Shown: in pieces, positions 1 to 57,807 of the stretch
Layout: each line of letters begins with the position of its first letter
Position numbering within the stretch: position 1 is the first letter of the stretch
Assembly: GCA_016235245.1 (NCBI GenBank)
Contig: JACRLO010000010.1
Location: 1-57,807 of the forward strand
Direction of reading: 5' to 3'
DNA: 57,807 nt
From: Nitrospirota bacterium
GTDB taxonomy: Bacteria > Nitrospirota > Thermodesulfovibrionia > Thermodesulfovibrionales > UBA6898
Notes under the pieces: model-generated
Databases searched by the model: none
Told to the model about the DNA's origin: nothing
Seen by the model: only the letters and a program-made list of their open reading frames with translations
Position numbers and translations under genes: made by a program

Positions 1-1
1 G

Positions 2-1114
2 ATCCTAAGGTGCTTTATCATGAACCAGCTTCTGGTGGGCAGCACCAAGCGCACGGCCTTTTCGGACGGCGCAGGGGGGTTCTATCCTCCCGGACTTCTG
101 GTGATCAGCCCTTCCATGAAATGCAACCTCAACTGCTTTGGCTGTTATGCAGGCATGTACAAAAAGGACGAGGACCTTCCCTATGAGGTTATCGACCGCG
201 TATTGACCGAGGCAAAGGCGATGGGCGTTTACTTTATCGTCGTCTCCGGCGGGGAGCCCTTCTTCAGAAAAGACCTTCTCGATCTCTTCGAAAAACATAA
301 TGATATGGCCTTCCATGTCTTTACCCACGGCGGACTGCTTGACGAGAAGCTTGTTGCAAGGCTTGCAAAGCTCGGCAATGTCCTGCCTGCCATCAGCGTT
401 GAGGGGTTTAAGGAAGAGACAGACAAACGCAGGGGAGAGGGCCACTATGAGCGGGTGCTGAAGGCGATGAAGCTCCTGAAGGAAGCAGGCGTGCTTTTTG
501 GATACTCGGCGACCATGACCCGCCAGAATGCTGATATCATGGTATCTGACAAGTTCGTGGACCACTGGATGGCCCAGGGCACGACGGTCGGCTGGTATTT
601 CCTGTACACGCCTGTCGGCCGTGAGCCGAACTGGGACCTTGTGCCGACGCCTGAACAGCGCGAGATGCTGAGGGCCCGTGTGGCCTATTTCCGGACCTGC
701 AAAGAGATGCTCTTCGGCGATTTCTGGAATGACGGGCCTGTTGTGGGCGGCTGTATTGCAGGAGGCAGGAAATACTTCCATATCAATTCAAAGGGGGATG
801 TTGAGCCCTGCGTCTTCTGCCATTTTGCTTCCCATAATATCAAGAATGTAAGTCTTCAGGAGGCGGTCACCTCTCCGCTCTTTAAGAAGATCCAATCATA
901 TCAGAAGACGCATGACAACAAACTGAGGCCCTGCATGATTATTGACCACCCCAATGTGTACCGCGATGTCTGCAGGATGCCGGGGGTCTATTTCACGCAT
1001 CAGGGAGCCGAGAACATTGTCGAAGGGTTCGCCGAAAAGATCGATGACTATTCAGTCAAATGGGGCAAGCTTGCCGACAAGGCGTGGGAAGAGAACTATC
1101 AGAAGAAGGAGTAA
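2..1114 (+). CDS. Radical SAM protein with C-terminal Cys cluster (5' end cut by window)
   Basis: Radical S-adenosylmethionine enzyme of unknown substrate. Counting from the ATG at 20, the [4Fe-4S] motif CNLNCFGC uses C35, C39 and C42, followed by an SGGEP motif about 40 residues later. The C-terminal part has further cysteines (GGCIAGG, EPCVFC, RPC, VCRMPG), suggesting a SPASM-like auxiliary cluster. Relatives that I know from memory carry about 100 extra N-terminal residues, and here the frame stays open to the window edge (codons 2-19 encode ILRCFI). I therefore treat the gene as 5' partial. AAGG at 7-10 could still serve the ATG at 20, so a short form is possible. It converges on the kinase at 1130, leaving 15 nt between the two stop codons. 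Confidence 0.8.
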   Translation: MLRCFIMNQLLVGSTKRTAFSDGAGGFYPPGLLVISPSMKCNLNCFGCYAGMYKKDEDLPYEVIDRVLTEAKAMGVYFIVVSGGEPFFRKDLLDLFEKHNDMAFHVFTHGGLLDEKLVARLAKLGNVLPAISVEGFKEETDKRRGEGHYERVLKAMKLLKEAGVLFGYSATMTRQNADIMVSDKFVDHWMAQGTTVGWYFLYTPVGREPNWDLVPTPEQREMLRARVAYFRTCKEMLFGDFWNDGPVVGGCIAGGRKYFHINSKGDVEPCVFCHFASHNIKNVSLQEAVTSPLFKKIQSYQKTHDNKLRPCMIIDHPNVYRDVCRMPGVYFTHQGAENIVEGFAEKIDDYSVKWGKLADKAWEENYQKKE

Positions 1115-1129
1115 TATTGGCTGCTGCTG

Positions 1130-3436
1130 TTATGCCAGGACCTTCTGCAGTGAACTGCTTATCTCCTGGAGGGAAAACGGTTTTTTCAGCACATCACTGA
1201 ATCCGTATTTTTTGTACTCTGCCATGACCGGGTCTGCTGAATAGCCGCTTGCAACAATTGCCCTGACCGTCGGATCAATCTTGCGGAGTTCCTGCAACGT
1301 ATCTCTGCCGCCCATACCTCCTGGTATCGTCAGGTCAAGAATGACTGCAGCAAACGGACGGTCAGATTTTGCCGCTTCCCGGTAGCATTCAACTGCCTCG
1401 GCCCCGTTTTTAACAAGTGTTATGTCATACCCGAGTTCGATCAGCATATTTTCGGTGACTTCCCTGACGATCTCTTCATCGTCCATAAGCAGGATGCTTC
1501 CTTTGCCTGTCCCTGGTGCGCCCTCATCAGCTTCGGGCATGACACTCTTTTCGGATGCCGGCAGATAGAGATAAAACGTTGTGCCTTCACCGGCAATAGA
1601 CTCGGCCGTAATCATGCCTCCATGCCTTTTGATTATAGAATAGGCCGTCGCAAGCCCGAGACCCGAGCCTTTGCCTCTTGTGGTGAAATAGGGATCAAAA
1701 ATTTTGTCTAAATGTTCAGGCGGAATGCCGATGCCCTCATCCTTTATCGATATCCTGATATACTTGCCATCCGGCAGTATGGTCGTGCCGGCAGATCTGC
1801 CGTCGAGAATAATATTTTCAGCCCTTGCCTCTATTTTGCCGCCCTCAGGCATGGCCCATTTTGCATTAATGATAAGGTTATGGATGACCTGGCTCAGTTG
1901 ACCTCTGTCGATATCAACCGGCCACAGACCGTCAGGGAAGAAGAAATTGCAGATGATGCTGGAGCCTGAGAGCGTAAACTTGGCCGAGTCCATTATCAGT
2001 CCGCTGATATAGGTGGTTTTCAGCAACGGTGCCCCGCCCTTGGAAAACGTAAGCAGCTGATAGGCCAGGTCCTTGGCACGAAATGCTGCCTTCTCAACGC
2101 CTGCAAGTCTCTCTGCGATCTTTTCCTTATCCTCTTTCTCGAGTTTTCTTTTTGCGAGGGTAATGTTGCCGAGTATGCCCACAAGGATATTATTGAAGTC
2201 ATGAGCAATGCCGCCGGCAAGCAACCCCAGAGACTCAATATTCCTCGCCTTCATCAGCTCATTCTCAATTTTCCGCTTCTCGGTGACGTCACGGAACGCC
2301 AGGACTGCGCCTATTATCCTTCCACTTTCGTCAATAATCGGAGCTCCGCTGTCAGCGATATCCCTTTCAGTTCCGTCTCTGCCTATCAGGATCGTGTGAT
2401 TGGCAAGCTCCACAATCCTGCCGGTACTCATGACCTTTTCGACAGGATTTTCGACTGTCTCCCGCGTCTTTTCGTTGACGATATGGAAAATTTCCTGCAC
2501 CGGTTTGCCGCCGGCCGCTTCCTGTTTCCAGCCGGTAAGGGTTTCTGCTACGATGTTTAACAGAACGACGTTGCCGTTGATGTCGGTGGTTATGACGCCG
2601 TCTCCTATTGAGCGGAGCGTTACCAGCAGCCGTTCTTTCTCCGAGAGGAGCTCATGTCGTGAATCCCGGAGCGCCCTTGTCATGATGTTGAACGAGGATG
2701 TAAGCTCGCCTATTTCATCGCTTGAGGTATGGGCCATTTCGATATCGAGATTTCCCCTGGTCAGTTCAGCAACATTCTCCTTCAGATCCAGGAGCGGCTG
2801 CGCTATCTTTTTCGAAAATACGTAGCCCTGGATCAGCGCTATGATAACGCCTCCGAGGATGATCGCAAGCCCATACATCTGGAAGTGGGAGGCTTTTTGT
2901 AGCGCAGTCCTGTGGGCATCTTCGCTCATTACCGCCTCAGCGATAGCAAGGTCAACGCCGTGTTGACGTATGTCAGAGGCGACCTCATTAAAGGTCCTTA
3001 TTTCTGTCTCGTGCCCTGCCGGAATAAAATGTCCGGACAGAGACATGTCCCGGTCATAAGCCTTCAGCAGAGATTCACCTGTTGACAGAAGTCTGGCTGA
3101 CTTTGCCTTGATCTTCTCGACGTATTCCCTTGCCTCCGGTACCTTAACCGCAATATCAAGAACCTTGATTTCCTGAACGAGTGAATTGTAACGGTCGAAG
3201 AATTTCTCCCGGTCCTCCTTATTTTGGAGGGTCAGAAAAAGGATAAGATGTCCTTCGGTTCTTTTTGCATAACTCGAGACCTCGGTTGCAGAAGTGATGA
3301 TGCTCCTGAAATGTTTCTCGGAGCTTTCGAAGGATGTTACGATATCGTTGCGCGAGAAATAGCCGAAAATTCCGATTGTAATGACCAGAACGATGATAAT
3401 GATATTTCCTGAGATCAGTCTGTGGCTTATCTTCAT
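1130..3436 (-). CDS. Hybrid sensor histidine kinase (HAMP-PAS-HisKA-HATPase-REC)
   Basis: Membrane sensor kinase of 768 residues. TM1 is at about 10-28, the periplasmic helical sensor at 30-185, TM2 at about 187-208, HAMP at 209-262 and PAS at 268-385. The phosphoacceptor is H412 in GGIAHDFNNI. The ATPase domain ends in a GSGLGLA G-box. A C-terminal receiver starts at SILLMDDEE and has its phospho-Asp in ILDLTIPGGMGG. The DFNN type of H-box is typical of hybrid kinases. Its receiver and that of the kinase at 48583 share the TIPGG/TIKGG-type motif and the SGYS/SGYA signature, so the two are probably paralogs. No cognate output regulator is adjacent. The ligand is unknown; the sensor region is mostly helical, like four-helix-bundle sensors. 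Confidence 0.9.
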   Translation of the reverse strand: MKISHRLISGNIIIIVLVITIGIFGYFSRNDIVTSFESSEKHFRSIITSATEVSSYAKRTEGHLILFLTLQNKEDREKFFDRYNSLVQEIKVLDIAVKVPEAREYVEKIKAKSARLLSTGESLLKAYDRDMSLSGHFIPAGHETEIRTFNEVASDIRQHGVDLAIAEAVMSEDAHRTALQKASHFQMYGLAIILGGVIIALIQGYVFSKKIAQPLLDLKENVAELTRGNLDIEMAHTSSDEIGELTSSFNIMTRALRDSRHELLSEKERLLVTLRSIGDGVITTDINGNVVLLNIVAETLTGWKQEAAGGKPVQEIFHIVNEKTRETVENPVEKVMSTGRIVELANHTILIGRDGTERDIADSGAPIIDESGRIIGAVLAFRDVTEKRKIENELMKARNIESLGLLAGGIAHDFNNILVGILGNITLAKRKLEKEDKEKIAERLAGVEKAAFRAKDLAYQLLTFSKGGAPLLKTTYISGLIMDSAKFTLSGSSIICNFFFPDGLWPVDIDRGQLSQVIHNLIINAKWAMPEGGKIEARAENIILDGRSAGTTILPDGKYIRISIKDEGIGIPPEHLDKIFDPYFTTRGKGSGLGLATAYSIIKRHGGMITAESIAGEGTTFYLYLPASEKSVMPEADEGAPGTGKGSILLMDDEEIVREVTENMLIELGYDITLVKNGAEAVECYREAAKSDRPFAAVILDLTIPGGMGGRDTLQELRKIDPTVRAIVASGYSADPVMAEYKKYGFSDVLKKPFSLQEISSSLQKVLA

Positions 3437-3585
3437 GTCTTTCTACTAAAATATCTTAATTGCTGCAGGTTTATCAATGAGGAGCATTGGTGAGATGCCG
3501 AAGGAGCGGTCTGCATGACAGGGAGAAGCCGGCCTTAATCAAAAGTAACTCTTTCTATCGTAAAAGAATTTTGATACTATCAATC

Positions 3586-4383
3586 ATGGTTTGGATCCGG
3601 CCCCTCTCTTTGTATCGGTACTGGTCATTGCGTCCGGCATGGTTTTTTGTATGCCTGATCGCCTGCTCCATAACCTCCTGCGCCCCAAAAGAGCTTGTTC
3701 GGCAGCCTGGGCTTGAGCCCTACTCAGGCCCGGTCACGGTCGAGGTCTTAACGCATTCCATCGGGTTCAGGGACACGAAGACTATCAAGGCGCTGACTGA
3801 CGTCAGGATATTCAAAGACGGGGAGCCTGCAGGCAGTTTCAGCGGCATTTTCGGCTATCAGGCCCCTGATCTTCTCAAGACCGGCTTCTTCGGTCCTTTT
3901 GGCATCACCGTAATGGAGTTTCTGATCGCCCATGATATGGTCCAGGTCTACGTGCCGCCCAAAAATATCCTCTATGAGATGAGGTCTCCCGAGCTATCGT
4001 TTTCCTCCTTGATGAACGGGAAGTTCCGTTATGTCATGCAGGAGGAAGGGGACTCCTATGTCCTGCTTGCCTACGATTCTGCTTCGGACGCAGCAGCACC
4101 GACCATGAAATATCTCTTCGACAAGACTTATCTTCTGAACCGGCGGATTATTATCTATCGGGAAGGGGAGGCGGTCATAACGATCGATTTTGACGGTTTT
4201 AACGGAAAGGTACCGGAAAAGACAAAACTTTCATTCGGCAGGGGGACCGAGATGCATATCACACTCCGGGAGCCGGAATATGATACGGATATCCCTTCCG
4301 GCTATTTTAAGGAGATCGAACATACGGATAAGCAGGTGCTGCCTTTTCAGGATCTCCTCAAACGTTTTGATCCCAGGCGGTAG
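3586..4383 (+). CDS. Outer-membrane-type lipoprotein, LolA/LolB-like
   Basis: Predicted lipoprotein of about 265 residues. I chose the ATG at 3586 because it puts a signal peptide at the N terminus: a basic start, a hydrophobic AWFFVCLIAC stretch and the lipobox ITSC followed by APKE. The open frame continues 33 codons upstream to 3487, but that stretch is not signal-like. The mature part is a beta-rich domain with alternating short strands (for example KTGFFGPFGITVMEF and RFVMQ-like segments), reminiscent of the LolA/LolB lipoprotein-binding fold. That assignment is a fold impression, not a motif match. It diverges from the kinase at 3436. Its 3' end overlaps the convergent radical-SAM gene by 37 nt. 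Confidence 0.6.
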   Translation: MVWIRPLSLYRYWSLRPAWFFVCLIACSITSCAPKELVRQPGLEPYSGPVTVEVLTHSIGFRDTKTIKALTDVRIFKDGEPAGSFSGIFGYQAPDLLKTGFFGPFGITVMEFLIAHDMVQVYVPPKNILYEMRSPELSFSSLMNGKFRYVMQEEGDSYVLLAYDSASDAAAPTMKYLFDKTYLLNRRIIIYREGEAVITIDFDGFNGKVPEKTKLSFGRGTEMHITLREPEYDTDIPSGYFKEIEHTDKQVLPFQDLLKRFDPRR

Positions 4384-5633
4384 CTGATGTTCATCGCAAA
4401 ATAGGGCAGGATGTTCTGTATCTTTGCGGGCATTCTCTTGAGAATAGAACCGAGCGAATAGGTCTTCAGATATGCCTCAAGAGTCTTTTGATGCAGTTCC
4501 TCTGCGGGGATATTTTTTGGCTTATACACGATATGATACCGGTCGTATTTTTCCCAGTTGTGGTGCAGGATCCTTCCCTGCTTTGACATCTCTTCAAAAA
4601 GTTTCGTGCCGGGGAAGGGGGTGAGTTTGCAATAGTTGGCGACCTCAAGCCTGTTGTTCATCACGAAATCGACCGTGCTGTCGAAAATGTCCGGGGTGTC
4701 ATGGTCAAAGCCGAAGATGAATGAGCCATGCACGCCGATGCCTGCTGACCTGATCTCACTTACATGCTCGGCATACTGTTCTGCCTTCCTCAGTTTTTTC
4801 ATGTCCGCCGAATTGTTGGCATTTACGCTTTCAAATCCGATCAGCAGGCCGGCACAGCCGCTCTCTGCTGCAAGCCGCAACAGTTCATTGTCCCTTGCTA
4901 TGTCTATGGATGACTGAGCGACCCATCGCTGCTTCAGGGGTTTCAATGCCCTGAAGAGTTCTTTGGCATAGGTGCTGTTGCCGGCAATGTTGTCATCAAT
5001 GAAGACGGCAAGGCGTCCGTTGTACCCCTTCAGCTCGGAGATAATGTTTCCAATCGGCCGGCAGCGCTGCTTTGTACCGAAAAACTGGGTTGACGAACAG
5101 AAGGAGCAGCCGTAAGGGCAGCCGCGTGATGTCTGAAACGTGCGCGGCACATAGTAGCGTTTTTGATGAATCATCTCCCACTTGCCGGAAGGAATGCTCT
5201 CTGCGGCCGGATAGCCTGCAGCGCGGTAGATCGGCAGCAGACTGCCCGAAAGAAAATCATCGAGGATAATTTGCCACATCTCCTCTGCCTCGCCGACAAG
5301 AAGGGCGTCGGCCTGCCGGAGCACTTCATCCGGCATGACTGACGGATGGATACCGCCCATGATGATCCGGGAACCCTTTTCCCTGAATTTCTTTGCGACC
5401 TCATAGGCGCGGGGCGCATTCGTAGAATTCGTCGAGATTGCAACAAGGTCTGCAGGATAGGAAAAATCAATGTCATCAACAAGTTCGTCCGTGACTTTGA
5501 CCTCGAACCTCTCCGGTGTCAGTGCTGCGAGTATGGCAAGGGACATCTGGGGCAGCACAAAGGTTGCTCTCCGCTTTCTCCAGATGTCCTCATTCCTGCA
5601 GGGAGATATGAGGTAGATTCGTTTGTACACCAT
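4347..5633 (-). CDS. B12-binding-domain radical SAM protein
   Basis: Protein of 428 residues with an N-terminal cobalamin-binding-like Rossmann domain (about 1-140, with GGIHPSVMPDEVL) and a radical SAM core. The cluster motif GCPYGCSFC uses C172, C176 and C179. The downstream part FIDDNIAG...GLLIGFESVN...GVHGSFIFGFDHDTPDIF...CKLTPFPGT is typical of the large class of B12-dependent radical-SAM methyltransferases and related enzymes such as those acting on hopanoids, bacteriochlorophyll or antibiotics. The substrate cannot be told from sequence. The last 12 codons overlap the 3' end of the convergent lipoprotein gene. It stands alone, divergent from the TauE/SafE gene at 5703. Confidence 0.85.
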   Translation of the reverse strand: MVYKRIYLISPCRNEDIWRKRRATFVLPQMSLAILAALTPERFEVKVTDELVDDIDFSYPADLVAISTNSTNAPRAYEVAKKFREKGSRIIMGGIHPSVMPDEVLRQADALLVGEAEEMWQIILDDFLSGSLLPIYRAAGYPAAESIPSGKWEMIHQKRYYVPRTFQTSRGCPYGCSFCSSTQFFGTKQRCRPIGNIISELKGYNGRLAVFIDDNIAGNSTYAKELFRALKPLKQRWVAQSSIDIARDNELLRLAAESGCAGLLIGFESVNANNSADMKKLRKAEQYAEHVSEIRSAGIGVHGSFIFGFDHDTPDIFDSTVDFVMNNRLEVANYCKLTPFPGTKLFEEMSKQGRILHHNWEKYDRYHIVYKPKNIPAEELHQKTLEAYLKTYSLGSILKRMPAKIQNILPYFAMNISYRLGSKRLRRS

Positions 5634-5702
5634 GACGAATCATATCATAAGGCTGCCGATCGGATAAAACGGCAGAGCTATTTTGTTATAATCTCAGGCA
5701 GC

Positions 5703-6458
5703 ATGATGAATTTTTTTATCGGTCTCATCGCAGGGCTGTTCGGCGGGCTGGTGGGCCTTGGCGGAGGCGTGATCATGATCCCTCTCATGGTCGGCATCAG
5801 GAAGCTCACCCAGCACAAGGCGCACGGCACCAGTCTGGTGGCACTGGTCTTCACCGGCATAGCAGGCGCCATAACCTACTTTATGAAGGGTTCTGTCGAC
5901 ATGGCTGCCGCTGCACTCCTTGCCGTTACGGCGGTTTTCACGGCGCGGGCCGGCGCTCAGTATGCACATGCGCTGCCTGAATGGAAACTGAAGCGCTCCT
6001 TCGGCGCATTTCTGATCTTCGTCTCTCTGCTTCTGCTCATTAAGCCGTATCTGCCCGGCCTTGTGCTTTCGACTGCCGGCTGGTACAAGGCCGCAATACT
6101 TCTTCTGACCGGCGTCTTTACCGGCTTCTTATCAGGTATGATGGGGGTCGGCGGCGGCACGATCATGGTGCCTGCAATGGTCCTGCTTGCAGGCATGGGG
6201 CAGCATGTCAGCCAGGGCACATCGCTTCTTGCCATGGTGCCGGCCGGCGCTGCAGGCGCATACACACACGGGAAGCTTGGGAATGTTCAGGGGTCGCTGC
6301 TTGCAGGTCTCATCCCCGGGATTCTTCTCGGCACGTACCTCGGCGGGACCCTTGCGCATGGACTGCCTGAGGCAGCCCTGCGGATTATTTTTGCTGCGGT
6401 CCTGATCTGGACGGGGGTCCGTTATCTCAGGGCAAAGGCTCCTGCAGAGAAAAAATAA
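5703..6458 (+). CDS. TauE/SafE family sulfite exporter-like permease
   Basis: Integral membrane protein of 251 residues in the TauE/SafE (DUF81) family, which exports or imports small sulfur anions and related organic acids. It shows the family duplication: an N-terminal GLIAGLFGGLVGLGGGVIMIPL and a C-terminal GFLSGMMGVGGGTIMVPAMV repeat, each opening one half of about four transmembrane helices. The frame is open much further upstream, but MMNFF at 5703/5706 matches the normal family start, and the upstream codons overlap the divergent radical-SAM gene. No strong ribosome site is visible before the ATG pair. The substrate is not predictable here. Confidence 0.88.
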   Translation: MMNFFIGLIAGLFGGLVGLGGGVIMIPLMVGIRKLTQHKAHGTSLVALVFTGIAGAITYFMKGSVDMAAAALLAVTAVFTARAGAQYAHALPEWKLKRSFGAFLIFVSLLLLIKPYLPGLVLSTAGWYKAAILLLTGVFTGFLSGMMGVGGGTIMVPAMVLLAGMGQHVSQGTSLLAMVPAGAAGAYTHGKLGNVQGSLLAGLIPGILLGTYLGGTLAHGLPEAALRIIFAAVLIWTGVRYLRAKAPAEKK

Positions 6459-6492
6459 TTGAGCGTTTTCATAATTCATGGGAGAATACAGC

Positions 6493-7236
6493 ATGACACC
6501 ATTTGACAAAAAGAGACGGCACAGGCGCTTCAGCGTAGATTTTATGGATATAAAGGGCAACGCTGTTTTTGTCAGCGAAGTCGTTATCAATGATATCAGT
6601 ATCACCGGTGTTTCACTGATCACGGACCGAAAGCTGGAGATGGGAGTGGAATATTCTCTGAGGATCCTGGACAACGGACTGGACCTGCTAATCCGGGGGA
6701 CCGTTATCTGGTGCACGGAGAATGAATCGGCAGGGACGCAGGGTGAGCACAGCCATCTGAAATTTGCTGCGGGCCTGCGATTCGACGATCTTCAGCAGGA
6801 GACTGTGGTAAGTCTGATCACCTTTATCGAGGCCCATCTCCTTGATAAGCATACGCATATTAAAGTGCATGAGATGAGCGGCTGCAGATGCAATATCAGG
6901 TTCCATGTGGATGCAAAGGAAACGGCTGTGCTGAATGTTGCCGAGACATACCGGGTAAAAAAACTGAGCCTTGGCGGCCTGCTTATCGAAAGCAGCCACG
7001 GCCTCGAGACTGACACGCGGATCTATATGGGGATAACTCTTCCTGAAGACATGCAGCTTTCGTTTACCGGAAGGGTTGCCTCCTGTATCGTATCTCCTGA
7101 TACTGCTTCCTGCTTTGAGGTCGGCATTGAAATTCTCGACATGCCTGAGCCGGACAGACAGAAACTGAAGGAGTTTATCCGGCGGCTTTATCTTGACGAT
7201 GCCGGCTTTTCGGTCGATGACATACGCCCGGCCTGA
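6493..7236 (+). CDS. PilZ domain protein with second degenerate PilZ-like half
   Basis: Cytoplasmic protein of about 247 residues. The first half has the c-di-GMP-binding PilZ signature: RRHRRF (RxxxR) followed by NDISITGVSL (D/NxSxxG). The second half (from about residue 130) repeats the fold with IRFHVD and KLSLGGLLIESS, but the arginine motif is degraded, so probably only the first domain binds c-di-GMP. The ATG at 6493 is preferred over the ATG at 6478 because GGAG at 6481-6484 sits 8 nt upstream of it. It begins a co-oriented run (PilZ, YwbE, DUF2157, GDYXXLXY, S4) with short gaps. The effector target is unknown. Confidence 0.82.
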   Translation: MTPFDKKRRHRRFSVDFMDIKGNAVFVSEVVINDISITGVSLITDRKLEMGVEYSLRILDNGLDLLIRGTVIWCTENESAGTQGEHSHLKFAAGLRFDDLQQETVVSLITFIEAHLLDKHTHIKVHEMSGCRCNIRFHVDAKETAVLNVAETYRVKKLSLGGLLIESSHGLETDTRIYMGITLPEDMQLSFTGRVASCIVSPDTASCFEVGIEILDMPEPDRQKLKEFIRRLYLDDAGFSVDDIRPA

Positions 7237-7255
7237 TACATAACAGGAGAAGATA

Positions 7256-7450
7256 ATGGACGGGACTAGACGCGATACGATTAAAACAGGGCTAAACGTT
7301 GCAATTGTCTTAAAGAAGGACCAGCGCACCGGGTCGCTTACCAGAGGGGTCGTCAAGGATATCCTGACGAAATCACCGACCCATCCGCATGGGATAAAGG
7401 TCCGTCTCGAAAGCGGTGACGTGGGGCGGGTTAAGGAGATACTGGGGTGA
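7256..7450 (+). CDS. YwbE family protein (DUF2196)
   Basis: Small protein of 64 residues that matches the YwbE/DUF2196 family over its full length. The hallmarks are the central KKDQRTGSLTRGVVKDILT and the segment THPHGIKVRL followed by GDVGRVKEIL. The fold is probably a small beta barrel, and the function is unknown throughout the family. The ribosome site AGGAGA ends 6 nt before the ATG. It lies 19 nt after the PilZ gene and is probably co-transcribed with it. Confidence 0.85.
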   Translation: MDGTRRDTIKTGLNVAIVLKKDQRTGSLTRGVVKDILTKSPTHPHGIKVRLESGDVGRVKEILG

Positions 7451-7486
7451 TCATGCGTTTTGCAGAGGTTATGTGAGGGACAGACA

Positions 7487-8761
7487 ATGAACGATAGCGA
7501 AGATCCTGGCTGGTTCCTCGGGAAGTTGCGGGCTGAAATGGGCTCATGGGTCGAGAAGGGTTTCATCAGCCAGGAGCAGAGGGACAGAATCCTTTTCCAC
7601 TACCGTGCGGTTTCAGAAGTCCAGACCAGGGCGGGGTCAGGCAGACTGATAACCGTTGTCTCTGTCCTGGGTTCTGTTCTGGTCGGTCTCGGCATTATTC
7701 TTTTTGTTGCCTCAAACTGGCATGCCATTCCGAAGGCCGGCAAGCTTGCCCTTCTGTTTACCACCATGATTGGGATGTACAGCGCCGGGTATTACATGAG
7801 GTATACGAGGCAGAATTATGTAAAGGTCGGAGCATCTCTCATATTCCTCGGCACCATGGCGTTCGGCGCCAATATCTACCTGATAGCGCAGATCTATAAT
7901 ATAAGCGTCCATTATCCTAACGGTGAACTTCTCTGGGTGCTCGGCACGCTTCCGCTTGCCTATGTCCTGAGGCTCAGGACGATCCTGACCCTGGCGCTTC
8001 TCAACCTTCTCATCTGGCTCGGCATGGAAGCGAGTTTTTGGCTGCGGGAGCCCCATTACTATTCTTCAGTCGCAGCATTTATACCCCTTTATCTGGCAGC
8101 GGGTCTCACACTGACTGCGGTGGGGCTTGCGCATAGGGGTTCAGAGCGTTTTTCCTATTATCATGGCCCCTATCTCTGGCTTGGCACGTTTGTGACCATG
8201 TTCTCATGGTATATCTTCACCTTTGGCGACATGTTCAGGTCTGATTTCAGCGCTCCTTCGCTCGTGATGTTCTACGCAGGCATGCTCGTCATTTTTGCAG
8301 GCTCCCTTGCAGTCGCTTTCCTGTTAGACCGGCAGGAGAAGACAAAGTGGTTTACGGCTGAGGCTGCATCACTGATGTTCCTTGCGGCAGTGATACTGTT
8401 TCTGCTCGTAAATAATCCTGCGATTGATGAGTCTGTCCAGGGTGCGGCCAGACATTATGGCTCGGCCGTAAAGAGTGGTGTTGTCACTGTCCTCTCCCTG
8501 TCGTCCAACCTTCTGTTTGCTGCTGCGATCATCGGTATGATCGTGCTGGGGTTTGCCAGAAAGGCGGCCTTTTACGTCAATGTCGGCCTGTTCTTTTTTG
8601 TTCTGGATGTTATTGCGCGGTATTTTGATTTTTTCTGGAAGATGCTGCCGCGGTCACTCTTTTTTGTCGTTGGCGGTCTCCTGCTTATTTTCGGCAGTCT
8701 GTTCCTTGAGCGAAAGCGCAAGCGTGTGCTTGCGTCATTCAGCATGAAGGATGATCTGTGA
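7487..8761 (+). CDS. DUF2157 multi-spanning membrane protein
   Basis: Membrane protein of 424 residues. A soluble N-terminal segment (about 1-60, WVEKGFISQEQRDRI...) is the DUF2157 hallmark and is followed by roughly ten transmembrane helices starting at LITVVSVLGSVLVGLGIILFVASNWHAIP. The ATG at 7487 was chosen for the GAGGGA ribosome site ending 6 nt upstream; the frame is open 9 codons further. Its stop codon overlaps the start of the next gene (TGATG at 8759-8763), so the two are translationally coupled. The DUF2157 plus GDYXXLXY pairing is a recurrent arrangement in bacteria. The function of the pair is not established. Confidence 0.85.
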   Translation: MNDSEDPGWFLGKLRAEMGSWVEKGFISQEQRDRILFHYRAVSEVQTRAGSGRLITVVSVLGSVLVGLGIILFVASNWHAIPKAGKLALLFTTMIGMYSAGYYMRYTRQNYVKVGASLIFLGTMAFGANIYLIAQIYNISVHYPNGELLWVLGTLPLAYVLRLRTILTLALLNLLIWLGMEASFWLREPHYYSSVAAFIPLYLAAGLTLTAVGLAHRGSERFSYYHGPYLWLGTFVTMFSWYIFTFGDMFRSDFSAPSLVMFYAGMLVIFAGSLAVAFLLDRQEKTKWFTAEAASLMFLAAVILFLLVNNPAIDESVQGAARHYGSAVKSGVVTVLSLSSNLLFAAAIIGMIVLGFARKAAFYVNVGLFFFVLDVIARYFDFFWKMLPRSLFFVVGGLLLIFGSLFLERKRKRVLASFSMKDDL

Positions 8762-9540
8762 TGGCAAAGAAATTCATCGCGATTGTGCTTATGCAGGCTG
8801 TCCTCCTCGTCGGGATCATTGCTTACCGTCAGTATTGGGTGGGCACCGGAGAAAAAGTTATGCTTAAGACAGTCCCGGTCGATCCATGGAATATGTTTCG
8901 CGGCGATTATATGACCCTGACCTATGACATTTCGCGGATCAACCTCACCAAACTTGGTATCCGGGATGCATATAAACGGAACGACAGGTTTTTTGCCCTT
9001 CTGCAGAAGCAGCCGGATAATACCTTCGAATATTCCGGCATATCTCATCAGAGACCGGAAAACGGGACCTTTATTCAGGGAAGGGTGACGAATGTTTTTG
9101 ATGAGTCACGCTGGATGGTGAAGGCCGCAGGAGACGCCGGAGAGACTAAACAGTTCGAACTGAGATGGTTCTCCGGAGTCAATATTGGTGACAGGGTGCT
9201 TTTCTGCACTCACCGGTGGGGGCAGGTCGATTTTCAGCGCTTCACCGAAAAATATACTCCTCAATGCAGCAGGGAAGATGAGTCGTTCTCCGGTGCATTG
9301 GTGGAATCTCAGGAAATAAAAGAGAAGATCCTCAGCGCTGAATACGGCATTGAGAGTTACTTTGTCGAGGAGGGAAAGGGCAGCATTGATGCGCTTGCAA
9401 AGCAGCAGAATACTCAACCCTCTCAGCAGCCTCAGCCGTTGGTTAGAGGCCAAAGCAGACTTCATGTGGAGGCTGCCCTGCGCAGGGACGGCAAGGCGCT
9501 CATTTCGCGGATCTTCATCGATAACAGGGAGGTAAAGTAG
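8761..9540 (+). CDS. GDYXXLXY domain protein, membrane anchored
   Basis: Protein of 259 residues with one N-terminal membrane anchor (about 4-21) and the family-defining sequence RGDYMTLTYDIS at about residues 47-58. The C-terminal region (about 150-259) is longer than the short family members that I recall and holds a low-complexity QQNTQPSQQPQP linker. ATG 8761 is used rather than GTG 8758; AAGGA at 8747-8751 serves either. It is coupled to the DUF2157 gene by a one-base stop/start overlap, which supports the idea that both products work together at the membrane. Confidence 0.82.
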   Translation: MAKKFIAIVLMQAVLLVGIIAYRQYWVGTGEKVMLKTVPVDPWNMFRGDYMTLTYDISRINLTKLGIRDAYKRNDRFFALLQKQPDNTFEYSGISHQRPENGTFIQGRVTNVFDESRWMVKAAGDAGETKQFELRWFSGVNIGDRVLFCTHRWGQVDFQRFTEKYTPQCSREDESFSGALVESQEIKEKILSAEYGIESYFVEEGKGSIDALAKQQNTQPSQQPQPLVRGQSRLHVEAALRRDGKALISRIFIDNREVK

Positions 9541-9565
9541 GAGCCGGGAGGTTCTGAAGTGATCT

Positions 9566-9775
9566 ATGGAAGAGTTCGCCCTGAGTAATCGGGAATATAT
9601 CGAATTGAACAACCTCCTGAAGGTGCTTGGACTTTGCGATACCGGAGGTATGGCAAAAGCTGCCATTGCGGAAGGTCTGGTCAGGGTCAATGGCATCGTG
9701 GAATTGCGCAAGCGCTGCAAGCTGCGCAAAGGGGACAAGGTTGAATTCGAAGGTCATGAGATTATTGTTTCATGA
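9566..9775 (+). CDS. S4-domain RNA-binding protein, YbcJ-like
   Basis: Small basic protein of 69 residues consisting almost wholly of one S4 RNA-binding domain. The features are YIELNNLLKVLGLCDTGG, AKAAIAEGLVRVNG and the KLRKGDKVEF strand-turn. The length and sequence match the YbcJ family, which binds RNA in an undefined role. It lies 25 nt after the GDYXXLXY gene and 14 nt before an unrecognised gene, so it may be part of the same transcript. Confidence 0.85.
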   Translation: MEEFALSNREYIELNNLLKVLGLCDTGGMAKAAIAEGLVRVNGIVELRKRCKLRKGDKVEFEGHEIIVS

Positions 9776-9789
9776 CCCGGAGATAAGAG

Positions 9790-10557
9790 ATGCACGTTGT
9801 GGCAATGCATAGCCTGGGACAGGATAGAGAGGCCCGCGCGTCTGCCCTTGCCTCTGCCCTTACCATAACCATGTATGAGGCGCTTTCCCGTCTCCGGTCA
9901 CCGGGGAATGGTCCTTTTACGGTCGGTGTGTTTGCTGATCAGGCGCGGGCAGCGCAGATGGAAGAAAAGCTTCTGTCATCAGGGTTCAGCGCCGTTGTCC
10001 TGACTGACAAGGCGATTAGTGCCGAGCGCTCTCCCCTGATCGCAAGAAAATTTGTAATGGGTGATCATGAGCTTGCCGTGGCAACAGAGACCGGGCAGAG
10101 TCTGCGCATCTCTTTTGAGAGTGTGCGACTTATCGTGCGGGGCATCGGGATTGTCAGAGAAGCCACTAAAGAGACGGTAACTAATCGATCGCTGAGCCCG
10201 GGGCGTGCAGTAATGTCCGGAGGGTTGCTGCTTACCAAAACAACGAAGACCGTGCAGGAAGTGGTACTGGAAGACCGTGCAGCGTTTTTTAACCTATATG
10301 CCGGAAACAACCCTGTCATTGTTTTTCGCGAGAACGGCCTTATGTATGATTCACTCGGCCCGGCGCTGCAGCCTTCACGCGCCTTGAACTTCAACTGGCT
10401 GATCGCTGAACTGCGCAGACAATGTCCGGAGGCTCAATATGACGAGCGCCTTCTGACCCGGCCTGCCCAGGTTGCTGTTCTGGGCCCTACGCTTAACCCA
10501 GAGGAGCATCTCTGCGTGGCCACGGCCCTGCTTGCAAAGGTTTTGACGAATGGGTGA
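9790..10557 (+). CDS. Hypothetical protein, unrecognised (255 aa)
   Basis: I do not recognise this protein. It has no signal peptide, membrane helix or cysteine cluster. The N-terminal half looks alpha/beta (FTVGVFADQARAAQMEEKLLSSGFSAVVLTDKAI), followed by beta strands and a segment ISFESVRLIVRGIGIVRE. A conserved-looking stretch FFNLYAGNNPVIVFRENGLMYDSLG follows near residue 180. GGAG lies 8 nt before the ATG. A GC-rich hairpin follows the stop, then another unrecognised gene on the same strand. The position upstream of that gene and a Ycf46-like ATPase suggests a shared role, but this is inference. Confidence 0.65.
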   Translation: MHVVAMHSLGQDREARASALASALTITMYEALSRLRSPGNGPFTVGVFADQARAAQMEEKLLSSGFSAVVLTDKAISAERSPLIARKFVMGDHELAVATETGQSLRISFESVRLIVRGIGIVREATKETVTNRSLSPGRAVMSGGLLLTKTTKTVQEVVLEDRAAFFNLYAGNNPVIVFRENGLMYDSLGPALQPSRALNFNWLIAELRRQCPEAQYDERLLTRPAQVAVLGPTLNPEEHLCVATALLAKVLTNG

Positions 10558-10564
10558 GTACAGC

Positions 10565-10584
10565 CGGGAGGGGCTACACTCCCG
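10565..10584 (+). other. Intergenic hairpin
   Basis: A 6-bp inverted repeat (CGGGAG at 10565-10570 and CTCCCG at 10579-10584) with an 8-nt loop lies just after the stop of the preceding gene. No T-run follows, so it is at best a weak terminator or an mRNA-end stabiliser. Confidence 0.3.
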
Positions 10585-10644
10585 TGCATGATATCATAGC
10601 TCATCTTCGATAGAGTAATAACGGTAAGGGATGGTAAAAAGAAT

Positions 10645-11796
10645 ATGAAGATAGCCGTTTCACAGCTGAAGGATGAAGTTAACGTCGAAGAGGCCAGCCG
10701 GCAGGAAAAGCCGCCGGTCGGGACAGGATATGCAGGCATCATGGTTCCAACGGGTGTCAATAAAAAGGTCCTGATTAAAACTGTGATTTCGCATTTTGTT
10801 GCAAATAATTACCTTGCTGAGTATTCTGCTTCCGATTTCGAGCTGAGCAATGAGCAAAAGACTGCCTTGAAAGAATTGCTCCTCGAATCAAGAAATCGAA
10901 CCGTGGAAGACATCCTGAAAAAGGGCACGTTCACGTTTTGGCAAAAGGGGACAAAGTTTATGGTCTTCAGAAGACTTTCTGACGATCGTATTTCCTCTCA
11001 CCCCCTGGATGGGGTGGTCGTGAAGGCTGCGCTGCCGGGGACCGATCTCAAGAAGGCGCTGCGTGGCTATGGCTATGCCAAACAGTATCTGGGCAAGTCT
11101 TTGAGCGTTGCAACCTCACTCTGCAATATCGACCTCAATATCAGGGATGCAGAGGGTGTTGAGCGGCGTGTTACCCTTATAAATGTCCTTGTTCAGGAGA
11201 GGGTCATTGTAATCGGCGACATTGCAAAAATGGTGAGGGAGAAGACCGCTGAGTTCAGAGAGCGGGACAAATTACAGGGAATATCTTCCCGCAAGACCGA
11301 GAAGGACCCGCTGATCGCTAAATTGACCGCAGAATACAAAGATATCTCCCAGCGCTGGACAGGGCTCTGCGATAATATGGAAAAAAGAAATCTTCGTGAC
11401 GCGGACGAGTTCAGGCAACCCTCTGCCATGGAGAGAAATTTTGGCATTGAGGTGCATCAGGGCATGACCCTGCCTGACTGGGGATATGAGGGCTTCAGAG
11501 AAGTGAAGAAGAGGATAAGCCGCAAGGCAGAAGCGATACAGCATGAAGTGGAGAAGAGAAAAAGGGAGCTCGGCATTTTTCAGAGATTATTCGGCAAGAA
11601 AAAAATACAGGAGATCGAAAAAGAGACTGCCCTGCGTATGGGACGGGAATATCTGCGCGTGAAAGGTTTCGATTTTGACAGCCTTGTGATTGTGAATAAG
11701 TCGCTTGAAATGAAAAAAGACCGGGTTCCCGATGTCTTTGAAAAAGAGGTCCTCAAGGCCTTTGCCCAGTTGCTGGATACGGTCATTGTTCAGTAA
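10645..11796 (+). CDS. Hypothetical protein, unrecognised (383 aa)
   Basis: I do not recognise this protein. It is soluble and charged. A possible N-terminal domain (about 25-135) holds GTGYAGIMVPTGVNKKVLIKT and a segment FWQKGTKFMVFRRLSDDRISS. A middle beta domain (about 135-200) precedes a long charged, probably coiled-coil region (about 200-330). The C-terminal end is another alpha/beta segment. The gene is separated from the previous one by 87 nt and converges on the Ycf46-like ATPase. Codon usage looks like that of its neighbours. No function is claimed. Confidence 0.65.
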   Translation: MKIAVSQLKDEVNVEEASRQEKPPVGTGYAGIMVPTGVNKKVLIKTVISHFVANNYLAEYSASDFELSNEQKTALKELLLESRNRTVEDILKKGTFTFWQKGTKFMVFRRLSDDRISSHPLDGVVVKAALPGTDLKKALRGYGYAKQYLGKSLSVATSLCNIDLNIRDAEGVERRVTLINVLVQERVIVIGDIAKMVREKTAEFRERDKLQGISSRKTEKDPLIAKLTAEYKDISQRWTGLCDNMEKRNLRDADEFRQPSAMERNFGIEVHQGMTLPDWGYEGFREVKKRISRKAEAIQHEVEKRKRELGIFQRLFGKKKIQEIEKETALRMGREYLRVKGFDFDSLVIVNKSLEMKKDRVPDVFEKEVLKAFAQLLDTVIVQ

Positions 11797-11854
11797 GAAT
11801 AAACAACCATCGGCCACGAAATGTCAGGATAACAGAAAGAAATCGTCGGAGATC

Positions 11855-11882
11855 GGCAGTTCGAAACTGCCCGGTTCTGCCA
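11855..11882 (+). other. tRNA-3'-end-like sequence (T arm, acceptor strand, CCA)
   Basis: Positions 11855-11871 form a 5-bp stem (GGCAG/CTGCC) closing a seven-base loop TTCGAAA, exactly the T-arm pattern of a tRNA. Seven bases, a discriminator G and CCA (11880-11882) follow at the spacing expected for a tRNA 3' end. No matching 5' acceptor strand, D arm or anticodon arm is visible in the preceding 90 bases. It is therefore either a tRNA fragment, such as an integration remnant, or a coincidence. Confidence 0.35.
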
Positions 11883-11916
11883 TGTAAAACGAAACGTTGC
11901 CGCTGCTTTGATCTAT

Positions 11917-13296
11917 TTAATGGTATTTTCCCGATGCAGGTACTGCGCGTTGATAGGCCCAGGCTTCAATGCTTTTTATCTGTTCGGCCATCGTGACCGA
12001 AAGAGGTACGGTTCTGCTGAAAGCGACCAGAAAATCCTGTTCAACTACAGGACGTTTCTCTGCAAGGGCCTCGAAAACCGCGGATTTGACCACCTGCTCA
12101 ATCTCCGCCCCGGAAAGCCGCTTTGGTGACGATACCATTAACGAAAGATCAATCCCGGAAATATCGATATTCTGTTTCTTCATATGGATGCGATATATCT
12201 CTTCGCGCGCCTTCTCATCCGGAAGCCCGACATAAAATATCTCATCGAAGCGTCCCTTGCGCAGGACTTCTGCGGGAAGCATCTCGATTGCGTTAGCGGT
12301 AGCTGCGACGAAAACAGGTGACTTTTTTTCCTGCATCCATGTCAGGAACGAGCCCAGCACCCGGGACGCTGAACCTCCTTCAGCCTTGAATCCCTGTGAT
12401 GAAATGCCGGCTTCGATCTCGTCTATCCAGAGGACGCAGGGTGCGATCGCCTCCGCAATCCTGAATGCCTTACGCAGGCTGGACTCAGGTGTGCCGAATG
12501 ACCCTCCGTACAAAATCGCCATATCAAGACGGATAAGAGGGAGACGCCACTGCGCAGCGATCACCTTGACAAACAGTGACTTGCCGCAGCCCGATATCCC
12601 CATGACCAGCACCCCCTTCGGCATCATGGCGCCGGAAGAAATGTTATCGAGGCCAAACACCTTTTCGCGGCGCTCCAGCCAAAGCTTGAGGTTCTCCATC
12701 CCCCCTAACTGGTCTTTATCGGTATCATTGCTGCGTTCGATGTCAGATAGATAGAGCCCTTGGGAGGCTACTGCCAATCTTTCCTCCAATTCAGGATTTT
12801 CGGCACAGGCCTGAGCCAGAGAAGGAATATGATCTCTCAAGACAGCCAGGTGCTCCCTTATCTCTCCAATTCGGGGAAGTCCCTGGTAAAGAATGACGAG
12901 GTCTTCCTGCAATTGTTCAGGAACAGCCTCTTCTGCGCCGAGGATGATCAGGGTATTTGACTGGCTGTGAGCTGCAAATTCCTTCAGTTTTCTGATAATA
13001 AACGGATTAGTTCCCCAAAATGCGGAAAGATCCTTGAAAAGAAAGATGGCAGGACCCGGCTGCGACATTGCAAAATTAATCGCAGCAAGAGGCTCTACAG
13101 TCTCTTTACAGGGATTTCCCTCTCGGATGACCCCTTCGGTGCAGGTCCATACAAACGGACTCCCAGCGCCCTTAATATCTGCAGCGGCCTCAACGATAAC
13201 TGCCTCTGTGCTCCGCTCTTTGTCGGTAACTACATAAATCAGGTTATTCCCAGATCTGATAATCCTCAGCAGGTCCCGAACGTTCAGGTTTTCCAT
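11917..13296 (-). CDS. AAA ATPase, Ycf46-like
   Basis: ATPase of 459 residues with the Ycf46 layout: a degenerate N-terminal domain (about 1-190, LIYVVTDKE, FLFKDLSAF) and a C-terminal AAA module. Walker A is GISGCGKS at about 233-240, Walker B is VLWIDEIE at about 288-295, sensor 1 lies in FVAATAN, and the arginine finger lies in LRKGRFDEIF. Ycf46 homologs occur in cyanobacteria, plastids and diverse bacteria. Their substrate is largely unknown, although cyanobacterial Ycf46 has been linked to CO2 use. Here it converges on the unrecognised gene at 10645, with a 120-nt gap that contains the tRNA-like sequence. Confidence 0.85.
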   Translation of the reverse strand: MENLNVRDLLRIIRSGNNLIYVVTDKERSTEAVIVEAAADIKGAGSPFVWTCTEGVIREGNPCKETVEPLAAINFAMSQPGPAIFLFKDLSAFWGTNPFIIRKLKEFAAHSQSNTLIILGAEEAVPEQLQEDLVILYQGLPRIGEIREHLAVLRDHIPSLAQACAENPELEERLAVASQGLYLSDIERSNDTDKDQLGGMENLKLWLERREKVFGLDNISSGAMMPKGVLVMGISGCGKSLFVKVIAAQWRLPLIRLDMAILYGGSFGTPESSLRKAFRIAEAIAPCVLWIDEIEAGISSQGFKAEGGSASRVLGSFLTWMQEKKSPVFVAATANAIEMLPAEVLRKGRFDEIFYVGLPDEKAREEIYRIHMKKQNIDISGIDLSLMVSSPKRLSGAEIEQVVKSAVFEALAEKRPVVEQDFLVAFSRTVPLSVTMAEQIKSIEAWAYQRAVPASGKYH

Positions 13297-13406
13297 TATC
13301 CTCCGCTAACGCCTCAATTATAATGCTCAGTATAAGTATATCACTACGCAAGCAGATGCATTAAGCAGGGGCATAGGGGCATGTGGAAATGTCGGTCCAT
13401 GTTCCC

Positions 13407-13440
13407 ATACCCCACCCGACCTCCTCCTGGAAAGGGGAGG
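13407..13440. repeat. Dispersed 34-bp repeat, copy 1
   Basis: This 34-bp stretch recurs at 23277-23310 with two substitutions. It begins ATACCCCACCCGACCTCC and ends TGGAAAGGGGAGG, with an internal near-palindrome CCTCC...GGAGG. It is intergenic at both places and looks like a short dispersed genomic repeat. The rest of the 195-nt gap (13297-13491) shows nothing else that I can name. Confidence 0.7.
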
Positions 13441-13491
13441 CTGAACTTCACACTGTTGAACGGTTTCAGTCTTTTGCTCGAATGAAACGTT

Positions 13492-13926
13492 CTATTCCAC
13501 CTTTTTCAAAGGTGCTCCGCAGGAGCATTTGCCCGGGTTGACCGAAACCGTATTGCATTTGCAGTCAGGCCCGCAGCTGCAGGCATACTTGCCCTTGAGC
13601 GGATATTCCTTCACCTTATAATTGCAGCCGCATTTTGTATTGTCCTTCGGATCGAATGCACAGGGGCATTTGTCGTCATCGCACTTGCAGAGGTAGATCT
13701 TGTCCTTCTCCCTGTCGATCCGGATCACCTTTCCCTTTGCAAGGGCAAGACCGCAGTCGCAGCTGCCCGGCTCAAGATAGGGCGACGGGCAGGGGCATCC
13801 CTCTTCACAGTCGCAGAAGTATACGTCAGCCCCTTTTGCTGCCGTGTTTGCTGTCCATGACGCAGTAGCGGTCAGTCCGATTGCCATCGCAAGCATGAGT
13901 GCTGTTTTGAAGAAGACTGTTTTCAT
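13492..13926 (-). CDS. Secreted Cys-repeat protein, three C-x-C modules
   Basis: Exported protein of 144 residues with a signal peptide (about 1-26, TALMLAMAIGLTATASWTA). The mature chain has 18 cysteines in three modules of the form C-x-C-x(3,4)-C-x-C-x(9)-C-x-C. The first is CDCEEGCPC...CDC, the second CKCDDDKCPC...CGC and the third CSCGPDCKC...CSC. The spacing suggests binding of soft metal ions, as in metallothioneins, in the periplasm; this is inference. A two-module paralog lies at 28646 and shares the ending NPGKC-x-CGA-x-LKKV. Its start overlaps the stop of the GT2 gene by 4 nt (ATGA), so it is the last gene of the acyl/MMPL operon. Strong match to any named family: none that I know. 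Confidence 0.82.
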   Translation of the reverse strand: MKTVFFKTALMLAMAIGLTATASWTANTAAKGADVYFCDCEEGCPCPSPYLEPGSCDCGLALAKGKVIRIDREKDKIYLCKCDDDKCPCAFDPKDNTKCGCNYKVKEYPLKGKYACSCGPDCKCNTVSVNPGKCSCGAPLKKVE

Positions 13927-14606
13927 TTCGCACCTCCGAAGATGGTTAATTTCAAAAAGAGAATGCTGATCCGGTAAAAGTCCCGGACCGGCCGGAAGTT
14001 AGTCGTATAATCGCGGTGATAGATCGCCGATACCGGCACGCAACATATCCTGAACCCTGCCTTCCCCGCCTTGATCAGTAGCTCAGTTTCTGTCTCAAAG
14101 CCGGTCGTCTCGATCTGCACCGTCTCCAGCACCTCCCTCCGGTAAAGGCGGAAGCCTGACTGCGTATCCTCGATCCTGCAGCCTGCCGCCTTTGATATGC
14201 AGAATATGCCGATCTGGTTCGGGATATAGCGATAAAGCGGTATTGCCGCCCGATCCCAGAGCCTTGTTCCTATTATTATATCACCTTTATCGGCCGCAAA
14301 TGCCGCAAGAAACGTTGCAATTTCGGCAGGTGCATGCTGGCCGTCGCCGTCAATCGTTATAACTGCAGCATAACCCTGTTTGAGTGCATGGCTGATCCCG
14401 GTCCTGAGCGCCATGCCTTTGCCGCAGTTCCTGTCATGTCTGATGACATGAGCGCCTGATCTTTTCGCCACCGCTTCAGTGGCATCTTCTGATCCGTCGT
14501 CAACCACAATGATGTCGGCGATCATCCCCCGAACGCCTGCGATCACGTCACCGATTCTCTTTTCTTCGTTAAAGGCCGGGATTATACAGCAGATTGGTTT
14601 GTTCAT
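13923..14606 (-). CDS. Family 2 glycosyltransferase (polyprenyl-phosphate sugar transferase type)
   Basis: GT-A glycosyltransferase of 227 residues. It begins CCIIPAFNEEKRIGDVI, has a VVDDGSEDAT nucleotide-binding motif, the DGDGQH metal motif, and ends without the membrane helices of full DPM1-like synthases. The closest general type is dolichol- or undecaprenyl-phosphate mannose/glucose synthase. It overlaps the MMPL gene by 4 nt at its start and the Cys-repeat gene by 4 nt at its end. Placement in an acyl-carrier/MMPL operon suggests that it adds a sugar to a lipid or acyl product, which is inference. Confidence 0.85.
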   Translation of the reverse strand: MNKPICCIIPAFNEEKRIGDVIAGVRGMIADIIVVDDGSEDATEAVAKRSGAHVIRHDRNCGKGMALRTGISHALKQGYAAVITIDGDGQHAPAEIATFLAAFAADKGDIIIGTRLWDRAAIPLYRYIPNQIGIFCISKAAGCRIEDTQSGFRLYRREVLETVQIETTGFETETELLIKAGKAGFRICCVPVSAIYHRDYTTNFRPVRDFYRISILFLKLTIFGGAK

Positions 14607-16978
14607 TGCCGCTCCCTAGCTTTTTGAACTCCCAGGAGGGACGGCACGAGGGTAAAAGAGAGGAAGACGCAGAGGGTTATGCCAATGGCCGCCACCTGCC
14701 CCATGGTCGCAAGTCCCTTGTACGTCGAAAAGCCGATCGTCCCGATTCCCGCCACGGTCGTAAGTCCTGCTACGAGCACAGCCTTACCGGTCTGGAGAAA
14801 GGTTGAGCCGATGTCACGGTCAGCATGATACTGATGCAGGAGGTGAACCGTATAGTCTGTGCCGATGCCGAAGAGAAGCACAAAGACGATTGCATTCATG
14901 AAGTTCAGACTTATGCCTGTCAGACCCATAATGCCGAGCGTACAGAGGATGCTGATGACGACCGGCACCTGGCAGAGCAGCACGTGATAGACCTTTCTGA
15001 AATCAAGATACAGGATGATATTTACCATTACCAAGCCGATGATGCCGATGAGCGTCATATCCTTCTTCAGGATCGAGAAGAGCTCCTGTCGTATGAAGGC
15101 CGGTCCGGTATGTTTGTACCCGTCAAGCGCTGACAGGGTTACACCGTCTCTGAGCGTGCCGGATACGATAATCTGCCACTGATCGTCTCTGTTGATCAGG
15201 AGTCTTTCTAGCAGATCGTTGACCGGCTTGACATCCGTGAGGGTTATCATCTCCCTGTTGCGCAGCATCGTCTCCAGGGCTTCCGTGAAGCTGAGAAACC
15301 CCGGGATATCGAACCCCTTGTCTGAAGCGGTCTTTTTGAAATCACGAATGACTTTTCCGGGATCAAGAGAGGCAAGGGCTGCAAGGTTTTTCTTCTGTCT
15401 TGCTTCAGGCGGCAGAATATCTCCTGCTGCCATGATATGCTCAAAATCCTTTGCAAGGGCTTCCTTGATCTCAACACTTCTTACCAGGGCTGACTGCATT
15501 TCCATGGACGTGTCTGTGATAAAGACGCCCTGTTCCCGGATGAATGTATCTTTGAGGCGCTCAAATGCCTGGCGCGGCCGGTTGTCATCAGTGCCGAGTT
15601 TCGTAATATCACCCAGAAACTGGATACGGGGAATAAAGAGAAGCGCGACAAGCGACGAGCAGACAACGGCTCCGATCACAACGAAAGGCCTCCGGTAGGA
15701 AAAAACAGCCAGATCTTTGAGTGCCGGTATCTCAATAAATCTTCCGGATGAGGGCTTTATGGTGAGCGACGCCAGCGTGAAAAGGAAGAGCCAGCACAGA
15801 AGCATGCCAATGCCGGTCAGCAGGCCGAGTTCGCGAATCCCCCTGAAGGATGAAAAGAGCATCGGGAAAAAAATGATTGTGGTGGTAAGCGTTCCCGTTG
15901 TTATACTGCGGTACACGGACGTGATGGTCCTGTCCATATGCTCCACAGGGTTTATTCCCTCCTCCTTGATAATAAGGTATCTGACATAGAGCACAATGCC
16001 GAGATCGTCGCTCAGTCCTGCCAGCATACCGGCAAATGCGCCGGTCACCTCCGAAAGATAATCGGAGAAAAGGAGCGTTATGCCAAGGGTTATAATCATC
16101 GCGGTTACGACGGGGAACATCACGTAGAGCAGTCCCTTCAGCGACCTGAAAAACAGGAGAAATACCAGCATTACGCTTGCGAAAGAGGAGACCGTGTTCA
16201 TCACGATTTCCCTCTTCATGGCGGAGGCTTCATGGAGCGTGATGGCATGGCTGCCGGTTATTTCCGCAGTAAGGCCCCTGTCCCTGTATTTTTCGAGCAG
16301 GGATTCCATGCTTTTGATGAATTTTTCTGAAAACGCAATATCGCGCGGCGAGCCGGCCGGCGTGAGGATCATGATCAGATTTTTTTTGTCGGGGGTCAGG
16401 AAATAGCCTGAACCCGGATCAAAGGACTCCGAAGAGAAGCGCATGTGAGGCAGGAACAGTTCGAAAAAGTTCAGGGGATCGTGCATTGCCAGGTCCTGCT
16501 GGCCGCCGGGCAGCTGGAGTCTCTGCCGGGTCTTTTCGAGTTCATGTTCCATGCCCTCGGGGCTGAGTTTCCTGACGAACTCTTCCATCTCTGCCGGAGA
16601 GAGAAGAAGGGGGGCTTTCCTTGCATAGATCTCCCTCAGAAATGTTTTTGTTTCTTCGGATATCTTCCAGGAGACCTTCGTGACCATGGGGGACGATCCT
16701 ATCTCCTGGCCGATCGCATCGATCTGTGCGGCATGGTCCATTACCCTGTCGGAACTGAATACGATATAGGACTTGTCCATGCCGCCGGTCTTTTCTGCAA
16801 GATCGAAGTAGAGAGAGGTTTCCGGAGCATGGGCAGGAATCAGGCGCGTGACATCGGTATTAAATTTTGCGCCGAGAATTATGCCGACCGACGCCAGCAC
16901 GGCGATGGCCGATGCCAGGACCGTGATAAGGGGGAACCTCTTGGCAAGAGCCCGTATGAAAGGGAGCTTATCCTGCAT
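14603..16978 (-). CDS. MMPL/RND-family lipid exporter
   Basis: Inner-membrane transporter of 791 residues with RND topology: one N-terminal helix (about 18-36), a large periplasmic domain, helices 2-6, a second periplasmic domain (about 430-620) and helices 8-12. MMPL hallmarks include LSDDLGIVLYVRYLI in the first half and GIGTDYTVHLLHQY in the second. Family members export lipids, including hopanoids (HpnN), mycolates and acylated polyketides. It belongs to a run of six other genes with fatty-acid-like and glycosyl functions, so an acyl or glycolipid cargo is likely. A 110-nt gap without obvious signals separates it from the dehydratase gene. Confidence 0.85.
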   Translation of the reverse strand: MQDKLPFIRALAKRFPLITVLASAIAVLASVGIILGAKFNTDVTRLIPAHAPETSLYFDLAEKTGGMDKSYIVFSSDRVMDHAAQIDAIGQEIGSSPMVTKVSWKISEETKTFLREIYARKAPLLLSPAEMEEFVRKLSPEGMEHELEKTRQRLQLPGGQQDLAMHDPLNFFELFLPHMRFSSESFDPGSGYFLTPDKKNLIMILTPAGSPRDIAFSEKFIKSMESLLEKYRDRGLTAEITGSHAITLHEASAMKREIVMNTVSSFASVMLVFLLFFRSLKGLLYVMFPVVTAMIITLGITLLFSDYLSEVTGAFAGMLAGLSDDLGIVLYVRYLIIKEEGINPVEHMDRTITSVYRSITTGTLTTTIIFFPMLFSSFRGIRELGLLTGIGMLLCWLFLFTLASLTIKPSSGRFIEIPALKDLAVFSYRRPFVVIGAVVCSSLVALLFIPRIQFLGDITKLGTDDNRPRQAFERLKDTFIREQGVFITDTSMEMQSALVRSVEIKEALAKDFEHIMAAGDILPPEARQKKNLAALASLDPGKVIRDFKKTASDKGFDIPGFLSFTEALETMLRNREMITLTDVKPVNDLLERLLINRDDQWQIIVSGTLRDGVTLSALDGYKHTGPAFIRQELFSILKKDMTLIGIIGLVMVNIILYLDFRKVYHVLLCQVPVVISILCTLGIMGLTGISLNFMNAIVFVLLFGIGTDYTVHLLHQYHADRDIGSTFLQTGKAVLVAGLTTVAGIGTIGFSTYKGLATMGQVAAIGITLCVFLSFTLVPSLLGVQKARERQ

Positions 16979-17088
16979 TATGGGAGCCTGTCGCTGCAGG
17001 AGCGGTCATGCCGTATGGTTTAAACGCCTCGCATTGCCGGGATGATCTGGCGGTCTGAAATGCAGGGCAGCGGGTCATCGGCGTTGCC

Positions 17089-17481
17089 CTATGCGCTTTC
17101 ATCGAAGTGAAGAACGATGCCACCCTCTGCAATCACGTTTCCTGCCACAAGGGCGCGGGCAGCAAATATGAAGAGTCCGCCTATGCTGCGCTGCACGGTG
17201 CTTTCGATCTCAAGCGTATCGCCTGCCCTTGCGGTGCCGTGGAAGGTCAGGCCGGTGATGCCCGCAAAAAGCGAGATCCCTTTTCTGCTGCTTGCTATGC
17301 CCGATATCTGCGCCATGGCCTCGATAATATAGACCTGAGGCAGCGTGCCGTCGGGAAGAACGATGGGATCATTGATCGTAATCTGTCTTGAACCCCGTGC
17401 ATGCCTGTCCTTTTCAATGATCTCGGCCGTATCGAGCATGATAAAAGGATACCTGTGGGGAAGATGCTCATAAGGCCGCAT
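17089..17481 (-). CDS. Hot-dog 3-hydroxyacyl-ACP dehydratase-like protein lacking the FabZ histidine
   Basis: Hot-dog protein of 130 residues. The opening LPHRYPFIMLD and the helix IIEAMAQISG match FabZ-type dehydratases. The loop that carries the catalytic histidine in FabZ (GHFPxxPxxPG) is shortened by about four residues here and reads LPDGTLPQVY, with no histidine. The glutamate of the central helix (IIEAMAQ) remains. Dehydratases of aryl-polyene clusters (ApeP-like), as I recall them, show a similar change. It lies 7 nt after the acyl carrier protein gene. It could be an active divergent dehydratase, an ACP-binding structural subunit or a thioesterase. Confidence 0.78.
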   Translation of the reverse strand: MRPYEHLPHRYPFIMLDTAEIIEKDRHARGSRQITINDPIVLPDGTLPQVYIIEAMAQISGIASSRKGISLFAGITGLTFHGTARAGDTLEIESTVQRSIGGLFIFAARALVAGNVIAEGGIVLHFDESA

Positions 17482-17488
17482 GGGGCTG

Positions 17489-17749
17489 CTAGGTTCTGCT
17501 CTTTATCACGTAGTCGGCCAGGGCATTGACTGATGCGAAGGCCTCCTTGCCGACATCTTCGTCAGGGATCCTGATGCCGTAGGTCTTTTCGAGTCCGACG
17601 ACCAGTTCCAGCGCATCGATCGAGTCCAGGCCCAGACCGCTGCCAAAAAGGGGTGCGGACGGATCGATCTCTCCCGGCGCTATATCCTCAAGCTTCAGAT
17701 TCTTTATGATCAGCGCTTTGAGTTCTTCAACAAGTGCTGCTTTCTCCAT
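17489..17749 (-). CDS. Acyl carrier protein (dedicated type)
   Basis: Acyl carrier protein of 86 residues. The phosphopantetheine attachment site is S43 in GLGLDSIDALEL. The DSI form within GSGLGLDSIDALEL is typical of carrier proteins in specialised pathways such as aryl polyenes, rather than the DSL of housekeeping AcpP. Its ATG overlaps the stop of the ketoreductase gene by one base (TGATG), and the dehydratase follows after 7 nt. The acyl chain it carries is unknown. Confidence 0.9.
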   Translation of the reverse strand: MEKAALVEELKALIIKNLKLEDIAPGEIDPSAPLFGSGLGLDSIDALELVVGLEKTYGIRIPDEDVGKEAFASVNALADYVIKSRT

Positions 17750-18483
17750 CAGGTAAGTCCTCCGTCAACTGATATATATTCACCGGTAATATATCCTGCC
17801 TCATCCGATGCAAGAAATGAAACTGCATGTGCCACTTCTTCGGGTTTTCCGAACCTGCCTGCAGGAATCATGGAGATAAACTCTTTCCTTATCTTGTCGT
17901 CCATGTCTTTGGTCAGTTCTGTCGCGATTACGCCCGGAGAAACAGCGTTCACCGTGATGCCGTATCGCCCGACCTCGCGCGCCAAAGACCTGGTGAAGCT
18001 GAGCACGCCTCCCTTTGACGCCGCATAGTTTGTCTGTCCTGCCCTGCCCATGAGAGCGCTCGGTGAAATGATATTGATGATCCTTCCCCATCTGCTGCTG
18101 ATCATGGGCCTCAGCACAGACTTTGAACAGTAATACACGCTGTTGAGGTTCACCTCGATGACTTTGTGCCAATTTTTGTCCGGCATGAGCATGAGAAGCC
18201 CGTCCCTGATGATGCCTGCATTGTTCACCAGGATATCGAGCCTGCCTTCTTTCTGCGCGATCGTTTCAATCATGGCAATCACCTGTTGCTGATCAGAGAC
18301 GTCAGCCTTCATGATTGCCGCGGAGCTGCCTTCTGCCGTCAGCTCACTGAGCGCTGTTTCAGCGGCCTCTGTATCTGAGGCAAAGTTCATATAGACCCGA
18401 ATGCCTTTGCCTCCAAGGGAGCGGGCAATTGCCCTGCCGATCCCTTTTGTTCCGCCGGTGACGAGTGCTACGAGGTCTGACAT
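17749..18483 (-). CDS. fabG: 3-oxoacyl-ACP reductase, FabG-like SDR
   Basis: Short-chain dehydrogenase of 244 residues. It has the NADP motif GGTKGIGRA, the NNAG motif, the catalytic serine in ISPSALMG and the Y-x-x-x-K pair in NYAASKGG, and it ends ITGEYISVDGGLT as FabG does. It reduces 3-oxoacyl-ACP to the 3-hydroxy form. Its start overlaps the acyltransferase gene by 16 nt and its stop overlaps the ACP gene by one base. The symbol gives the family; in this operon it probably serves the dedicated acyl pathway rather than bulk fatty acid synthesis. Confidence 0.88.
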   Translation of the reverse strand: MSDLVALVTGGTKGIGRAIARSLGGKGIRVYMNFASDTEAAETALSELTAEGSSAAIMKADVSDQQQVIAMIETIAQKEGRLDILVNNAGIIRDGLLMLMPDKNWHKVIEVNLNSVYYCSKSVLRPMISSRWGRIINIISPSALMGRAGQTNYAASKGGVLSFTRSLAREVGRYGITVNAVSPGVIATELTKDMDDKIRKEFISMIPAGRFGKPEEVAHAVSFLASDEAGYITGEYISVDGGLT

Positions 18484-19364
18484 ACTATCAGTTCCTCTGC
18501 CCTGTATGTTTCAGCATCACGTTCTGTCCATCTTACCAATTTTGACAGGACGTCAGACGGCCCGACCTCGACAAAACGGTTTATGCCTTTCTGCCGGATG
18601 GCTTTCACCGTATCTCTCCAGAGCACTTTCCTCGTGAGCTGCGTTGAAATGACGCGGGCAATGCCTTGTGAGTCCAATACGCTGCCGTCGATGTGGCTCA
18701 TGACAGGGACCTTTGGGTCTGTTATTTCAAACGGCGCTATAGCGTTCCTGATTACGTCTTCGATACCGCTCATAAGAGGGCTGTGCAGGGGATAGGATAT
18801 GGCCAGCTCTTTTACTGACAGGGCGCCGTCTTCAAGGGCCATGCTGCATGCCGACTGAACGGCATCTTTCGAGCCTGAAATGACCGTCTGGGTTATGGAA
18901 TTAACATTAGAAACGTAGACATCATCAAGCAGCATGCAGATCTCTTCCACCTGCTCTGTCCTGAGCCCCATGATCGATGCCATAAGCCCTGAGGTATTGC
19001 CGGAGACTGCTTCAATGGCCTGCTGCACCTTCAGGATAATGGCTGCAGAGTCCTCAAGCGAAACAGCGCCTGAGGCATAGACTGCTGCATAGAACCCGAG
19101 GCTGTGGCCTGCAACGCATTGAAAGTCTTCCATTCTGCCGAGCATCTGCCAGTACGAGGCGCTTGCCCCAAAGACCGCGAGCTGGGAGACCACAGGATCA
19201 ATGGTCCCATAGTCCGCAAGATGCTGCGCAGCCTCAAGGATATCTCTTTCGGCAACATGATTGATCCTGCCGAAGACCTCATCTGCTGCCGGGGACTTTC
19301 TGAGGCAGGAGAGCATACCTGGGTATTCAGACCCCTGCCCGGGAAAGATTGCCGCTGATTTCAA
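18468..19364 (-). CDS. Acyltransferase of the FabD family, malonyl-binding Arg absent
   Basis: FabD-like ACP acyltransferase of 298 residues. I chose the TTG at 19364 because GGGGAA lies about 6 nt upstream and the product then begins MKSAAIFPGQGSEYPGM like FabD; an in-frame ATG at 19403 has no ribosome site. The nucleophile is S88 in GHSLG and the catalytic histidine is H194 in SYPLHSPLMS. A gapless alignment from the nucleophile to E. coli FabD puts V113 where FabD has R117, the residue that binds the malonyl carboxylate. The usual GHSLGE is GHSLGF. The substrate may therefore be a non-carboxylated acyl group, or the enzyme may hydrolyse acyl-ACP. It is the first gene of the minus-strand operon. 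Confidence 0.8.
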   Translation of the reverse strand: MKSAAIFPGQGSEYPGMLSCLRKSPAADEVFGRINHVAERDILEAAQHLADYGTIDPVVSQLAVFGASASYWQMLGRMEDFQCVAGHSLGFYAAVYASGAVSLEDSAAIILKVQQAIEAVSGNTSGLMASIMGLRTEQVEEICMLLDDVYVSNVNSITQTVISGSKDAVQSACSMALEDGALSVKELAISYPLHSPLMSGIEDVIRNAIAPFEITDPKVPVMSHIDGSVLDSQGIARVISTQLTRKVLWRDTVKAIRQKGINRFVEVGPSDVLSKLVRWTERDAETYRAEELIVCQTS

Positions 19365-19497
19365 AAAGAATTCCCCATAATTTTTGTATGAATAGTATGC
19401 CATGCTGGCTGCAGATTAGCCAAATACGTTTGGGGAAGACAGTCTTTTGATGGCTGCTATGGTAAAATACCGGATCAACCAAAAAGGAAGGAACTCA

Positions 19498-19938
19498 ATG
19501 GCACAGGTAAAAGAAGGCGACAGGATAAGAATACATTATGTGGGTAAGCTTGAGGATGGGTCAGTATTTGACTCCTCCGAGGGAGGCGCTTCTCTTGAGA
19601 TAAAGATCGGCAGGGGTGAATTCATAAAAGGACTTGAAGAGGGTGTTATCGGTATGGAGCCGGGCGAGGCACGGTCGATCTTTATGCCGGCTGAAAAGGC
19701 CTATGGCCCTTATCTGAAGGAGAAGGTCTTTGAGTTTCATAAAGACAGAATCAGCGAGGGGATAACGCCCGAGGTTGGTCAGCAGATGCAATTGTACCGT
19801 GCTGACGGTTTGCCTATTGCGGTAAAAGTTATCGATAAGACCGAAACCGGTTATATCATGGATGCCAACCATTTTCTTGCCGGAAAGAACCTGATTTTTG
19901 ACGTGACACTCGAAGAGATCGTGACAGAAGAGGCGTAG
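19498..19938 (+). CDS. FKBP-type peptidyl-prolyl isomerase, SlyD-like
   Basis: Prolyl isomerase of 146 residues with an FKBP core (RIRIHYVGKLEDGSVFDSS, GRGEFIKGLEEGVIGMEPGE) and an inserted-in-flap region (about 75-130) as in SlyD. The His-rich metal-binding tail of E. coli SlyD is absent. It is cytoplasmic and assists folding. The ATG at 19498 follows a strong AAGGAAGGA site (19484-19492); the open frame begins at 19447 without one. It stands alone between the divergent acyl operon and a response regulator gene 45 nt downstream. Confidence 0.9.
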   Translation: MAQVKEGDRIRIHYVGKLEDGSVFDSSEGGASLEIKIGRGEFIKGLEEGVIGMEPGEARSIFMPAEKAYGPYLKEKVFEFHKDRISEGITPEVGQQMQLYRADGLPIAVKVIDKTETGYIMDANHFLAGKNLIFDVTLEEIVTEEA

Positions 19939-19983
19939 CCTCTATTTTGACAGCGGCAAAAAGGCATATTACATTGTAACGAG

Positions 19984-20565
19984 ATGAAATACCAGGTCCT
20001 TCTTGTAGAAGATTCAAAGGCGATCCAGCAGATGTACCGCAATAAGCTTATCCTTGAGCAGTTTGCGGTGGTCACTGCGGACAACGGCATGGAGGCGATC
20101 AAGGCCCTCGCGCTCAGCAAACCGGATATCATTCTTCTTGATCTCATGATGCCGATTATGGACGGGTATAAGGTGCTCCAGGTCGTCAAGACTGACCAGA
20201 AGCTGAAGGATATCCCTGTCCTCGTCTTTTCGGCCAAGGGCCAGCCTGACGAGGTGGAGAAGGCGCTGAGCCTTGGGGCTGCCGGTTACATCGTAAAGTC
20301 TGTTACCAAGCCGAACGAGGTCATAGAGAAGCTCCGCGCTGCCCTGAGCCAGAAGCCGGCTGAACAGGCGGTTTCTCACTATACGATCGAGATCAAGGAG
20401 GCGCTCTATGATGCAAAGAAGCTTTCCGCGGATTTCAGGCTCAATGACTATATCTGCCCATCCTGTAATGTGCCGATGCTGCTCGACCTGATCCCTGATT
20501 TTTCGCACGATACTCCCTGGTTCACCGCAAAGTTTTTCTGCCCACGGTGCAATGGCAGCAAGTAA
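19984..20565 (+). CDS. Response regulator with C-terminal zinc-ribbon-like segment
   Basis: Protein of 193 residues. The receiver domain (1-120) has the acidic pocket LLVEDS, phospho-Asp in IILLDLMMPIMDG, and VFSAKG and K switch motifs. A linker follows, then a C-terminal segment with CPSC and CPRC pairs about 35 residues apart, which probably binds zinc. There is no DNA-binding domain, so it may act by protein contact. The next gene, rlmN, begins 17 nt after its stop. No kinase is adjacent, so it is an orphan regulator. Confidence 0.85.
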   Translation: MKYQVLLVEDSKAIQQMYRNKLILEQFAVVTADNGMEAIKALALSKPDIILLDLMMPIMDGYKVLQVVKTDQKLKDIPVLVFSAKGQPDEVEKALSLGAAGYIVKSVTKPNEVIEKLRAALSQKPAEQAVSHYTIEIKEALYDAKKLSADFRLNDYICPSCNVPMLLDLIPDFSHDTPWFTAKFFCPRCNGSK

Positions 20566-20582
20566 TCCTGCCATCTTCTACC

Positions 20583-21632
20583 ATGCCGGATAGAATTAAT
20601 CTGAAGTCCCTTTCGCGGGAAGAACTGTTCAGTTTTGCAAAGGCAGCGGGTCTGCCCAAATACCGCGTCGATCAGCTGCTGCACTGGATGTATGAGAAAT
20701 TTGCCCTGGACATTCAGGAGATTACCGAATTCTCGAAGTCCCTGCGTGAGGACTTGGGCAGGACTGCCTGTATCAGCAGTCTTTCGCTCGTCACGCGCCA
20801 GGGGTCAAAGGACGGCACGGAGAAATTTCTCTTTGGACTTGAAGACGGCCAGACGATCGAGAGTGTACTGATCCCTGACGATGACCGCCGTACGCTCTGC
20901 ATCTCTTCCCAGGTCGGCTGCGCCATGGCCTGCAGCTTCTGCCTGACCGGGGAGTCCGGCCTCATCAGGAATTTGAAGGCCCATGAGATTGTTGACCAGA
21001 TCCTTTTTGTGAACAGGCTTATAAGCCCGAAGCGGGTTTCGAACATCGTCTTCATGGGCATGGGCGAGCCGCTCGCCAATTTTGACGAGGTGGTGGAGGC
21101 GCTCAAAAAGATCACGGAATTCCTCGGCATATCAAAACGCAGGATCACGCTTTCGACCTCAGGCCTTGTGCCGAAGATGCTGGAGCTGCCGAAGAAGGCG
21201 CCGGACGTGAATCTCGCTGTTTCGCTCAACGCAACGACCGATGAGGTGCGTGACAGGATCATGCCGATCAATAAGAAATATCCGCTCAAGATGCTTCTGG
21301 ACGCCTGCAGGATGTATCCGCTTCAGCCTCAGAGACTGATCACCTTTGAATATGTGCTGCTGGACGGTGTTAATGATACCGTGGAAGATGCGAAGAGGCT
21401 GACGAGAATACTCAAGAATATTCCCTGCAAGGTGAACCTGATCCCCTATAATCCTCATGAGGGAAGCGGGCTGAAAAGGCCGGAACATAAGACCGTTCTG
21501 GGGTTCCAGAAGGTGCTGAAGGATGCTCACATGACTGCCTTGATCCGGGAAAGTAAAGGCCAGGACATACTCGCTGCCTGCGGACAGTTGCGGGGTACCT
21601 ATGGGGAAAAGAAGGAGACTGAACTATCATGA
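20583..21632 (+). CDS. rlmN: 23S rRNA (adenine(2503)-C(2))-methyltransferase / tRNA A37 methylase
   Basis: Radical SAM methyltransferase of 349 residues. The cluster motif CAMACSFC uses C113, C117 and C120. The methyl-carrying cysteine lies near the C terminus in AACGQLRG (about C333), as in RlmN. Flanking motifs (VFMGMGEPLANFDEV, LAVSLNA, FEYVLLDGVND) are characteristic. It methylates A2503 in 23S rRNA and A37 in some tRNAs. The ATG at 20583 gives the usual family start MPDRINLKSL. Its stop overlaps the start of the pseudouridine synthase gene (ATGA), so the two RNA-modifying enzymes are translationally coupled. Confidence 0.95.
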   Translation: MPDRINLKSLSREELFSFAKAAGLPKYRVDQLLHWMYEKFALDIQEITEFSKSLREDLGRTACISSLSLVTRQGSKDGTEKFLFGLEDGQTIESVLIPDDDRRTLCISSQVGCAMACSFCLTGESGLIRNLKAHEIVDQILFVNRLISPKRVSNIVFMGMGEPLANFDEVVEALKKITEFLGISKRRITLSTSGLVPKMLELPKKAPDVNLAVSLNATTDEVRDRIMPINKKYPLKMLLDACRMYPLQPQRLITFEYVLLDGVNDTVEDAKRLTRILKNIPCKVNLIPYNPHEGSGLKRPEHKTVLGFQKVLKDAHMTALIRESKGQDILAACGQLRGTYGEKKETELS

Positions 21633-22507
21633 AACCGATCAGGGTTAAAGCAGCCTCGGGCCTTATTGATCTGCTTGTACATATGGGATATTCAAAGACC
21701 AAGGTGAAGCAGCTTCTGAAGCACCGGGCCATAGCCGTAAACGGGAAGGTTGTTGCAGGATATGACTATCTTCTGTCAGCGGGCGATCTCCTTGCACTGG
21801 ACAGCAAACCGGAGCCGGGTAAAGATTTTCTCGAAAAACATGACATAGAGGTCTTGCATGAAGATGACGCTGTTATGGTCATCAACAAGCCTTCCGGACT
21901 GCTCACGATCGCTACGGAAAACGAAAAGAGAGATACTGCATACTACCTGCTGAATGCCTATTTCAAGGAACGTAACCCTACAAGGCCTGACCGGATATTT
22001 ATTGTGCACCGGCTTGACCGTGAGACCTCCGGCCTTTTGGTATTTGCCAAGAACGAGGAAGTAAAGAAGAAGCTCCAGGATGACTGGGAGCATGCAGAGA
22101 AGCGATACTATGCGGTTGTCGAGGGAGTGCCGAAGAAGAGGGAAGGGAAGATCGAGAGCTATCTGAATGAGACAAAGGCGTTCAAGGTCTATTCGGACGC
22201 CATGTCTGATCAGACCAAGCATGCAGTGACGCGGTATAAAGTGCTTAAGGCGGACAAAGCACACGCTCTGCTTGAGATAATCCTCGATACCGGCCGCAAG
22301 CATCAGATTCGGGTGCATCTGTCAGATCTGGATTGCCCGATCGTCGGCGACAAGAAATACGGGGCATTGACGAACCCGCTCCGCCGCATTGCGCTCCATG
22401 CGTACAGCCTTACTTTTAGCCATCCCGTCTCGAAGAAAAAGATGCAGTTTTCTACCCCCATCCCGCCTGCCTTTGGCTCGCTTGTAAAGCATATGGTGTT
22501 ATCGTGA
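21629..22507 (+). CDS. RluA-family pseudouridine synthase with S4 domain
   Basis: Pseudouridine synthase of 292 residues. An N-terminal S4 domain (about 10-60, LIDLLVHMGYSKTKVKQLLKHRAIAVNG) precedes the catalytic domain with its nucleophile D130 in HRLDRETSG. The RKHQIRVHL motif is also present. It isomerises uridine in rRNA or tRNA; the exact target is not predictable. It is coupled to rlmN by a 4-nt overlap. The next gene lies in the same frame after a TGA at 22505. Confidence 0.9.
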   Translation: MKPIRVKAASGLIDLLVHMGYSKTKVKQLLKHRAIAVNGKVVAGYDYLLSAGDLLALDSKPEPGKDFLEKHDIEVLHEDDAVMVINKPSGLLTIATENEKRDTAYYLLNAYFKERNPTRPDRIFIVHRLDRETSGLLVFAKNEEVKKKLQDDWEHAEKRYYAVVEGVPKKREGKIESYLNETKAFKVYSDAMSDQTKHAVTRYKVLKADKAHALLEIILDTGRKHQIRVHLSDLDCPIVGDKKYGALTNPLRRIALHAYSLTFSHPVSKKKMQFSTPIPPAFGSLVKHMVLS

Positions 22508-22510
22508 TTA

Positions 22511-23188
22511 TTGCATGTCGAGAAAATTGACTTCTTGTCCATAAAATTCTTTGCTCTTATGTTCTTTGCAGCAATTGTTGCCATCGCGGTTGTGGCTGGC
22601 TTGATGATGCTCCGAAGCATGTTCATGGCCACGAGGGGCCGGAAGATCGCTGCGTATCCTGAGCCGCGGAAAGCACTCGTGGTCCTCGACATCCAGGAAG
22701 GTTATACCGGCACGGCTGCCAGACAGCCGGTCACCAGACCGCCGACGGGCGGGATGCTCTTCATCGTCAACTCCCTCATAGACAAGGCTGCAGAGTCGGG
22801 CATGGAGGTGGCATACATCAGGCAGGTCTTCAGCAATAACCTGTTCGTCCGGCTTCATGGCGGCAGAAGACAGGGCAGGGTCATCATCGACCGCAGGATT
22901 AAGGTGATCAATGAAAACGATTTTGAGAAGAACCGAACTGATGCATTTTCGTCCAGACAGTTCGAGCAGTTCCTGATCGACAGGCATGTCAACGAACTCT
23001 TTCTCGTGGGAGTCGATGCCGCGTACTGTGTCTTTTACACTGCGCTCGGCGCCCTGAACCGCGGGTACAAGGTGACTGTGGTCACGGACGCTGTGCTTTC
23101 GCGCAAGAAGATGGAAGCTGTCCTGGAGCGATACAGGCGCAAAGGTATTGCGGTCATGACGAGTGAAGAACTGATTAACGAAGTCTGA
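22511..23188 (+). CDS. Membrane-anchored isochorismatase-like cysteine hydrolase
   Basis: Protein of up to 225 residues. An N-terminal transmembrane helix (about 14-35) is followed by an isochorismatase-like hydrolase domain: the acid in VVLDIQEGY, a lysine in FEKNRTDAF and the nucleophile cysteine in VDAAYCVFYTA. Family enzymes hydrolyse amides such as nicotinamide or isochorismate. The membrane anchor is unusual for the family. The start is unclear: TTG 22511 is the longest choice and none of TTG 22511, TTG 22535 or ATG 22559 has a clear ribosome site. It follows rluA by 3 nt. Confidence 0.75.
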   Translation: MHVEKIDFLSIKFFALMFFAAIVAIAVVAGLMMLRSMFMATRGRKIAAYPEPRKALVVLDIQEGYTGTAARQPVTRPPTGGMLFIVNSLIDKAAESGMEVAYIRQVFSNNLFVRLHGGRRQGRVIIDRRIKVINENDFEKNRTDAFSSRQFEQFLIDRHVNELFLVGVDAAYCVFYTALGALNRGYKVTVVTDAVLSRKKMEAVLERYRRKGIAVMTSEELINEV

Positions 23189-23276
23189 ATCTCGTGAGCA
23201 TTTAGTTCCGGGTGGCCAGATTTAAAATCCCCTCCTTACCAAGGAGGGGCACGGGGAGGTTTTGGATGATTTTTCA

Positions 23277-23310
23277 ATACCCCACCCGACCTCCCCTTGG
23301 AAAGGGGAGG
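23277..23310. repeat. Dispersed 34-bp repeat, copy 2, within a hairpin-rich gap
   Basis: Second copy of the 34-bp repeat described at 13407 (32 of 34 bases identical). It is preceded at about 23228-23251 by a different GC-rich palindrome (CCCCTCCTTACCAAGGAGGGG). The 23189-23455 gap is therefore made of short dispersed repeats followed by the promoter of the molybdenum hydroxylase genes. Confidence 0.7.
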
Positions 23311-23359
23311 AGGGTTACCCCCTGGCTACTGAAGCCTTATAAAACCCCCATATTTTCGA

Positions 23360-23388
23360 TTGACAGCGACACCGTCATCGGGTAGCAT
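23360..23388 (+). promoter_or_regulatory. Sigma70-type promoter for the molybdenum hydroxylase operon
   Basis: TTGACA at 23360-23365, a 17-nt spacer and TAGCAT at 23383-23388. It lies 68 nt before the first gene, in the direction of transcription. The -35 box is consensus and the -10 box matches 4 of 6 positions. Confidence 0.55.
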
Positions 23389-23455
23389 TTTCTTATAGTT
23401 TCGGCACTTTCCACGCCAATATCATGAACAATGTTTTTCATTACAGGAGGACTGC

Positions 23456-23908
23456 ATGATAACGCTCAAGGTCAACGGAAAAACGCATTCACTCGAAATC
23501 AGCCCTGAATCATCCCTGCTCTGGACGATCAGAGACCATCTTAAACTCACCGGTACGAAATTCGGCTGCGGCAAAGGGCTCTGCGGCTCCTGCACGGTGC
23601 ATGTGGACGGCAAGGCTGAACGCTCATGCCAGATGACCGTAGGTGATGCGCAGGGGAAGAATATAACTACCATCGAGGGCATACCTGAGGGACACCCTCT
23701 CAAAAAGGCATGGGTAAAGGAACAGGTGGCACAGTGCGGATACTGTCAGCCCGGCCAGATTATGCAGGCAGCTGAACTTCTGGCCAAAGACAAGAACCCT
23801 TCTGAGGCAAAGATTATAAAGGCCATGGACGGCAACCTCTGTCGCTGCGGCACGTACCCGAGGATAAAGAGCGCCATTATCCTTGCTGCAAAGGAGGGTC
23901 AAAAATGA
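23456..23908 (+). CDS. iorA: Two-[2Fe-2S] subunit of a molybdenum hydroxylase, IorA-like
   Basis: Small iron-sulfur subunit of 150 residues. The N-terminal plant-ferredoxin-type cluster uses the cysteines of FGCGKGLCGSC and a later SC. The C-terminal helical cluster uses CGYCQPGQ and CRCGTY. It passes electrons from the molybdenum cofactor of the partner subunit to an acceptor. The partner gene overlaps its stop by 4 nt. The two-subunit layout without a FAD subunit is that of isoquinoline 1-oxidoreductase/aldehyde oxidoreductases, which usually work in the periplasm. AGGAGG precedes the ATG. Confidence 0.9.
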   Translation: MITLKVNGKTHSLEISPESSLLWTIRDHLKLTGTKFGCGKGLCGSCTVHVDGKAERSCQMTVGDAQGKNITTIEGIPEGHPLKKAWVKEQVAQCGYCQPGQIMQAAELLAKDKNPSEAKIIKAMDGNLCRCGTYPRIKSAIILAAKEGQK

Positions 23909-26070
23909 GCTCATCCATAACACGCAGGACCTTCATCAAGATAGCAGGATTGACCATAGCGGTCGTGGCAACGCCCTCAGAATTTGACATCCTGTGGGGG
24001 GCAAAGGCCCAGGCAGAGATGACGAAGGGGCTCAGCGCAGGCGTCTGGATTCAGATCACGCCTGAAAACAGCGTTATCGTTACGGTGAACAAGTCGGAGA
24101 TGGGGCAGGGCATCTATACGGCCCTGCCGATGATTGTGGCGGACGAGCTTGAGGCCGACTGGAAGCAGGTGAAGTTCGAGGTGGCGCCTGCAGGCGATCA
24201 ATACAAGGACCCTGTATGGGGTGCTCAGGCAACAGGAGGGAGTTCGAGCATCAGGCATATGTATGAACCGCTCAGGAAGGCTGGTGCGGCGGGCCGTGAG
24301 ATGCTGGTGGCTGCAGCAGCAGAGATATGGAAGGTGCCTGCTGGAGAGTGCGAGGCGAAACTGGGAGCGGTCGTGCATGGTCCGAGCAAGCGTTCGCTTA
24401 CCTACGGTGAGCTTGCGGTGAAGGCTGCTGCTGTTGCTCCAGCCAAAGAGCCGAAGCTGAAGAAAGAGAACCAGTTCAGATACATCGGCACCAGTATGCC
24501 GAGACTCGATATTCTGGAGAAGACCGACGGCTCTGCAAAGTTCGGCATTGATACCATGGTGCCGGACATGCTCTATGCTACGGTTTCGCGGCCGTACAAC
24601 TACGGGGCAAAGGTTGAGGTTGTGCATGACGCTGCAGCCAAGAATGTGAAGGGTCTTCAGAAGATCGTCCAGATCGACCGTGGTGTTGCCTTTTGCGCCG
24701 ACACGCTGGAAGCTGCATGGCAGGCGAAAAAGTCGACCCATATTGTCTGGACGCAGGGCATTGATCCTGCCATGACCAATGATACCCTCGAAAAGTCCTT
24801 TGAAACATCTCTGGCGAAAGAGGGCATTGTTGCCCGAAAAAACGGTGATGCTCAAAAGACATTTGCCGATGCCCCTCAGAAGCTTGACCTGAAATATCCC
24901 CTCCCGTACCTCAGTCATGCGACCATGGAGCCGATGAACTGCACTGCCTTTGTGCAGGCAGACCGCTGTGATATCTGGGCGCCGACGCAGAACCAGACCG
25001 GCACACTCATGACCGCAAAGAGGATCACCGGCCTTAAGCCTGAGCAGATCCATGTGCATACGACCTATCTGGGCGGTGGGTTTGGCAGACGGTTCGAACA
25101 GGATTTTGTGGAGGAGGCGGTGCAGACCTCCAAGGCTATCAACAGGCCGGTGAAGGTGATCTGGACGAGGGAAGAGGATTTCCAATATGACTATTTCAGG
25201 CCCGCCAACCTCTCACATATACAGGCTGCGCTTGACGGTAAGGGCAATCTTACTGCATGGTCGCATAAGATCGTCTGCCCCTCGATCTTTGCACGTGTAT
25301 TCCCCGCGACGATGAAAAACGGCATTGACAATGCCGCAGTTGAAGGTCTGAGCAACATGGAATATGACATTCCAAATATCTCGGTCGAGTATGTAAGGAT
25401 CGATACGCCTGTGCCGGTAGGGTTCTGGCGTTCTGTCGGCAGTTCCCACAATGCCTTTACCGTAGAGACTGCTATTGACGAGTTGGCGCATATTGCTAAA
25501 AAAGATCCGCTCAAATTCAGGCTGGAACTTCTGGGCAAGCACCCACGGGCGCAAAAAGTCCTTCAGGTGGCTGCAGAGAAGGCCGGCTGGGACAAGAAGC
25601 CTGCAAAGGGCATCGGAAGGGGCATTGCCTATCACCTCTCGTTCGACAGTTATGTTGCCCAGGTGGCTGACATAGAGGTGAATAAAAAAGACGGGACCAT
25701 AAAGGTGAAGAAGATCGTCTGCGCAGTCGACTGCGGCAGCGTAGTAAATCCTGACACGGTGAAGGCGCAGATGATGGGAGGGATCGTTATGGGGCTTTCC
25801 TCTGCCCTGAAAGAGAAAATTGAATTTGCCCGGGGCAAGGTAGTGACCGAGAACTTCGATACGTACCCGCTTCTTACCATGAGCGAGACGCCCGAGATTG
25901 AGGTGCATATCGTGCTGAGCAATGATAAACTGGGCGGCATCGGGGAGCCTGGTGTGCCCCCTGTTGCACCTGCCGTTGCCAATGCGCTCTTTAACGCGAC
26001 AGGGGTGAGGACCAGGACATTGCCGATGACGCCCGAGACGGTCCTGAAGGCGATAAAGGGTAAGGCTTGA
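23905..26070 (+). CDS. iorB: Molybdopterin-binding subunit of aldehyde oxidase / isoquinoline oxidoreductase type
   Basis: Large molybdenum hydroxylase subunit of 721 residues. It begins with a Tat-type signal, TRRTFIKIAG, and an Ala-x-Ala site near KAQAEM, which suggests export in folded form. IorB-type motifs include GQGIYTALPMIVADEL, TYLGGGFGRRFEQDFV and GGIGEPGVPPVAPAVANA, the last containing the catalytic glutamate region. It oxidises an aldehyde or N-heterocycle with water as oxygen source; the real substrate is unknown. It is translationally coupled to the iron-sulfur subunit and followed after 223 nt by xdhC and a mocA-like gene. Confidence 0.9.
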   Translation: MSSSITRRTFIKIAGLTIAVVATPSEFDILWGAKAQAEMTKGLSAGVWIQITPENSVIVTVNKSEMGQGIYTALPMIVADELEADWKQVKFEVAPAGDQYKDPVWGAQATGGSSSIRHMYEPLRKAGAAGREMLVAAAAEIWKVPAGECEAKLGAVVHGPSKRSLTYGELAVKAAAVAPAKEPKLKKENQFRYIGTSMPRLDILEKTDGSAKFGIDTMVPDMLYATVSRPYNYGAKVEVVHDAAAKNVKGLQKIVQIDRGVAFCADTLEAAWQAKKSTHIVWTQGIDPAMTNDTLEKSFETSLAKEGIVARKNGDAQKTFADAPQKLDLKYPLPYLSHATMEPMNCTAFVQADRCDIWAPTQNQTGTLMTAKRITGLKPEQIHVHTTYLGGGFGRRFEQDFVEEAVQTSKAINRPVKVIWTREEDFQYDYFRPANLSHIQAALDGKGNLTAWSHKIVCPSIFARVFPATMKNGIDNAAVEGLSNMEYDIPNISVEYVRIDTPVPVGFWRSVGSSHNAFTVETAIDELAHIAKKDPLKFRLELLGKHPRAQKVLQVAAEKAGWDKKPAKGIGRGIAYHLSFDSYVAQVADIEVNKKDGTIKVKKIVCAVDCGSVVNPDTVKAQMMGGIVMGLSSALKEKIEFARGKVVTENFDTYPLLTMSETPEIEVHIVLSNDKLGGIGEPGVPPVAPAVANALFNATGVRTRTLPMTPETVLKAIKGKA

Positions 26071-26076
26071 TTATCC

Positions 26077-26204
26077 AAAGGCAGGATATGGCGTCCTCGC
26101 TCATTCTCGGTCGGATCGACCTCCGAGGCTTTTGCCTCTTTATGATAAAGGCAGATCTCGGAATATCGGCAAAAGAAACCGCTCGGATGCCACATCCTGC
26201 CTTT
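26077..26204. repeat. 128-bp element with 20-bp terminal inverted repeats
   Basis: Positions 26077-26096 and 26185-26204 form inverted repeats with 18 of 20 bases matching (AAAGGCAGGAT... against ...ATCCTGCCTTT). Inside are two more perfect hairpins: GGTCG/CGACC around GAT (109-121 of the 26.1-kb block) and GAGGC/GCCTC around TTTT (26125-26138). No coding frame is supported. It could be a MITE-like element or a structured RNA in the iorB-xdhC gap; no target-site duplication is evident. Confidence 0.6.
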
Positions 26205-26293
26205 CTGAAAAAACATTGGTGCGTCAACAGGTGTTTGGTATTTGCCAAAACCTAAACCCCAATCCCCAAAACCGATCACGCGAGGGATAGAGA

Positions 26294-27151
26294 ATGGAAC
26301 TATATGAAGAGCTTTTGAGATTGAAAAAAGAGGGCAGATCGTCAGCCCTTGCAACGATCGTGCAGTGTTCCGGGTCTGCTCCGCAGAAGACCGGATCAAA
26401 GATGCTGGTCCGTGATGACGGTACGATTGTCGGGACCCTGGGCGGCGGCTGTCTTGAGGCTGAGGTTGTTCAGGCTGCACTTATGGCAATCCGCGACGAG
26501 CAGGCAGCGACTCTGCCGTTTGATCTGACCGAAAAGCAGGGTGGACTGGTCTGCGGCGGCAGACTGTCCATATTCATCGAGCCTGTCATCCCTGAACCGA
26601 CCTTGGTGATTCTCGGTGCCGGTCATGTAGGCAAGGCGCTTGCAACGGCTGCACGGTTCAGCGGTTTTCGCGTGGTTGTCTGTGATGACCGGCCTGAATA
26701 CGCCAACCATGAAAATCTGCCGGATGCACACGACATTGTGGTCCATGATTTCCCCTCCATCTTTTCCCGCATGCTTGTCCCTGATAAAGCCTATATCGTT
26801 GTTGCAACGCGGGGTCATAATCACGACCTCGACGCAGTGATCGCAGCGCTCAGAACGCCGGTTCGGTATATCGGTCTTCTCGGGAGTAGGAGAAAAAAAG
26901 CGCTGCTCTTCAAAGCACTGGGAGATGCAGGCTTTTCCGATGCCCAGATCAGCAGGGTACATATACCGGTCGGTCTGCCGATTAATTCGGTAACGCCCGA
27001 GGAGATCGCGGTCAGCATTATGGCCCAGGTCATTCAGAAGAGGAGGGAAAATGCAGCATCAGGTTTCAGCCGTTCTTCTTGCCGCAGGTTCGTCCAGGAG
27101 AATGGGACAATTGAAGCAGCTCCTTCCGCTGGGCAGTCTCACGGCAATTGA
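26294..27151 (+). CDS. xdhC: XdhC/CoxI family molybdenum enzyme maturation protein
   Basis: Protein of 285 residues. XdhC proteins bind and sulfurate the molybdenum cofactor and hand it to xanthine-dehydrogenase-type enzymes. The N-terminal XdhC domain has CSGSAPQKTGSKMLV and GTLGGGCLEAEV. A Rossmann-like C-terminal domain has VILGAGHVGKAL and YIGLLGSRRKK. The last 33 codons overlap the next gene in another frame; the C-terminal tail after EIAVSIMAQVIQKR is atypical and may not be functional. It probably serves the hydroxylase encoded upstream. Confidence 0.9.
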   Translation: MELYEELLRLKKEGRSSALATIVQCSGSAPQKTGSKMLVRDDGTIVGTLGGGCLEAEVVQAALMAIRDEQAATLPFDLTEKQGGLVCGGRLSIFIEPVIPEPTLVILGAGHVGKALATAARFSGFRVVVCDDRPEYANHENLPDAHDIVVHDFPSIFSRMLVPDKAYIVVATRGHNHDLDAVIAALRTPVRYIGLLGSRRKKALLFKALGDAGFSDAQISRVHIPVGLPINSVTPEEIAVSIMAQVIQKRRENAASGFSRSSCRRFVQENGTIEAAPSAGQSHGN

Positions 27152-27656
27152 GCACTGTATCAACGCCGTTATTTCAGCAGGAGTCACCGACATCGTCGTG
27201 GTGATCGGTCCGCACGGAGAGGAAATCTCGGCGGCAATCGGACATAAACCGGTAATGCTTGCAGCGAATCCTGATCGCGGCAGTGACATGGCTGCATCGG
27301 TTCGCGTTGGACTGAATTGTCTGAAAGACCATTTATCTTCTGTTCTGGTCTTTCCGGTTGATCATCCCCTTGTCCGGCCGGATACGATAAAGACACTGCT
27401 TGCCGGACATCAGAAAAACCCGAAGGCGATCCTTATTCCGAGCCATGCCAGACGGCGGGGTCATCCGACGCTTTTCCCACGGAAGGTCATTCAGGAGATA
27501 TTTGAATGCAGCAGCCTCAGGAAGATTATCGGCCGCAACGAGTCAGTTATAGAGTATCTGGACGTTCAGGACCGGGGTGTGATGCTTGATATGGACACAC
27601 CTGAAGACTATGCCCTCATCCTGCAGGAATATGCCAGTCAAAAGGAGAATCAATGA
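27051..27656 (+). CDS. mocA: Molybdenum cofactor nucleotidyltransferase, MocA-like
   Basis: Nucleotidyltransferase of 201 residues. The N-terminal signature LAAGSSRRMGQLKQLLPLG and the segment VFPVDHPLVRP match MocA/MobA-type enzymes, which attach CMP (MocA) or GMP to molybdopterin. MocA-type enzymes serve the xanthine oxidase family, in line with the neighbouring genes. The start at 27051 is firm: GGAGGG precedes it and the motif begins at residue 10. It therefore truly overlaps xdhC by 101 nt. Its stop overlaps the next gene by 4 nt. Confidence 0.88.
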   Translation: MQHQVSAVLLAAGSSRRMGQLKQLLPLGSLTAIEHCINAVISAGVTDIVVVIGPHGEEISAAIGHKPVMLAANPDRGSDMAASVRVGLNCLKDHLSSVLVFPVDHPLVRPDTIKTLLAGHQKNPKAILIPSHARRRGHPTLFPRKVIQEIFECSSLRKIIGRNESVIEYLDVQDRGVMLDMDTPEDYALILQEYASQKENQ

Positions 27657-28537
27657 GAAAAATCATACTGCTTCTGTCTGTTTTCAGCCTCCTGATCGCT
27701 GCAAGCAATGGTGGGCCAGCCAATGACCTGAAGGATTACCGGATCTGTCAGACCTGCGGCATGGACAGGCAGAATCATATCAAGGGCCGCATGCTGCTTT
27801 CCTACGATGGTGGATCAACTGGAGGGACATGCAGTCTCCGCTGCACTGCTGTAGACATGGCTGTACACAGGGAAAAGACGATAACCGCCATGATGGTTGC
27901 CGATTATGAAACCGGGAAGCTTATCGCTGCCGGTAAGGCGTTCTGGGTCATCGGTGGGCGCAGGACGGGTATTATGACAAGGCGGGCAAAGTGGGCTTTT
28001 GAGGGGAAGGAGTCTGCTGAGACATTTGTCAGGGAGCATGGGGGAAAGTTGGCTGTATATGACGAGGCGATGAAAGCAGCTTTTGGCGATATGGCAGGCG
28101 ATGTGACGTTTCCGCAGAGCAGGAAACTCTCCGCCTCCGCAAAGAAGAGTGATCTGCCTGCCCATTCTGAATGCAACTATTGCGGCATGGACAGACGAAA
28201 GTTCGATTATAGCAGGATGCTTCTTGTCCGGAATGATTCGGGCGAAACCGGAACCTGCAGTATTCACTGCGCAGCCATTGATCTCGCCCTGCATTACGAT
28301 AATGCCCCACGTTTCATCGGGGTCGGAGATTACAGCACGAAGAAACTGATCAATGCACAGAAGGCATTTTGGGTGGTGGGCGGCGACAGGCAGGGGGTGA
28401 TGTCGATACAGGGGAAATGGGCGTTTGAAAGCAGAAAAGAGGCCGAAAAATTTGTTAAAGGTAATGGCGGAACGATCAGTACGTTTGACTGTGCTCTGCG
28501 TGCTGCCTTTGAAGATATGTGGGAAATATTGCGATAG
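27653..28537 (+). CDS. Exported tandem NosL-like protein
   Basis: Exported protein of 294 residues with a signal peptide (1-20). It contains two copies of a NosL-like domain. The first runs from about 30 to 150, with CQTCGMDR and then CSLRC. The second runs from about 170 to 290, with CNYCGMDR and then CSIHC. Both carry AFWV(I/V)GG...(I/V)M and KWAFE segments. NosL is a copper-binding lipoprotein linked to nitrous oxide reductase assembly and uses a related C-x-x-C-G-M motif. The copies share the same order of motifs, so they arose by internal duplication. It follows mocA with a 4-nt overlap. A metal-chaperone role is inference. Confidence 0.78.
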   Translation: MRKIILLLSVFSLLIAASNGGPANDLKDYRICQTCGMDRQNHIKGRMLLSYDGGSTGGTCSLRCTAVDMAVHREKTITAMMVADYETGKLIAAGKAFWVIGGRRTGIMTRRAKWAFEGKESAETFVREHGGKLAVYDEAMKAAFGDMAGDVTFPQSRKLSASAKKSDLPAHSECNYCGMDRRKFDYSRMLLVRNDSGETGTCSIHCAAIDLALHYDNAPRFIGVGDYSTKKLINAQKAFWVVGGDRQGVMSIQGKWAFESRKEAEKFVKGNGGTISTFDCALRAAFEDMWEILR

Positions 28538-28557
28538 TCGGGTTCCGAATAAACTGC

Positions 28558-28586
28558 TTGACAGGGCGGCCGGATTGCAATACATT
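28558..28586 (+). promoter_or_regulatory. Sigma70-type promoter of the second Cys-repeat gene
   Basis: TTGACA at 28558-28563, a 17-nt spacer and TACATT at 28581-28586, 60 nt before the start codon. The gene therefore has its own promoter and can be expressed apart from the molybdenum operon. Confidence 0.6.
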
Positions 28587-28598
28587 GTAAACAGAACC

Positions 28599-28624
28599 TG
28601 ATAATTATAAGTTTAGAATTATCA
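28599..28624 (+). promoter_or_regulatory. Inverted repeat in the 5' leader of the Cys-repeat gene
   Basis: Perfect 8-bp arms, TGATAATT and AATTATCA, separated by 10 nt, lie between the promoter and the ribosome site. It could be an operator for a dimeric repressor or an mRNA stem-loop next to the AGGAGGTGA site. Confidence 0.4.
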
Positions 28625-28645
28625 AAAAAAAGGAGGTGAAAGTAT

Positions 28646-29023
28646 ATGAAGAAACTGATTCTTATGCTGACGGTTATGGTTATGGTGGCTTTTGTTGCTG
28701 TTTCTTTTGCCGCTTCGAAGTCAAAAATGGACCTGAAGGTAGGCGATGAGATCTATGCCTGTAACTGCGGTGATAGCTGTCCCTGCAAGACCATGGCCAG
28801 AAAAGCAGGTAACTGCTCCTGTGACAAGGAAATGGTGAAGGCCAAGGTGATGAGTATCGATGGCGACAAGGTGATGCTCAAGGCTGACTCGTGGGAGAAG
28901 GAGCGGGCTTTCAAGGCAACCGGTAAATACATATGCGGCTGCGGCGAGGGATGCAACTGCGATACCATCAGTCAGAACCCGGGCAAATGCGGCTGCGGCG
29001 CTAAATTGAAAAAAGTGCAATAG
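28646..29023 (+). CDS. Secreted Cys-repeat protein, two C-x-C modules
   Basis: Exported protein of 125 residues with a signal peptide (about 1-22, ending VSFAAS). It contains two modules of the form C-x-C-x(3)-C-x-C-x(9)-C-x-C: CNCGDSCPC...CSC and CGCGEGCNC...CGC, giving 12 cysteines. Between them is a 30-residue segment (VKAKVMSIDGDKVMLKADSWEKERAFKA) that resembles a small beta domain. It is a paralog of the three-module protein encoded at 13492. A near-perfect ribosome site AAGGAGGTGA suggests strong expression. Soft-metal binding in the periplasm is the likely role, by inference; the partner next door is the tandem NosL-like protein. Confidence 0.82.
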   Translation: MKKLILMLTVMVMVAFVAVSFAASKSKMDLKVGDEIYACNCGDSCPCKTMARKAGNCSCDKEMVKAKVMSIDGDKVMLKADSWEKERAFKATGKYICGCGEGCNCDTISQNPGKCGCGAKLKKVQ

Positions 29024-29035
29024 ACCAGTGAGGAC

Positions 29036-29059
29036 GAGGACGGGATATTTCCCGTCCTC
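29036..29059. terminator. Bidirectional terminator hairpin
   Basis: A perfect 10-bp stem, GAGGACGGGA and TCCCGTCCTC, with a TATT loop lies between two convergent genes. The following bases are only moderately T-rich, so it may work as a bidirectional hairpin rather than a classic terminator. Confidence 0.65.
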
Positions 29060-29066
29060 CCCATAT

Positions 29067-29657
29067 TTATAACCTGCCGGTTTTCTGATATTCCTGTATA
29101 AAGACCTTCAATGCCCGCATGATCAGCCAGTCAAGGGTGACGCTGTTGGTTGAGGCGATCTTTATCAACTCGTCCAATACCTCTTTTTCGATGCCCGAAG
29201 GCGCAGAATTAAATCCGGCCTCTTCGACTGCAGGGGCCTCAATGACAGAGCCTGTCCTTCTTTGATGCTCGCGGATCAGAAGCCCCTTCAGCTCTTCCAT
29301 GTTGCCCGACATGATCGCCTGCCTCACATCGTCAGGCACCTCGGTCTCAGGTGATGCTTCCCCTGGACGCTCGGGCTGTGCTGCAGCCGCAGGCGGTTGT
29401 ATCGTCTCAGCGCCTGCCCCGGAGAACCCTCCTGGCATCATGCCGGTCATGCCCATCATCATCATTGCAAGTCTGCGTGCATGCTCATTATCAGGGATAT
29501 TCTGCTGCATAAACTCGTCGAGATTTCCTGTTGCTGCAGCCATGGCCATCTGGTCGGCCATCAGAGGGGCCTGGCCTTCTCTTTCTTCTTCGCTCATCCG
29601 TTTTTTCCCAAAGGGTGTCTTCGGCGGCTTCGGCAAAGGCTTCTCGTTTTCAGACAT
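29067..29657 (-). CDS. Hypothetical Met-rich cytoplasmic protein
   Basis: I do not recognise this protein of 196 residues. It has no signal peptide. The N-terminal part is charged (PKPPKTPFGKKRMSEEEREG), the middle has a Met/Gly-rich patch (RRLAMMMMGMTGMMPGG) and a Pro/Ala/Glu-rich linker, and the C-terminal 60 residues look helical (VLDELIKIASTNSVTLDWLIMRALKVF). The ATG at 29657 was chosen because GGAGGA lies about 8 nt upstream. It may share a transcript with the substrate-binding protein gene that ends 31 nt before it. Confidence 0.7.
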   Translation of the reverse strand: MSENEKPLPKPPKTPFGKKRMSEEEREGQAPLMADQMAMAAATGNLDEFMQQNIPDNEHARRLAMMMMGMTGMMPGGFSGAGAETIQPPAAAAQPERPGEASPETEVPDDVRQAIMSGNMEELKGLLIREHQRRTGSVIEAPAVEEAGFNSAPSGIEKEVLDELIKIASTNSVTLDWLIMRALKVFIQEYQKTGRL

Positions 29658-29688
29658 GATGTGTCTCCTCCATACCATTATTCTTTAT

Positions 29689-30630
29689 TCAGGATAAATG
29701 TATCCCATCATCGTAATGATGGGTTGCCGGATGGACTTTGTTGATAAGAGTGCGATCAAAGATCTCATCAGCCTCCAGTCTTTTCTGCATATACCCGAGG
29801 TCGTTTAATACTGACACGAACCTCATGGTCGAAGCAATATACTGGTCAGTAAGCTGTGAGCAATACTTTGGCGATACGGTCAGGGTCTCAAGAACAAAAG
29901 CAAAGTCAATAAACCCGACATACCCGGAAATAATTTCTGCAGCTTTCGCCGGTTCTTTTCTCAGCAGTGAGGTTGCTTTTTCATGCGTAGCGAGAAACTG
30001 GACGCAAAGCGCAGTATTGGCCTGAAGGTAGTCTCTGTCAACAACAATGCCATAGCTTGGGTTATTGGGCCACAGCAGGGAAGGGGGATAAAGGATCTTC
30101 CCACCGGTATAGTGCTTTACTGCTACGGCAAGTGCAGGCGTACCGAAGGCGGCTGCCACCTCGTCTTTGACCACTGCCTCCATGACCATGTCCGCCCAGG
30201 CGAAATTTCTGACTGCAATATCCCCTATGAGCCCGGCCTTTCCCAGACAGGCCTTGAGTATCACATCATGTATGGAGCCCTTCCCCGGCACGCCGATGGT
30301 CATGCCCCTGAACTGCTTCAGGATATCCTCCAATTCCCTGATATCAGGATATGCGCTATAGTGGGTCTTAGCGCAGATGACGGTACCTTCAATATGTCCA
30401 CCTGCAACACAGATTATCGGCACTCCATGCCCAATGCCTATGATCGCAGGCGGCAGACCGATGTACGCAAGATCGATCTCATTATTTTCAAAGGCGTTGA
30501 CAATAGCCGGGCCTGTGCCGAAAAGCTTCCATTCGATATCAGCGTCTATATCAGAACAGAGGTTTTTATCTGCCATAAGGAGCATGGCTGTGTGATAGAA
30601 GGTCGAAAGATGGCCGATACGCAGAAGCAT
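29689..30630 (-). CDS. ABC-type substrate-binding protein (NrtA/SsuA/ThiY-like) without signal peptide
   Basis: Periplasmic-binding-protein fold of 313 residues, type II. It begins LRIGHLSTFYHTAMLLMADK, followed by DLAYIGLPPAII, GMTIGVPGKGSIHDVILKACL and AAAFGTPALAVAVK, as in NrtA/SsuA/ThiY-type proteins that bind nitrate, sulfonates or pyrimidine precursors. No signal peptide or lipobox precedes the domain, and no ABC permease or ATPase lies nearby. It may act in the cytoplasm as a sensor or enzyme-like protein. It diverges from the CDF-like gene at 30719. Confidence 0.8.
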   Translation of the reverse strand: MLLRIGHLSTFYHTAMLLMADKNLCSDIDADIEWKLFGTGPAIVNAFENNEIDLAYIGLPPAIIGIGHGVPIICVAGGHIEGTVICAKTHYSAYPDIRELEDILKQFRGMTIGVPGKGSIHDVILKACLGKAGLIGDIAVRNFAWADMVMEAVVKDEVAAAFGTPALAVAVKHYTGGKILYPPSLLWPNNPSYGIVVDRDYLQANTALCVQFLATHEKATSLLRKEPAKAAEIISGYVGFIDFAFVLETLTVSPKYCSQLTDQYIASTMRFVSVLNDLGYMQKRLEADEIFDRTLINKVHPATHHYDDGIHLS

Positions 30631-30718
30631 AGAAATAGGCTAAGACAAAGAAAGGGCTAAGGTCAAGGATAAGGCAGATCAGCCGGCAGAGCAGAAAGCC
30701 ATATGTTAGGATAATTAC

Positions 30719-31384
30719 ATGGAAACAATTGTATTTAGACCCGGAGCGCAGAGAAATACTTTTTATCGCTGGGCAAACGCGCTCGCTCTCATTACCATTT
30801 TTTACAATATCATTGAAGGGGTTATTTCGGTCCTCTTCGGGTATGAAGACGGCACGATCGCGCTCTTCGGCTTTGGTCTCGACTCCTTTGTTGAGGTGAT
30901 CTCCGGCATAGGGATCTGGCATATGGTCAGACGCATGAGGCTGAACGGCACTGAAAACCATGATGCCTTTGAAAAAACCGCTTTGAAGGTAACGGGGGCT
31001 GCCTTTTATATCCTGACGGTCGGACTGATTGTCACCGCCGCAGTTACTCTTTATCAGGGGAACAAGCCGCAGACCACATTTTGGGGTATTATTGTCTCGG
31101 GCGTCTCGATCCTCACCATGTGGCTGCTTATTCACTATAAGTTGAAAGTCGGCAGGCAGTATAATTCGCAGGCGCTGATCGCGGATGCACATTGCACGCG
31201 AGCCTGCATGTATCTTTCTGCAGTTCTCCTTGTTTCAAGTATTGGTTACGAACTCACCGGCATAGGCATGCTTGATTCCCTCGGCGCAGCCGGCATTGCC
31301 GTGCTTTCGTTTAAAGAGGGTCGGGAGGCATTTGAAAAAGCAAAGGGCAATTTCAAATGCGCTTGTCAGGGCAGCTGCCTGTAA
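30719..31384 (+). CDS. Short cation-diffusion-facilitator-like transporter with Cys-substituted metal site
   Basis: Membrane protein of 221 residues with about six helices, matching the transmembrane part of CDF metal exporters. Helix 2 keeps an acidic residue in FGLDSFVEVISG. In helix 5 the canonical D-x-x-H-x-x-x-D motif is replaced: ADAHCTRAC puts cysteines at the H and D positions. The cytoplasmic C-terminal domain of most CDF proteins is missing, and the protein ends in KCACQGSCL. A different metal preference (soft, thiol-liking ions) is inferred. Its stop TAA abuts the stop of the convergent MFS gene. Confidence 0.75.
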   Translation: METIVFRPGAQRNTFYRWANALALITIFYNIIEGVISVLFGYEDGTIALFGFGLDSFVEVISGIGIWHMVRRMRLNGTENHDAFEKTALKVTGAAFYILTVGLIVTAAVTLYQGNKPQTTFWGIIVSGVSILTMWLLIHYKLKVGRQYNSQALIADAHCTRACMYLSAVLLVSSIGYELTGIGMLDSLGAAGIAVLSFKEGREAFEKAKGNFKCACQGSCL

Positions 31385-32566
31385 TTATGGCTGCGTTTCG
31401 GGCTGTGAGTGAAACATCGTAACTGAGAATAATAAAGAGGCCAGAGCCAAAACAACGGATGCGCTGACAAAAGAGATCCTGTATCCAAAAGATGCGGCTG
31501 CTATTCCTGCCACAAGAGGGCCGGTAGTATGGCCGATGTCCATGACAGAGCCGAGCAGGCCCATGGCTGAACCGTGTGTCTCTCTCTTTGACAGATCAGC
31601 AATGTACGCAGAGGTGGCTGACGTGACGATAGAGAGACTGAGACCGAAGAGAGTGCTGCAGATAAGCAGGGGCAGAAACGAAGAGGATAGAGAGAAGGCT
31701 GCTAGAGAGAGCGCGCCAAGCATGGCACCTGCGATGATCTGCGGTCTCCTTCCATGCCTGTCAGAGAACCTGCCCATGACCGGTTTTGTGATCGCAAGAG
31801 TCAGAATCTGAGAGGACAGGAATATCCCAGTCTCATAGGTGCTGATGCCATGCTCTTTTGTGTAAAGAGGAAGAAATGTCTCAAATGTCCCGTATGCAAA
31901 AAGGATTGCTGCCTCGATCAAAGCGGTAATACGTATGGCGCGGTGAGATATCACTGACCTGAATGCCAGCCAGGTCTCAGTCCAGTTCTGCAGAACGCTG
32001 TTTTCTTCATGAGTTGCAGGCACCCTGAGTGAAAGCAGCAGTGTTAATACACCCGCAGTTGCACATGCTATGTAGACGGCCCTGAAGCTATAGTCAGGAC
32101 GAGCAGCAAAGAAAGCCAATAGAGTCCCTCCTGCGATCGGCGCCGCAAATCTGCCAAGAAGGGTTGATGTCGAAAACCAACCTAGCTTTTCGCCCCGTTC
32201 CTTATGGAACAGGTCAGCGATGAGCGCCATAGTGACAGGGATAAATATGGCTGTTGCAAAACCGTGATAGAACCTGACGAGCGCCAACTGCCATATAGTC
32301 GTAACGAACAGATAGAGAAAAGGCGCTGTACCAAATACCAGGGATGAGATGACCAGCATCCGCTTCCTGCCCCAGCGGTCAGAGAGCATGCCTGCAGGGA
32401 TGCTTGCGATGATGCCGGTAAAGGCCGAGACTGCGGCCACCATGCCTACCCCAGAAGGCCCGGCTCCGAGATGCGTTGCAAAGAGCGGAAGGACCGGGCT
32501 CTTCGAGATCGTCGAGCTGAAGATTGCGAGGAATCCTGTTAGGCAAAGGATGGTGAAGGGTCTCAT
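31385..32566 (-). CDS. Major facilitator superfamily transporter (operon of TetR regulator)
   Basis: Twelve-helix MFS permease of 393 residues. MFS hallmarks include the loop-2 motif GMLSDRWGRKRML and its second-half counterpart GRFSDRHGRRPQ. It resembles drug- or metabolite-efflux permeases. The start at 32566 was chosen because its ATG overlaps the stop of the thioesterase gene (ATGA); the open frame extends 19 codons further into that gene. It is paralogous to the MFS protein encoded at 34326 (shared SPVLPLFA-x-x-LGAGP, HG-ATAI and FS-T segments). It is probably controlled by the TetR-type regulator encoded upstream. Confidence 0.87.
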   Translation of the reverse strand: MRPFTILCLTGFLAIFSSTISKSPVLPLFATHLGAGPSGVGMVAAVSAFTGIIASIPAGMLSDRWGRKRMLVISSLVFGTAPFLYLFVTTIWQLALVRFYHGFATAIFIPVTMALIADLFHKERGEKLGWFSTSTLLGRFAAPIAGGTLLAFFAARPDYSFRAVYIACATAGVLTLLLSLRVPATHEENSVLQNWTETWLAFRSVISHRAIRITALIEAAILFAYGTFETFLPLYTKEHGISTYETGIFLSSQILTLAITKPVMGRFSDRHGRRPQIIAGAMLGALSLAAFSLSSSFLPLLICSTLFGLSLSIVTSATSAYIADLSKRETHGSAMGLLGSVMDIGHTTGPLVAGIAAASFGYRISFVSASVVLALASLLFSVTMFHSQPETQP

Positions 32567-32991
32567 TTTCTGAGATAGGTTATTGTATGATGTGTCAGCA
32601 GTTTCCCATTTTGGCTGCTGCATTCGGCAACTCCGTAGATCAGGCTTCTTCCGAGCTTTAACACCTTTGCCGCGCAGTTCACATCTTCCCGTATTGCCGG
32701 GCTGAGAAAGGTGGTCTTCAATTCAGTGGTTACGGTCATCGCATCTTTTCCGATTAGGGTCATGATCGCCAGCCACATGGTAACGTCAGCAGCGGTCATG
32801 AAGATTGAGCCGGCAACAAGACCGCCTGGCCGCTCAAGGCATTCCTGAAACGGAATGATGAGCGTGCATTCTCCGCTCCCAAGCGACTGAAGCCCGAAAT
32901 TGTACAGCCTGGCAAATGCGGCCTCTGAGAGGATCTGCCTTAACTCCATTTCCGTCACCGCAGGCGAGGTTCCCATTGATTCTTTTCTCAT
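32563..32991 (-). CDS. PaaI-type hot-dog thioesterase
   Basis: Hot-dog protein of 142 residues in the PaaI/YiiD-like thioesterase group. Features are RPGGLVAGSIFMTAADVTMWLAIM (the active-site helix with its acid) and the strand TTELKTTFLSPA. Such enzymes hydrolyse acyl-CoA thioesters. It lies between the TetR-type gene (28-nt gap) and the MFS gene (4-nt overlap), forming a three-gene operon that might detoxify and export an acyl or aromatic compound. The substrate is unknown. Confidence 0.83.
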   Translation of the reverse strand: MRKESMGTSPAVTEMELRQILSEAAFARLYNFGLQSLGSGECTLIIPFQECLERPGGLVAGSIFMTAADVTMWLAIMTLIGKDAMTVTTELKTTFLSPAIREDVNCAAKVLKLGRSLIYGVAECSSQNGKLLTHHTITYLRK

Positions 32992-33019
32992 AATGTTTAG
33001 GTTTCCTGCTTTTCATGGA

Positions 33020-33652
33020 TTAATCTGTGCATGACGCTTTTCTCCTGACCTTCTTTTTGGTTTCGAAGGTCCTTAGATACACGTGAAGCTGGTTGATCGT
33101 CCGCTTCCATACGAGAGGGTCCTTTGTTGCAGCGTAGAGTGCTGCAGCGCCGTTTAATGAAATGAGTATGTAGCTGCTTATCTCTTCGTGATCGAGGCCC
33201 CTGACTATCAGACCCTTCTTTTCAGCTTCCCTTAACCATAATGCTATAAGTCGTGCCACACTCTCAAAGCCCTTGAGGATCCTGTTTGTCATCTCCTCGG
33301 ACTGGCCTGAAAGCTCTACCAGCATATTAAGGAAGAAACAGCCACCCGGAAATACCTCTTTCCCCAGATAATGTCTCATATCGTTTTCTATCAGGTGTCG
33401 AATCCTGTCCATCGGATTCATCGACTCCCTGATGTCCCTGAAGATTATCCCCCTCCAGATTCTGGCAGCTTCTTTATAGGCGGCCTCCCAAAGGGCCTCC
33501 TTGCTGCGGAAATGGCCGTAAAAGCCCCCCTTGGTGAGGCCGGTTGCCTCAAGAATGTCATTAATTGAGGTATTAAAATACCCCTTGACCGAGAACAGCA
33601 GCAATGCCTTTGAGATGATCTCATGGCGTGTATTCAGTCCTTTATTCTTCAT
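33020..33652 (-). CDS. TetR family transcriptional regulator
   Basis: Repressor-type regulator of 210 residues. The N-terminal helix-turn-helix is clear: ALLLFSVKGYFNTSINDILEATGLTKGGFYGHFRSKEAL. The C-terminal domain would bind a ligand and dimerise. It is the first gene of the operon with the thioesterase and MFS permease. A palindrome overlaps the -10 box of its own promoter, so it probably represses itself and the operon and is released by the exported compound. GAGG precedes the ATG by 6 nt. Confidence 0.92.
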   Translation of the reverse strand: MKNKGLNTRHEIISKALLLFSVKGYFNTSINDILEATGLTKGGFYGHFRSKEALWEAAYKEAARIWRGIIFRDIRESMNPMDRIRHLIENDMRHYLGKEVFPGGCFFLNMLVELSGQSEEMTNRILKGFESVARLIALWLREAEKKGLIVRGLDHEEISSYILISLNGAAALYAATKDPLVWKRTINQLHVYLRTFETKKKVRRKASCTD

Positions 33653-33672
33653 GGTTCCTCATTGCTTGACTA

Positions 33673-33698
33673 TAATATACCAACCGGTCTGTATATTA
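33673..33698. promoter_or_regulatory. TetR-type operator overlapping the -10 box
   Basis: A 26-bp palindrome: arms TAATATAC (33673-33680) and GTATATTA (33691-33698) around an ACCGGT core (33683-33688). Only the CA/CT pairs flanking the core break the symmetry. The ACCGGT-centred dyad is the usual type of site for this regulator family. It covers the -10 box of the regulator's promoter. Confidence 0.75.
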
Positions 33699-33722
33699 CC
33701 TTAGTGCAAAACTGCCTGTCAA
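33693..33722 (-). promoter_or_regulatory. Promoter of the TetR-thioesterase-MFS operon
   Basis: Read on the minus strand: TTGACA (33722-33717), an 18-nt spacer and TAATAT (33698-33693). The start codon lies about 40 nt downstream. The overlap with the palindrome explains how repression would work. Confidence 0.65.
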
Positions 33723-33729
33723 GACAATC

Positions 33730-34329
33730 CTAACCTGTCTTTATCGTCTTCCTCATATCTAAAGCTAACTCTAATTCTGCCCTCTTTTCTATCAGACCCT
33801 GTATCTCCCGATGATACCTGAGATATCGCTGCAGGGTGATCTCGTTTTTTCCATACTTCTGAATAGTCCTGAGGATCTCCTCAAACCGGTCTTCGGCCTC
33901 TTTTTCATTGCTGATCGCGACGATACCGTCTGTGATGATATCCACAAGCCTGTCTGCATAGATCACGATCCTCTCTTCGAGCTTCCGGAGGGTGTAGTCT
34001 TTGACCGGAAGGTTCAGTTCCCGCGCTTCGCCTTCGGTCAGGCCGCCTCGGATATGCTTTTCCATGATGTCGGTCAGGGCCTTCGGAAGGCCGAGGTTTT
34101 TCCCTATTTCTGCGCCGATCTTTCCGTGGTCCATGTCATGGGTCTTTGCCTTGCCAAGGTCATGGAAGAGAGCACCTCTTGCAACAAGTTCCATGCTCAT
34201 CTCTGTGCCGGTCCGCTGCGCTATCTCAACCGCCTTGGCGGAAACTTTTTGGGAATGGACTATGTCCGCTTCGGATACACCTGCTTTTCTTAATATCTCA
34301 ATGTCAGCATCAATGCGTCGGTATGTCAT
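33730..34329 (-). CDS. HD domain phosphohydrolase
   Basis: HD-domain protein of 199 residues. The metal motif is ALFHDLGKAKTHDMDHG, and a later ADRLVDI supplies a further acidic ligand. It resembles the TIGR00295-type HDIG family of small phosphohydrolases with unknown nucleotide substrate. The C-terminal 60 residues are helical. Its ATG overlaps the stop of the MFS gene (ATGA), so it ends the chrB-chrA-DUF2148-MFS-HD run on the minus strand. The role is unknown. Confidence 0.85.
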   Translation of the reverse strand: MTYRRIDADIEILRKAGVSEADIVHSQKVSAKAVEIAQRTGTEMSMELVARGALFHDLGKAKTHDMDHGKIGAEIGKNLGLPKALTDIMEKHIRGGLTEGEARELNLPVKDYTLRKLEERIVIYADRLVDIITDGIVAISNEKEAEDRFEEILRTIQKYGKNEITLQRYLRYHREIQGLIEKRAELELALDMRKTIKTG

Positions 34330-35546
34330 GTTGTAGCCTCCTGTTTATCATTAACCTTTACGGTCAAAACAAATATTGGCGTTGCCGCAATCAGGATTGC
34401 TGCCATTACCCAAAACGAAAAGAGATAGCCGTGGCTTGCCAGGAGAATTCCTGCGAGGATAGGGCCTGTGGCATGGCCGATATCAAAGATTGTTCCAAAG
34501 GTGCCCATGGCAGTGCCGAAATGTTTTTCCTTGCAAAGATCAGCCACAAACGCAGCGCCTGAAGATTGGACAAGCGCCTCTCCAAGACCAAAAAAAGCAG
34601 CAGTTATCATCAGAAGATAAAAGTCTCTGAACACCGGAATTAGCCCAAACGAGATCGCGCATATGATGAGGCCGACGGTTATGAGTGCCTTCCTTCCATA
34701 TCGGTCAGAGGTTTTCCCCATGATCGGTTTTGAGAGAATCGTCGTTACAACCTGAACGCCCCAGAGTATGCCTGCCTGAAACTCGTTCAGTCCGGCAATT
34801 TTGACTGCATAGATCGGCAGAAATGCCTCAAGAGCGCCTACTGTCATATTCTGCAGACCTTCCATCGCTGAGGTGATTGCAATCCGCTTGTCGCTGACAA
34901 CCTCCATAATACCTGAGAGAAACTTCTTCAGTGCTTCCTGAAGCCCGTGCCCGTGTTCTGGTGCAGCATCTCCGCGTAAAACCCTGAGCGCCAAAATAAG
35001 TGAAAACAGGCCTGCAATACCGCTTGCAAGATAGGCATACCGGAAATCGACAAGGGATGGATTAGCAGCTCCGGGGGCCCTGTGAAGGATAAAGCCGCCC
35101 AGCGGCGCGCCAAGAAGATTGCCGATAATAGTTACTGATGAGAACCATGAAAGCATCTCCCCTTTGTTTTTGCCTGCTATGTCTGCTACGACCGCCATGG
35201 CAACAGGTCCATAGATAGCGGTTGCAAGACCGTGTATGAATCTGATGATGATCAGCAGGTTATAGTCTCTTACCCAGAGGTAGGCGAAGGGCATAAAGGC
35301 AAAAAAGAACAGGCCGATCAGCATCGTGCGCTTCCTGCCGATTACATCCGAAAGCGCTCCTGCCGGCAGCTTGAAGAAAATGCCGGTAATAGTCGATATG
35401 CCGACTGCAAAACCTATGGCCTCCGGGCCTGCGCCTAAATAGAGCGCGAAGAGGGGGAGCACAGGGCTCCTCGCAAGGGCGTAGGAAAGCCTGGCAAAGA
35501 AGCCCACTGAGCAGAGTGCAGCAAATGGTGAGAGTATATTTGTCAT
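34326..35546 (-). CDS. Major facilitator superfamily transporter (second copy)
   Basis: Twelve-helix MFS permease of 406 residues. It carries the motifs GALSDVIGRKRTM and GKTSDRYGRKAL. The ATG at 35546 follows GAAAGG and gives a normal MFS start (MTNILSPFAALCSVGFF). The longer open frame to 35621 translates a GC-rich intergenic repeat (PSPLEGEG...), so that extension is not real. It is paralogous to the permease at 31385. It is coupled to the HD gene by a 4-nt overlap. The substrate is unknown. Confidence 0.87.
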   Translation of the reverse strand: MTNILSPFAALCSVGFFARLSYALARSPVLPLFALYLGAGPEAIGFAVGISTITGIFFKLPAGALSDVIGRKRTMLIGLFFFAFMPFAYLWVRDYNLLIIIRFIHGLATAIYGPVAMAVVADIAGKNKGEMLSWFSSVTIIGNLLGAPLGGFILHRAPGAANPSLVDFRYAYLASGIAGLFSLILALRVLRGDAAPEHGHGLQEALKKFLSGIMEVVSDKRIAITSAMEGLQNMTVGALEAFLPIYAVKIAGLNEFQAGILWGVQVVTTILSKPIMGKTSDRYGRKALITVGLIICAISFGLIPVFRDFYLLMITAAFFGLGEALVQSSGAAFVADLCKEKHFGTAMGTFGTIFDIGHATGPILAGILLASHGYLFSFWVMAAILIAATPIFVLTVKVNDKQEATT

Positions 35547-35573
35547 TGAATTAATACCTTTCTCAATTTTTCC

Positions 35574-35606
35574 CTCACCCATGCCCTCTCCCTCCAGGGG
35601 AGAGGG
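35574..35606. repeat. GC-rich intergenic palindrome
   Basis: CCCTCTCCCTCCAGGGGAGAGGG-type palindrome in the gap between the DUF2148 and MFS genes. It is the kind of short dispersed repeat that yields spurious PSPLEGEG peptides when translated. The rest of the 35547-35699 gap shows no other signal. Confidence 0.5.
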
Positions 35607-35699
35607 TGTATGGCAGGACATCCAGACAGATCGTTAAGCAGCCAATAAATTCCTTCCCTGGCTTAAGCCCCTACTGTTGGTGAGGGGAGGGTGAAATGC

Positions 35700-36254
35700 T
35701 CAGTGTTTCGCCGGTGTCTGCCGGTCATAATAGATGCTCTTGCCGGTTATGCTGACCGGGATGCCCATCACCACTTCACCTTTGATCAGACCGATGGCGC
35801 GCGCTGCTGCTCCGACCCGCTGCTGAACCCGGTTGTCCACATTCAATATGCTTGCAGTCTTAGCTGCCGAGGAGAGGGCAACGCCGATGTCTATCATCCT
35901 CATCACACAGTGCGGGCCTGTGTAGCCCATCTCCTTGTCCTGAATATTCCTGTTCTTTGCAAACTCAGCGCAGGTTGGGTACCCGCAGGCGCCGCAGTCG
36001 TATCCTGCTGTTACCGGTTTTGCCAGACCGATAAGGAGAAGCGCCTCGGAATTTTCGATGTTCGAGGCGTCTCTCAGCCAGAAGGCCTCGTTCGTGCTCT
36101 TCGGAGCGTATGCTTTCATGGACTCTGCGATAGCCTTCAGATCCTCATCCTTTGTGATCACAACGATCTCAAGAAAATCCTTGCCCCCAGCCTTGGGCGC
36201 AGTCCGCGCCGACGCTGCCATCAGTTTTACTGCCATCTCTGTCACTTCTTTCAT
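35700..36254 (-). CDS. DUF2148 ferredoxin-domain protein
   Basis: Protein of 184 residues with a central cysteine cluster (YDCGACGYPTCAEFAK, then HCVMR), as in the DUF2148 family, which probably holds an iron-sulfur cluster. It is the third gene of the chromate operon, 24 nt after chrA. A redox role in chromate handling is possible but is inference; the family also occurs in unrelated anaerobic contexts. Confidence 0.82.
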   Translation of the reverse strand: MKEVTEMAVKLMAASARTAPKAGGKDFLEIVVITKDEDLKAIAESMKAYAPKSTNEAFWLRDASNIENSEALLLIGLAKPVTAGYDCGACGYPTCAEFAKNRNIQDKEMGYTGPHCVMRMIDIGVALSSAAKTASILNVDNRVQQRVGAAARAIGLIKGEVVMGIPVSITGKSIYYDRQTPAKH

Positions 36255-36278
36255 GATAATCCTCCTTTTGTTTTGGCT

Positions 36279-37577
36279 TTACACGAACATTTTCCATACA
36301 TACCCTGCGATTGCAGACCCGATGATCACCGGGATCATTCCCCATTTAAAGCGGAGCATTCCGATAAAAGCGACCACTGAAGCTGTCAGTGCGTACCAGT
36401 CGAATCCCATACCCTCGGGCAGCAGGACATGGTATGTGAACATCACCGAGAGGTTCAGGACAACCCCAACAATCGCAGCAGTAATCGCCGAAAGCGCAGA
36501 TCCCAATGTGATATTATTGCGCAGTCTTTCGATGTAGGGAGCTCCAAGAAATATCCAGAGGAAACACGGAGTGAAAGTGACCCATGTCGTAAGCAGTCCG
36601 CCGATGGCCCCTGCTGTTGCAGGATTTAGCCCTTTTGCATGGGTATACGCTGCGAGATACCCGATAAACTGACCTACCATGATGAGAGGGCCCGGTGTTG
36701 TTTCTGCCAGGCCGAGGCCGTCAATCATCTGCTCAGGCTGCAGCCATCCGTAGTGATTTACCGCCTGCTGGCTGATGTACGAGAGCACTGCGTATGCACC
36801 GCCGAATGTAACCACCGTAGCTTTGCTGTATAGGATTCCGATGTCGATAAATATATCATTCCAACCTCTCCATAGCCCCAGGAGAATAACAGGAGAGAAC
36901 CAGAAGACCAGGCTTATGGCAATAACTTTCAGTGAGCGCTGCCACGTCGGGTTGATGCGGCCCTGTGCCAATACCTCGTCACTCAGTGCAACATCGGCAT
37001 TCCCAGTTCCGCCTGCCTTAATCCTGAAAAACGTATCAGGGATGAATCTGCTGCCGATATATCCGATGAGACCGGCGGATAGCACGATAGCCGGGAAGGG
37101 GATATTGAGGAAATATATCCCAATGAATGACAGGGCTGCAAGGGTGACCAAGGTTGCGTTTTTTAGAGACTTTTTGCCGATCCTGATCACAGCTTCGGCA
37201 ACAATCGCCACCACAGCAGGTTTTAGCCCATAGAAAAACGCATTTACCGCAGGCACTGTGCCCAGCGATACATAAAGCCATGAAAGCCCCCAGAGTATGA
37301 ACACCGAAGGAAGCACAAAAAATACTCCTGCAACGATTCCGCCCCATGTCCTGTGCAGGAGCCATCCGATATAGATTGCCAACTGCTGGGCCTCAGGCCC
37401 CGGAAGGAGCATGCAGAAATTGAGTGCCTGGAGGAAATGGTCCTCGCCGATCCATCTCCTTTTCTCGACCAGGTCCTTATGCATCATCGCTATCTGACCG
37501 GTCGGCCCGCCAAAGCTGATAAATCCGAGCTTAAACCAGTAGCGGAAGGCCTCTTTAAATGATGGTTTCTGAACCAA
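36279..37577 (-). CDS. chrA: Chromate transporter, long two-domain form
   Basis: Membrane protein of 432 residues with the duplicated ChrA architecture. The N-terminal half has FISFGGPTGQIAMMHKDLVEK and LLPGPEAQQLAIYIGW; the C-terminal half has VTFGGAYAVLSYI and LAETTPGPLIMVGQFIGY. ChrA exports chromate. The start is TTG at 37577, supported by AGGAG 7 nt upstream and by the family start. It lies 17 nt after chrB and before a DUF2148 gene. Confidence 0.92.
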   Translation of the reverse strand: MVQKPSFKEAFRYWFKLGFISFGGPTGQIAMMHKDLVEKRRWIGEDHFLQALNFCMLLPGPEAQQLAIYIGWLLHRTWGGIVAGVFFVLPSVFILWGLSWLYVSLGTVPAVNAFFYGLKPAVVAIVAEAVIRIGKKSLKNATLVTLAALSFIGIYFLNIPFPAIVLSAGLIGYIGSRFIPDTFFRIKAGGTGNADVALSDEVLAQGRINPTWQRSLKVIAISLVFWFSPVILLGLWRGWNDIFIDIGILYSKATVVTFGGAYAVLSYISQQAVNHYGWLQPEQMIDGLGLAETTPGPLIMVGQFIGYLAAYTHAKGLNPATAGAIGGLLTTWVTFTPCFLWIFLGAPYIERLRNNITLGSALSAITAAIVGVVLNLSVMFTYHVLLPEGMGFDWYALTASVVAFIGMLRFKWGMIPVIIGSAIAGYVWKMFV

Positions 37578-37594
37578 ATTATTTCTCCTTTGTA

Positions 37595-38593
37595 TCAGCC
37601 TTTGGAAGCATACAGCATCTCAAATACGGTCATACCCTTTTCCAGAGCATCCTGGTCGTTGTCTGCGGTGCGGCGTATACCTTCCAGGATATTTTCGATG
37701 CCTTTGGCCTCGATCGCATTGAACTTGTCATCCTTCATGTCAAGATCGTGGATAATCTCAGCCATCTTTTTGAGGGTCTTATCCCTGAGACCAAAGGATT
37801 TCATAAGCACCTCAAAGGTGCACATGTCTTCGCTATGAGTGAATTCCCCTCCGCGGATATCAAAGGATATGGAGCGCTTGTCTATCGTCTCCATACCCTT
37901 TTCATCGATAAAATCAAAAGCTGCATCCCTGTCAATAAACCTCTTAATGAGCCAAGCTGATGCCATCCTGTCAATGAACGGCTTTTTCCTCGTGATCCAG
38001 ATCTTGCCGTGATATTCAGCGGGCGTTCGTAATGTCACGGCTGCAGGTCTTGCCCGCTGTGTAGCAAAGCCTGAAACACTCTTGAGCTCAGCATGGATAC
38101 GCTTTATCTTTTCGCCTAATGCTGCGCCCTCCCTGGACGAGAAGAAATCAATTTTTTGCATGTCATCAAACTCTTTTTGGAGTTTCTCAAACTGATCTGA
38201 TAGTGCTTTCACATTCTGCGGTTTTGCGCCTTTGCGTATACTGCTCAGCTTTTGGCCAAGATCATCAAAGGACTTTTGCAGGACCTTATACTCGCCTGCC
38301 TGCTGCTGATCGAAAATAGCGACAATCTCTGTATCCTTCATGGTATCGATCTTCTCGATGCTGACGACTGCAGCCTCACCCTTCATTCCCGCTATCTCGG
38401 TGACGAGCCATTGAAGGAGCTCATAGCGTTCCTCATTGAAAGGAAGGATGTACACAGCCCCCTTCAGTTGGGCAGCCCCAATCCGGGCGAGCTTTCTCCA
38501 GATCCTCATCCTGCTGCTCACCGGCCTTGAAGGGACGCTGTAGAAGAAGAGGAGCCAGAGGGGATCTTTTCTCTCAATACTGTTTTTTGTCAC
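37595..38593 (-). CDS. chrB: Chromate resistance protein ChrB
   Basis: Protein of 332 residues. The N-terminal part (WLLFFYSVPSRPVSSRMRIWRKLARIGAAQLKGAVYILP) and the C-terminal domain (WITRKKPFIDRMASAWLIKRFIDRDAAFDFI...GGEFTHSEDMCTFEVLM) match ChrB. In other bacteria ChrB is a chromate-responsive regulator of chrA. A coiled-coil linker (about 115-175) joins the halves. The start is GTG at 38593, with GGGGAAGG 7 nt upstream. It heads the operon and may control its own promoter. Confidence 0.88.
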   Translation of the reverse strand: MTKNSIERKDPLWLLFFYSVPSRPVSSRMRIWRKLARIGAAQLKGAVYILPFNEERYELLQWLVTEIAGMKGEAAVVSIEKIDTMKDTEIVAIFDQQQAGEYKVLQKSFDDLGQKLSSIRKGAKPQNVKALSDQFEKLQKEFDDMQKIDFFSSREGAALGEKIKRIHAELKSVSGFATQRARPAAVTLRTPAEYHGKIWITRKKPFIDRMASAWLIKRFIDRDAAFDFIDEKGMETIDKRSISFDIRGGEFTHSEDMCTFEVLMKSFGLRDKTLKKMAEIIHDLDMKDDKFNAIEAKGIENILEGIRRTADNDQDALEKGMTVFEMLYASKG

Positions 38594-38636
38594 TGTTAAT
38601 GCCTTCCCCTTTTTGGTATTAGTGATACATGATACA

Positions 38637-38665
38637 AAAGTAACACATGTTACAAATCATGTCAA
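38637..38665 (-). promoter_or_regulatory. Promoter of the chromate operon with internal palindrome
   Basis: On the minus strand, TTGACA (38665-38660), a 17-nt spacer and TACTTT (38642-38637). A 14-bp palindrome GTAACA...TGTTAC (38640-38653) sits in the spacer and reaches the -10 box, with a related GATAC direct repeat at 38624-38635. It is the natural candidate operator for ChrB. Confidence 0.55.
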
Positions 38666-38695
38666 GAAAAAAAGGGGCCCTGAATATCAGGGCCC
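38664..38695 (-). terminator. Rho-independent terminator of the NtrC/peptidase operon
   Basis: Nine-bp stem GGGCCCTGA / TCAGGGCCC with an ATA loop (38675-38695). It is followed on the minus strand by a T-rich run (38673-38666). It ends transcription from the genes at 38899-42437. The 305-nt region 38594-38898 holds only this and the chromate promoter. Confidence 0.8.
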
Positions 38696-38898
38696 AAGTG
38701 AAATGGAGGGTTCCGAGGTATTTTCGGTGCTCTTATCGTATGCGTTCAGTTTGAAATTCTGATGAATATTTGATGAGCTTATGTTCATAATTCGTAACTG
38801 ATCAACTGTTTGTTGCCGTCTCTGCGTAACGCACCTGCATACAATTCAGCCGGGCAATCAGGCGGTGTAACGTCAGGAAGCAGCCGCAATAGAGAGTA

Positions 38899-39609
38899 TT
38901 ATCTGACGAGGTGTTCTTTTTCCCAGAGGACTGCGCGCTCATACTCGGCAAACTGCTTTTCTCTTTGGCGAAATTCTCTGAAATGGACCAAGCGCCTTCC
39001 GTGCGCGACCACCGTCCCAAGAGCCGCATGGAGCATTTCATGGTAGATGACAAACTCAAGAAAGAACCTTGGCACCGTCGGCCTGTCAAGCAGAGGGTTG
39101 ATTTTGATAATACGGGAATCCCGGCAATAACTTCCAAGGGTTACCCGCCGCGATCTCCTGCCGGATACCCTCCTGCCCCAGGTTATGGAGGCAGTAATCT
39201 CTCCCTGAAAATAGATGTCATTGACGTTATGAAACAATGTGGCAAGAGAGTGGCTGGCTCCCTCTGTTCTGAGCAAAGCAGTCTGCGCTGATGCCGATCT
39301 CAATAGGCTGCTGTGCCGGGCAATGAAAGCCTGAATAGCAGGACGGGCTGTCTTCCTGTTTTTGATAAAGTTGGCAACGGCCTGCATAACAAAATCATCT
39401 GCCTCAAGAAATATCCGGTGGATCCGAAGGCTCTCCCTGCCCCGCCCTCTTCTTAGGGAGATCATGCTTGTCCTGTTATCGGTCAGTGTAATCCCGATAT
39501 CCCTGCCGAGCAGTTTCTTCAGGGAAGACCGCAGCGCATATTCATCACGGACAAAGGGGAGACTGAGCTGGGCCGAGCTGAGCCTGGCCGGAGAATCAGA
39601 ATTATTCAT
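38899..39609 (-). CDS. SprT/M48-like putative zinc metalloprotease
   Basis: Basic cytoplasmic protein of 236 residues. The zinc motif is FVIYHEMLHAALG (HExxH form), followed about 20 residues later by further His/Glu residues (HFREFRQREKQFAEYERA). This layout is that of SprT-like or YgjP/DUF45-like metallopeptidase domains. The start is ATG at 39609; the open frame reaches TTG 39615. It overlaps the end of the sigma54-regulator gene and ends in a strong terminator, so it is the last gene of the two-component operon. The substrate is unknown. Confidence 0.75.
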   Translation of the reverse strand: MNNSDSPARLSSAQLSLPFVRDEYALRSSLKKLLGRDIGITLTDNRTSMISLRRGRGRESLRIHRIFLEADDFVMQAVANFIKNRKTARPAIQAFIARHSSLLRSASAQTALLRTEGASHSLATLFHNVNDIYFQGEITASITWGRRVSGRRSRRVTLGSYCRDSRIIKINPLLDRPTVPRFFLEFVIYHEMLHAALGTVVAHGRRLVHFREFRQREKQFAEYERAVLWEKEHLVR

Positions 39610-40981
39610 CCGCAATTCTCTTTGAGGCAGGCCCCATGCTGATCTTTTCCCAGCGGTACCAGAAGGTCTTATAGCTCATCCCAAGAAGCTTTGCAGCCTT
39701 GGCAACAACGCCGTTTGACTTTGCCATGGCCTTTCGCAACAGGTTCTTCTCAAGTTCCTCGAAGTTTAAGCCCTCCTCACTGAGTTCAAAATCCCAGACG
39801 CCGGACGGTTGAGCGGTCCTGAGTTCACTTTTTATATCCTTCAGGGTGATCGCGTCATGATCGCTCAGGATGACTGCGCGCTCAATGACCGATTCCAATT
39901 GCCGGATATTGCCTGGCCAGGAATATTCGGTAAGAGCCCTCAGTGATGACTGGTCAACGCCCTTTATCCTCTTGCCGAATTCGTGGTTATATTTAGTCCT
40001 GAAAAATGCGACCAGCTCCGGAATGTCTTCCTTACGCTCCCTCAGAGGAGGCAGCTGGATCGTTACAACCTTGAGGCGGTAATACAGGTCCTCCCTGAAA
40101 CCGCCTTTTGAGAGCTCCTTCACCAGGTCCTTGTTCGTAGCAGTGATGATCCTGACATCGATCCTGATCGGTTCCTTTCCGCCGAGCCGCCTGATCTCTC
40201 TGTCCTGGAGTACGCGAAGAAGTTTAGACTGCATCATGAGCGGCATATCGCCGATTTCGTCAAGGAAAAGCGTACCGTTGTTGGCAGCCTCGAAAAGACC
40301 GATCTTGCGGGCCGAGGCCCCGGTGAATGCCCCCGGCTCGTATCCAAACAGCTCGCTTTCAAACAGATTCTCAGGGATGGCTGCGCAGTTCAGTGCAATA
40401 AACGGCTTGGCGCGTCGCGGGCTGTTATAATGGATGGCCCGTGCTATGAGCTCTTTCCCTGTGCCGCTCTCCCCGATGATCAGAACGGTAGCAGGACTGC
40501 CGGAAACCTTCGTCATGATCTCCATGGCTTCCTGCATTTTTGACGATCTGCCGACAATGCCTTCCATTTTGAACCTGTCGTAGAGTTCTTTTTTGAGCTG
40601 CAGGTTTTCCTTCAGCAGTTCAGCATGCTCTGTTGCACGCCTGACCGTAATGAGCAGGTTTTCTTTTTCGAGCGGTTTCTGCAGATAGTCAAAGGCGCCC
40701 TTTTTCATTGCCTCGACTGCCGAGCCGACCGTGCCGTGGGCAGTCATAACAATAAATGTCAGAGAAGAGTTCTCGGCCCGTGCGGTTACGAGAAGCTCTA
40801 TGCCTCCCATGCCCTCCATCTTGAGGTCAGTCAGGATTACGTCAGGAGGGAATTTTGTAATGGTCTTGAGCGCTTCCTCTCCTGAGGCTGCGGTATGGGT
40901 CTCGTATCCCTCGTCATCAAGGATTGTCTTCAGGATGTCCCGCTGCAGGGGTTCGTCGTCAACAACGAGGATTACCGCCAT
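39602..40981 (-). CDS. Sigma54-dependent response regulator, NtrC/AtoC-type
   Basis: Regulator of 459 residues in three parts. The receiver (1-120) has VDDEP, phospho-Asp in VILTDLKMEGMGG and K106-type switch residues. The AAA domain has Walker A GESGTGKE and the sigma54 contact loop GAFTGA. The C-terminal Fis-type helix-turn-helix is AKAAKLLGMSYKTFWYRWEK. It activates sigma54 promoters when phosphorylated by the kinase encoded one base upstream. The kinase stop and this ATG are separated by a single base. Confidence 0.95.
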   Translation of the reverse strand: MAVILVVDDEPLQRDILKTILDDEGYETHTAASGEEALKTITKFPPDVILTDLKMEGMGGIELLVTARAENSSLTFIVMTAHGTVGSAVEAMKKGAFDYLQKPLEKENLLITVRRATEHAELLKENLQLKKELYDRFKMEGIVGRSSKMQEAMEIMTKVSGSPATVLIIGESGTGKELIARAIHYNSPRRAKPFIALNCAAIPENLFESELFGYEPGAFTGASARKIGLFEAANNGTLFLDEIGDMPLMMQSKLLRVLQDREIRRLGGKEPIRIDVRIITATNKDLVKELSKGGFREDLYYRLKVVTIQLPPLRERKEDIPELVAFFRTKYNHEFGKRIKGVDQSSLRALTEYSWPGNIRQLESVIERAVILSDHDAITLKDIKSELRTAQPSGVWDFELSEEGLNFEELEKNLLRKAMAKSNGVVAKAAKLLGMSYKTFWYRWEKISMGPASKRIADE

Positions 40982-40982
40982 A

Positions 40983-42437
40983 TTACGCCTCCCTTTCCAG
41001 CGGCAGAGTTATGGTAAATGTGGTGCCTCTGCCTTCTGCGCTTTTTATCTCTACGCTCCCTTTATGTTCTTCAATGACCCTTTTTGTCAGGGCAAGTCCG
41101 AGCCCGAGCCCTGTGGTCTTTGTGGTAAAAAAAGGGTCAAAGACTTTTGCGATGCGGTCCCCGGGGATCCCGATGCCCGTATCTTCAATAACGCAAAGAA
41201 AACTGCTGCCACGCTGCGATGTCGTGACGGTAAGTAATCCTCCCGCAGGCATCGCCTGAAAGGAGTTGAGGATGATATTGTACAGGCAGGTCTTGATGAA
41301 CTCCGGATCGATGGAGAGTTCCGGAAGCGACTCGCAGGACTTTCGGATTTCGATATCTTCCATCTGTGCCTTGGCCGTTACCAGATCGATCACTTCATCG
41401 ATCAGTTTGTCCATATCGGTCATCACGCGGTTTAGTTCAAGGGGCCTCCCGAATTCGAGGAAACTCTCGGCGAACCTGCTTACCCGCTGAATCTCCTTCT
41501 TGATGTTCACGATCATGGATTCGAATTTCTGCTGCGTGGCGTTGTCAGCCGGCCTGTATTTTTCCCTGATCAGGTCGATCGAAAGACTGATGAAGTTGAG
41601 TGGGTTCTTGATCTCGTGGGCGATGCTGGTGGCGAACTGGCCGATACCCGCAAGATGCTCCGCTTTTCGCAGTTTCTCTTCAAGGTCGCGCTGCTCCCGG
41701 AGGCGTTCGACCATAAAGTTGAAACTCTGTGCCAGTTTTCCGATCTCGTCTTTCCTGTCTGCGTTCAGCTCGTGATTCAGATTGCCCGATGCAACGCTCT
41801 GTGCTACTCGCACGACCTCTTCGATCGGCTTGGTGTAGCTCCTTGCAAGATAGACGGTCAGGAGCATACCGATGCCGAAGACAAATATGACCGCAAAGAG
41901 CCTGGCAAAAAGACGCTTTCGCATGAAGGTAGAGAAGTCGTCGGTATTGATCGTCAGATGGATATAGCCAAAATGCTTTTCGCCTGCAACAACGGGGATG
42001 ATTACATTGTAAGCGTGACCTTCGCCGGGCACGGTTTCTCCTAACTCTGCCTTGAAGATCAGTTCCTTCCGCTTTGTAGCAGGATCTTTGCCGATCTTCC
42101 TGGGATCGGTACTGGAGATGATCTTATCCGAGCTCGTGCTGATGATGGATATCTCCTTGACTCCCTTTGTGTTCAGTTTTTTCAGGTAGTCCTGAAGCCG
42201 CTTTTCGTCAGTCGCCCCGGTGCTGGTCACTTCCTCAACACCGACCTGAATGGCCTTGGAGAGTTCCACGGTCTGGCTCTCGAACTCACGGTACATCGCC
42301 TTTTCTGTCTGAAAATAAAGGAAAAAATAGACGGTCAGAAGGCTTGTGCTCAGCAGCAGCATCATGGCGACCAGTTTCTGGTTAAGGGAAAGCCTGAGGA
42401 AATAGTCCCGGAGGCTGTTTCTGATGATAAAGCGCAT
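40983..42437 (-). CDS. Sensor histidine kinase, partner of the NtrC-type regulator
   Basis: Membrane kinase of 484 residues from ATG 42437 (TTG 42473 is an alternative; neither has a clear ribosome site). Two transmembrane helices (about 22-42 and 190-212) flank a periplasmic domain. HAMP follows at 215-265. The phosphoacceptor histidine lies in FATSIAHEIKNPLNF, and the ATPase domain ends in GLGLGLALTKRVIEEHKG. It forms a two-component pair with the downstream sigma54 regulator and is followed by the peptidase-like gene. The signal is unknown. Confidence 0.92.
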   Translation of the reverse strand: MRFIIRNSLRDYFLRLSLNQKLVAMMLLLSTSLLTVYFFLYFQTEKAMYREFESQTVELSKAIQVGVEEVTSTGATDEKRLQDYLKKLNTKGVKEISIISTSSDKIISSTDPRKIGKDPATKRKELIFKAELGETVPGEGHAYNVIIPVVAGEKHFGYIHLTINTDDFSTFMRKRLFARLFAVIFVFGIGMLLTVYLARSYTKPIEEVVRVAQSVASGNLNHELNADRKDEIGKLAQSFNFMVERLREQRDLEEKLRKAEHLAGIGQFATSIAHEIKNPLNFISLSIDLIREKYRPADNATQQKFESMIVNIKKEIQRVSRFAESFLEFGRPLELNRVMTDMDKLIDEVIDLVTAKAQMEDIEIRKSCESLPELSIDPEFIKTCLYNIILNSFQAMPAGGLLTVTTSQRGSSFLCVIEDTGIGIPGDRIAKVFDPFFTTKTTGLGLGLALTKRVIEEHKGSVEIKSAEGRGTTFTITLPLEREA

Positions 42438-42490
42438 GGTGTTATTGTTAAGGAATTGTCTCTGCTCTGTCAATCAGGGGAGGTTGCGGG

Positions 42491-42530
42491 TAAAAACATC
42501 TCCCCGGGATCGGTGCCCCGGGGAGATGTT
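42491..42530 (-). terminator. Rho-independent terminator of the Ala/Lys-rich gene
   Basis: Long GC-rich stem (AACATCTCCCCGGG paired with CCCGGGGAGATGTT) ending, on the minus strand, in a T-run. It lies 20 nt after the stop of the gene at 42550 and isolates it from the kinase operon. Confidence 0.85.
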
Positions 42531-42549
42531 CAGTAAACAGACATCAGGA

Positions 42550-42888
42550 TTAATAGCCTCCTGTTGCCTTCTTTGCAGGAGCAGCAGGCTTCTTCTCTTC
42601 AGCCTTCGGAGCAGCAGCCGGTGCAGGAGCAGCAGCCTTCTTTTCCTCAGCCTTTGCAGGAGCAGCGGCCTTCTTCTCTTCAGCCTTCGGAGCATCTTTC
42701 TTCTCCGCAGCCTTCTTTGCCTTCTTTGCATCCTTCTTGTCAGCTGCCTTGTCGTCAGCCTTCTTTTCCTCAGCCTTTGCAGGAGCAGCGGCCTTCTTCT
42801 CCTCAGCCTTTGTGGCATCTGCAGCAAATGCTGCGGTGACTGCGAATGCGAACATGAGAGCAATGATCAGCGCTAATACTTTCTTCAT
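42550..42888 (-). CDS. Exported Ala/Lys-rich low-complexity protein
   Basis: Exported protein of 112 residues. A signal peptide (1-23, KKVLALIIALMFAFAVTAAFAA) is followed by a mature chain made almost only of A, K, E, D and P, in repeats of the type KAEEKKAAAPA. It is predicted disordered and basic. The ATG at 42888 follows GGAGGTGA, and a strong terminator follows the gene, so it is probably well expressed as a single transcript. Similar Ala/Lys/Pro proteins occur in other bacteria, without known function; a wall, DNA or surface-binding role is only a guess. Confidence 0.8.
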   Translation of the reverse strand: MKKVLALIIALMFAFAVTAAFAADATKAEEKKAAAPAKAEEKKADDKAADKKDAKKAKKAAEKKDAPKAEEKKAAAPAKAEEKKAAAPAPAAAPKAEEKKPAAPAKKATGGY

Positions 42889-42991
42889 ACTTGTGTCACC
42901 TCCTTTCATCGGGAATTATGTCTGAGTTTTTCAGCAACCTGATTACAATCAATTCAGGAGCATACAACTTTTGTGCCATAAAAAATACAAT

Positions 42992-43010
42992 AAAAACTGC
43001 ACGCTGCGCA
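42992..43010 (-). terminator. Rho-independent terminator after mqnA
   Basis: Short stem TGCGC/GTGCA (with one G-T pair) and AGC loop, followed on the minus strand by GTTTTTATTG. It lies 37 nt after the mqnA stop and ends the rtcB-mqnA transcript. Confidence 0.55.
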
Positions 43011-43047
43011 AGTAACTATTTCCGATTTGGGGAAAAACCGTGCTTTT

Positions 43048-43860
43048 TCAGGAAGATATCTCTGCCGGCAGCAGGCCCAGCTCCGTCGCATATTGTCTGA
43101 AGAGAGCAAAACCTTTTTTGTGGGCAGCGCTGAAGGTATAGGAAATGCCTCTCCAGTAGTCGGCCAGCTGTTTTTCCGGAAGGATGCTTCGGAAGGGCGA
43201 TACTGCGGCAATGCCGTCCAGATCACCAAGCGCACGCTGCTGCGCTCCTTCCAGATCGGACACAAACCTTCTGACGAGCGACTCTTTTTCCCTGCGGCTC
43301 TCTTTTCTTAAAAGCCAGAGCGCATACGTGAAGGGAAGTCCGGTATGCTCTGTCCAGAGTTGTCCCAGGTCATAGATATGCAGGTCCGGCCAGTTTGCTG
43401 CCTCGGTGAGTGCGTCATCACCGATCAGGAGATACGCGGCATGAGACCTGATCGCTTTCCCGAGCGGTTCCGCTGTCTGCAGATATCTGCAGGAGAGGCC
43501 ATAAAATTTTCTGAGGGTGATCTGGAGCAATGCAATGGATGTCTCCGACTGTGAGGTCAGGAGGATTGTTTCACCTTCAAGATCCCCGATCGGTTTTTTG
43601 CTGAAGAGCAGCACGCTTCCGACCGGCCCGTTTGAATCGATCGAATGGTTTTCGATGATATCGTACAAGGCAGGGTTCTTCAGGTATTCGATGGAAGAGG
43701 ACGGGCTGATGTCGATACTTCCTTCCCTGAGCATCCGGTTGAGGGCTGAAGGCACGCCCTCGACGAATTCATACGACGAGCAGTCCGCATCTCTTTCAAG
43801 CATATAAAAGATGGGCCAGACATTGGCGTAGGAGATCTTGCCGATTTTAAGTTTCATCAT
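43048..43860 (-). CDS. mqnA: Chorismate dehydratase, futalosine menaquinone pathway
   Basis: Protein of 270 residues. MqnA converts chorismate to 3-enolpyruvoyl-benzoate, the first step of the futalosine route to menaquinone. Features are IGKISYANVWPIFYML, a DISPSSSIEYL ligand loop, GPVGSVLLFSKKP and IGDDALTEA, over a periplasmic-binding-protein-like fold. The start overlaps the rtcB stop (ATGA, with a second ATG three bases on), so the two genes are translationally coupled. No other mqn genes are in the window. Confidence 0.93.
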   Translation of the reverse strand: MMKLKIGKISYANVWPIFYMLERDADCSSYEFVEGVPSALNRMLREGSIDISPSSSIEYLKNPALYDIIENHSIDSNGPVGSVLLFSKKPIGDLEGETILLTSQSETSIALLQITLRKFYGLSCRYLQTAEPLGKAIRSHAAYLLIGDDALTEAANWPDLHIYDLGQLWTEHTGLPFTYALWLLRKESRREKESLVRRFVSDLEGAQQRALGDLDGIAAVSPFRSILPEKQLADYWRGISYTFSAAHKKGFALFRQYATELGLLPAEISS

Positions 43861-45302
43861 CCCTTTACCACTCCCATGGGCCGCAGACGTGCGACCTTTG
43901 TTGATATCCCTGCCTTATGCACCACATCGACAACATTCGAGATATCCTTGTATGCCTCTGACATCTCTTCAGCGAGCGTCTCCCTTCCTGCTGACCGCAC
44001 GATGATGCCTCTGTCTTCCATTTCCCGCCAGATCGCCCGGCCCTTTGCGCGGCGTATTGCCTGGTGGCGGGACATTATCCTGCCTGCGCCGTGGCAGGTC
44101 GAGCCGAAGGTCTCCTGCATCGCCTTTTCGGTGCCTAACAGGACATAGGATGCCCTTCCCATATCGCCGGGGATCAGCACTGGCTGACCGAGATGCCTGT
44201 ATGCCTCAGGCAGTTCAGGATGACCCGGTGGAAACGCCCTCGTAGCTCCTTTCCGGTGCACCATCAGTTTTTTCTTTTTGCCATTGACGATATGCTCTTC
44301 GACCTTTGCGATGTTATGGGCGACATCATACATGAGCTGCATGCCGAGTTCCCTGGGGGAGGACCGCATCTCTTTCATGAACGCTTCCCGCGTCCAGTGC
44401 ATGATGCACTGTCTGTTTGCCCAGGCATAGTTTGCGGCAGCCCGCATGGCCCCGAGATAGTCCCGAGCTTCGGGGCTCGAAACAGGTGCACAGGCGAGCT
44501 CCCTGTCATAGAGCATAATCCGATATTTCTTTGCCGCACGCTCCATAACTTCAAGAAAGTCAGTGCAGACCTGGTGGCCGAACCCGCGGGATCCGGTATG
44601 GATCATGACCGTAACCTGTCCCTCAAAAAGACCGAGCCCATCGGCTGCCTGCTGATCATAGATCTTATCAACATATTGTATTTCGAGAAAATGGTTTCCT
44701 GATCCGAGCGTTCCCTGCTGCGCCTGTCCGCGCTCGTATGCCTTGCCGCTGATCAGGGAAGGGTCAGCGTTATCAATGCAGCCGTGAGATTCGATGCGCT
44801 CAAGATCAGATGCTTCACCGTATCCGTTTTCCACGGCCCATTGCGCGCCTTTGATCAGCACCTGTTTTTCGTCATTCAGGCTGAGGCGTATCTTGCCCTT
44901 TGAACCGACGCCTGAAGGGATCTCCCTGTACAGGACCTCGACGAGGTCCCTGATCCTCGGGAGCACGTCCTGTTTCATCAGGTTGCTCCTGAGGAGTCGG
45001 ACGCCTCAGTTTATGTCGTAGCCGACGCCTCCGGGAGAGATGATGCCATCCTGCAGGTCAAAGGCTGCTACGCCGCCGATCGGGAACCCATACCCGTTAT
45101 GGATGTCAGGCATCGCAAGGGAAGCGCCTACAATGCCGGGAAGCGTGGCAACATTGGCCACCTGCTCGATTGCTGATGTCTCCAGATCCTTTTCAAGTGT
45201 GCGGTCAACATAGACGATGCCCTTTACCTGCATGCCGTCCTTGTATGAGACCGGGACCTCAAGCCTTGTATCGTCAAGCCTTTTCAGTTTTTCAAGTGAC
45301 AT
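43857..45302 (-). CDS. rtcB: RNA ligase RtcB with in-frame TGA at the metal-binding Cys (candidate selenoprotein)
   Basis: RtcB joins RNA 2',3'-cyclic phosphate or 3'-phosphate ends to 5'-OH ends, with GTP and Mn2+, in tRNA splicing and RNA repair. The frame runs from ATG 45302 (AAAGGAG upstream) to 43857 and encodes 481 residues, the usual length. A single TGA at 45006-45008 interrupts it, exactly where the family has its invariant metal-binding cysteine: GGVGYDIN-[TGA]-GVRLL matches GYDINCGVR. All other key residues are present after it: [27 protein letters not shown] and the guanylated-His motif [11 protein letters not shown] infer selenocysteine at residue 99. Otherwise the gene would be two useless fragments of 98 and 373 residues. 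It is coupled to mqnA. Confidence 0.85.
44978..44992 (-). promoter_or_regulatory. Candidate bacterial SECIS stem-loop in rtcB
   Basis: In the mRNA after the TGA, a 5-bp stem UCAGG/CCUGA closes the loop AGCAA. The loop begins 18 nt after the UGA and its second base is G, in line with the general bacterial SECIS rules (short upper stem, G in the first two loop positions, 16-37 nt from UGA). The stem is short, and a competing CUCC/GGAG hairpin exists at the same place. Confidence 0.5.
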
Positions 45303-45417
45303 AAATGCTCCTTTTTATGAAAGCTATATTGTTAAGTATATCGTAAAAGAGGGATAATCAATACAGGGAGCCGAAGAGTCAGGATGGTCCGGTGCCCATA
45401 ATTTGACAAAAAAATCT

Positions 45418-45435
45418 TTTCATGAAAACATGAAA
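45418..45435. promoter_or_regulatory. Inverted repeat upstream of the hybrid kinase gene
   Basis: Perfect 7-bp arms TTTCATG/CATGAAA with an AAAA spacer, 30 nt before the kinase start. A TTGACA box lies at 45403-45408. It could be an operator; the -10 box between them is weak. Confidence 0.35.
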
Positions 45436-45464
45436 TCAGCGCAGAGGGAAGAGCTAGGATACCC

Positions 45465-47960
45465 ATGACAGCAAAGCAATTTTTTGACACGAAGCAGTCC
45501 CTTTCACGGCAGGCTCTGCTGAGGATGGCACTGCGCATCGCCCTGGTCATTGTCATTGCTACCGGGGTGAGTTATTGGCATGTCTACAGCACCTTGCGGT
45601 CCTCAGTCTTCATGAATCTGACAAACTACGTTGATCTGCGCAGCAAGGCAGAGAGCGAGCAATTCCTGCTTGCGGAACGGCAGTCTGTGATGGTGCGCGA
45701 TGAATTTCTGCACCGTCTGCAGGAAATGGGCGATCGTGATCCAAAGGCTGAGTTTGACCGAATCTTCGTACGCGAGTCTGACGGCCTTATACGTGTTCGT
45801 CCGGAGATCAATGACCACCGTCGTCATGCGACCGTATATCTGCGCCATGATGTCCCGATAACACCGGATCTGCGGAGGCGTGTATATCTCGGCTGGCAGC
45901 TTCTCGATCAGTGGGGACCGATGCTGGTGAACCGTTTTTTCAGCGGCTTCATGAATATGCCGGAACAGCTTTCGATCAACTTCTGCCCGTCCGCAGACTG
46001 GGGGAGATCGGCCACGCGCGAGACAGACATTACCACTTACGAAACGTACTGGCGGGCAACAATTGGAAGGAACCCTGAACGACTGCCCTTCTGGACATCA
46101 GTATACTATGACCCCGGGGCTAAAGCCTGGATGCTCTCCCGTGTGACTCCTGGTGACGATAAGGGGCGGTGGGTAGTAACAGGCGGACAGGACGTGGAGG
46201 TAGCTGACCTCATCAGACGGACTGTCTCCAACCATGTCGAGCAGGGCACCTGGAACTTTATTGTTGATGCCCAATCAAACCTGATCGCTCACCCAAACCT
46301 GACAGACCAGATAGAAAAGTCAGGCGGCAACCTGCATGTAAGCACGCTTGGGGATGCTGAATTGGCGGCAATGGTAAGGGCTGTGCTTGACTCGGCTAAG
46401 AATATTGCCTCTACGATCGAGCCGTCCGGCCTGGATGTTTTTCTGGGAGTCTCCCGCATCAAAGGGCCCGAATGGTTCTTTGTCACCGTCTATCCACGGA
46501 AGCTGTTGACCGCTCTGGCCTTCTCGACAGCACGCATCATTTTTGCGATCGGCTTTGCCTCGCTTCTTCTTGAACTTATCATTATGGCGGTCATCCTGCG
46601 CCGCAGGGTTGCGGAGCCGATAGCCCAAACTGTTATCGCGACCGAAAGGATCAGCCGCGGTGATTACACAGTCCGCCTCGATGGCCGGCGCAATGATGAA
46701 CTGGGCCTTCTTGCCGCATCAGTCAACCGGATGGCAGAGACGATTGGTGAGCGTGATGCCGAGCTGATGCGGCAATACAGAGAGCTCCAGGACGCGAAGA
46801 ATATTCAGCAGGAGCAGCAGAGGCTCGAAAGCATTGGCACCCTTGCGGGCGGCATTGCCCATGATTTCAACAATATCCTTGGCGCTATTATTGGCTACAC
46901 GCAGTTCGCCCTCATGAGGGGAAAAGATGATGAGCGCTGGAAGACCGACCTGCAGAATGTGCTTGCCGCATCTGACAGGGCATCGGCGCTGGTACGCCAG
47001 ATCCTGACGTTCAGCCGTAAGCAGCTGCAAGAGAAGGTCCCTCTGCAGCTTTCCCTGATAGTCAAAGAGACCGTGAAACTGCTGCGTGCATCCATCCCAT
47101 CCACTATTGAGATCCAGGAGGAGATCACTTCGGCGGCCACAATTCTGGCCGATATGACCCAAATTCATCAGGTGATCATGAACCTCTGTACCAATGCCTA
47201 TCAGTCGATGGAGCAGGGGCAGGTTGGGGTGCTCAGCATAACTCTTAAAGATATCGATAGCGGGCAGGCCGGGATGGGCGATGATTATCATCTGCCGCAG
47301 GGAAGGTATGCAATGCTTACGGTTAGCGATACCGGCTGCGGTATGGACAGGGAGACGATGTCAAAGATCTTTGATCCTTACTTTACCACTAAGGAGCAGG
47401 GCAGGGGCACCGGCCTGGGTCTGGCGGTGACCCGTGGCATTGTCGAAAGCCATAATGGTCTGATCACGGTGAAGAGTGAACCCGGGCAGGGCACGACCTT
47501 CACGGTTTATCTGCCGATAATTCAGGAACAGGCAGCAACAGAGACGAAAGAAACGGTTAAGCCCGTTCCTGTCCTGATAGGTTATGGGCGGGTTATGGTT
47601 GTGGATGATGAGAGATCTCTGCGTGAGCTGACCTGCCGGTTCCTGACAGATGCCGGTTATGATGCAACAGCCTTTGCCAATGGTTTCGAGGCCTGGCAGG
47701 CGTTGTCTCAGAGCCCTGGCGACTGGGATCTCCTGCTAACCGATCAGACCATGCCTGAAATGACCGGTGATCAACTGGCGATCAGGGCGCTCGAGATCAG
47801 ACCGGACCTGCCGGTTATTCTCTGTTCCGGTTTCAGCTCAAATTTGGAGGTCGATCAGTTAAAAAAGGCCGGAGTGGCCGCCTTTCTGGAGAAACCTATT
47901 GACAGGGACATGCTGCTTACGCAGGTCGCTATGGCGCTGAAGGCAAAAGAAACAGGCTGA
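45465..47960 (+). CDS. Hybrid sensor histidine kinase with large periplasmic sensor
   Basis: Kinase of 831 residues. TM1 is at about 22-42; a large periplasmic sensor (45-348) of Cache-like type contains WTSVYYDPGAKAWMLSRV and TWNFIVDAQSNLIAHP. TM2 is at about 355-378, followed by HAMP (379-432). The phosphoacceptor is H466 in GGIAHDFNNI. ATPase motifs are present (GTGLGLAV). A C-terminal receiver (about 705-825) has VVDDE, phospho-Asp in LLTDQTMPEMTG and EKPID. It lies between rtcB and archease on the opposite strand, so its place is probably accidental. The ligand is unknown. Confidence 0.9.
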   Translation: MTAKQFFDTKQSLSRQALLRMALRIALVIVIATGVSYWHVYSTLRSSVFMNLTNYVDLRSKAESEQFLLAERQSVMVRDEFLHRLQEMGDRDPKAEFDRIFVRESDGLIRVRPEINDHRRHATVYLRHDVPITPDLRRRVYLGWQLLDQWGPMLVNRFFSGFMNMPEQLSINFCPSADWGRSATRETDITTYETYWRATIGRNPERLPFWTSVYYDPGAKAWMLSRVTPGDDKGRWVVTGGQDVEVADLIRRTVSNHVEQGTWNFIVDAQSNLIAHPNLTDQIEKSGGNLHVSTLGDAELAAMVRAVLDSAKNIASTIEPSGLDVFLGVSRIKGPEWFFVTVYPRKLLTALAFSTARIIFAIGFASLLLELIIMAVILRRRVAEPIAQTVIATERISRGDYTVRLDGRRNDELGLLAASVNRMAETIGERDAELMRQYRELQDAKNIQQEQQRLESIGTLAGGIAHDFNNILGAIIGYTQFALMRGKDDERWKTDLQNVLAASDRASALVRQILTFSRKQLQEKVPLQLSLIVKETVKLLRASIPSTIEIQEEITSAATILADMTQIHQVIMNLCTNAYQSMEQGQVGVLSITLKDIDSGQAGMGDDYHLPQGRYAMLTVSDTGCGMDRETMSKIFDPYFTTKEQGRGTGLGLAVTRGIVESHNGLITVKSEPGQGTTFTVYLPIIQEQAATETKETVKPVPVLIGYGRVMVVDDERSLRELTCRFLTDAGYDATAFANGFEAWQALSQSPGDWDLLLTDQTMPEMTGDQLAIRALEIRPDLPVILCSGFSSNLEVDQLKKAGVAAFLEKPIDRDMLLTQVAMALKAKETG

Positions 47961-48026
47961 TCTTGTCCGCTTTTCTGCACTGCATTGCAGTGAGGTTTCT
48001 GTCATTGTCCGGCAGAGTCTGAGCAG

Positions 48027-48443
48027 TTAAATATCGAAAATGACCTCTGCCTCCCAGCGGTCTGTCCTCTTCTCTACCTTCAATTTATGATAGGTTGCTG
48101 CTTTGATCAATAATTTCCCTTCATGCCGGTCAGGGTCAAAGTCTCCTCCCGATAGTGTCGCTGCGACGCTGTTATGATCCAATGCCGTGATGGCAATGCT
48201 CTTTCCGACAAAACCATACGTGTCGAAATGGAATATCAGCTCGTTCAGAAACGAGACAAGGAGCCCTTCCAATGAGCTGCCTTGCGCCGAAACCTCGAGC
48301 GTTTTCGTGTTCTGAAATTCATTGATATTGGTAATAAGGCTGTACATGCCGATACCTGCGTTTGCAAAGAGCTCCGGCAGATCGTTTCCGAATACTCGTA
48401 TGCCTGCATCGCCGGATATGTCCAGGATTTCGAACTGTTTCAT
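48027..48443 (-). CDS. Archease, activator of RtcB
   Basis: Protein of 138 residues matching the archease family from end to end. Marks are the N-terminal DISGDAGIRVFGNDLPELFANAGIGMYSLI, the acidic FDPDRHEG loop and the terminal HKLKVEKRTDRWEAEVIFDI. Archease speeds the guanylation step of RtcB and lets it turn over many times. Conserved metal-binding acids (D11-type, D of FDPDRH and the final D) are present. It lies on the same strand as rtcB, 2.7 kb upstream, beyond a kinase gene on the other strand, so the two are not in one operon but are probably functionally linked. Confidence 0.9.
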   Translation of the reverse strand: MKQFEILDISGDAGIRVFGNDLPELFANAGIGMYSLITNINEFQNTKTLEVSAQGSSLEGLLVSFLNELIFHFDTYGFVGKSIAITALDHNSVAATLSGGDFDPDRHEGKLLIKAATYHKLKVEKRTDRWEAEVIFDI

Positions 48444-48582
48444 TGATCTATAATATTCTCCGGGGAGTAAAATATGTCGTTATACCCTGAACTTTATGCT
48501 ATAAAATATAATAACTACAATTATAAGGTATTTGCCGTAGTCTTTAAGATAATGAGATGTTCATACTGTGTTAAGGGGTGCC

Positions 48583-50928
48583 ATGAAAGACGACGGAAAG
48601 ACAAAAGAAGAGCTTATCCGGGAATTGACAGGACTACGCCGGGAGTTGGACGCGCTGCGGCAGAGCGAGGAGCGATTCTCCTCAATTTTTTCGAACATAG
48701 GCGTCGGTGTGGCGCTCATAAGTCCGCAGATGGAGATCATCTCCCTTAACCCTGTCATGAAACAGTGGTTCCCTCATATCGATGTCAGCAATCAGCCGAT
48801 CTGCTACAAGAACTTTAATTCCCCGCCGGCCGAGGTTATCTGTTCATACTGCCCCACAACCCAGACCCTTCAGGACGGGGAAGTTCATCGGGCTACAACA
48901 GAGACCCCAATGCCGGGTGGATATCGCTCTTTTCTGGTGATGTCCTCGGCTGTTCGTGATGCTGAGGGGAAGATTATCGCAGCTATTGAAGTGGTCGAAG
49001 ACATTACCGAGCGCAAACGTGCCAAGGATGCCTTGCGGTCAAGCGAAACGCTTCTGCAGGCTGTTATCGGCAGCTCTGCTGATATGATATTCGTCAAAGA
49101 CCTCCAGGGGCGGTATCTGCTGATGAACAAGGCATGGTCAGATGTAACCGGCAGGGATTTTAAAGAGATGCGGGGTAAAGATGACTACGCGCTTTTCGTG
49201 CCTGAGGAAGCGGCAAGGGTCATGGCGGATGACAGGAGAATTATCAGTTCGGCCTCGTCTGTTATGTATGAGCATGTGTTGACGTTTGCAGGACAGAAGC
49301 GGATGATGCAGGTCAGAAAAGGGCCTGTGTTTGATGACCAGCACAATGTTGTAGGTGTTTACGGGATCTCGCGCGATATTACGGAGCGCAAAAAAATGGA
49401 GGATGCACTTCGTGACAGTGAGGCAAAATATCGGGAACTGGTCGAAAATGCAAACGTCATTATATTGAGGATGGCGCTTGATGGAACAGTGACGTATTTC
49501 AATGAGTTTGCCGAGCATTTTTTTGGATATTCAGCTGATGAAATCCTCGGCAAGCCTGTGGTCGGCACTATCGTCCCACGGCGGGAATCAGTCACCAATC
49601 GTGATCTCTCTGAAATGATTAATGCGGTATTGTCAGATCCGAAGCGCTATCAAGAGAATGAAAATGAGAACATCACGCGTGATGGCAGAAGGGTCTTTGT
49701 TCACTGGACCAACCGTATTGTATTTGGTTCAGGTGGAGAACCTATAGCAGTTCTCTCGATTGGCCGGGATATTACAGAACGAAGGCATGCTGCTGAGGAG
49801 CGTCTCAAACTCCAGAAACTGGAATCTCTCGGAGTTCTTGCCGGCGGCATAGCCCATGACTTTAACAACCTGCTGCAGGGAGTATTTGGATACATGTCTA
49901 TGGCCCGGCTGAACATCGATCGTAAAGAAAAAGCACTGGCCATGCTTGATCAGGCCGGAAAGGCCCTGGAGATGACAACTAATCTGACCGGTCAGCTTTT
50001 GACTTTTTCTAAGGGCGGCAGGCCGGTAAAAAAGAGAATCATATTGGCTGAGGTTATCGAGAACGCTGCGAAGTTCGCCTTGAGCGGTTCACGGGTTGAT
50101 TACCGGCTGACGGTGGAGAAGGGCTTGTGGGCAGCCGAGGCAGATGAAGGCCAGTTCGGGCAGGTGATCCAGAACATGGTGTTGAATGCGGCAGAAGCAA
50201 TGCCTGAGGGCGGGACGATAGAGATCGCAGCAGACAACATAGAACTTGCCAAAGGGAGTAAGCAGGCAATATCGGACGGTGGACGGTTTGTCAGGATACA
50301 GATCAGAGACACCGGCATTGGGATATCTGAGCTGCATCTATCGAAGATATTTGATCCTTATTTTACGACAAAACAGAAGGGCAGCGGGCTTGGGCTTGCC
50401 TCCTCGTATTCCATAGTAAAGAACCACGGTGGAGTGATAGAAGTAGACTCTGAACAGGGCAAGGGCAGTTGTTTTTCTCTTTATCTGCCTTCCTGTGAGA
50501 CTGAGGAGGAAGCAGAAGCTCAAGCATCGCCCGGCACCGGACGATCACGGCGAATTCTTCTGATGGACGATGAAGAGATTGTGCGGGATGTGGCAAAGGA
50601 GATGTTCGAAGAACTCGGCCATGAAGTGGAAAGTGCTGCTGACGGAGCGGCCGCCCTGGAGAAGTTCTGGCAGGCAAAGGAGGACGGCAGGCCTTTTGAT
50701 ATTGTTATCTTTGATCTGACGATCAAGGGTGGCATGGGCGGCGAGGAGGCTATCAGGATTCTGCGCGAGTCAGATCCAGCGGTGAAGGCAATCGTCTCAA
50801 GCGGCTACGCTGATACCCCGGTGATGTCAGAATTCCGGTCATATGGGTTTGCGGCAGTTCTGAACAAGCCTTACAGAATCGAAGCGCTCGAAGACTGCCT
50901 GAATACTCTGCTTGTAGATTTAGAATAG
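48583..50928 (+). CDS. Soluble PAS-PAS-PAS hybrid histidine kinase
   Basis: Kinase of 781 residues without transmembrane helices. A short coiled coil (KEELIRELTGLRRELDALRQSEERF) precedes three PAS domains (about 30-150, 155-275, 285-410). The first holds a Cys pair region CYKNF...ICSYCP that could bind a metal or act as a redox switch. The H-box is LAGGIAHDFNNLL, with an ATPase GSGLGLAS motif and a C-terminal receiver with VIFDLTIKGGMGG. Start: AAGGGG lies 5 nt before ATG 48583 (GTG 48568 is an alternative). It is followed by another kinase gene after 57 nt. Confidence 0.9.
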   Translation: MKDDGKTKEELIRELTGLRRELDALRQSEERFSSIFSNIGVGVALISPQMEIISLNPVMKQWFPHIDVSNQPICYKNFNSPPAEVICSYCPTTQTLQDGEVHRATTETPMPGGYRSFLVMSSAVRDAEGKIIAAIEVVEDITERKRAKDALRSSETLLQAVIGSSADMIFVKDLQGRYLLMNKAWSDVTGRDFKEMRGKDDYALFVPEEAARVMADDRRIISSASSVMYEHVLTFAGQKRMMQVRKGPVFDDQHNVVGVYGISRDITERKKMEDALRDSEAKYRELVENANVIILRMALDGTVTYFNEFAEHFFGYSADEILGKPVVGTIVPRRESVTNRDLSEMINAVLSDPKRYQENENENITRDGRRVFVHWTNRIVFGSGGEPIAVLSIGRDITERRHAAEERLKLQKLESLGVLAGGIAHDFNNLLQGVFGYMSMARLNIDRKEKALAMLDQAGKALEMTTNLTGQLLTFSKGGRPVKKRIILAEVIENAAKFALSGSRVDYRLTVEKGLWAAEADEGQFGQVIQNMVLNAAEAMPEGGTIEIAADNIELAKGSKQAISDGGRFVRIQIRDTGIGISELHLSKIFDPYFTTKQKGSGLGLASSYSIVKNHGGVIEVDSEQGKGSCFSLYLPSCETEEEAEAQASPGTGRSRRILLMDDEEIVRDVAKEMFEELGHEVESAADGAAALEKFWQAKEDGRPFDIVIFDLTIKGGMGGEEAIRILRESDPAVKAIVSSGYADTPVMSEFRSYGFAAVLNKPYRIEALEDCLNTLLVDLE

Positions 50929-50985
50929 GCCTGCGGAGCTCATCGTGTATCCCGAAGGATGCTTCGTTACCAGAGAAAGCGTTTG

Positions 50986-53900
50986 ATGAAAACCGAACCG
51001 AAACTCAGAGAATTGCTTTTCCTCATCGGCCTGATCGCTGCAGGCCTTGCAGGCAACTATTTCAACTACGAACTATTTTTTGACATTCAGTTTATTTTCG
51101 GCGGTATCTTTGCCATGCTGGCTCTTCAGATATTCGGTCTCCGCATGGGGGTCCTTTCGGCCTTTATTATTAGTTCCAGTACGCTTTCTCTCTGGAATCA
51201 TCCCTGGGCAATGGTGATCATGACGTGTGAAGTGTTTTGTGCCGGCTTGCTCAATGACCGAAAAAAAGTCGACCTTGTTGTTGCTGATACGCTCTTCTGG
51301 GTATGCATCGGCATTCCGATGATCTTCCTCTTCTATTACGGAGTCATGCACCTGCCAATGTACAATGTCGCCGTCAGTATGATGAAGCAGGCGGTAAACG
51401 GAATCGCTAATGTTCTGGTGGCAAGGCTTGTCTTTATGATGATCTATTCCGGCGGCAGAGAAAAGCTGTTCAAGCTCCGGGATATCTTTTTCAATCTGCT
51501 CGCATTTTCAATATTGGCCACATCGCTGCTTCTACTGGCCAGCCAAAGCAGGCGAGAACTGGCCGAGACAGATATTGCAATTCGGGGCTCCCTCAGCAAG
51601 GCAGCAGAGAGAACTGACAGCAACCTTGAAACGTGGCTGAAGTCAAATATGAATATGATGGATCATCTTGCGCATATGGCACAGGGCAATACTGTGGCCA
51701 GAATGCAGCAGAGCATTGAACATATCCATTCCCTGGAGAAAGACCTTCTCCGCATTGGCCTTCTTGACAGAAATGCAACCGTTGTTGCCTTTTCTCCTCT
51801 TGTTGATGATCTTGGAACGCCGAATATTGGCATGAATTATGCCGACCGTCCATTTATTCCGGTCCTGAAAAAGAACCTCAGGACAATGCTCACTGAAGTA
51901 GAAATGGGGAGAGTTGGTGCACCCAGACCACGGGTGGCAATAGTGGCGCCTGTTGTTACTGGCGGACAATATTCAGGATATGTGATCGGGGTCCTGGATC
52001 TCGGTCGATTGAATGATATTATTGCATTAAACGCAAAGGGCCAGATCGTGAAGGACCTGAATTTTATCCTGCTGGACAAAAAAGGACGGGTTATTGTTAC
52101 CAACAGAATTGATCTCAAGGTCATGGATGTGTACAACCGGCCGTCTGGAGAAATAATCCCGTTGGCCGAAGGCCTGTATCAGTGGCTGCCGTTAAGCAGA
52201 AAGAACATATCGAGATCTGATCGCTGGAAAGACTCGTTCTATGTAGCTGAAAGTAGGGTCGGAGGCACTTCAGAGTGGGGGTTGATACTGGAGTTGCCGA
52301 TTGCCCCTGTTCAGCAAAGAATCTACGAAAAGTATGCAAAATATCTTTTTGAGATTTTCATGCTGCTGATGGCAGGGATGGCAGTTGCAAAGCTTCTGAG
52401 TCGTCGCATTGCGTCTCCGCTGGAAGCACTTGCCCTGATATCCTCAGATATTTCGGCTGAATTTGCGTCAGCTGACAAGATTGAATGGCCTTCAAGCAAC
52501 ATTGTTGATTTGCATATTCTGATAGAGAACTTCAGAAATATGATGCTGGCACTTGCCGGTCAGTTCAGAGAAGTTCAAAAAATGAATGAAGGCCTCGAAC
52601 AGACCATTGAGAAGCGGACAGCGGACCTGCGCGAAAGCGAAGAGCGTTTTCGGAGCATGTTCGAAAAGGTCCATGTAGTCGCGCTGGTCATTGATCCGGC
52701 AGACGGGGCAATCATCGATGCCAATACTGCAGCAACAATGTTCTATGGGTGGTCACATGATCAGCTTCTGTCCATGAAGATATCTCAAATCAATATCTTG
52801 CAGGCTGAAGATGTCCGTAAAGAGATGCAGGCAGCCAAAACAGAACAGCGTTCCTTCTTTCTGTTCAAGCACCGACGGGCTGACGGCTCGATCAGGGATG
52901 TTGAAATTTATTCCGGCCCAATTCAGGCCGGCGGAAAGACTATGCTCTATTCTATTGTTCATGATATCTCCGAACGTAGACAGGCAGAAGAAAAGATAAA
53001 GCAGCTTATGAACGAGCAGCAGGTCATTCTTCAGACTGCACCGATCGGCATCAGCTTTATCAAAAACCGCAGGATCATATGGACCAATCCCTATGTCGAG
53101 AAGATCTTCGGCTATGAGCCTCAGGAACTCTGGGGGCTGAGTACCAGAGTCCTGTATGTGACCCAGGATGATTATGAACGAACGGGCGCAACAGGATATG
53201 CCCATATTGCCCTGGGAAAAAGCTATTCCACAGAATTGCTGCTTGTGAACAAGCAGGGCGAAACGTTCTGGGCCAGCCTGGTCGGGCAGGCGGTGAACCC
53301 AAACGATCCCGCCGATGGCTCGATATGGATGTTCCAGGATATTACGGAACGCCGGCATGCAGAAGATGTCCTCCGTGAGAAGACCGGACAGCTTGAACAT
53401 CTGACATGCAATCTCGAAAAACAGGTCGAGGAGGAGATCGCTGCACGGACAAGAAACGAGCAGATCCTGATCCAGCAGTCAAAACTTGCGGCCATGGGTG
53501 AGATGTTAGGAGCTATTGCCCACCAGTGGCGCCAGCCGCTGAACAGCCTTGGCATGTGTGTCCAGAATATTCATGATGCATATATCCATGGCGATCTCAA
53601 CAGATCGTATCTTGACAGAACCGTCCAGAAATCGATGGACCAGATACAGCACATGTCAAAAACCATCGATGACTTCCGGAATTTCTTCCGGCCCGATAAA
53701 GAGCTGTCAACGTTTGACACGATGACCGTGATCGGCGAAGTCCTTTCTCTCTTCTCCGCCCAGTTGACGTCAAACAATATTGCATTTCGTCTTACCTGTC
53801 ATACCCATTCAAGAACTTTTGTGCAGGTTGGCGGCATCGAAGTCTGTCCGGAGAAGATTGTTGAGGGATACAGGAATGAATTCGAGCATGTGATCCTCAA

Positions 53901-54243
53901 CCTGATAAGCAATGCCCAAGACTCAATAATAACCAGAAGAGAGACGGTCCAGGACAAATCATCCATAAAGGGGCTTATGACATTTGACTTCTTCAACAGG
54001 GATGACAATGTTATTATCGAGGTAGGCGACAACGGCACAGGCATCCCGGATGCGGTCATGCCACGTATATTCGAGCCCTATTTCACGATGAAAGAACAGT
54101 CAAAAGGCACAGGCATCGGACTTTACATGTCAAAGATAATTATAGAAGATCATATGAAAGGAAGTCTGACCGTGAAAAATGGTCCGGGAGGGGCTGTATT
54201 TACCATCATTTTGCGGCAGGCGGAAAAGGCGGGTATAGCTTGA
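50986..54243 (+). CDS. Large membrane sensor kinase (7TM-like, Cache, PAS, PAS)
   Basis: Sensor kinase of about 1085 residues. It opens with a bundle of about six helices (10-165, LLFLIGLIAAGLAGNYFNYELFF...), then a periplasmic Cache-like domain (about 215-455) and a further helix (465-485). Two PAS domains follow (about 560-675 and 690-805). The H-box is GAIAHQWRQPLNSLG, of the HWRQPL type, and the ATPase domain ends in GTGIGLYMS. It has no receiver of its own. The next gene is a response regulator with a 4-nt start/stop overlap (TTGA), its probable partner. Start ATG 50986 is chosen over ATG 50959; neither site is strong. Confidence 0.88.
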   Translation: MKTEPKLRELLFLIGLIAAGLAGNYFNYELFFDIQFIFGGIFAMLALQIFGLRMGVLSAFIISSSTLSLWNHPWAMVIMTCEVFCAGLLNDRKKVDLVVADTLFWVCIGIPMIFLFYYGVMHLPMYNVAVSMMKQAVNGIANVLVARLVFMMIYSGGREKLFKLRDIFFNLLAFSILATSLLLLASQSRRELAETDIAIRGSLSKAAERTDSNLETWLKSNMNMMDHLAHMAQGNTVARMQQSIEHIHSLEKDLLRIGLLDRNATVVAFSPLVDDLGTPNIGMNYADRPFIPVLKKNLRTMLTEVEMGRVGAPRPRVAIVAPVVTGGQYSGYVIGVLDLGRLNDIIALNAKGQIVKDLNFILLDKKGRVIVTNRIDLKVMDVYNRPSGEIIPLAEGLYQWLPLSRKNISRSDRWKDSFYVAESRVGGTSEWGLILELPIAPVQQRIYEKYAKYLFEIFMLLMAGMAVAKLLSRRIASPLEALALISSDISAEFASADKIEWPSSNIVDLHILIENFRNMMLALAGQFREVQKMNEGLEQTIEKRTADLRESEERFRSMFEKVHVVALVIDPADGAIIDANTAATMFYGWSHDQLLSMKISQINILQAEDVRKEMQAAKTEQRSFFLFKHRRADGSIRDVEIYSGPIQAGGKTMLYSIVHDISERRQAEEKIKQLMNEQQVILQTAPIGISFIKNRRIIWTNPYVEKIFGYEPQELWGLSTRVLYVTQDDYERTGATGYAHIALGKSYSTELLLVNKQGETFWASLVGQAVNPNDPADGSIWMFQDITERRHAEDVLREKTGQLEHLTCNLEKQVEEEIAARTRNEQILIQQSKLAAMGEMLGAIAHQWRQPLNSLGMCVQNIHDAYIHGDLNRSYLDRTVQKSMDQIQHMSKTIDDFRNFFRPDKELSTFDTMTVIGEVLSLFSAQLTSNNIAFRLTCHTHSRTFVQVGGIEVCPEKIVEGYRNEFEHVILNLISNAQDSIITRRETVQDKSSIKGLMTFDFFNRDDNVIIEVGDNGTGIPDAVMPRIFEPYFTMKEQSKGTGIGLYMSKIIIEDHMKGSLTVKNGPGGAVFTIILRQAEKAGIA

Positions 54244-54878
54244 ACGAACAGGCACGATATGATATCTCGATATTATATGTAGAGGATGAGCCTTCAACAC
54301 GTGAGGAGGTGCTGCTGTTTCTGCAACGCAGGGTGCGGGAAGTCTTTGCTGCAGCAGACGGCAGGGAGGGGCTTGAACTGTTCAGACAATACGCACCTGA
54401 TCTTGTGATAACGGATATCCGGATGCCGGTGATGGACGGACTTGAGATGGCAAAGACGATTAAGGCGATCGATAGGGAGGCCAAAATCATTGTTACCAGT
54501 GCGCATAGTGACACCCCCTATCTGCTCTCTGCGATCGAAACAGGCATCGATGCCTATGTAATGAAACCGGTGGATACGGAAAAGCTGCTTGCTGCCATAC
54601 AGAAGTGCAGCGAGGTCATCGAGTACCGGAAAAGGGAGCTGCTCTACCAGCAGGAGCAGCGGAAGTCGATGGAGCAACTGCAGGCAGCTCTTTCAAACGT
54701 GAAGCTCCTGTCCGGATTTCTGCCTATCTGCGCGGCATGCAAAAAGATCAGGGACGACAAGGGATACTGGCAGCAGATCGAGGCCTATATCCGCGACCAT
54801 TCCGAGGCCGAATTTTCCCACGGCATCTGTCCTGACTGCGCAAAAAAACTCTATCCGGATATTTATAAAGAAGAGTAG
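54240..54878 (+). CDS. Response regulator with C-terminal zinc-binding segment
   Basis: Protein of 212 residues. The receiver (1-125) has VEDEP, phospho-Asp in LVITDIRMPVMDG and a VMKPVD switch motif. A coiled coil follows (about 130-165), then a segment ICAACKKIRDDKGYWQQIEAYI...FSHGICPDCAKKLYPD, with CxxC pairs that probably bind zinc. This tail is a recurrent ending in regulators of this kind. The start is TTG, overlapping the stop of the kinase gene (TTGA). The kinase-regulator pair acts together; there is no DNA-binding domain. Confidence 0.87.
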   Translation: MNEQARYDISILYVEDEPSTREEVLLFLQRRVREVFAAADGREGLELFRQYAPDLVITDIRMPVMDGLEMAKTIKAIDREAKIIVTSAHSDTPYLLSAIETGIDAYVMKPVDTEKLLAAIQKCSEVIEYRKRELLYQQEQRKSMEQLQAALSNVKLLSGFLPICAACKKIRDDKGYWQQIEAYIRDHSEAEFSHGICPDCAKKLYPDIYKEE

Positions 54879-54941
54879 CGTTTTCTGAGTTCTGCCTGCC
54901 TGCAAATGCACTGGCAGGAATACAGCCCGGAGGATATTGTA

Positions 54942-54970
54942 TTGCGCGCAGGCGATTTGTCTTCTATAAT
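54942..54970 (+). promoter_or_regulatory. Promoter of the last kinase gene
   Basis: TTGCGC at 54942-54947, a 17-nt spacer and consensus TATAAT at 54965-54970. A hairpin CCTGCC...GGCAGG just upstream (54897-54918) could end the preceding transcript. The 218-nt gap holds no gene. Confidence 0.5.
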
Positions 54971-55096
54971 CAGAGAAAGCTGAACGGGTAGGCAGATCGG
55001 TGGCTTAACAGTAATAAAAGGCAGATCGAAATGGATTACATGCGATTACTATCTCCAGGAATCTATCCCCGAAGATCACCCTGCTCGGTGAAGTCC

Positions 55097-57807
55097 ATGC
55101 GTAACAGGCATTTCCTCCTCTGCTTTGTCGTCATTATTTTTATCGTGTTTCCGGCCATGCCTTCAAATGCCTTTACCGCACCGCCTCCTCAATCCCTCAG
55201 GGTCGTCATGGACAATAACTACCCGCCCTATGTCTTTCAAAACAGTGACGGCAGGCTGCAGGGTATCCTCATCGACCAATGGCGCTTATGGGAGCAGAAG
55301 ACCGGCATCAGGGTTGAGATCAGCGCCATGGATTGGGGCAAGGCCCTCAGCCGTATGCAGGCCGGTGAATTCGATGTTATCGACACGATCTTCAAGACCG
55401 AGAAGCGCTCAGCCTGGCTTGATTTCACCAAGTCGTATGCGAGGCTTGAGGTGCCAATATTTTTTAACAGAAATATTACAGGTATAAGCGATGCAGCATC
55501 CCTGAAAGGTTTTGTGGTAGCTGCCAAGGCGGGCGATGACGCTGTTGATCTCCTGAAGCGCAACGGTATCGACAACTTGCTGCTTTTCGACAGCTACGAG
55601 GCAATTATCCGCGCTGCCAGGGAGCATAAAGTCAATGTCTTTGTTGTCGATAAACCGCCCGCACTCTATTTTCTTTACAAGTTTGGTATTCATGACGAGT
55701 TCAAACACTCAGCCCCCCTGCATGTAGGAGAATTCCATCGGGCTGTGCGCAAGGGGAGAGAAGATTTGCTGCAGGTGCTGCAGGAGGGCTTTGGCAGAAT
55801 CTCGGCTGCCGAACTGAAAAAAATTGAAAACACCTGGGCCGGTTCATCCCTCACCGGTTCTTTTCCCTTCTGGATATTTAGTATTGTTGCCTGCAGTCTC
55901 GGCCTGCTGACCCTGGCCCTGTTCCTCTGGAATCGGTCCCTCCGTAGTGCGGTCAATACCAGAACGGCGGAACTGAAGGCAAGTGTTGAGGCACTGCGGG
56001 AATCCAATGAACAATTCTCCCTGTTTATGCGGCATTCACCCATTTATACGTACATCAAGGAAGTGACTCCTTCCGAGAGCCGCGTACTGCAGGCCAGTGA
56101 TAATTTTAGACAGATGATCGGCATCGCCGGCCCGGACATGATGGGCAAGACCATGGCCGAGCTGTTTCCTGCCGAATTAGCCGCAAAGATGACCGCTGAC
56201 GATTGGACGGTAGTGTCCAACGGTGAAGTTCTCAGGACAGATGAGGATTTGAATGGCCGCAACTATACCTCGATCAAATTCCCGATCGTCCTGGGCGATA
56301 AAACCCTGCTGGCGGGATACACAATCGACATCACCGAGCGCAGGCGGGCGGAGGAAGAGCTCGCTTCAATCACGCAGCGTTTTAAATTGGCGACCCAGGC
56401 TGCCAGGCTCGGCATATGGGATTGGGACCTCACCAGTAACGTGATGGTTTGGGATGCCCTTATGCTCAAACTCTACGGCCTTACGCCCGAGACATTTCCG
56501 GGAGGCATCGAGGCATGGCAGAACGGTCTTCATCCCGATGATCGTGACAGGGCTATTGAACAATGCCAGGCAACCTTAAGGGGAGAGCAGGAGTGGGATA
56601 CGGACTTTAGAGTGCTGCACCCTGACGGAACCGTAAGACAGCTCAAAGCCAATGGAATTGTTATCAGGGATTCGGAGGGAACCCCTGTCCGCATGCTCGG
56701 CGTAAACTTTGACATCACCGAGCACCGGCAGCTCGAAAACCAGCTCAGACAGTCACAGAAGATGGAATCCATCGGCAATCTTGCGGGCGGTGTGGCCCAT
56801 GACTTTAACAATATCCTGTCTGCCATAGTCGGCTATGGCCATCTGAGTCTGATGAAGATGGCAGAGGATGATCCTAATCGCCTGAACATTGAACACATAC
56901 TTGAGGCCTCTGAGAAGGCAGCGCATCTTACGAAGGACCTGCTGCTGTTCAGCAGGAAACAGGCGATTGACAGAAAACCGGTTGAGCTTAATGAGATCAT
57001 CGGGAAACTGCAGAAGTTTCTCATGAGGGTTATTGGAGAGGATATTATCTGCAGTACGACGCTCTCGGAAGAAAGGCTTGTCATATCGGCTGATTCACAC
57101 CAGCTTGAGCAGGTTCTTATGAACCTCACGACAAATGCCCGTGATGCCATGCCAAAGGGAGGCACCTTCACGATCACGACAGAAGAGGTCACCCTGTCAG
57201 AAGAGTTTGCCTCTGCACGAGGGCTCAGTATGCCCGGGAGATATGCATTGATCAGTATTTCAGATACAGGCCATGGTATGGACAAGGAAACCAGGCAGAA
57301 GATCTTCGAGCCGTTCTTTACGACAAAAGAAGTAGGAAAAGGCACGGGACTCGGTCTTGCCGTTGCCTACGGCATTATCCGGCAGCATGAGGGGCATATC
57401 AGTGTTTATAGTGAGAAGGGGACAGGGTCGACATTCAGGATCTACCTGCCGCTTATGGCCTCAGCGGAATTTGAGGGGAAAGCACCGATTGTGGAAGAGC
57501 GGCCTGTTGTGGGCGGCAAGGAAACGATTTTGATAGCGGAGGACGATGAATCGCTTCGGAAACTTAACCATAGCGTCATGACGGAGTATGGGTACACGGT
57601 CATTGATGCTGTTGACGGCGAGGAAGCGGTTAACAAATTCAAGGACAACAGGGAGGCAATCAAGCTCCTTTTGTTCGACCTCATCATGCCAAAAATGAAT
57701 GGCAGTGAAGCCTATGATGAGATACGGAAGATAGCCCCGGATTGTAAGATCATCTTTGCCAGCGGGTACTCTCCCGACATTGTCCGGCAGAAGGTGCTGC
57801 TCGATGC
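55097..57807 (+). CDS. Hybrid sensor histidine kinase with solute-binding sensor (3' end cut by window)
   Basis: Partial gene, running off the right edge without a stop codon (about 903 residues visible). A signal peptide (1-25) is followed by a periplasmic binding-protein-like sensor of the SBP_bac_3 type (about 33-245: LRVVMDNNYPPYVFQN, DVIDTIFKTEKRSAWLDF). A TM helix lies at 256-279, then two PAS domains (about 300-415 and 425-545). The H-box is LAGGVAHDFNNILS, the ATPase domain ends GTGLGLAV, and a C-terminal receiver begins TILIAEDDESLRKL. I use ATG 55097 because it starts a normal signal peptide; ATG 55031 in the same frame is an alternative. SBP-type sensors bind amino acids or similar solutes. 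Confidence 0.9.
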   Translation, partial: MRNRHFLLCFVVIIFIVFPAMPSNAFTAPPPQSLRVVMDNNYPPYVFQNSDGRLQGILIDQWRLWEQKTGIRVEISAMDWGKALSRMQAGEFDVIDTIFKTEKRSAWLDFTKSYARLEVPIFFNRNITGISDAASLKGFVVAAKAGDDAVDLLKRNGIDNLLLFDSYEAIIRAAREHKVNVFVVDKPPALYFLYKFGIHDEFKHSAPLHVGEFHRAVRKGREDLLQVLQEGFGRISAAELKKIENTWAGSSLTGSFPFWIFSIVACSLGLLTLALFLWNRSLRSAVNTRTAELKASVEALRESNEQFSLFMRHSPIYTYIKEVTPSESRVLQASDNFRQMIGIAGPDMMGKTMAELFPAELAAKMTADDWTVVSNGEVLRTDEDLNGRNYTSIKFPIVLGDKTLLAGYTIDITERRRAEEELASITQRFKLATQAARLGIWDWDLTSNVMVWDALMLKLYGLTPETFPGGIEAWQNGLHPDDRDRAIEQCQATLRGEQEWDTDFRVLHPDGTVRQLKANGIVIRDSEGTPVRMLGVNFDITEHRQLENQLRQSQKMESIGNLAGGVAHDFNNILSAIVGYGHLSLMKMAEDDPNRLNIEHILEASEKAAHLTKDLLLFSRKQAIDRKPVELNEIIGKLQKFLMRVIGEDIICSTTLSEERLVISADSHQLEQVLMNLTTNARDAMPKGGTFTITTEEVTLSEEFASARGLSMPGRYALISISDTGHGMDKETRQKIFEPFFTTKEVGKGTGLGLAVAYGIIRQHEGHISVYSEKGTGSTFRIYLPLMASAEFEGKAPIVEERPVVGGKETILIAEDDESLRKLNHSVMTEYGYTVIDAVDGEEAVNKFKDNREAIKLLLFDLIMPKMNGSEAYDEIRKIAPDCKIIFASGYSPDIVRQKVLLD

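Follow-up and report, generated by a model that had tools for sequence, protein, structure and literature searches.

The window analysed here, a stretch of 57.8 kb, encodes two predicted secreted proteins, P0001 and P0002, that are homologous to each other and carry three and two copies, respectively, of the cysteine module C-x-C-x(3,4)-C-x-C-x(9)-C-x-C. With a probability of about one half, their family is a periplasmic all-thiolate Cu(I) (or other soft-metal) buffer or carrier working with NosL-like proteins. The strongest functional evidence is the gene context, and the NosL link of the family is the new information of this analysis. From sequence and context we infer metal binding itself, copper as the metal, the stoichiometry and the handover to NosL; the module might just as well hold Zn, Cd or Hg or be disulfide-bonded.

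Cysteine modules and their conservation

A first-pass annotation of this DNA had described a metal-binding-like cysteine module, present three times in one secreted protein and twice in a paralogue 15 kb away. Translation of the two ORFs bears out these counts (Table 1), and a six-frame scan of the whole window gave exactly five pattern matches, all inside P0001 and P0002. In 200,000 shuffles of each protein, three matches were never reached by P0001 and two never by P0002. The modules of P0001, whose ORF reads on the minus strand (an addition to the annotation), are CDCEEGCPCPSPYLEPGSCDC, CKCDDDKCPCAFDPKDNTKCGC and CSCGPDCKCNTVSVNPGKCSC, and those of the plus-strand P0002 are CNCGDSCPCKTMARKAGNCSC and CGCGEGCNCDTISQNPGKCGC. 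Each measures 21-22 residues and consists of three C-x-C pairs. All 18 cysteines of P0001 lie in modules, and P0002 has none beyond its 12 conserved ones; they make up 18/144 and 12/125 residues, all in C-x-C pairs. Both N-termini are hydrophobic, as is typical of signal peptides, and the two proteins have in common the C-terminal ending NPGKC-x-CGA-x-LKKV; the signal-like N-termini, the NPGKC-x-CGA part of the ending and the 15-kb separation are all as the annotation had claimed.

Table 1. Positions in the window of the two cysteine-module proteins, their modules and the adjoining genes
Feature	Position	Strand	Remarks
P0001, three-module secreted protein (predicted)	13492..13926	-	144 aa, 18 Cys, no His
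P0001 module 1	13753..13815	-	residues 38-58
P0001 module 2	13624..13689	-	residues 80-101; missing from two-module paralogue
P0001 module 3	13519..13581	-	residues 116-136; C-terminal, with NPGKC-x-CG
Family 2 glycosyltransferase	13923..14606	-	overlaps P0001 by 4 bp (ATGA); same overlap in L106 and L107
Tandem NosL-domain protein, directly upstream of P0002	27653..28537	+	294 aa; PF05573 6.6e-26, two stretches
P0002, two-module secreted protein (predicted)	28646..29023	+	125 aa, 12 Cys, no His
P0002 module 1	28760..28822	+	residues 39-59; loop between model strands 35-38 and 64-72
P0002 module 2	28934..28996	+	residues 97-117; C-terminal tail

Alignment with relatives revealed that P0001 and P0002 are homologous outside the modules too. 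The segment from module 1 to the next strand is common to both (VKAKVMSIDGDKVML in P0002, AKGKVIRIDREKDKIYL in P0001), as is the GKY leading into the last module. The middle module of P0001 aligns to merely a short stretch in the two-module form and corresponds, in the alignment, to an insertion between barrel strands 3 and 4. Conservation is highest in the last module, which reads roughly Y-x-C-x-C-G-x2-C-x-C-x-[TS]-[IVM]-S-x2-PGKC-x-CG-x2-[ML]-K-K-V. Among 12 sequences with 53-73% identity to P0002, none of the 12 cysteines of the two-module protein varies; across relatives, the cysteines are kept and the flanks diverge. Both P0001 and P0002 are under purifying selection, with a dN/dS of about 0.06-0.10 for P0001 against its orthologues in G002 and G003 and of about 0.08-0.19 for P0002 where calculable, the differences per site for both genes being 0.45-0.80 (synonymous) and 0.04-0.22 (non-synonymous).

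Matches to P0001 were found in 25 of 61 relatives. The family profiles matched 26 of 295 genomes sampled evenly from Nitrospirota, and the matching genomes include some that do not belong to the window's class. A pattern scan of 84,980 species, which detects close relatives only and is the sole cross-phylum test, yielded 12 loci, whose labels were without exception Nitrospirae, Nitrospirota, Nitrospiraceae or Thermodesulfovibrionales; the family may also occur beyond Nitrospirota. No family match was obtained in the plasmids, phages and viral contigs searched. Within the searches made, a genome carries at most one three-module gene and at most three intact two-module genes. Single-module or truncated relatives were also seen (L133:7790-8203 and L134:7942-8163), the L133 sequence resembling a three-module gene with a deletion between modules.

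Predicted structure

AlphaFold2 was given P0002 together with 11 relatives. The best of the five models has a mean pLDDT of 83.5, with block means of 92-97 over residues 31-90, and the others reach 68-78, a clear gap that calls for caution. Strands are predicted at residues 35-38, 64-72, 75-80, 87-90 and 95-97. The model suggests for P0002 an SH3/Tudor-like barrel in which module 1 occupies the loop joining the first two strands, the last module forming a C-terminal tail. SH3-like/Tudor barrels match residues 27-92 with Z up to 6.6, where a Z under 8 is no proof of a common fold, and those at the top of the structural comparison superpose with an rmsd of 1.2-2.4 Å over 47-54 residues. With the P0002 model, neither Foldseek nor the viral structure library gave a match at E 0.001, and no metal-binding family was prominent in a structural second look, an absence that excludes nothing. 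The P0001 model is weak (pLDDT 61, too weak for a fold search); it presents the same strand order as P0002 and would place module 2 between strands 76-81 and 105-109.

Gene context and proposed function

The annotation's separate operon contexts hold, P0001 being found with glycosyltransferase and MMPL genes and P0002 with NosL-domain, XdhC and MobA-like genes. The P0002 gene lies 109 bp behind the tandem NosL-domain gene, itself after the XdhC and MobA-like genes, and C-x-x-C-G-M is kept in both NosL domains of the encoded protein, as judged by alignment. In 11 genomes (G000, G001, G002, G003, G004, G005, G006, G007, G018, G020 and G023), a tandem NosL-domain gene of 284-369 codons as called is present 59-428 bp upstream of the two-module gene on the same strand; these genomes are related, and the linked genes are not fully independent observations. 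All 10 of the relatives' ORFs of ~300 codons with two NosL matches in one frame adjoin a two-module gene. The annotation's view of metal-binding-like modules in paralogous secreted proteins is supported by this linkage together with the cysteine conservation.

A Tat-exported molybdenum hydroxylase, accompanied by XdhC and MobA-like genes, precedes the pair in the window and in several congeners. G006, G018, G020 and G023 have other, unrelated genes as outer neighbours; therefore, the conserved unit is the NosL/two-module pair and not the molybdenum genes, and the molybdenum cluster, without which the pair occurs in these four genomes, was rejected as the true partner. The window region 23456-26070 encodes the hydroxylase (721 aa) and a [2Fe-2S] subunit, followed by the XdhC and MobA-like genes. 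This hydroxylase was also discarded as a copper client, the CO-dehydrogenase-type Cu motif AYxCSFR being absent.

About 10 further two-module genes have no NosL neighbour, five of them standing beside dsr-type genes. Five genomes of the genus have a second two-module paralogue near genes of CobB type and dsrMK type (L136, L138, L143, L144 and L145), and in L136 NCBIfam confirmed DsrM, DsrK and DsrC. No upstream regulatory motif common to the family genes was visible, and the apparently conserved neighbours c4, c17 and c80 were set aside as antisense shadow ORFs. Just upstream of one two-module gene (G002 contig C18, L137:5040-5756), we observed a gene for a 238-aa exported protein with the Cys-rich repeats CxCGKDCKCEHC and a C-terminal domain resembling YtkA/FixH by eye; a radical SAM/SPASM gene is found downstream at this locus.

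The three-module gene has no constant partner across genomes. It closes an operon of acyltransferase, FabG, FabZ-like, MMPL and glycosyltransferase genes in the window and in two near relatives. The window segment 13923-19403, conserved in G002 and G003, comprises the acyltransferase, FabG, an 86-aa ORF of ACP size, the FabZ-like, MMPL (HpnN-like) and glycosyltransferase genes, and possibly makes and exports a lipid. Only one of ~25 three-module genes adjoins nosL. In that genome (G158), nosZ, nosD, an ABC ATPase, an ABC-2 permease, SCO1/SenC, a lipoprotein-like NosL, a small ORF, the three-module gene and, 13 bp beyond it, a second NosL all lie on one strand. The nosZ region of G158 (contig C33; L124 and L146) contains cytochrome c genes, SCO1/SenC, a transglutaminase-like gene and two different NosL genes, and the NosD protein carries an N-terminal Fer4_5 part.

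In Paracoccus, NosL binds a single Cu(I) at attomolar affinity, and the likely ligand is the Cys of its C-x-M motif (PMC6530538). It is a Cu(I) chaperone needed for CuZ assembly, with a predicted outer-membrane anchor and facing the periplasm (PMC6530538). Considering that NosL is a Cu(I) chaperone, that the NosL domains of the window keep C-G-M, that the modules are thiolate-only and that the proteins appear to be exported, we favour a role in Cu(I)-thiolate buffering or relay. P0001 and P0002 would be exported to the periplasm, where a small SH3/Tudor-like barrel would bear the two or three modules. As neither protein contains histidine and thiolates are the evident ligands, each module, with its six thiolates, would most likely enclose a soft metal in a small thiolate cluster, Cu(I) being the most probable one. 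The two-module form would most likely buffer or relay periplasmic Cu(I) for the NosL-like protein of the adjacent upstream gene, and the three-module form would probably be a stand-alone holder of the same kind.

NosZ was searched for in the window's genus and family and none was found; NosZ was therefore rejected as the client in the genus, where the copper client is probably not N2O reductase, and the NosL-like protein there may do something else. A more specific proposal, which we regard as rather unlikely, is that, in Nitrospirota that lack nitrous oxide reductase, the tandem NosL-like and two-module proteins act together as a dedicated periplasmic copper relay of two components, which would serve some cuproenzyme or scavenge copper from sulfide.

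The context of the three-module gene, usually changing and without a conserved partner, would also suit a general metallothionein-like sink of the periplasm, detoxifying soft metals (Cd, Hg, Ag, Zn, Cu) without the help of a dedicated partner, and the sub-cut-off matches to Metallothio_PEC and MymT reflect the same kind of cysteine pattern. However, the tandem NosL gene is kept beside the two-module gene in the 11 genomes with differing outer neighbours, and no metal-efflux genes were noticed adjoining the annotated family members, which makes such a sink a doubtful candidate.

The CobB-type and dsrMK-type neighbours of a two-module paralogue in five genomes, with dsrC in at least one, bring to mind a thiol protein of the periplasm that would serve sulfur or redox chemistry (handling of persulfide, sulfide or disulfide) and would not bind metal, and sulfide is probably abundant if these organisms respire sulfur compounds. 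We consider this improbable. The modules have C-x-C triplets in a fixed register and no C-x-x-C redox motif, which is unusual for thiol oxidoreductases; the NosL linkage is at odds with a purely sulfur role, and a third family member was not found in the window's genome. Least probable is a structural, disulfide-rich envelope protein with the modules as disulfide knots in an exported scaffold, for instance for the lipid/MMPL operon of the window: the 4-bp overlap with the glycosyltransferase gene, seen for P0001 in three genomes, and the frequency of disulfides in exported proteins agree with it, but neighbouring C-x-C pairs, of which the modules are built, seldom form stable disulfides with one another, and the lipid/MMPL context was seen in three close genomes only, other three-module genes having other neighbours.

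Comparison with known systems

For P0001 and P0002, nothing above cut-off was obtained in Pfam, NCBIfam or PHROGs, scans of aligned family members gave weak matches only, and a sequence search of the PDB returned nothing below E 0.4. No paper on the family was found in the literature. The first-pass annotation had likewise recognised no named family, and no curated family reaches its cut-off. None of the curated libraries searched has an entry for the family, yet its conservation extends over several families and past the class within Nitrospirota.

Resemblances to HMBD and to ExtJ were not upheld. HMBD (PF19335) has a similar ending, PG-x-C-(x)-x-C-G-(M)-x-L after an aromatic-x-C start, comparable by eye to Y-x-C ... 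PG-x-C-x-CG. However, its signature CPMHP is absent from the family members collected, and hhalign gave a probability of 20% over 15 columns, in the C-terminal half only, where full column shuffles reach 46%, so that the profile comparison is no better than fully shuffled controls. A PF19335 search of the window's own genome gave no match at E 0.001. ExtJ (NF040942) of the Geobacter ext cluster is also a small protein, in which a 24-residue stretch matches over strands 2-3 of the predicted barrel; P0002 scores 20 bits against a cut-off of 52.5.

With NosL (PF05573), the Cu(I) chaperone of nitrous oxide reductase and gene neighbour, the family would share a periplasmic location and presumed Cu(I) binding via Cys. 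Nevertheless, the NosL motif CxxCGM differs from the cysteine modules and P0001 and P0002 are not recognisable as NosL homologues; PF05573 matches the upstream gene and neither of the two proteins. The NosL-like link in bacteria without detectable NosZ suggests NosL-type copper handling beyond N2O reductase. SH3-like/Tudor/KOW barrels resemble the barrel predicted for P0002, which has the cysteine modules placed in a loop and the tail; no sequence relation was found, and the likeness may be only a common arrangement.

The metallothioneins (MymT, SmtA/BmtA, plant PEC, type 2) are likewise small and Cys-rich, with C-x-C motifs and thiolate ligands, the latter putative here, and P0001 and P0002 have the high Cys content in C-x-C motifs expected of metallothioneins. 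The metallothionein models gave no match to P0001; P0002 scored 12.9 bits with Metallothio_2, whose cut-off is 23, and the best E-values among relatives (Metallothio_PEC, 0.0028; MymT, 0.009) are also sub-cut-off. Membership by the Pfam and NCBIfam models was rejected, every score lying under the curated cut-off. Unlike metallothioneins, P0001 and P0002 appear to be exported, contain aromatic residues, are predicted to fold as a barrel and have fixed modules of three C-x-C pairs. The family is best described as a new and unnamed variant of metallothionein-like metal binders, and its exported, barrel-mounted thiolate modules would take the metallothionein idea into the periplasm.
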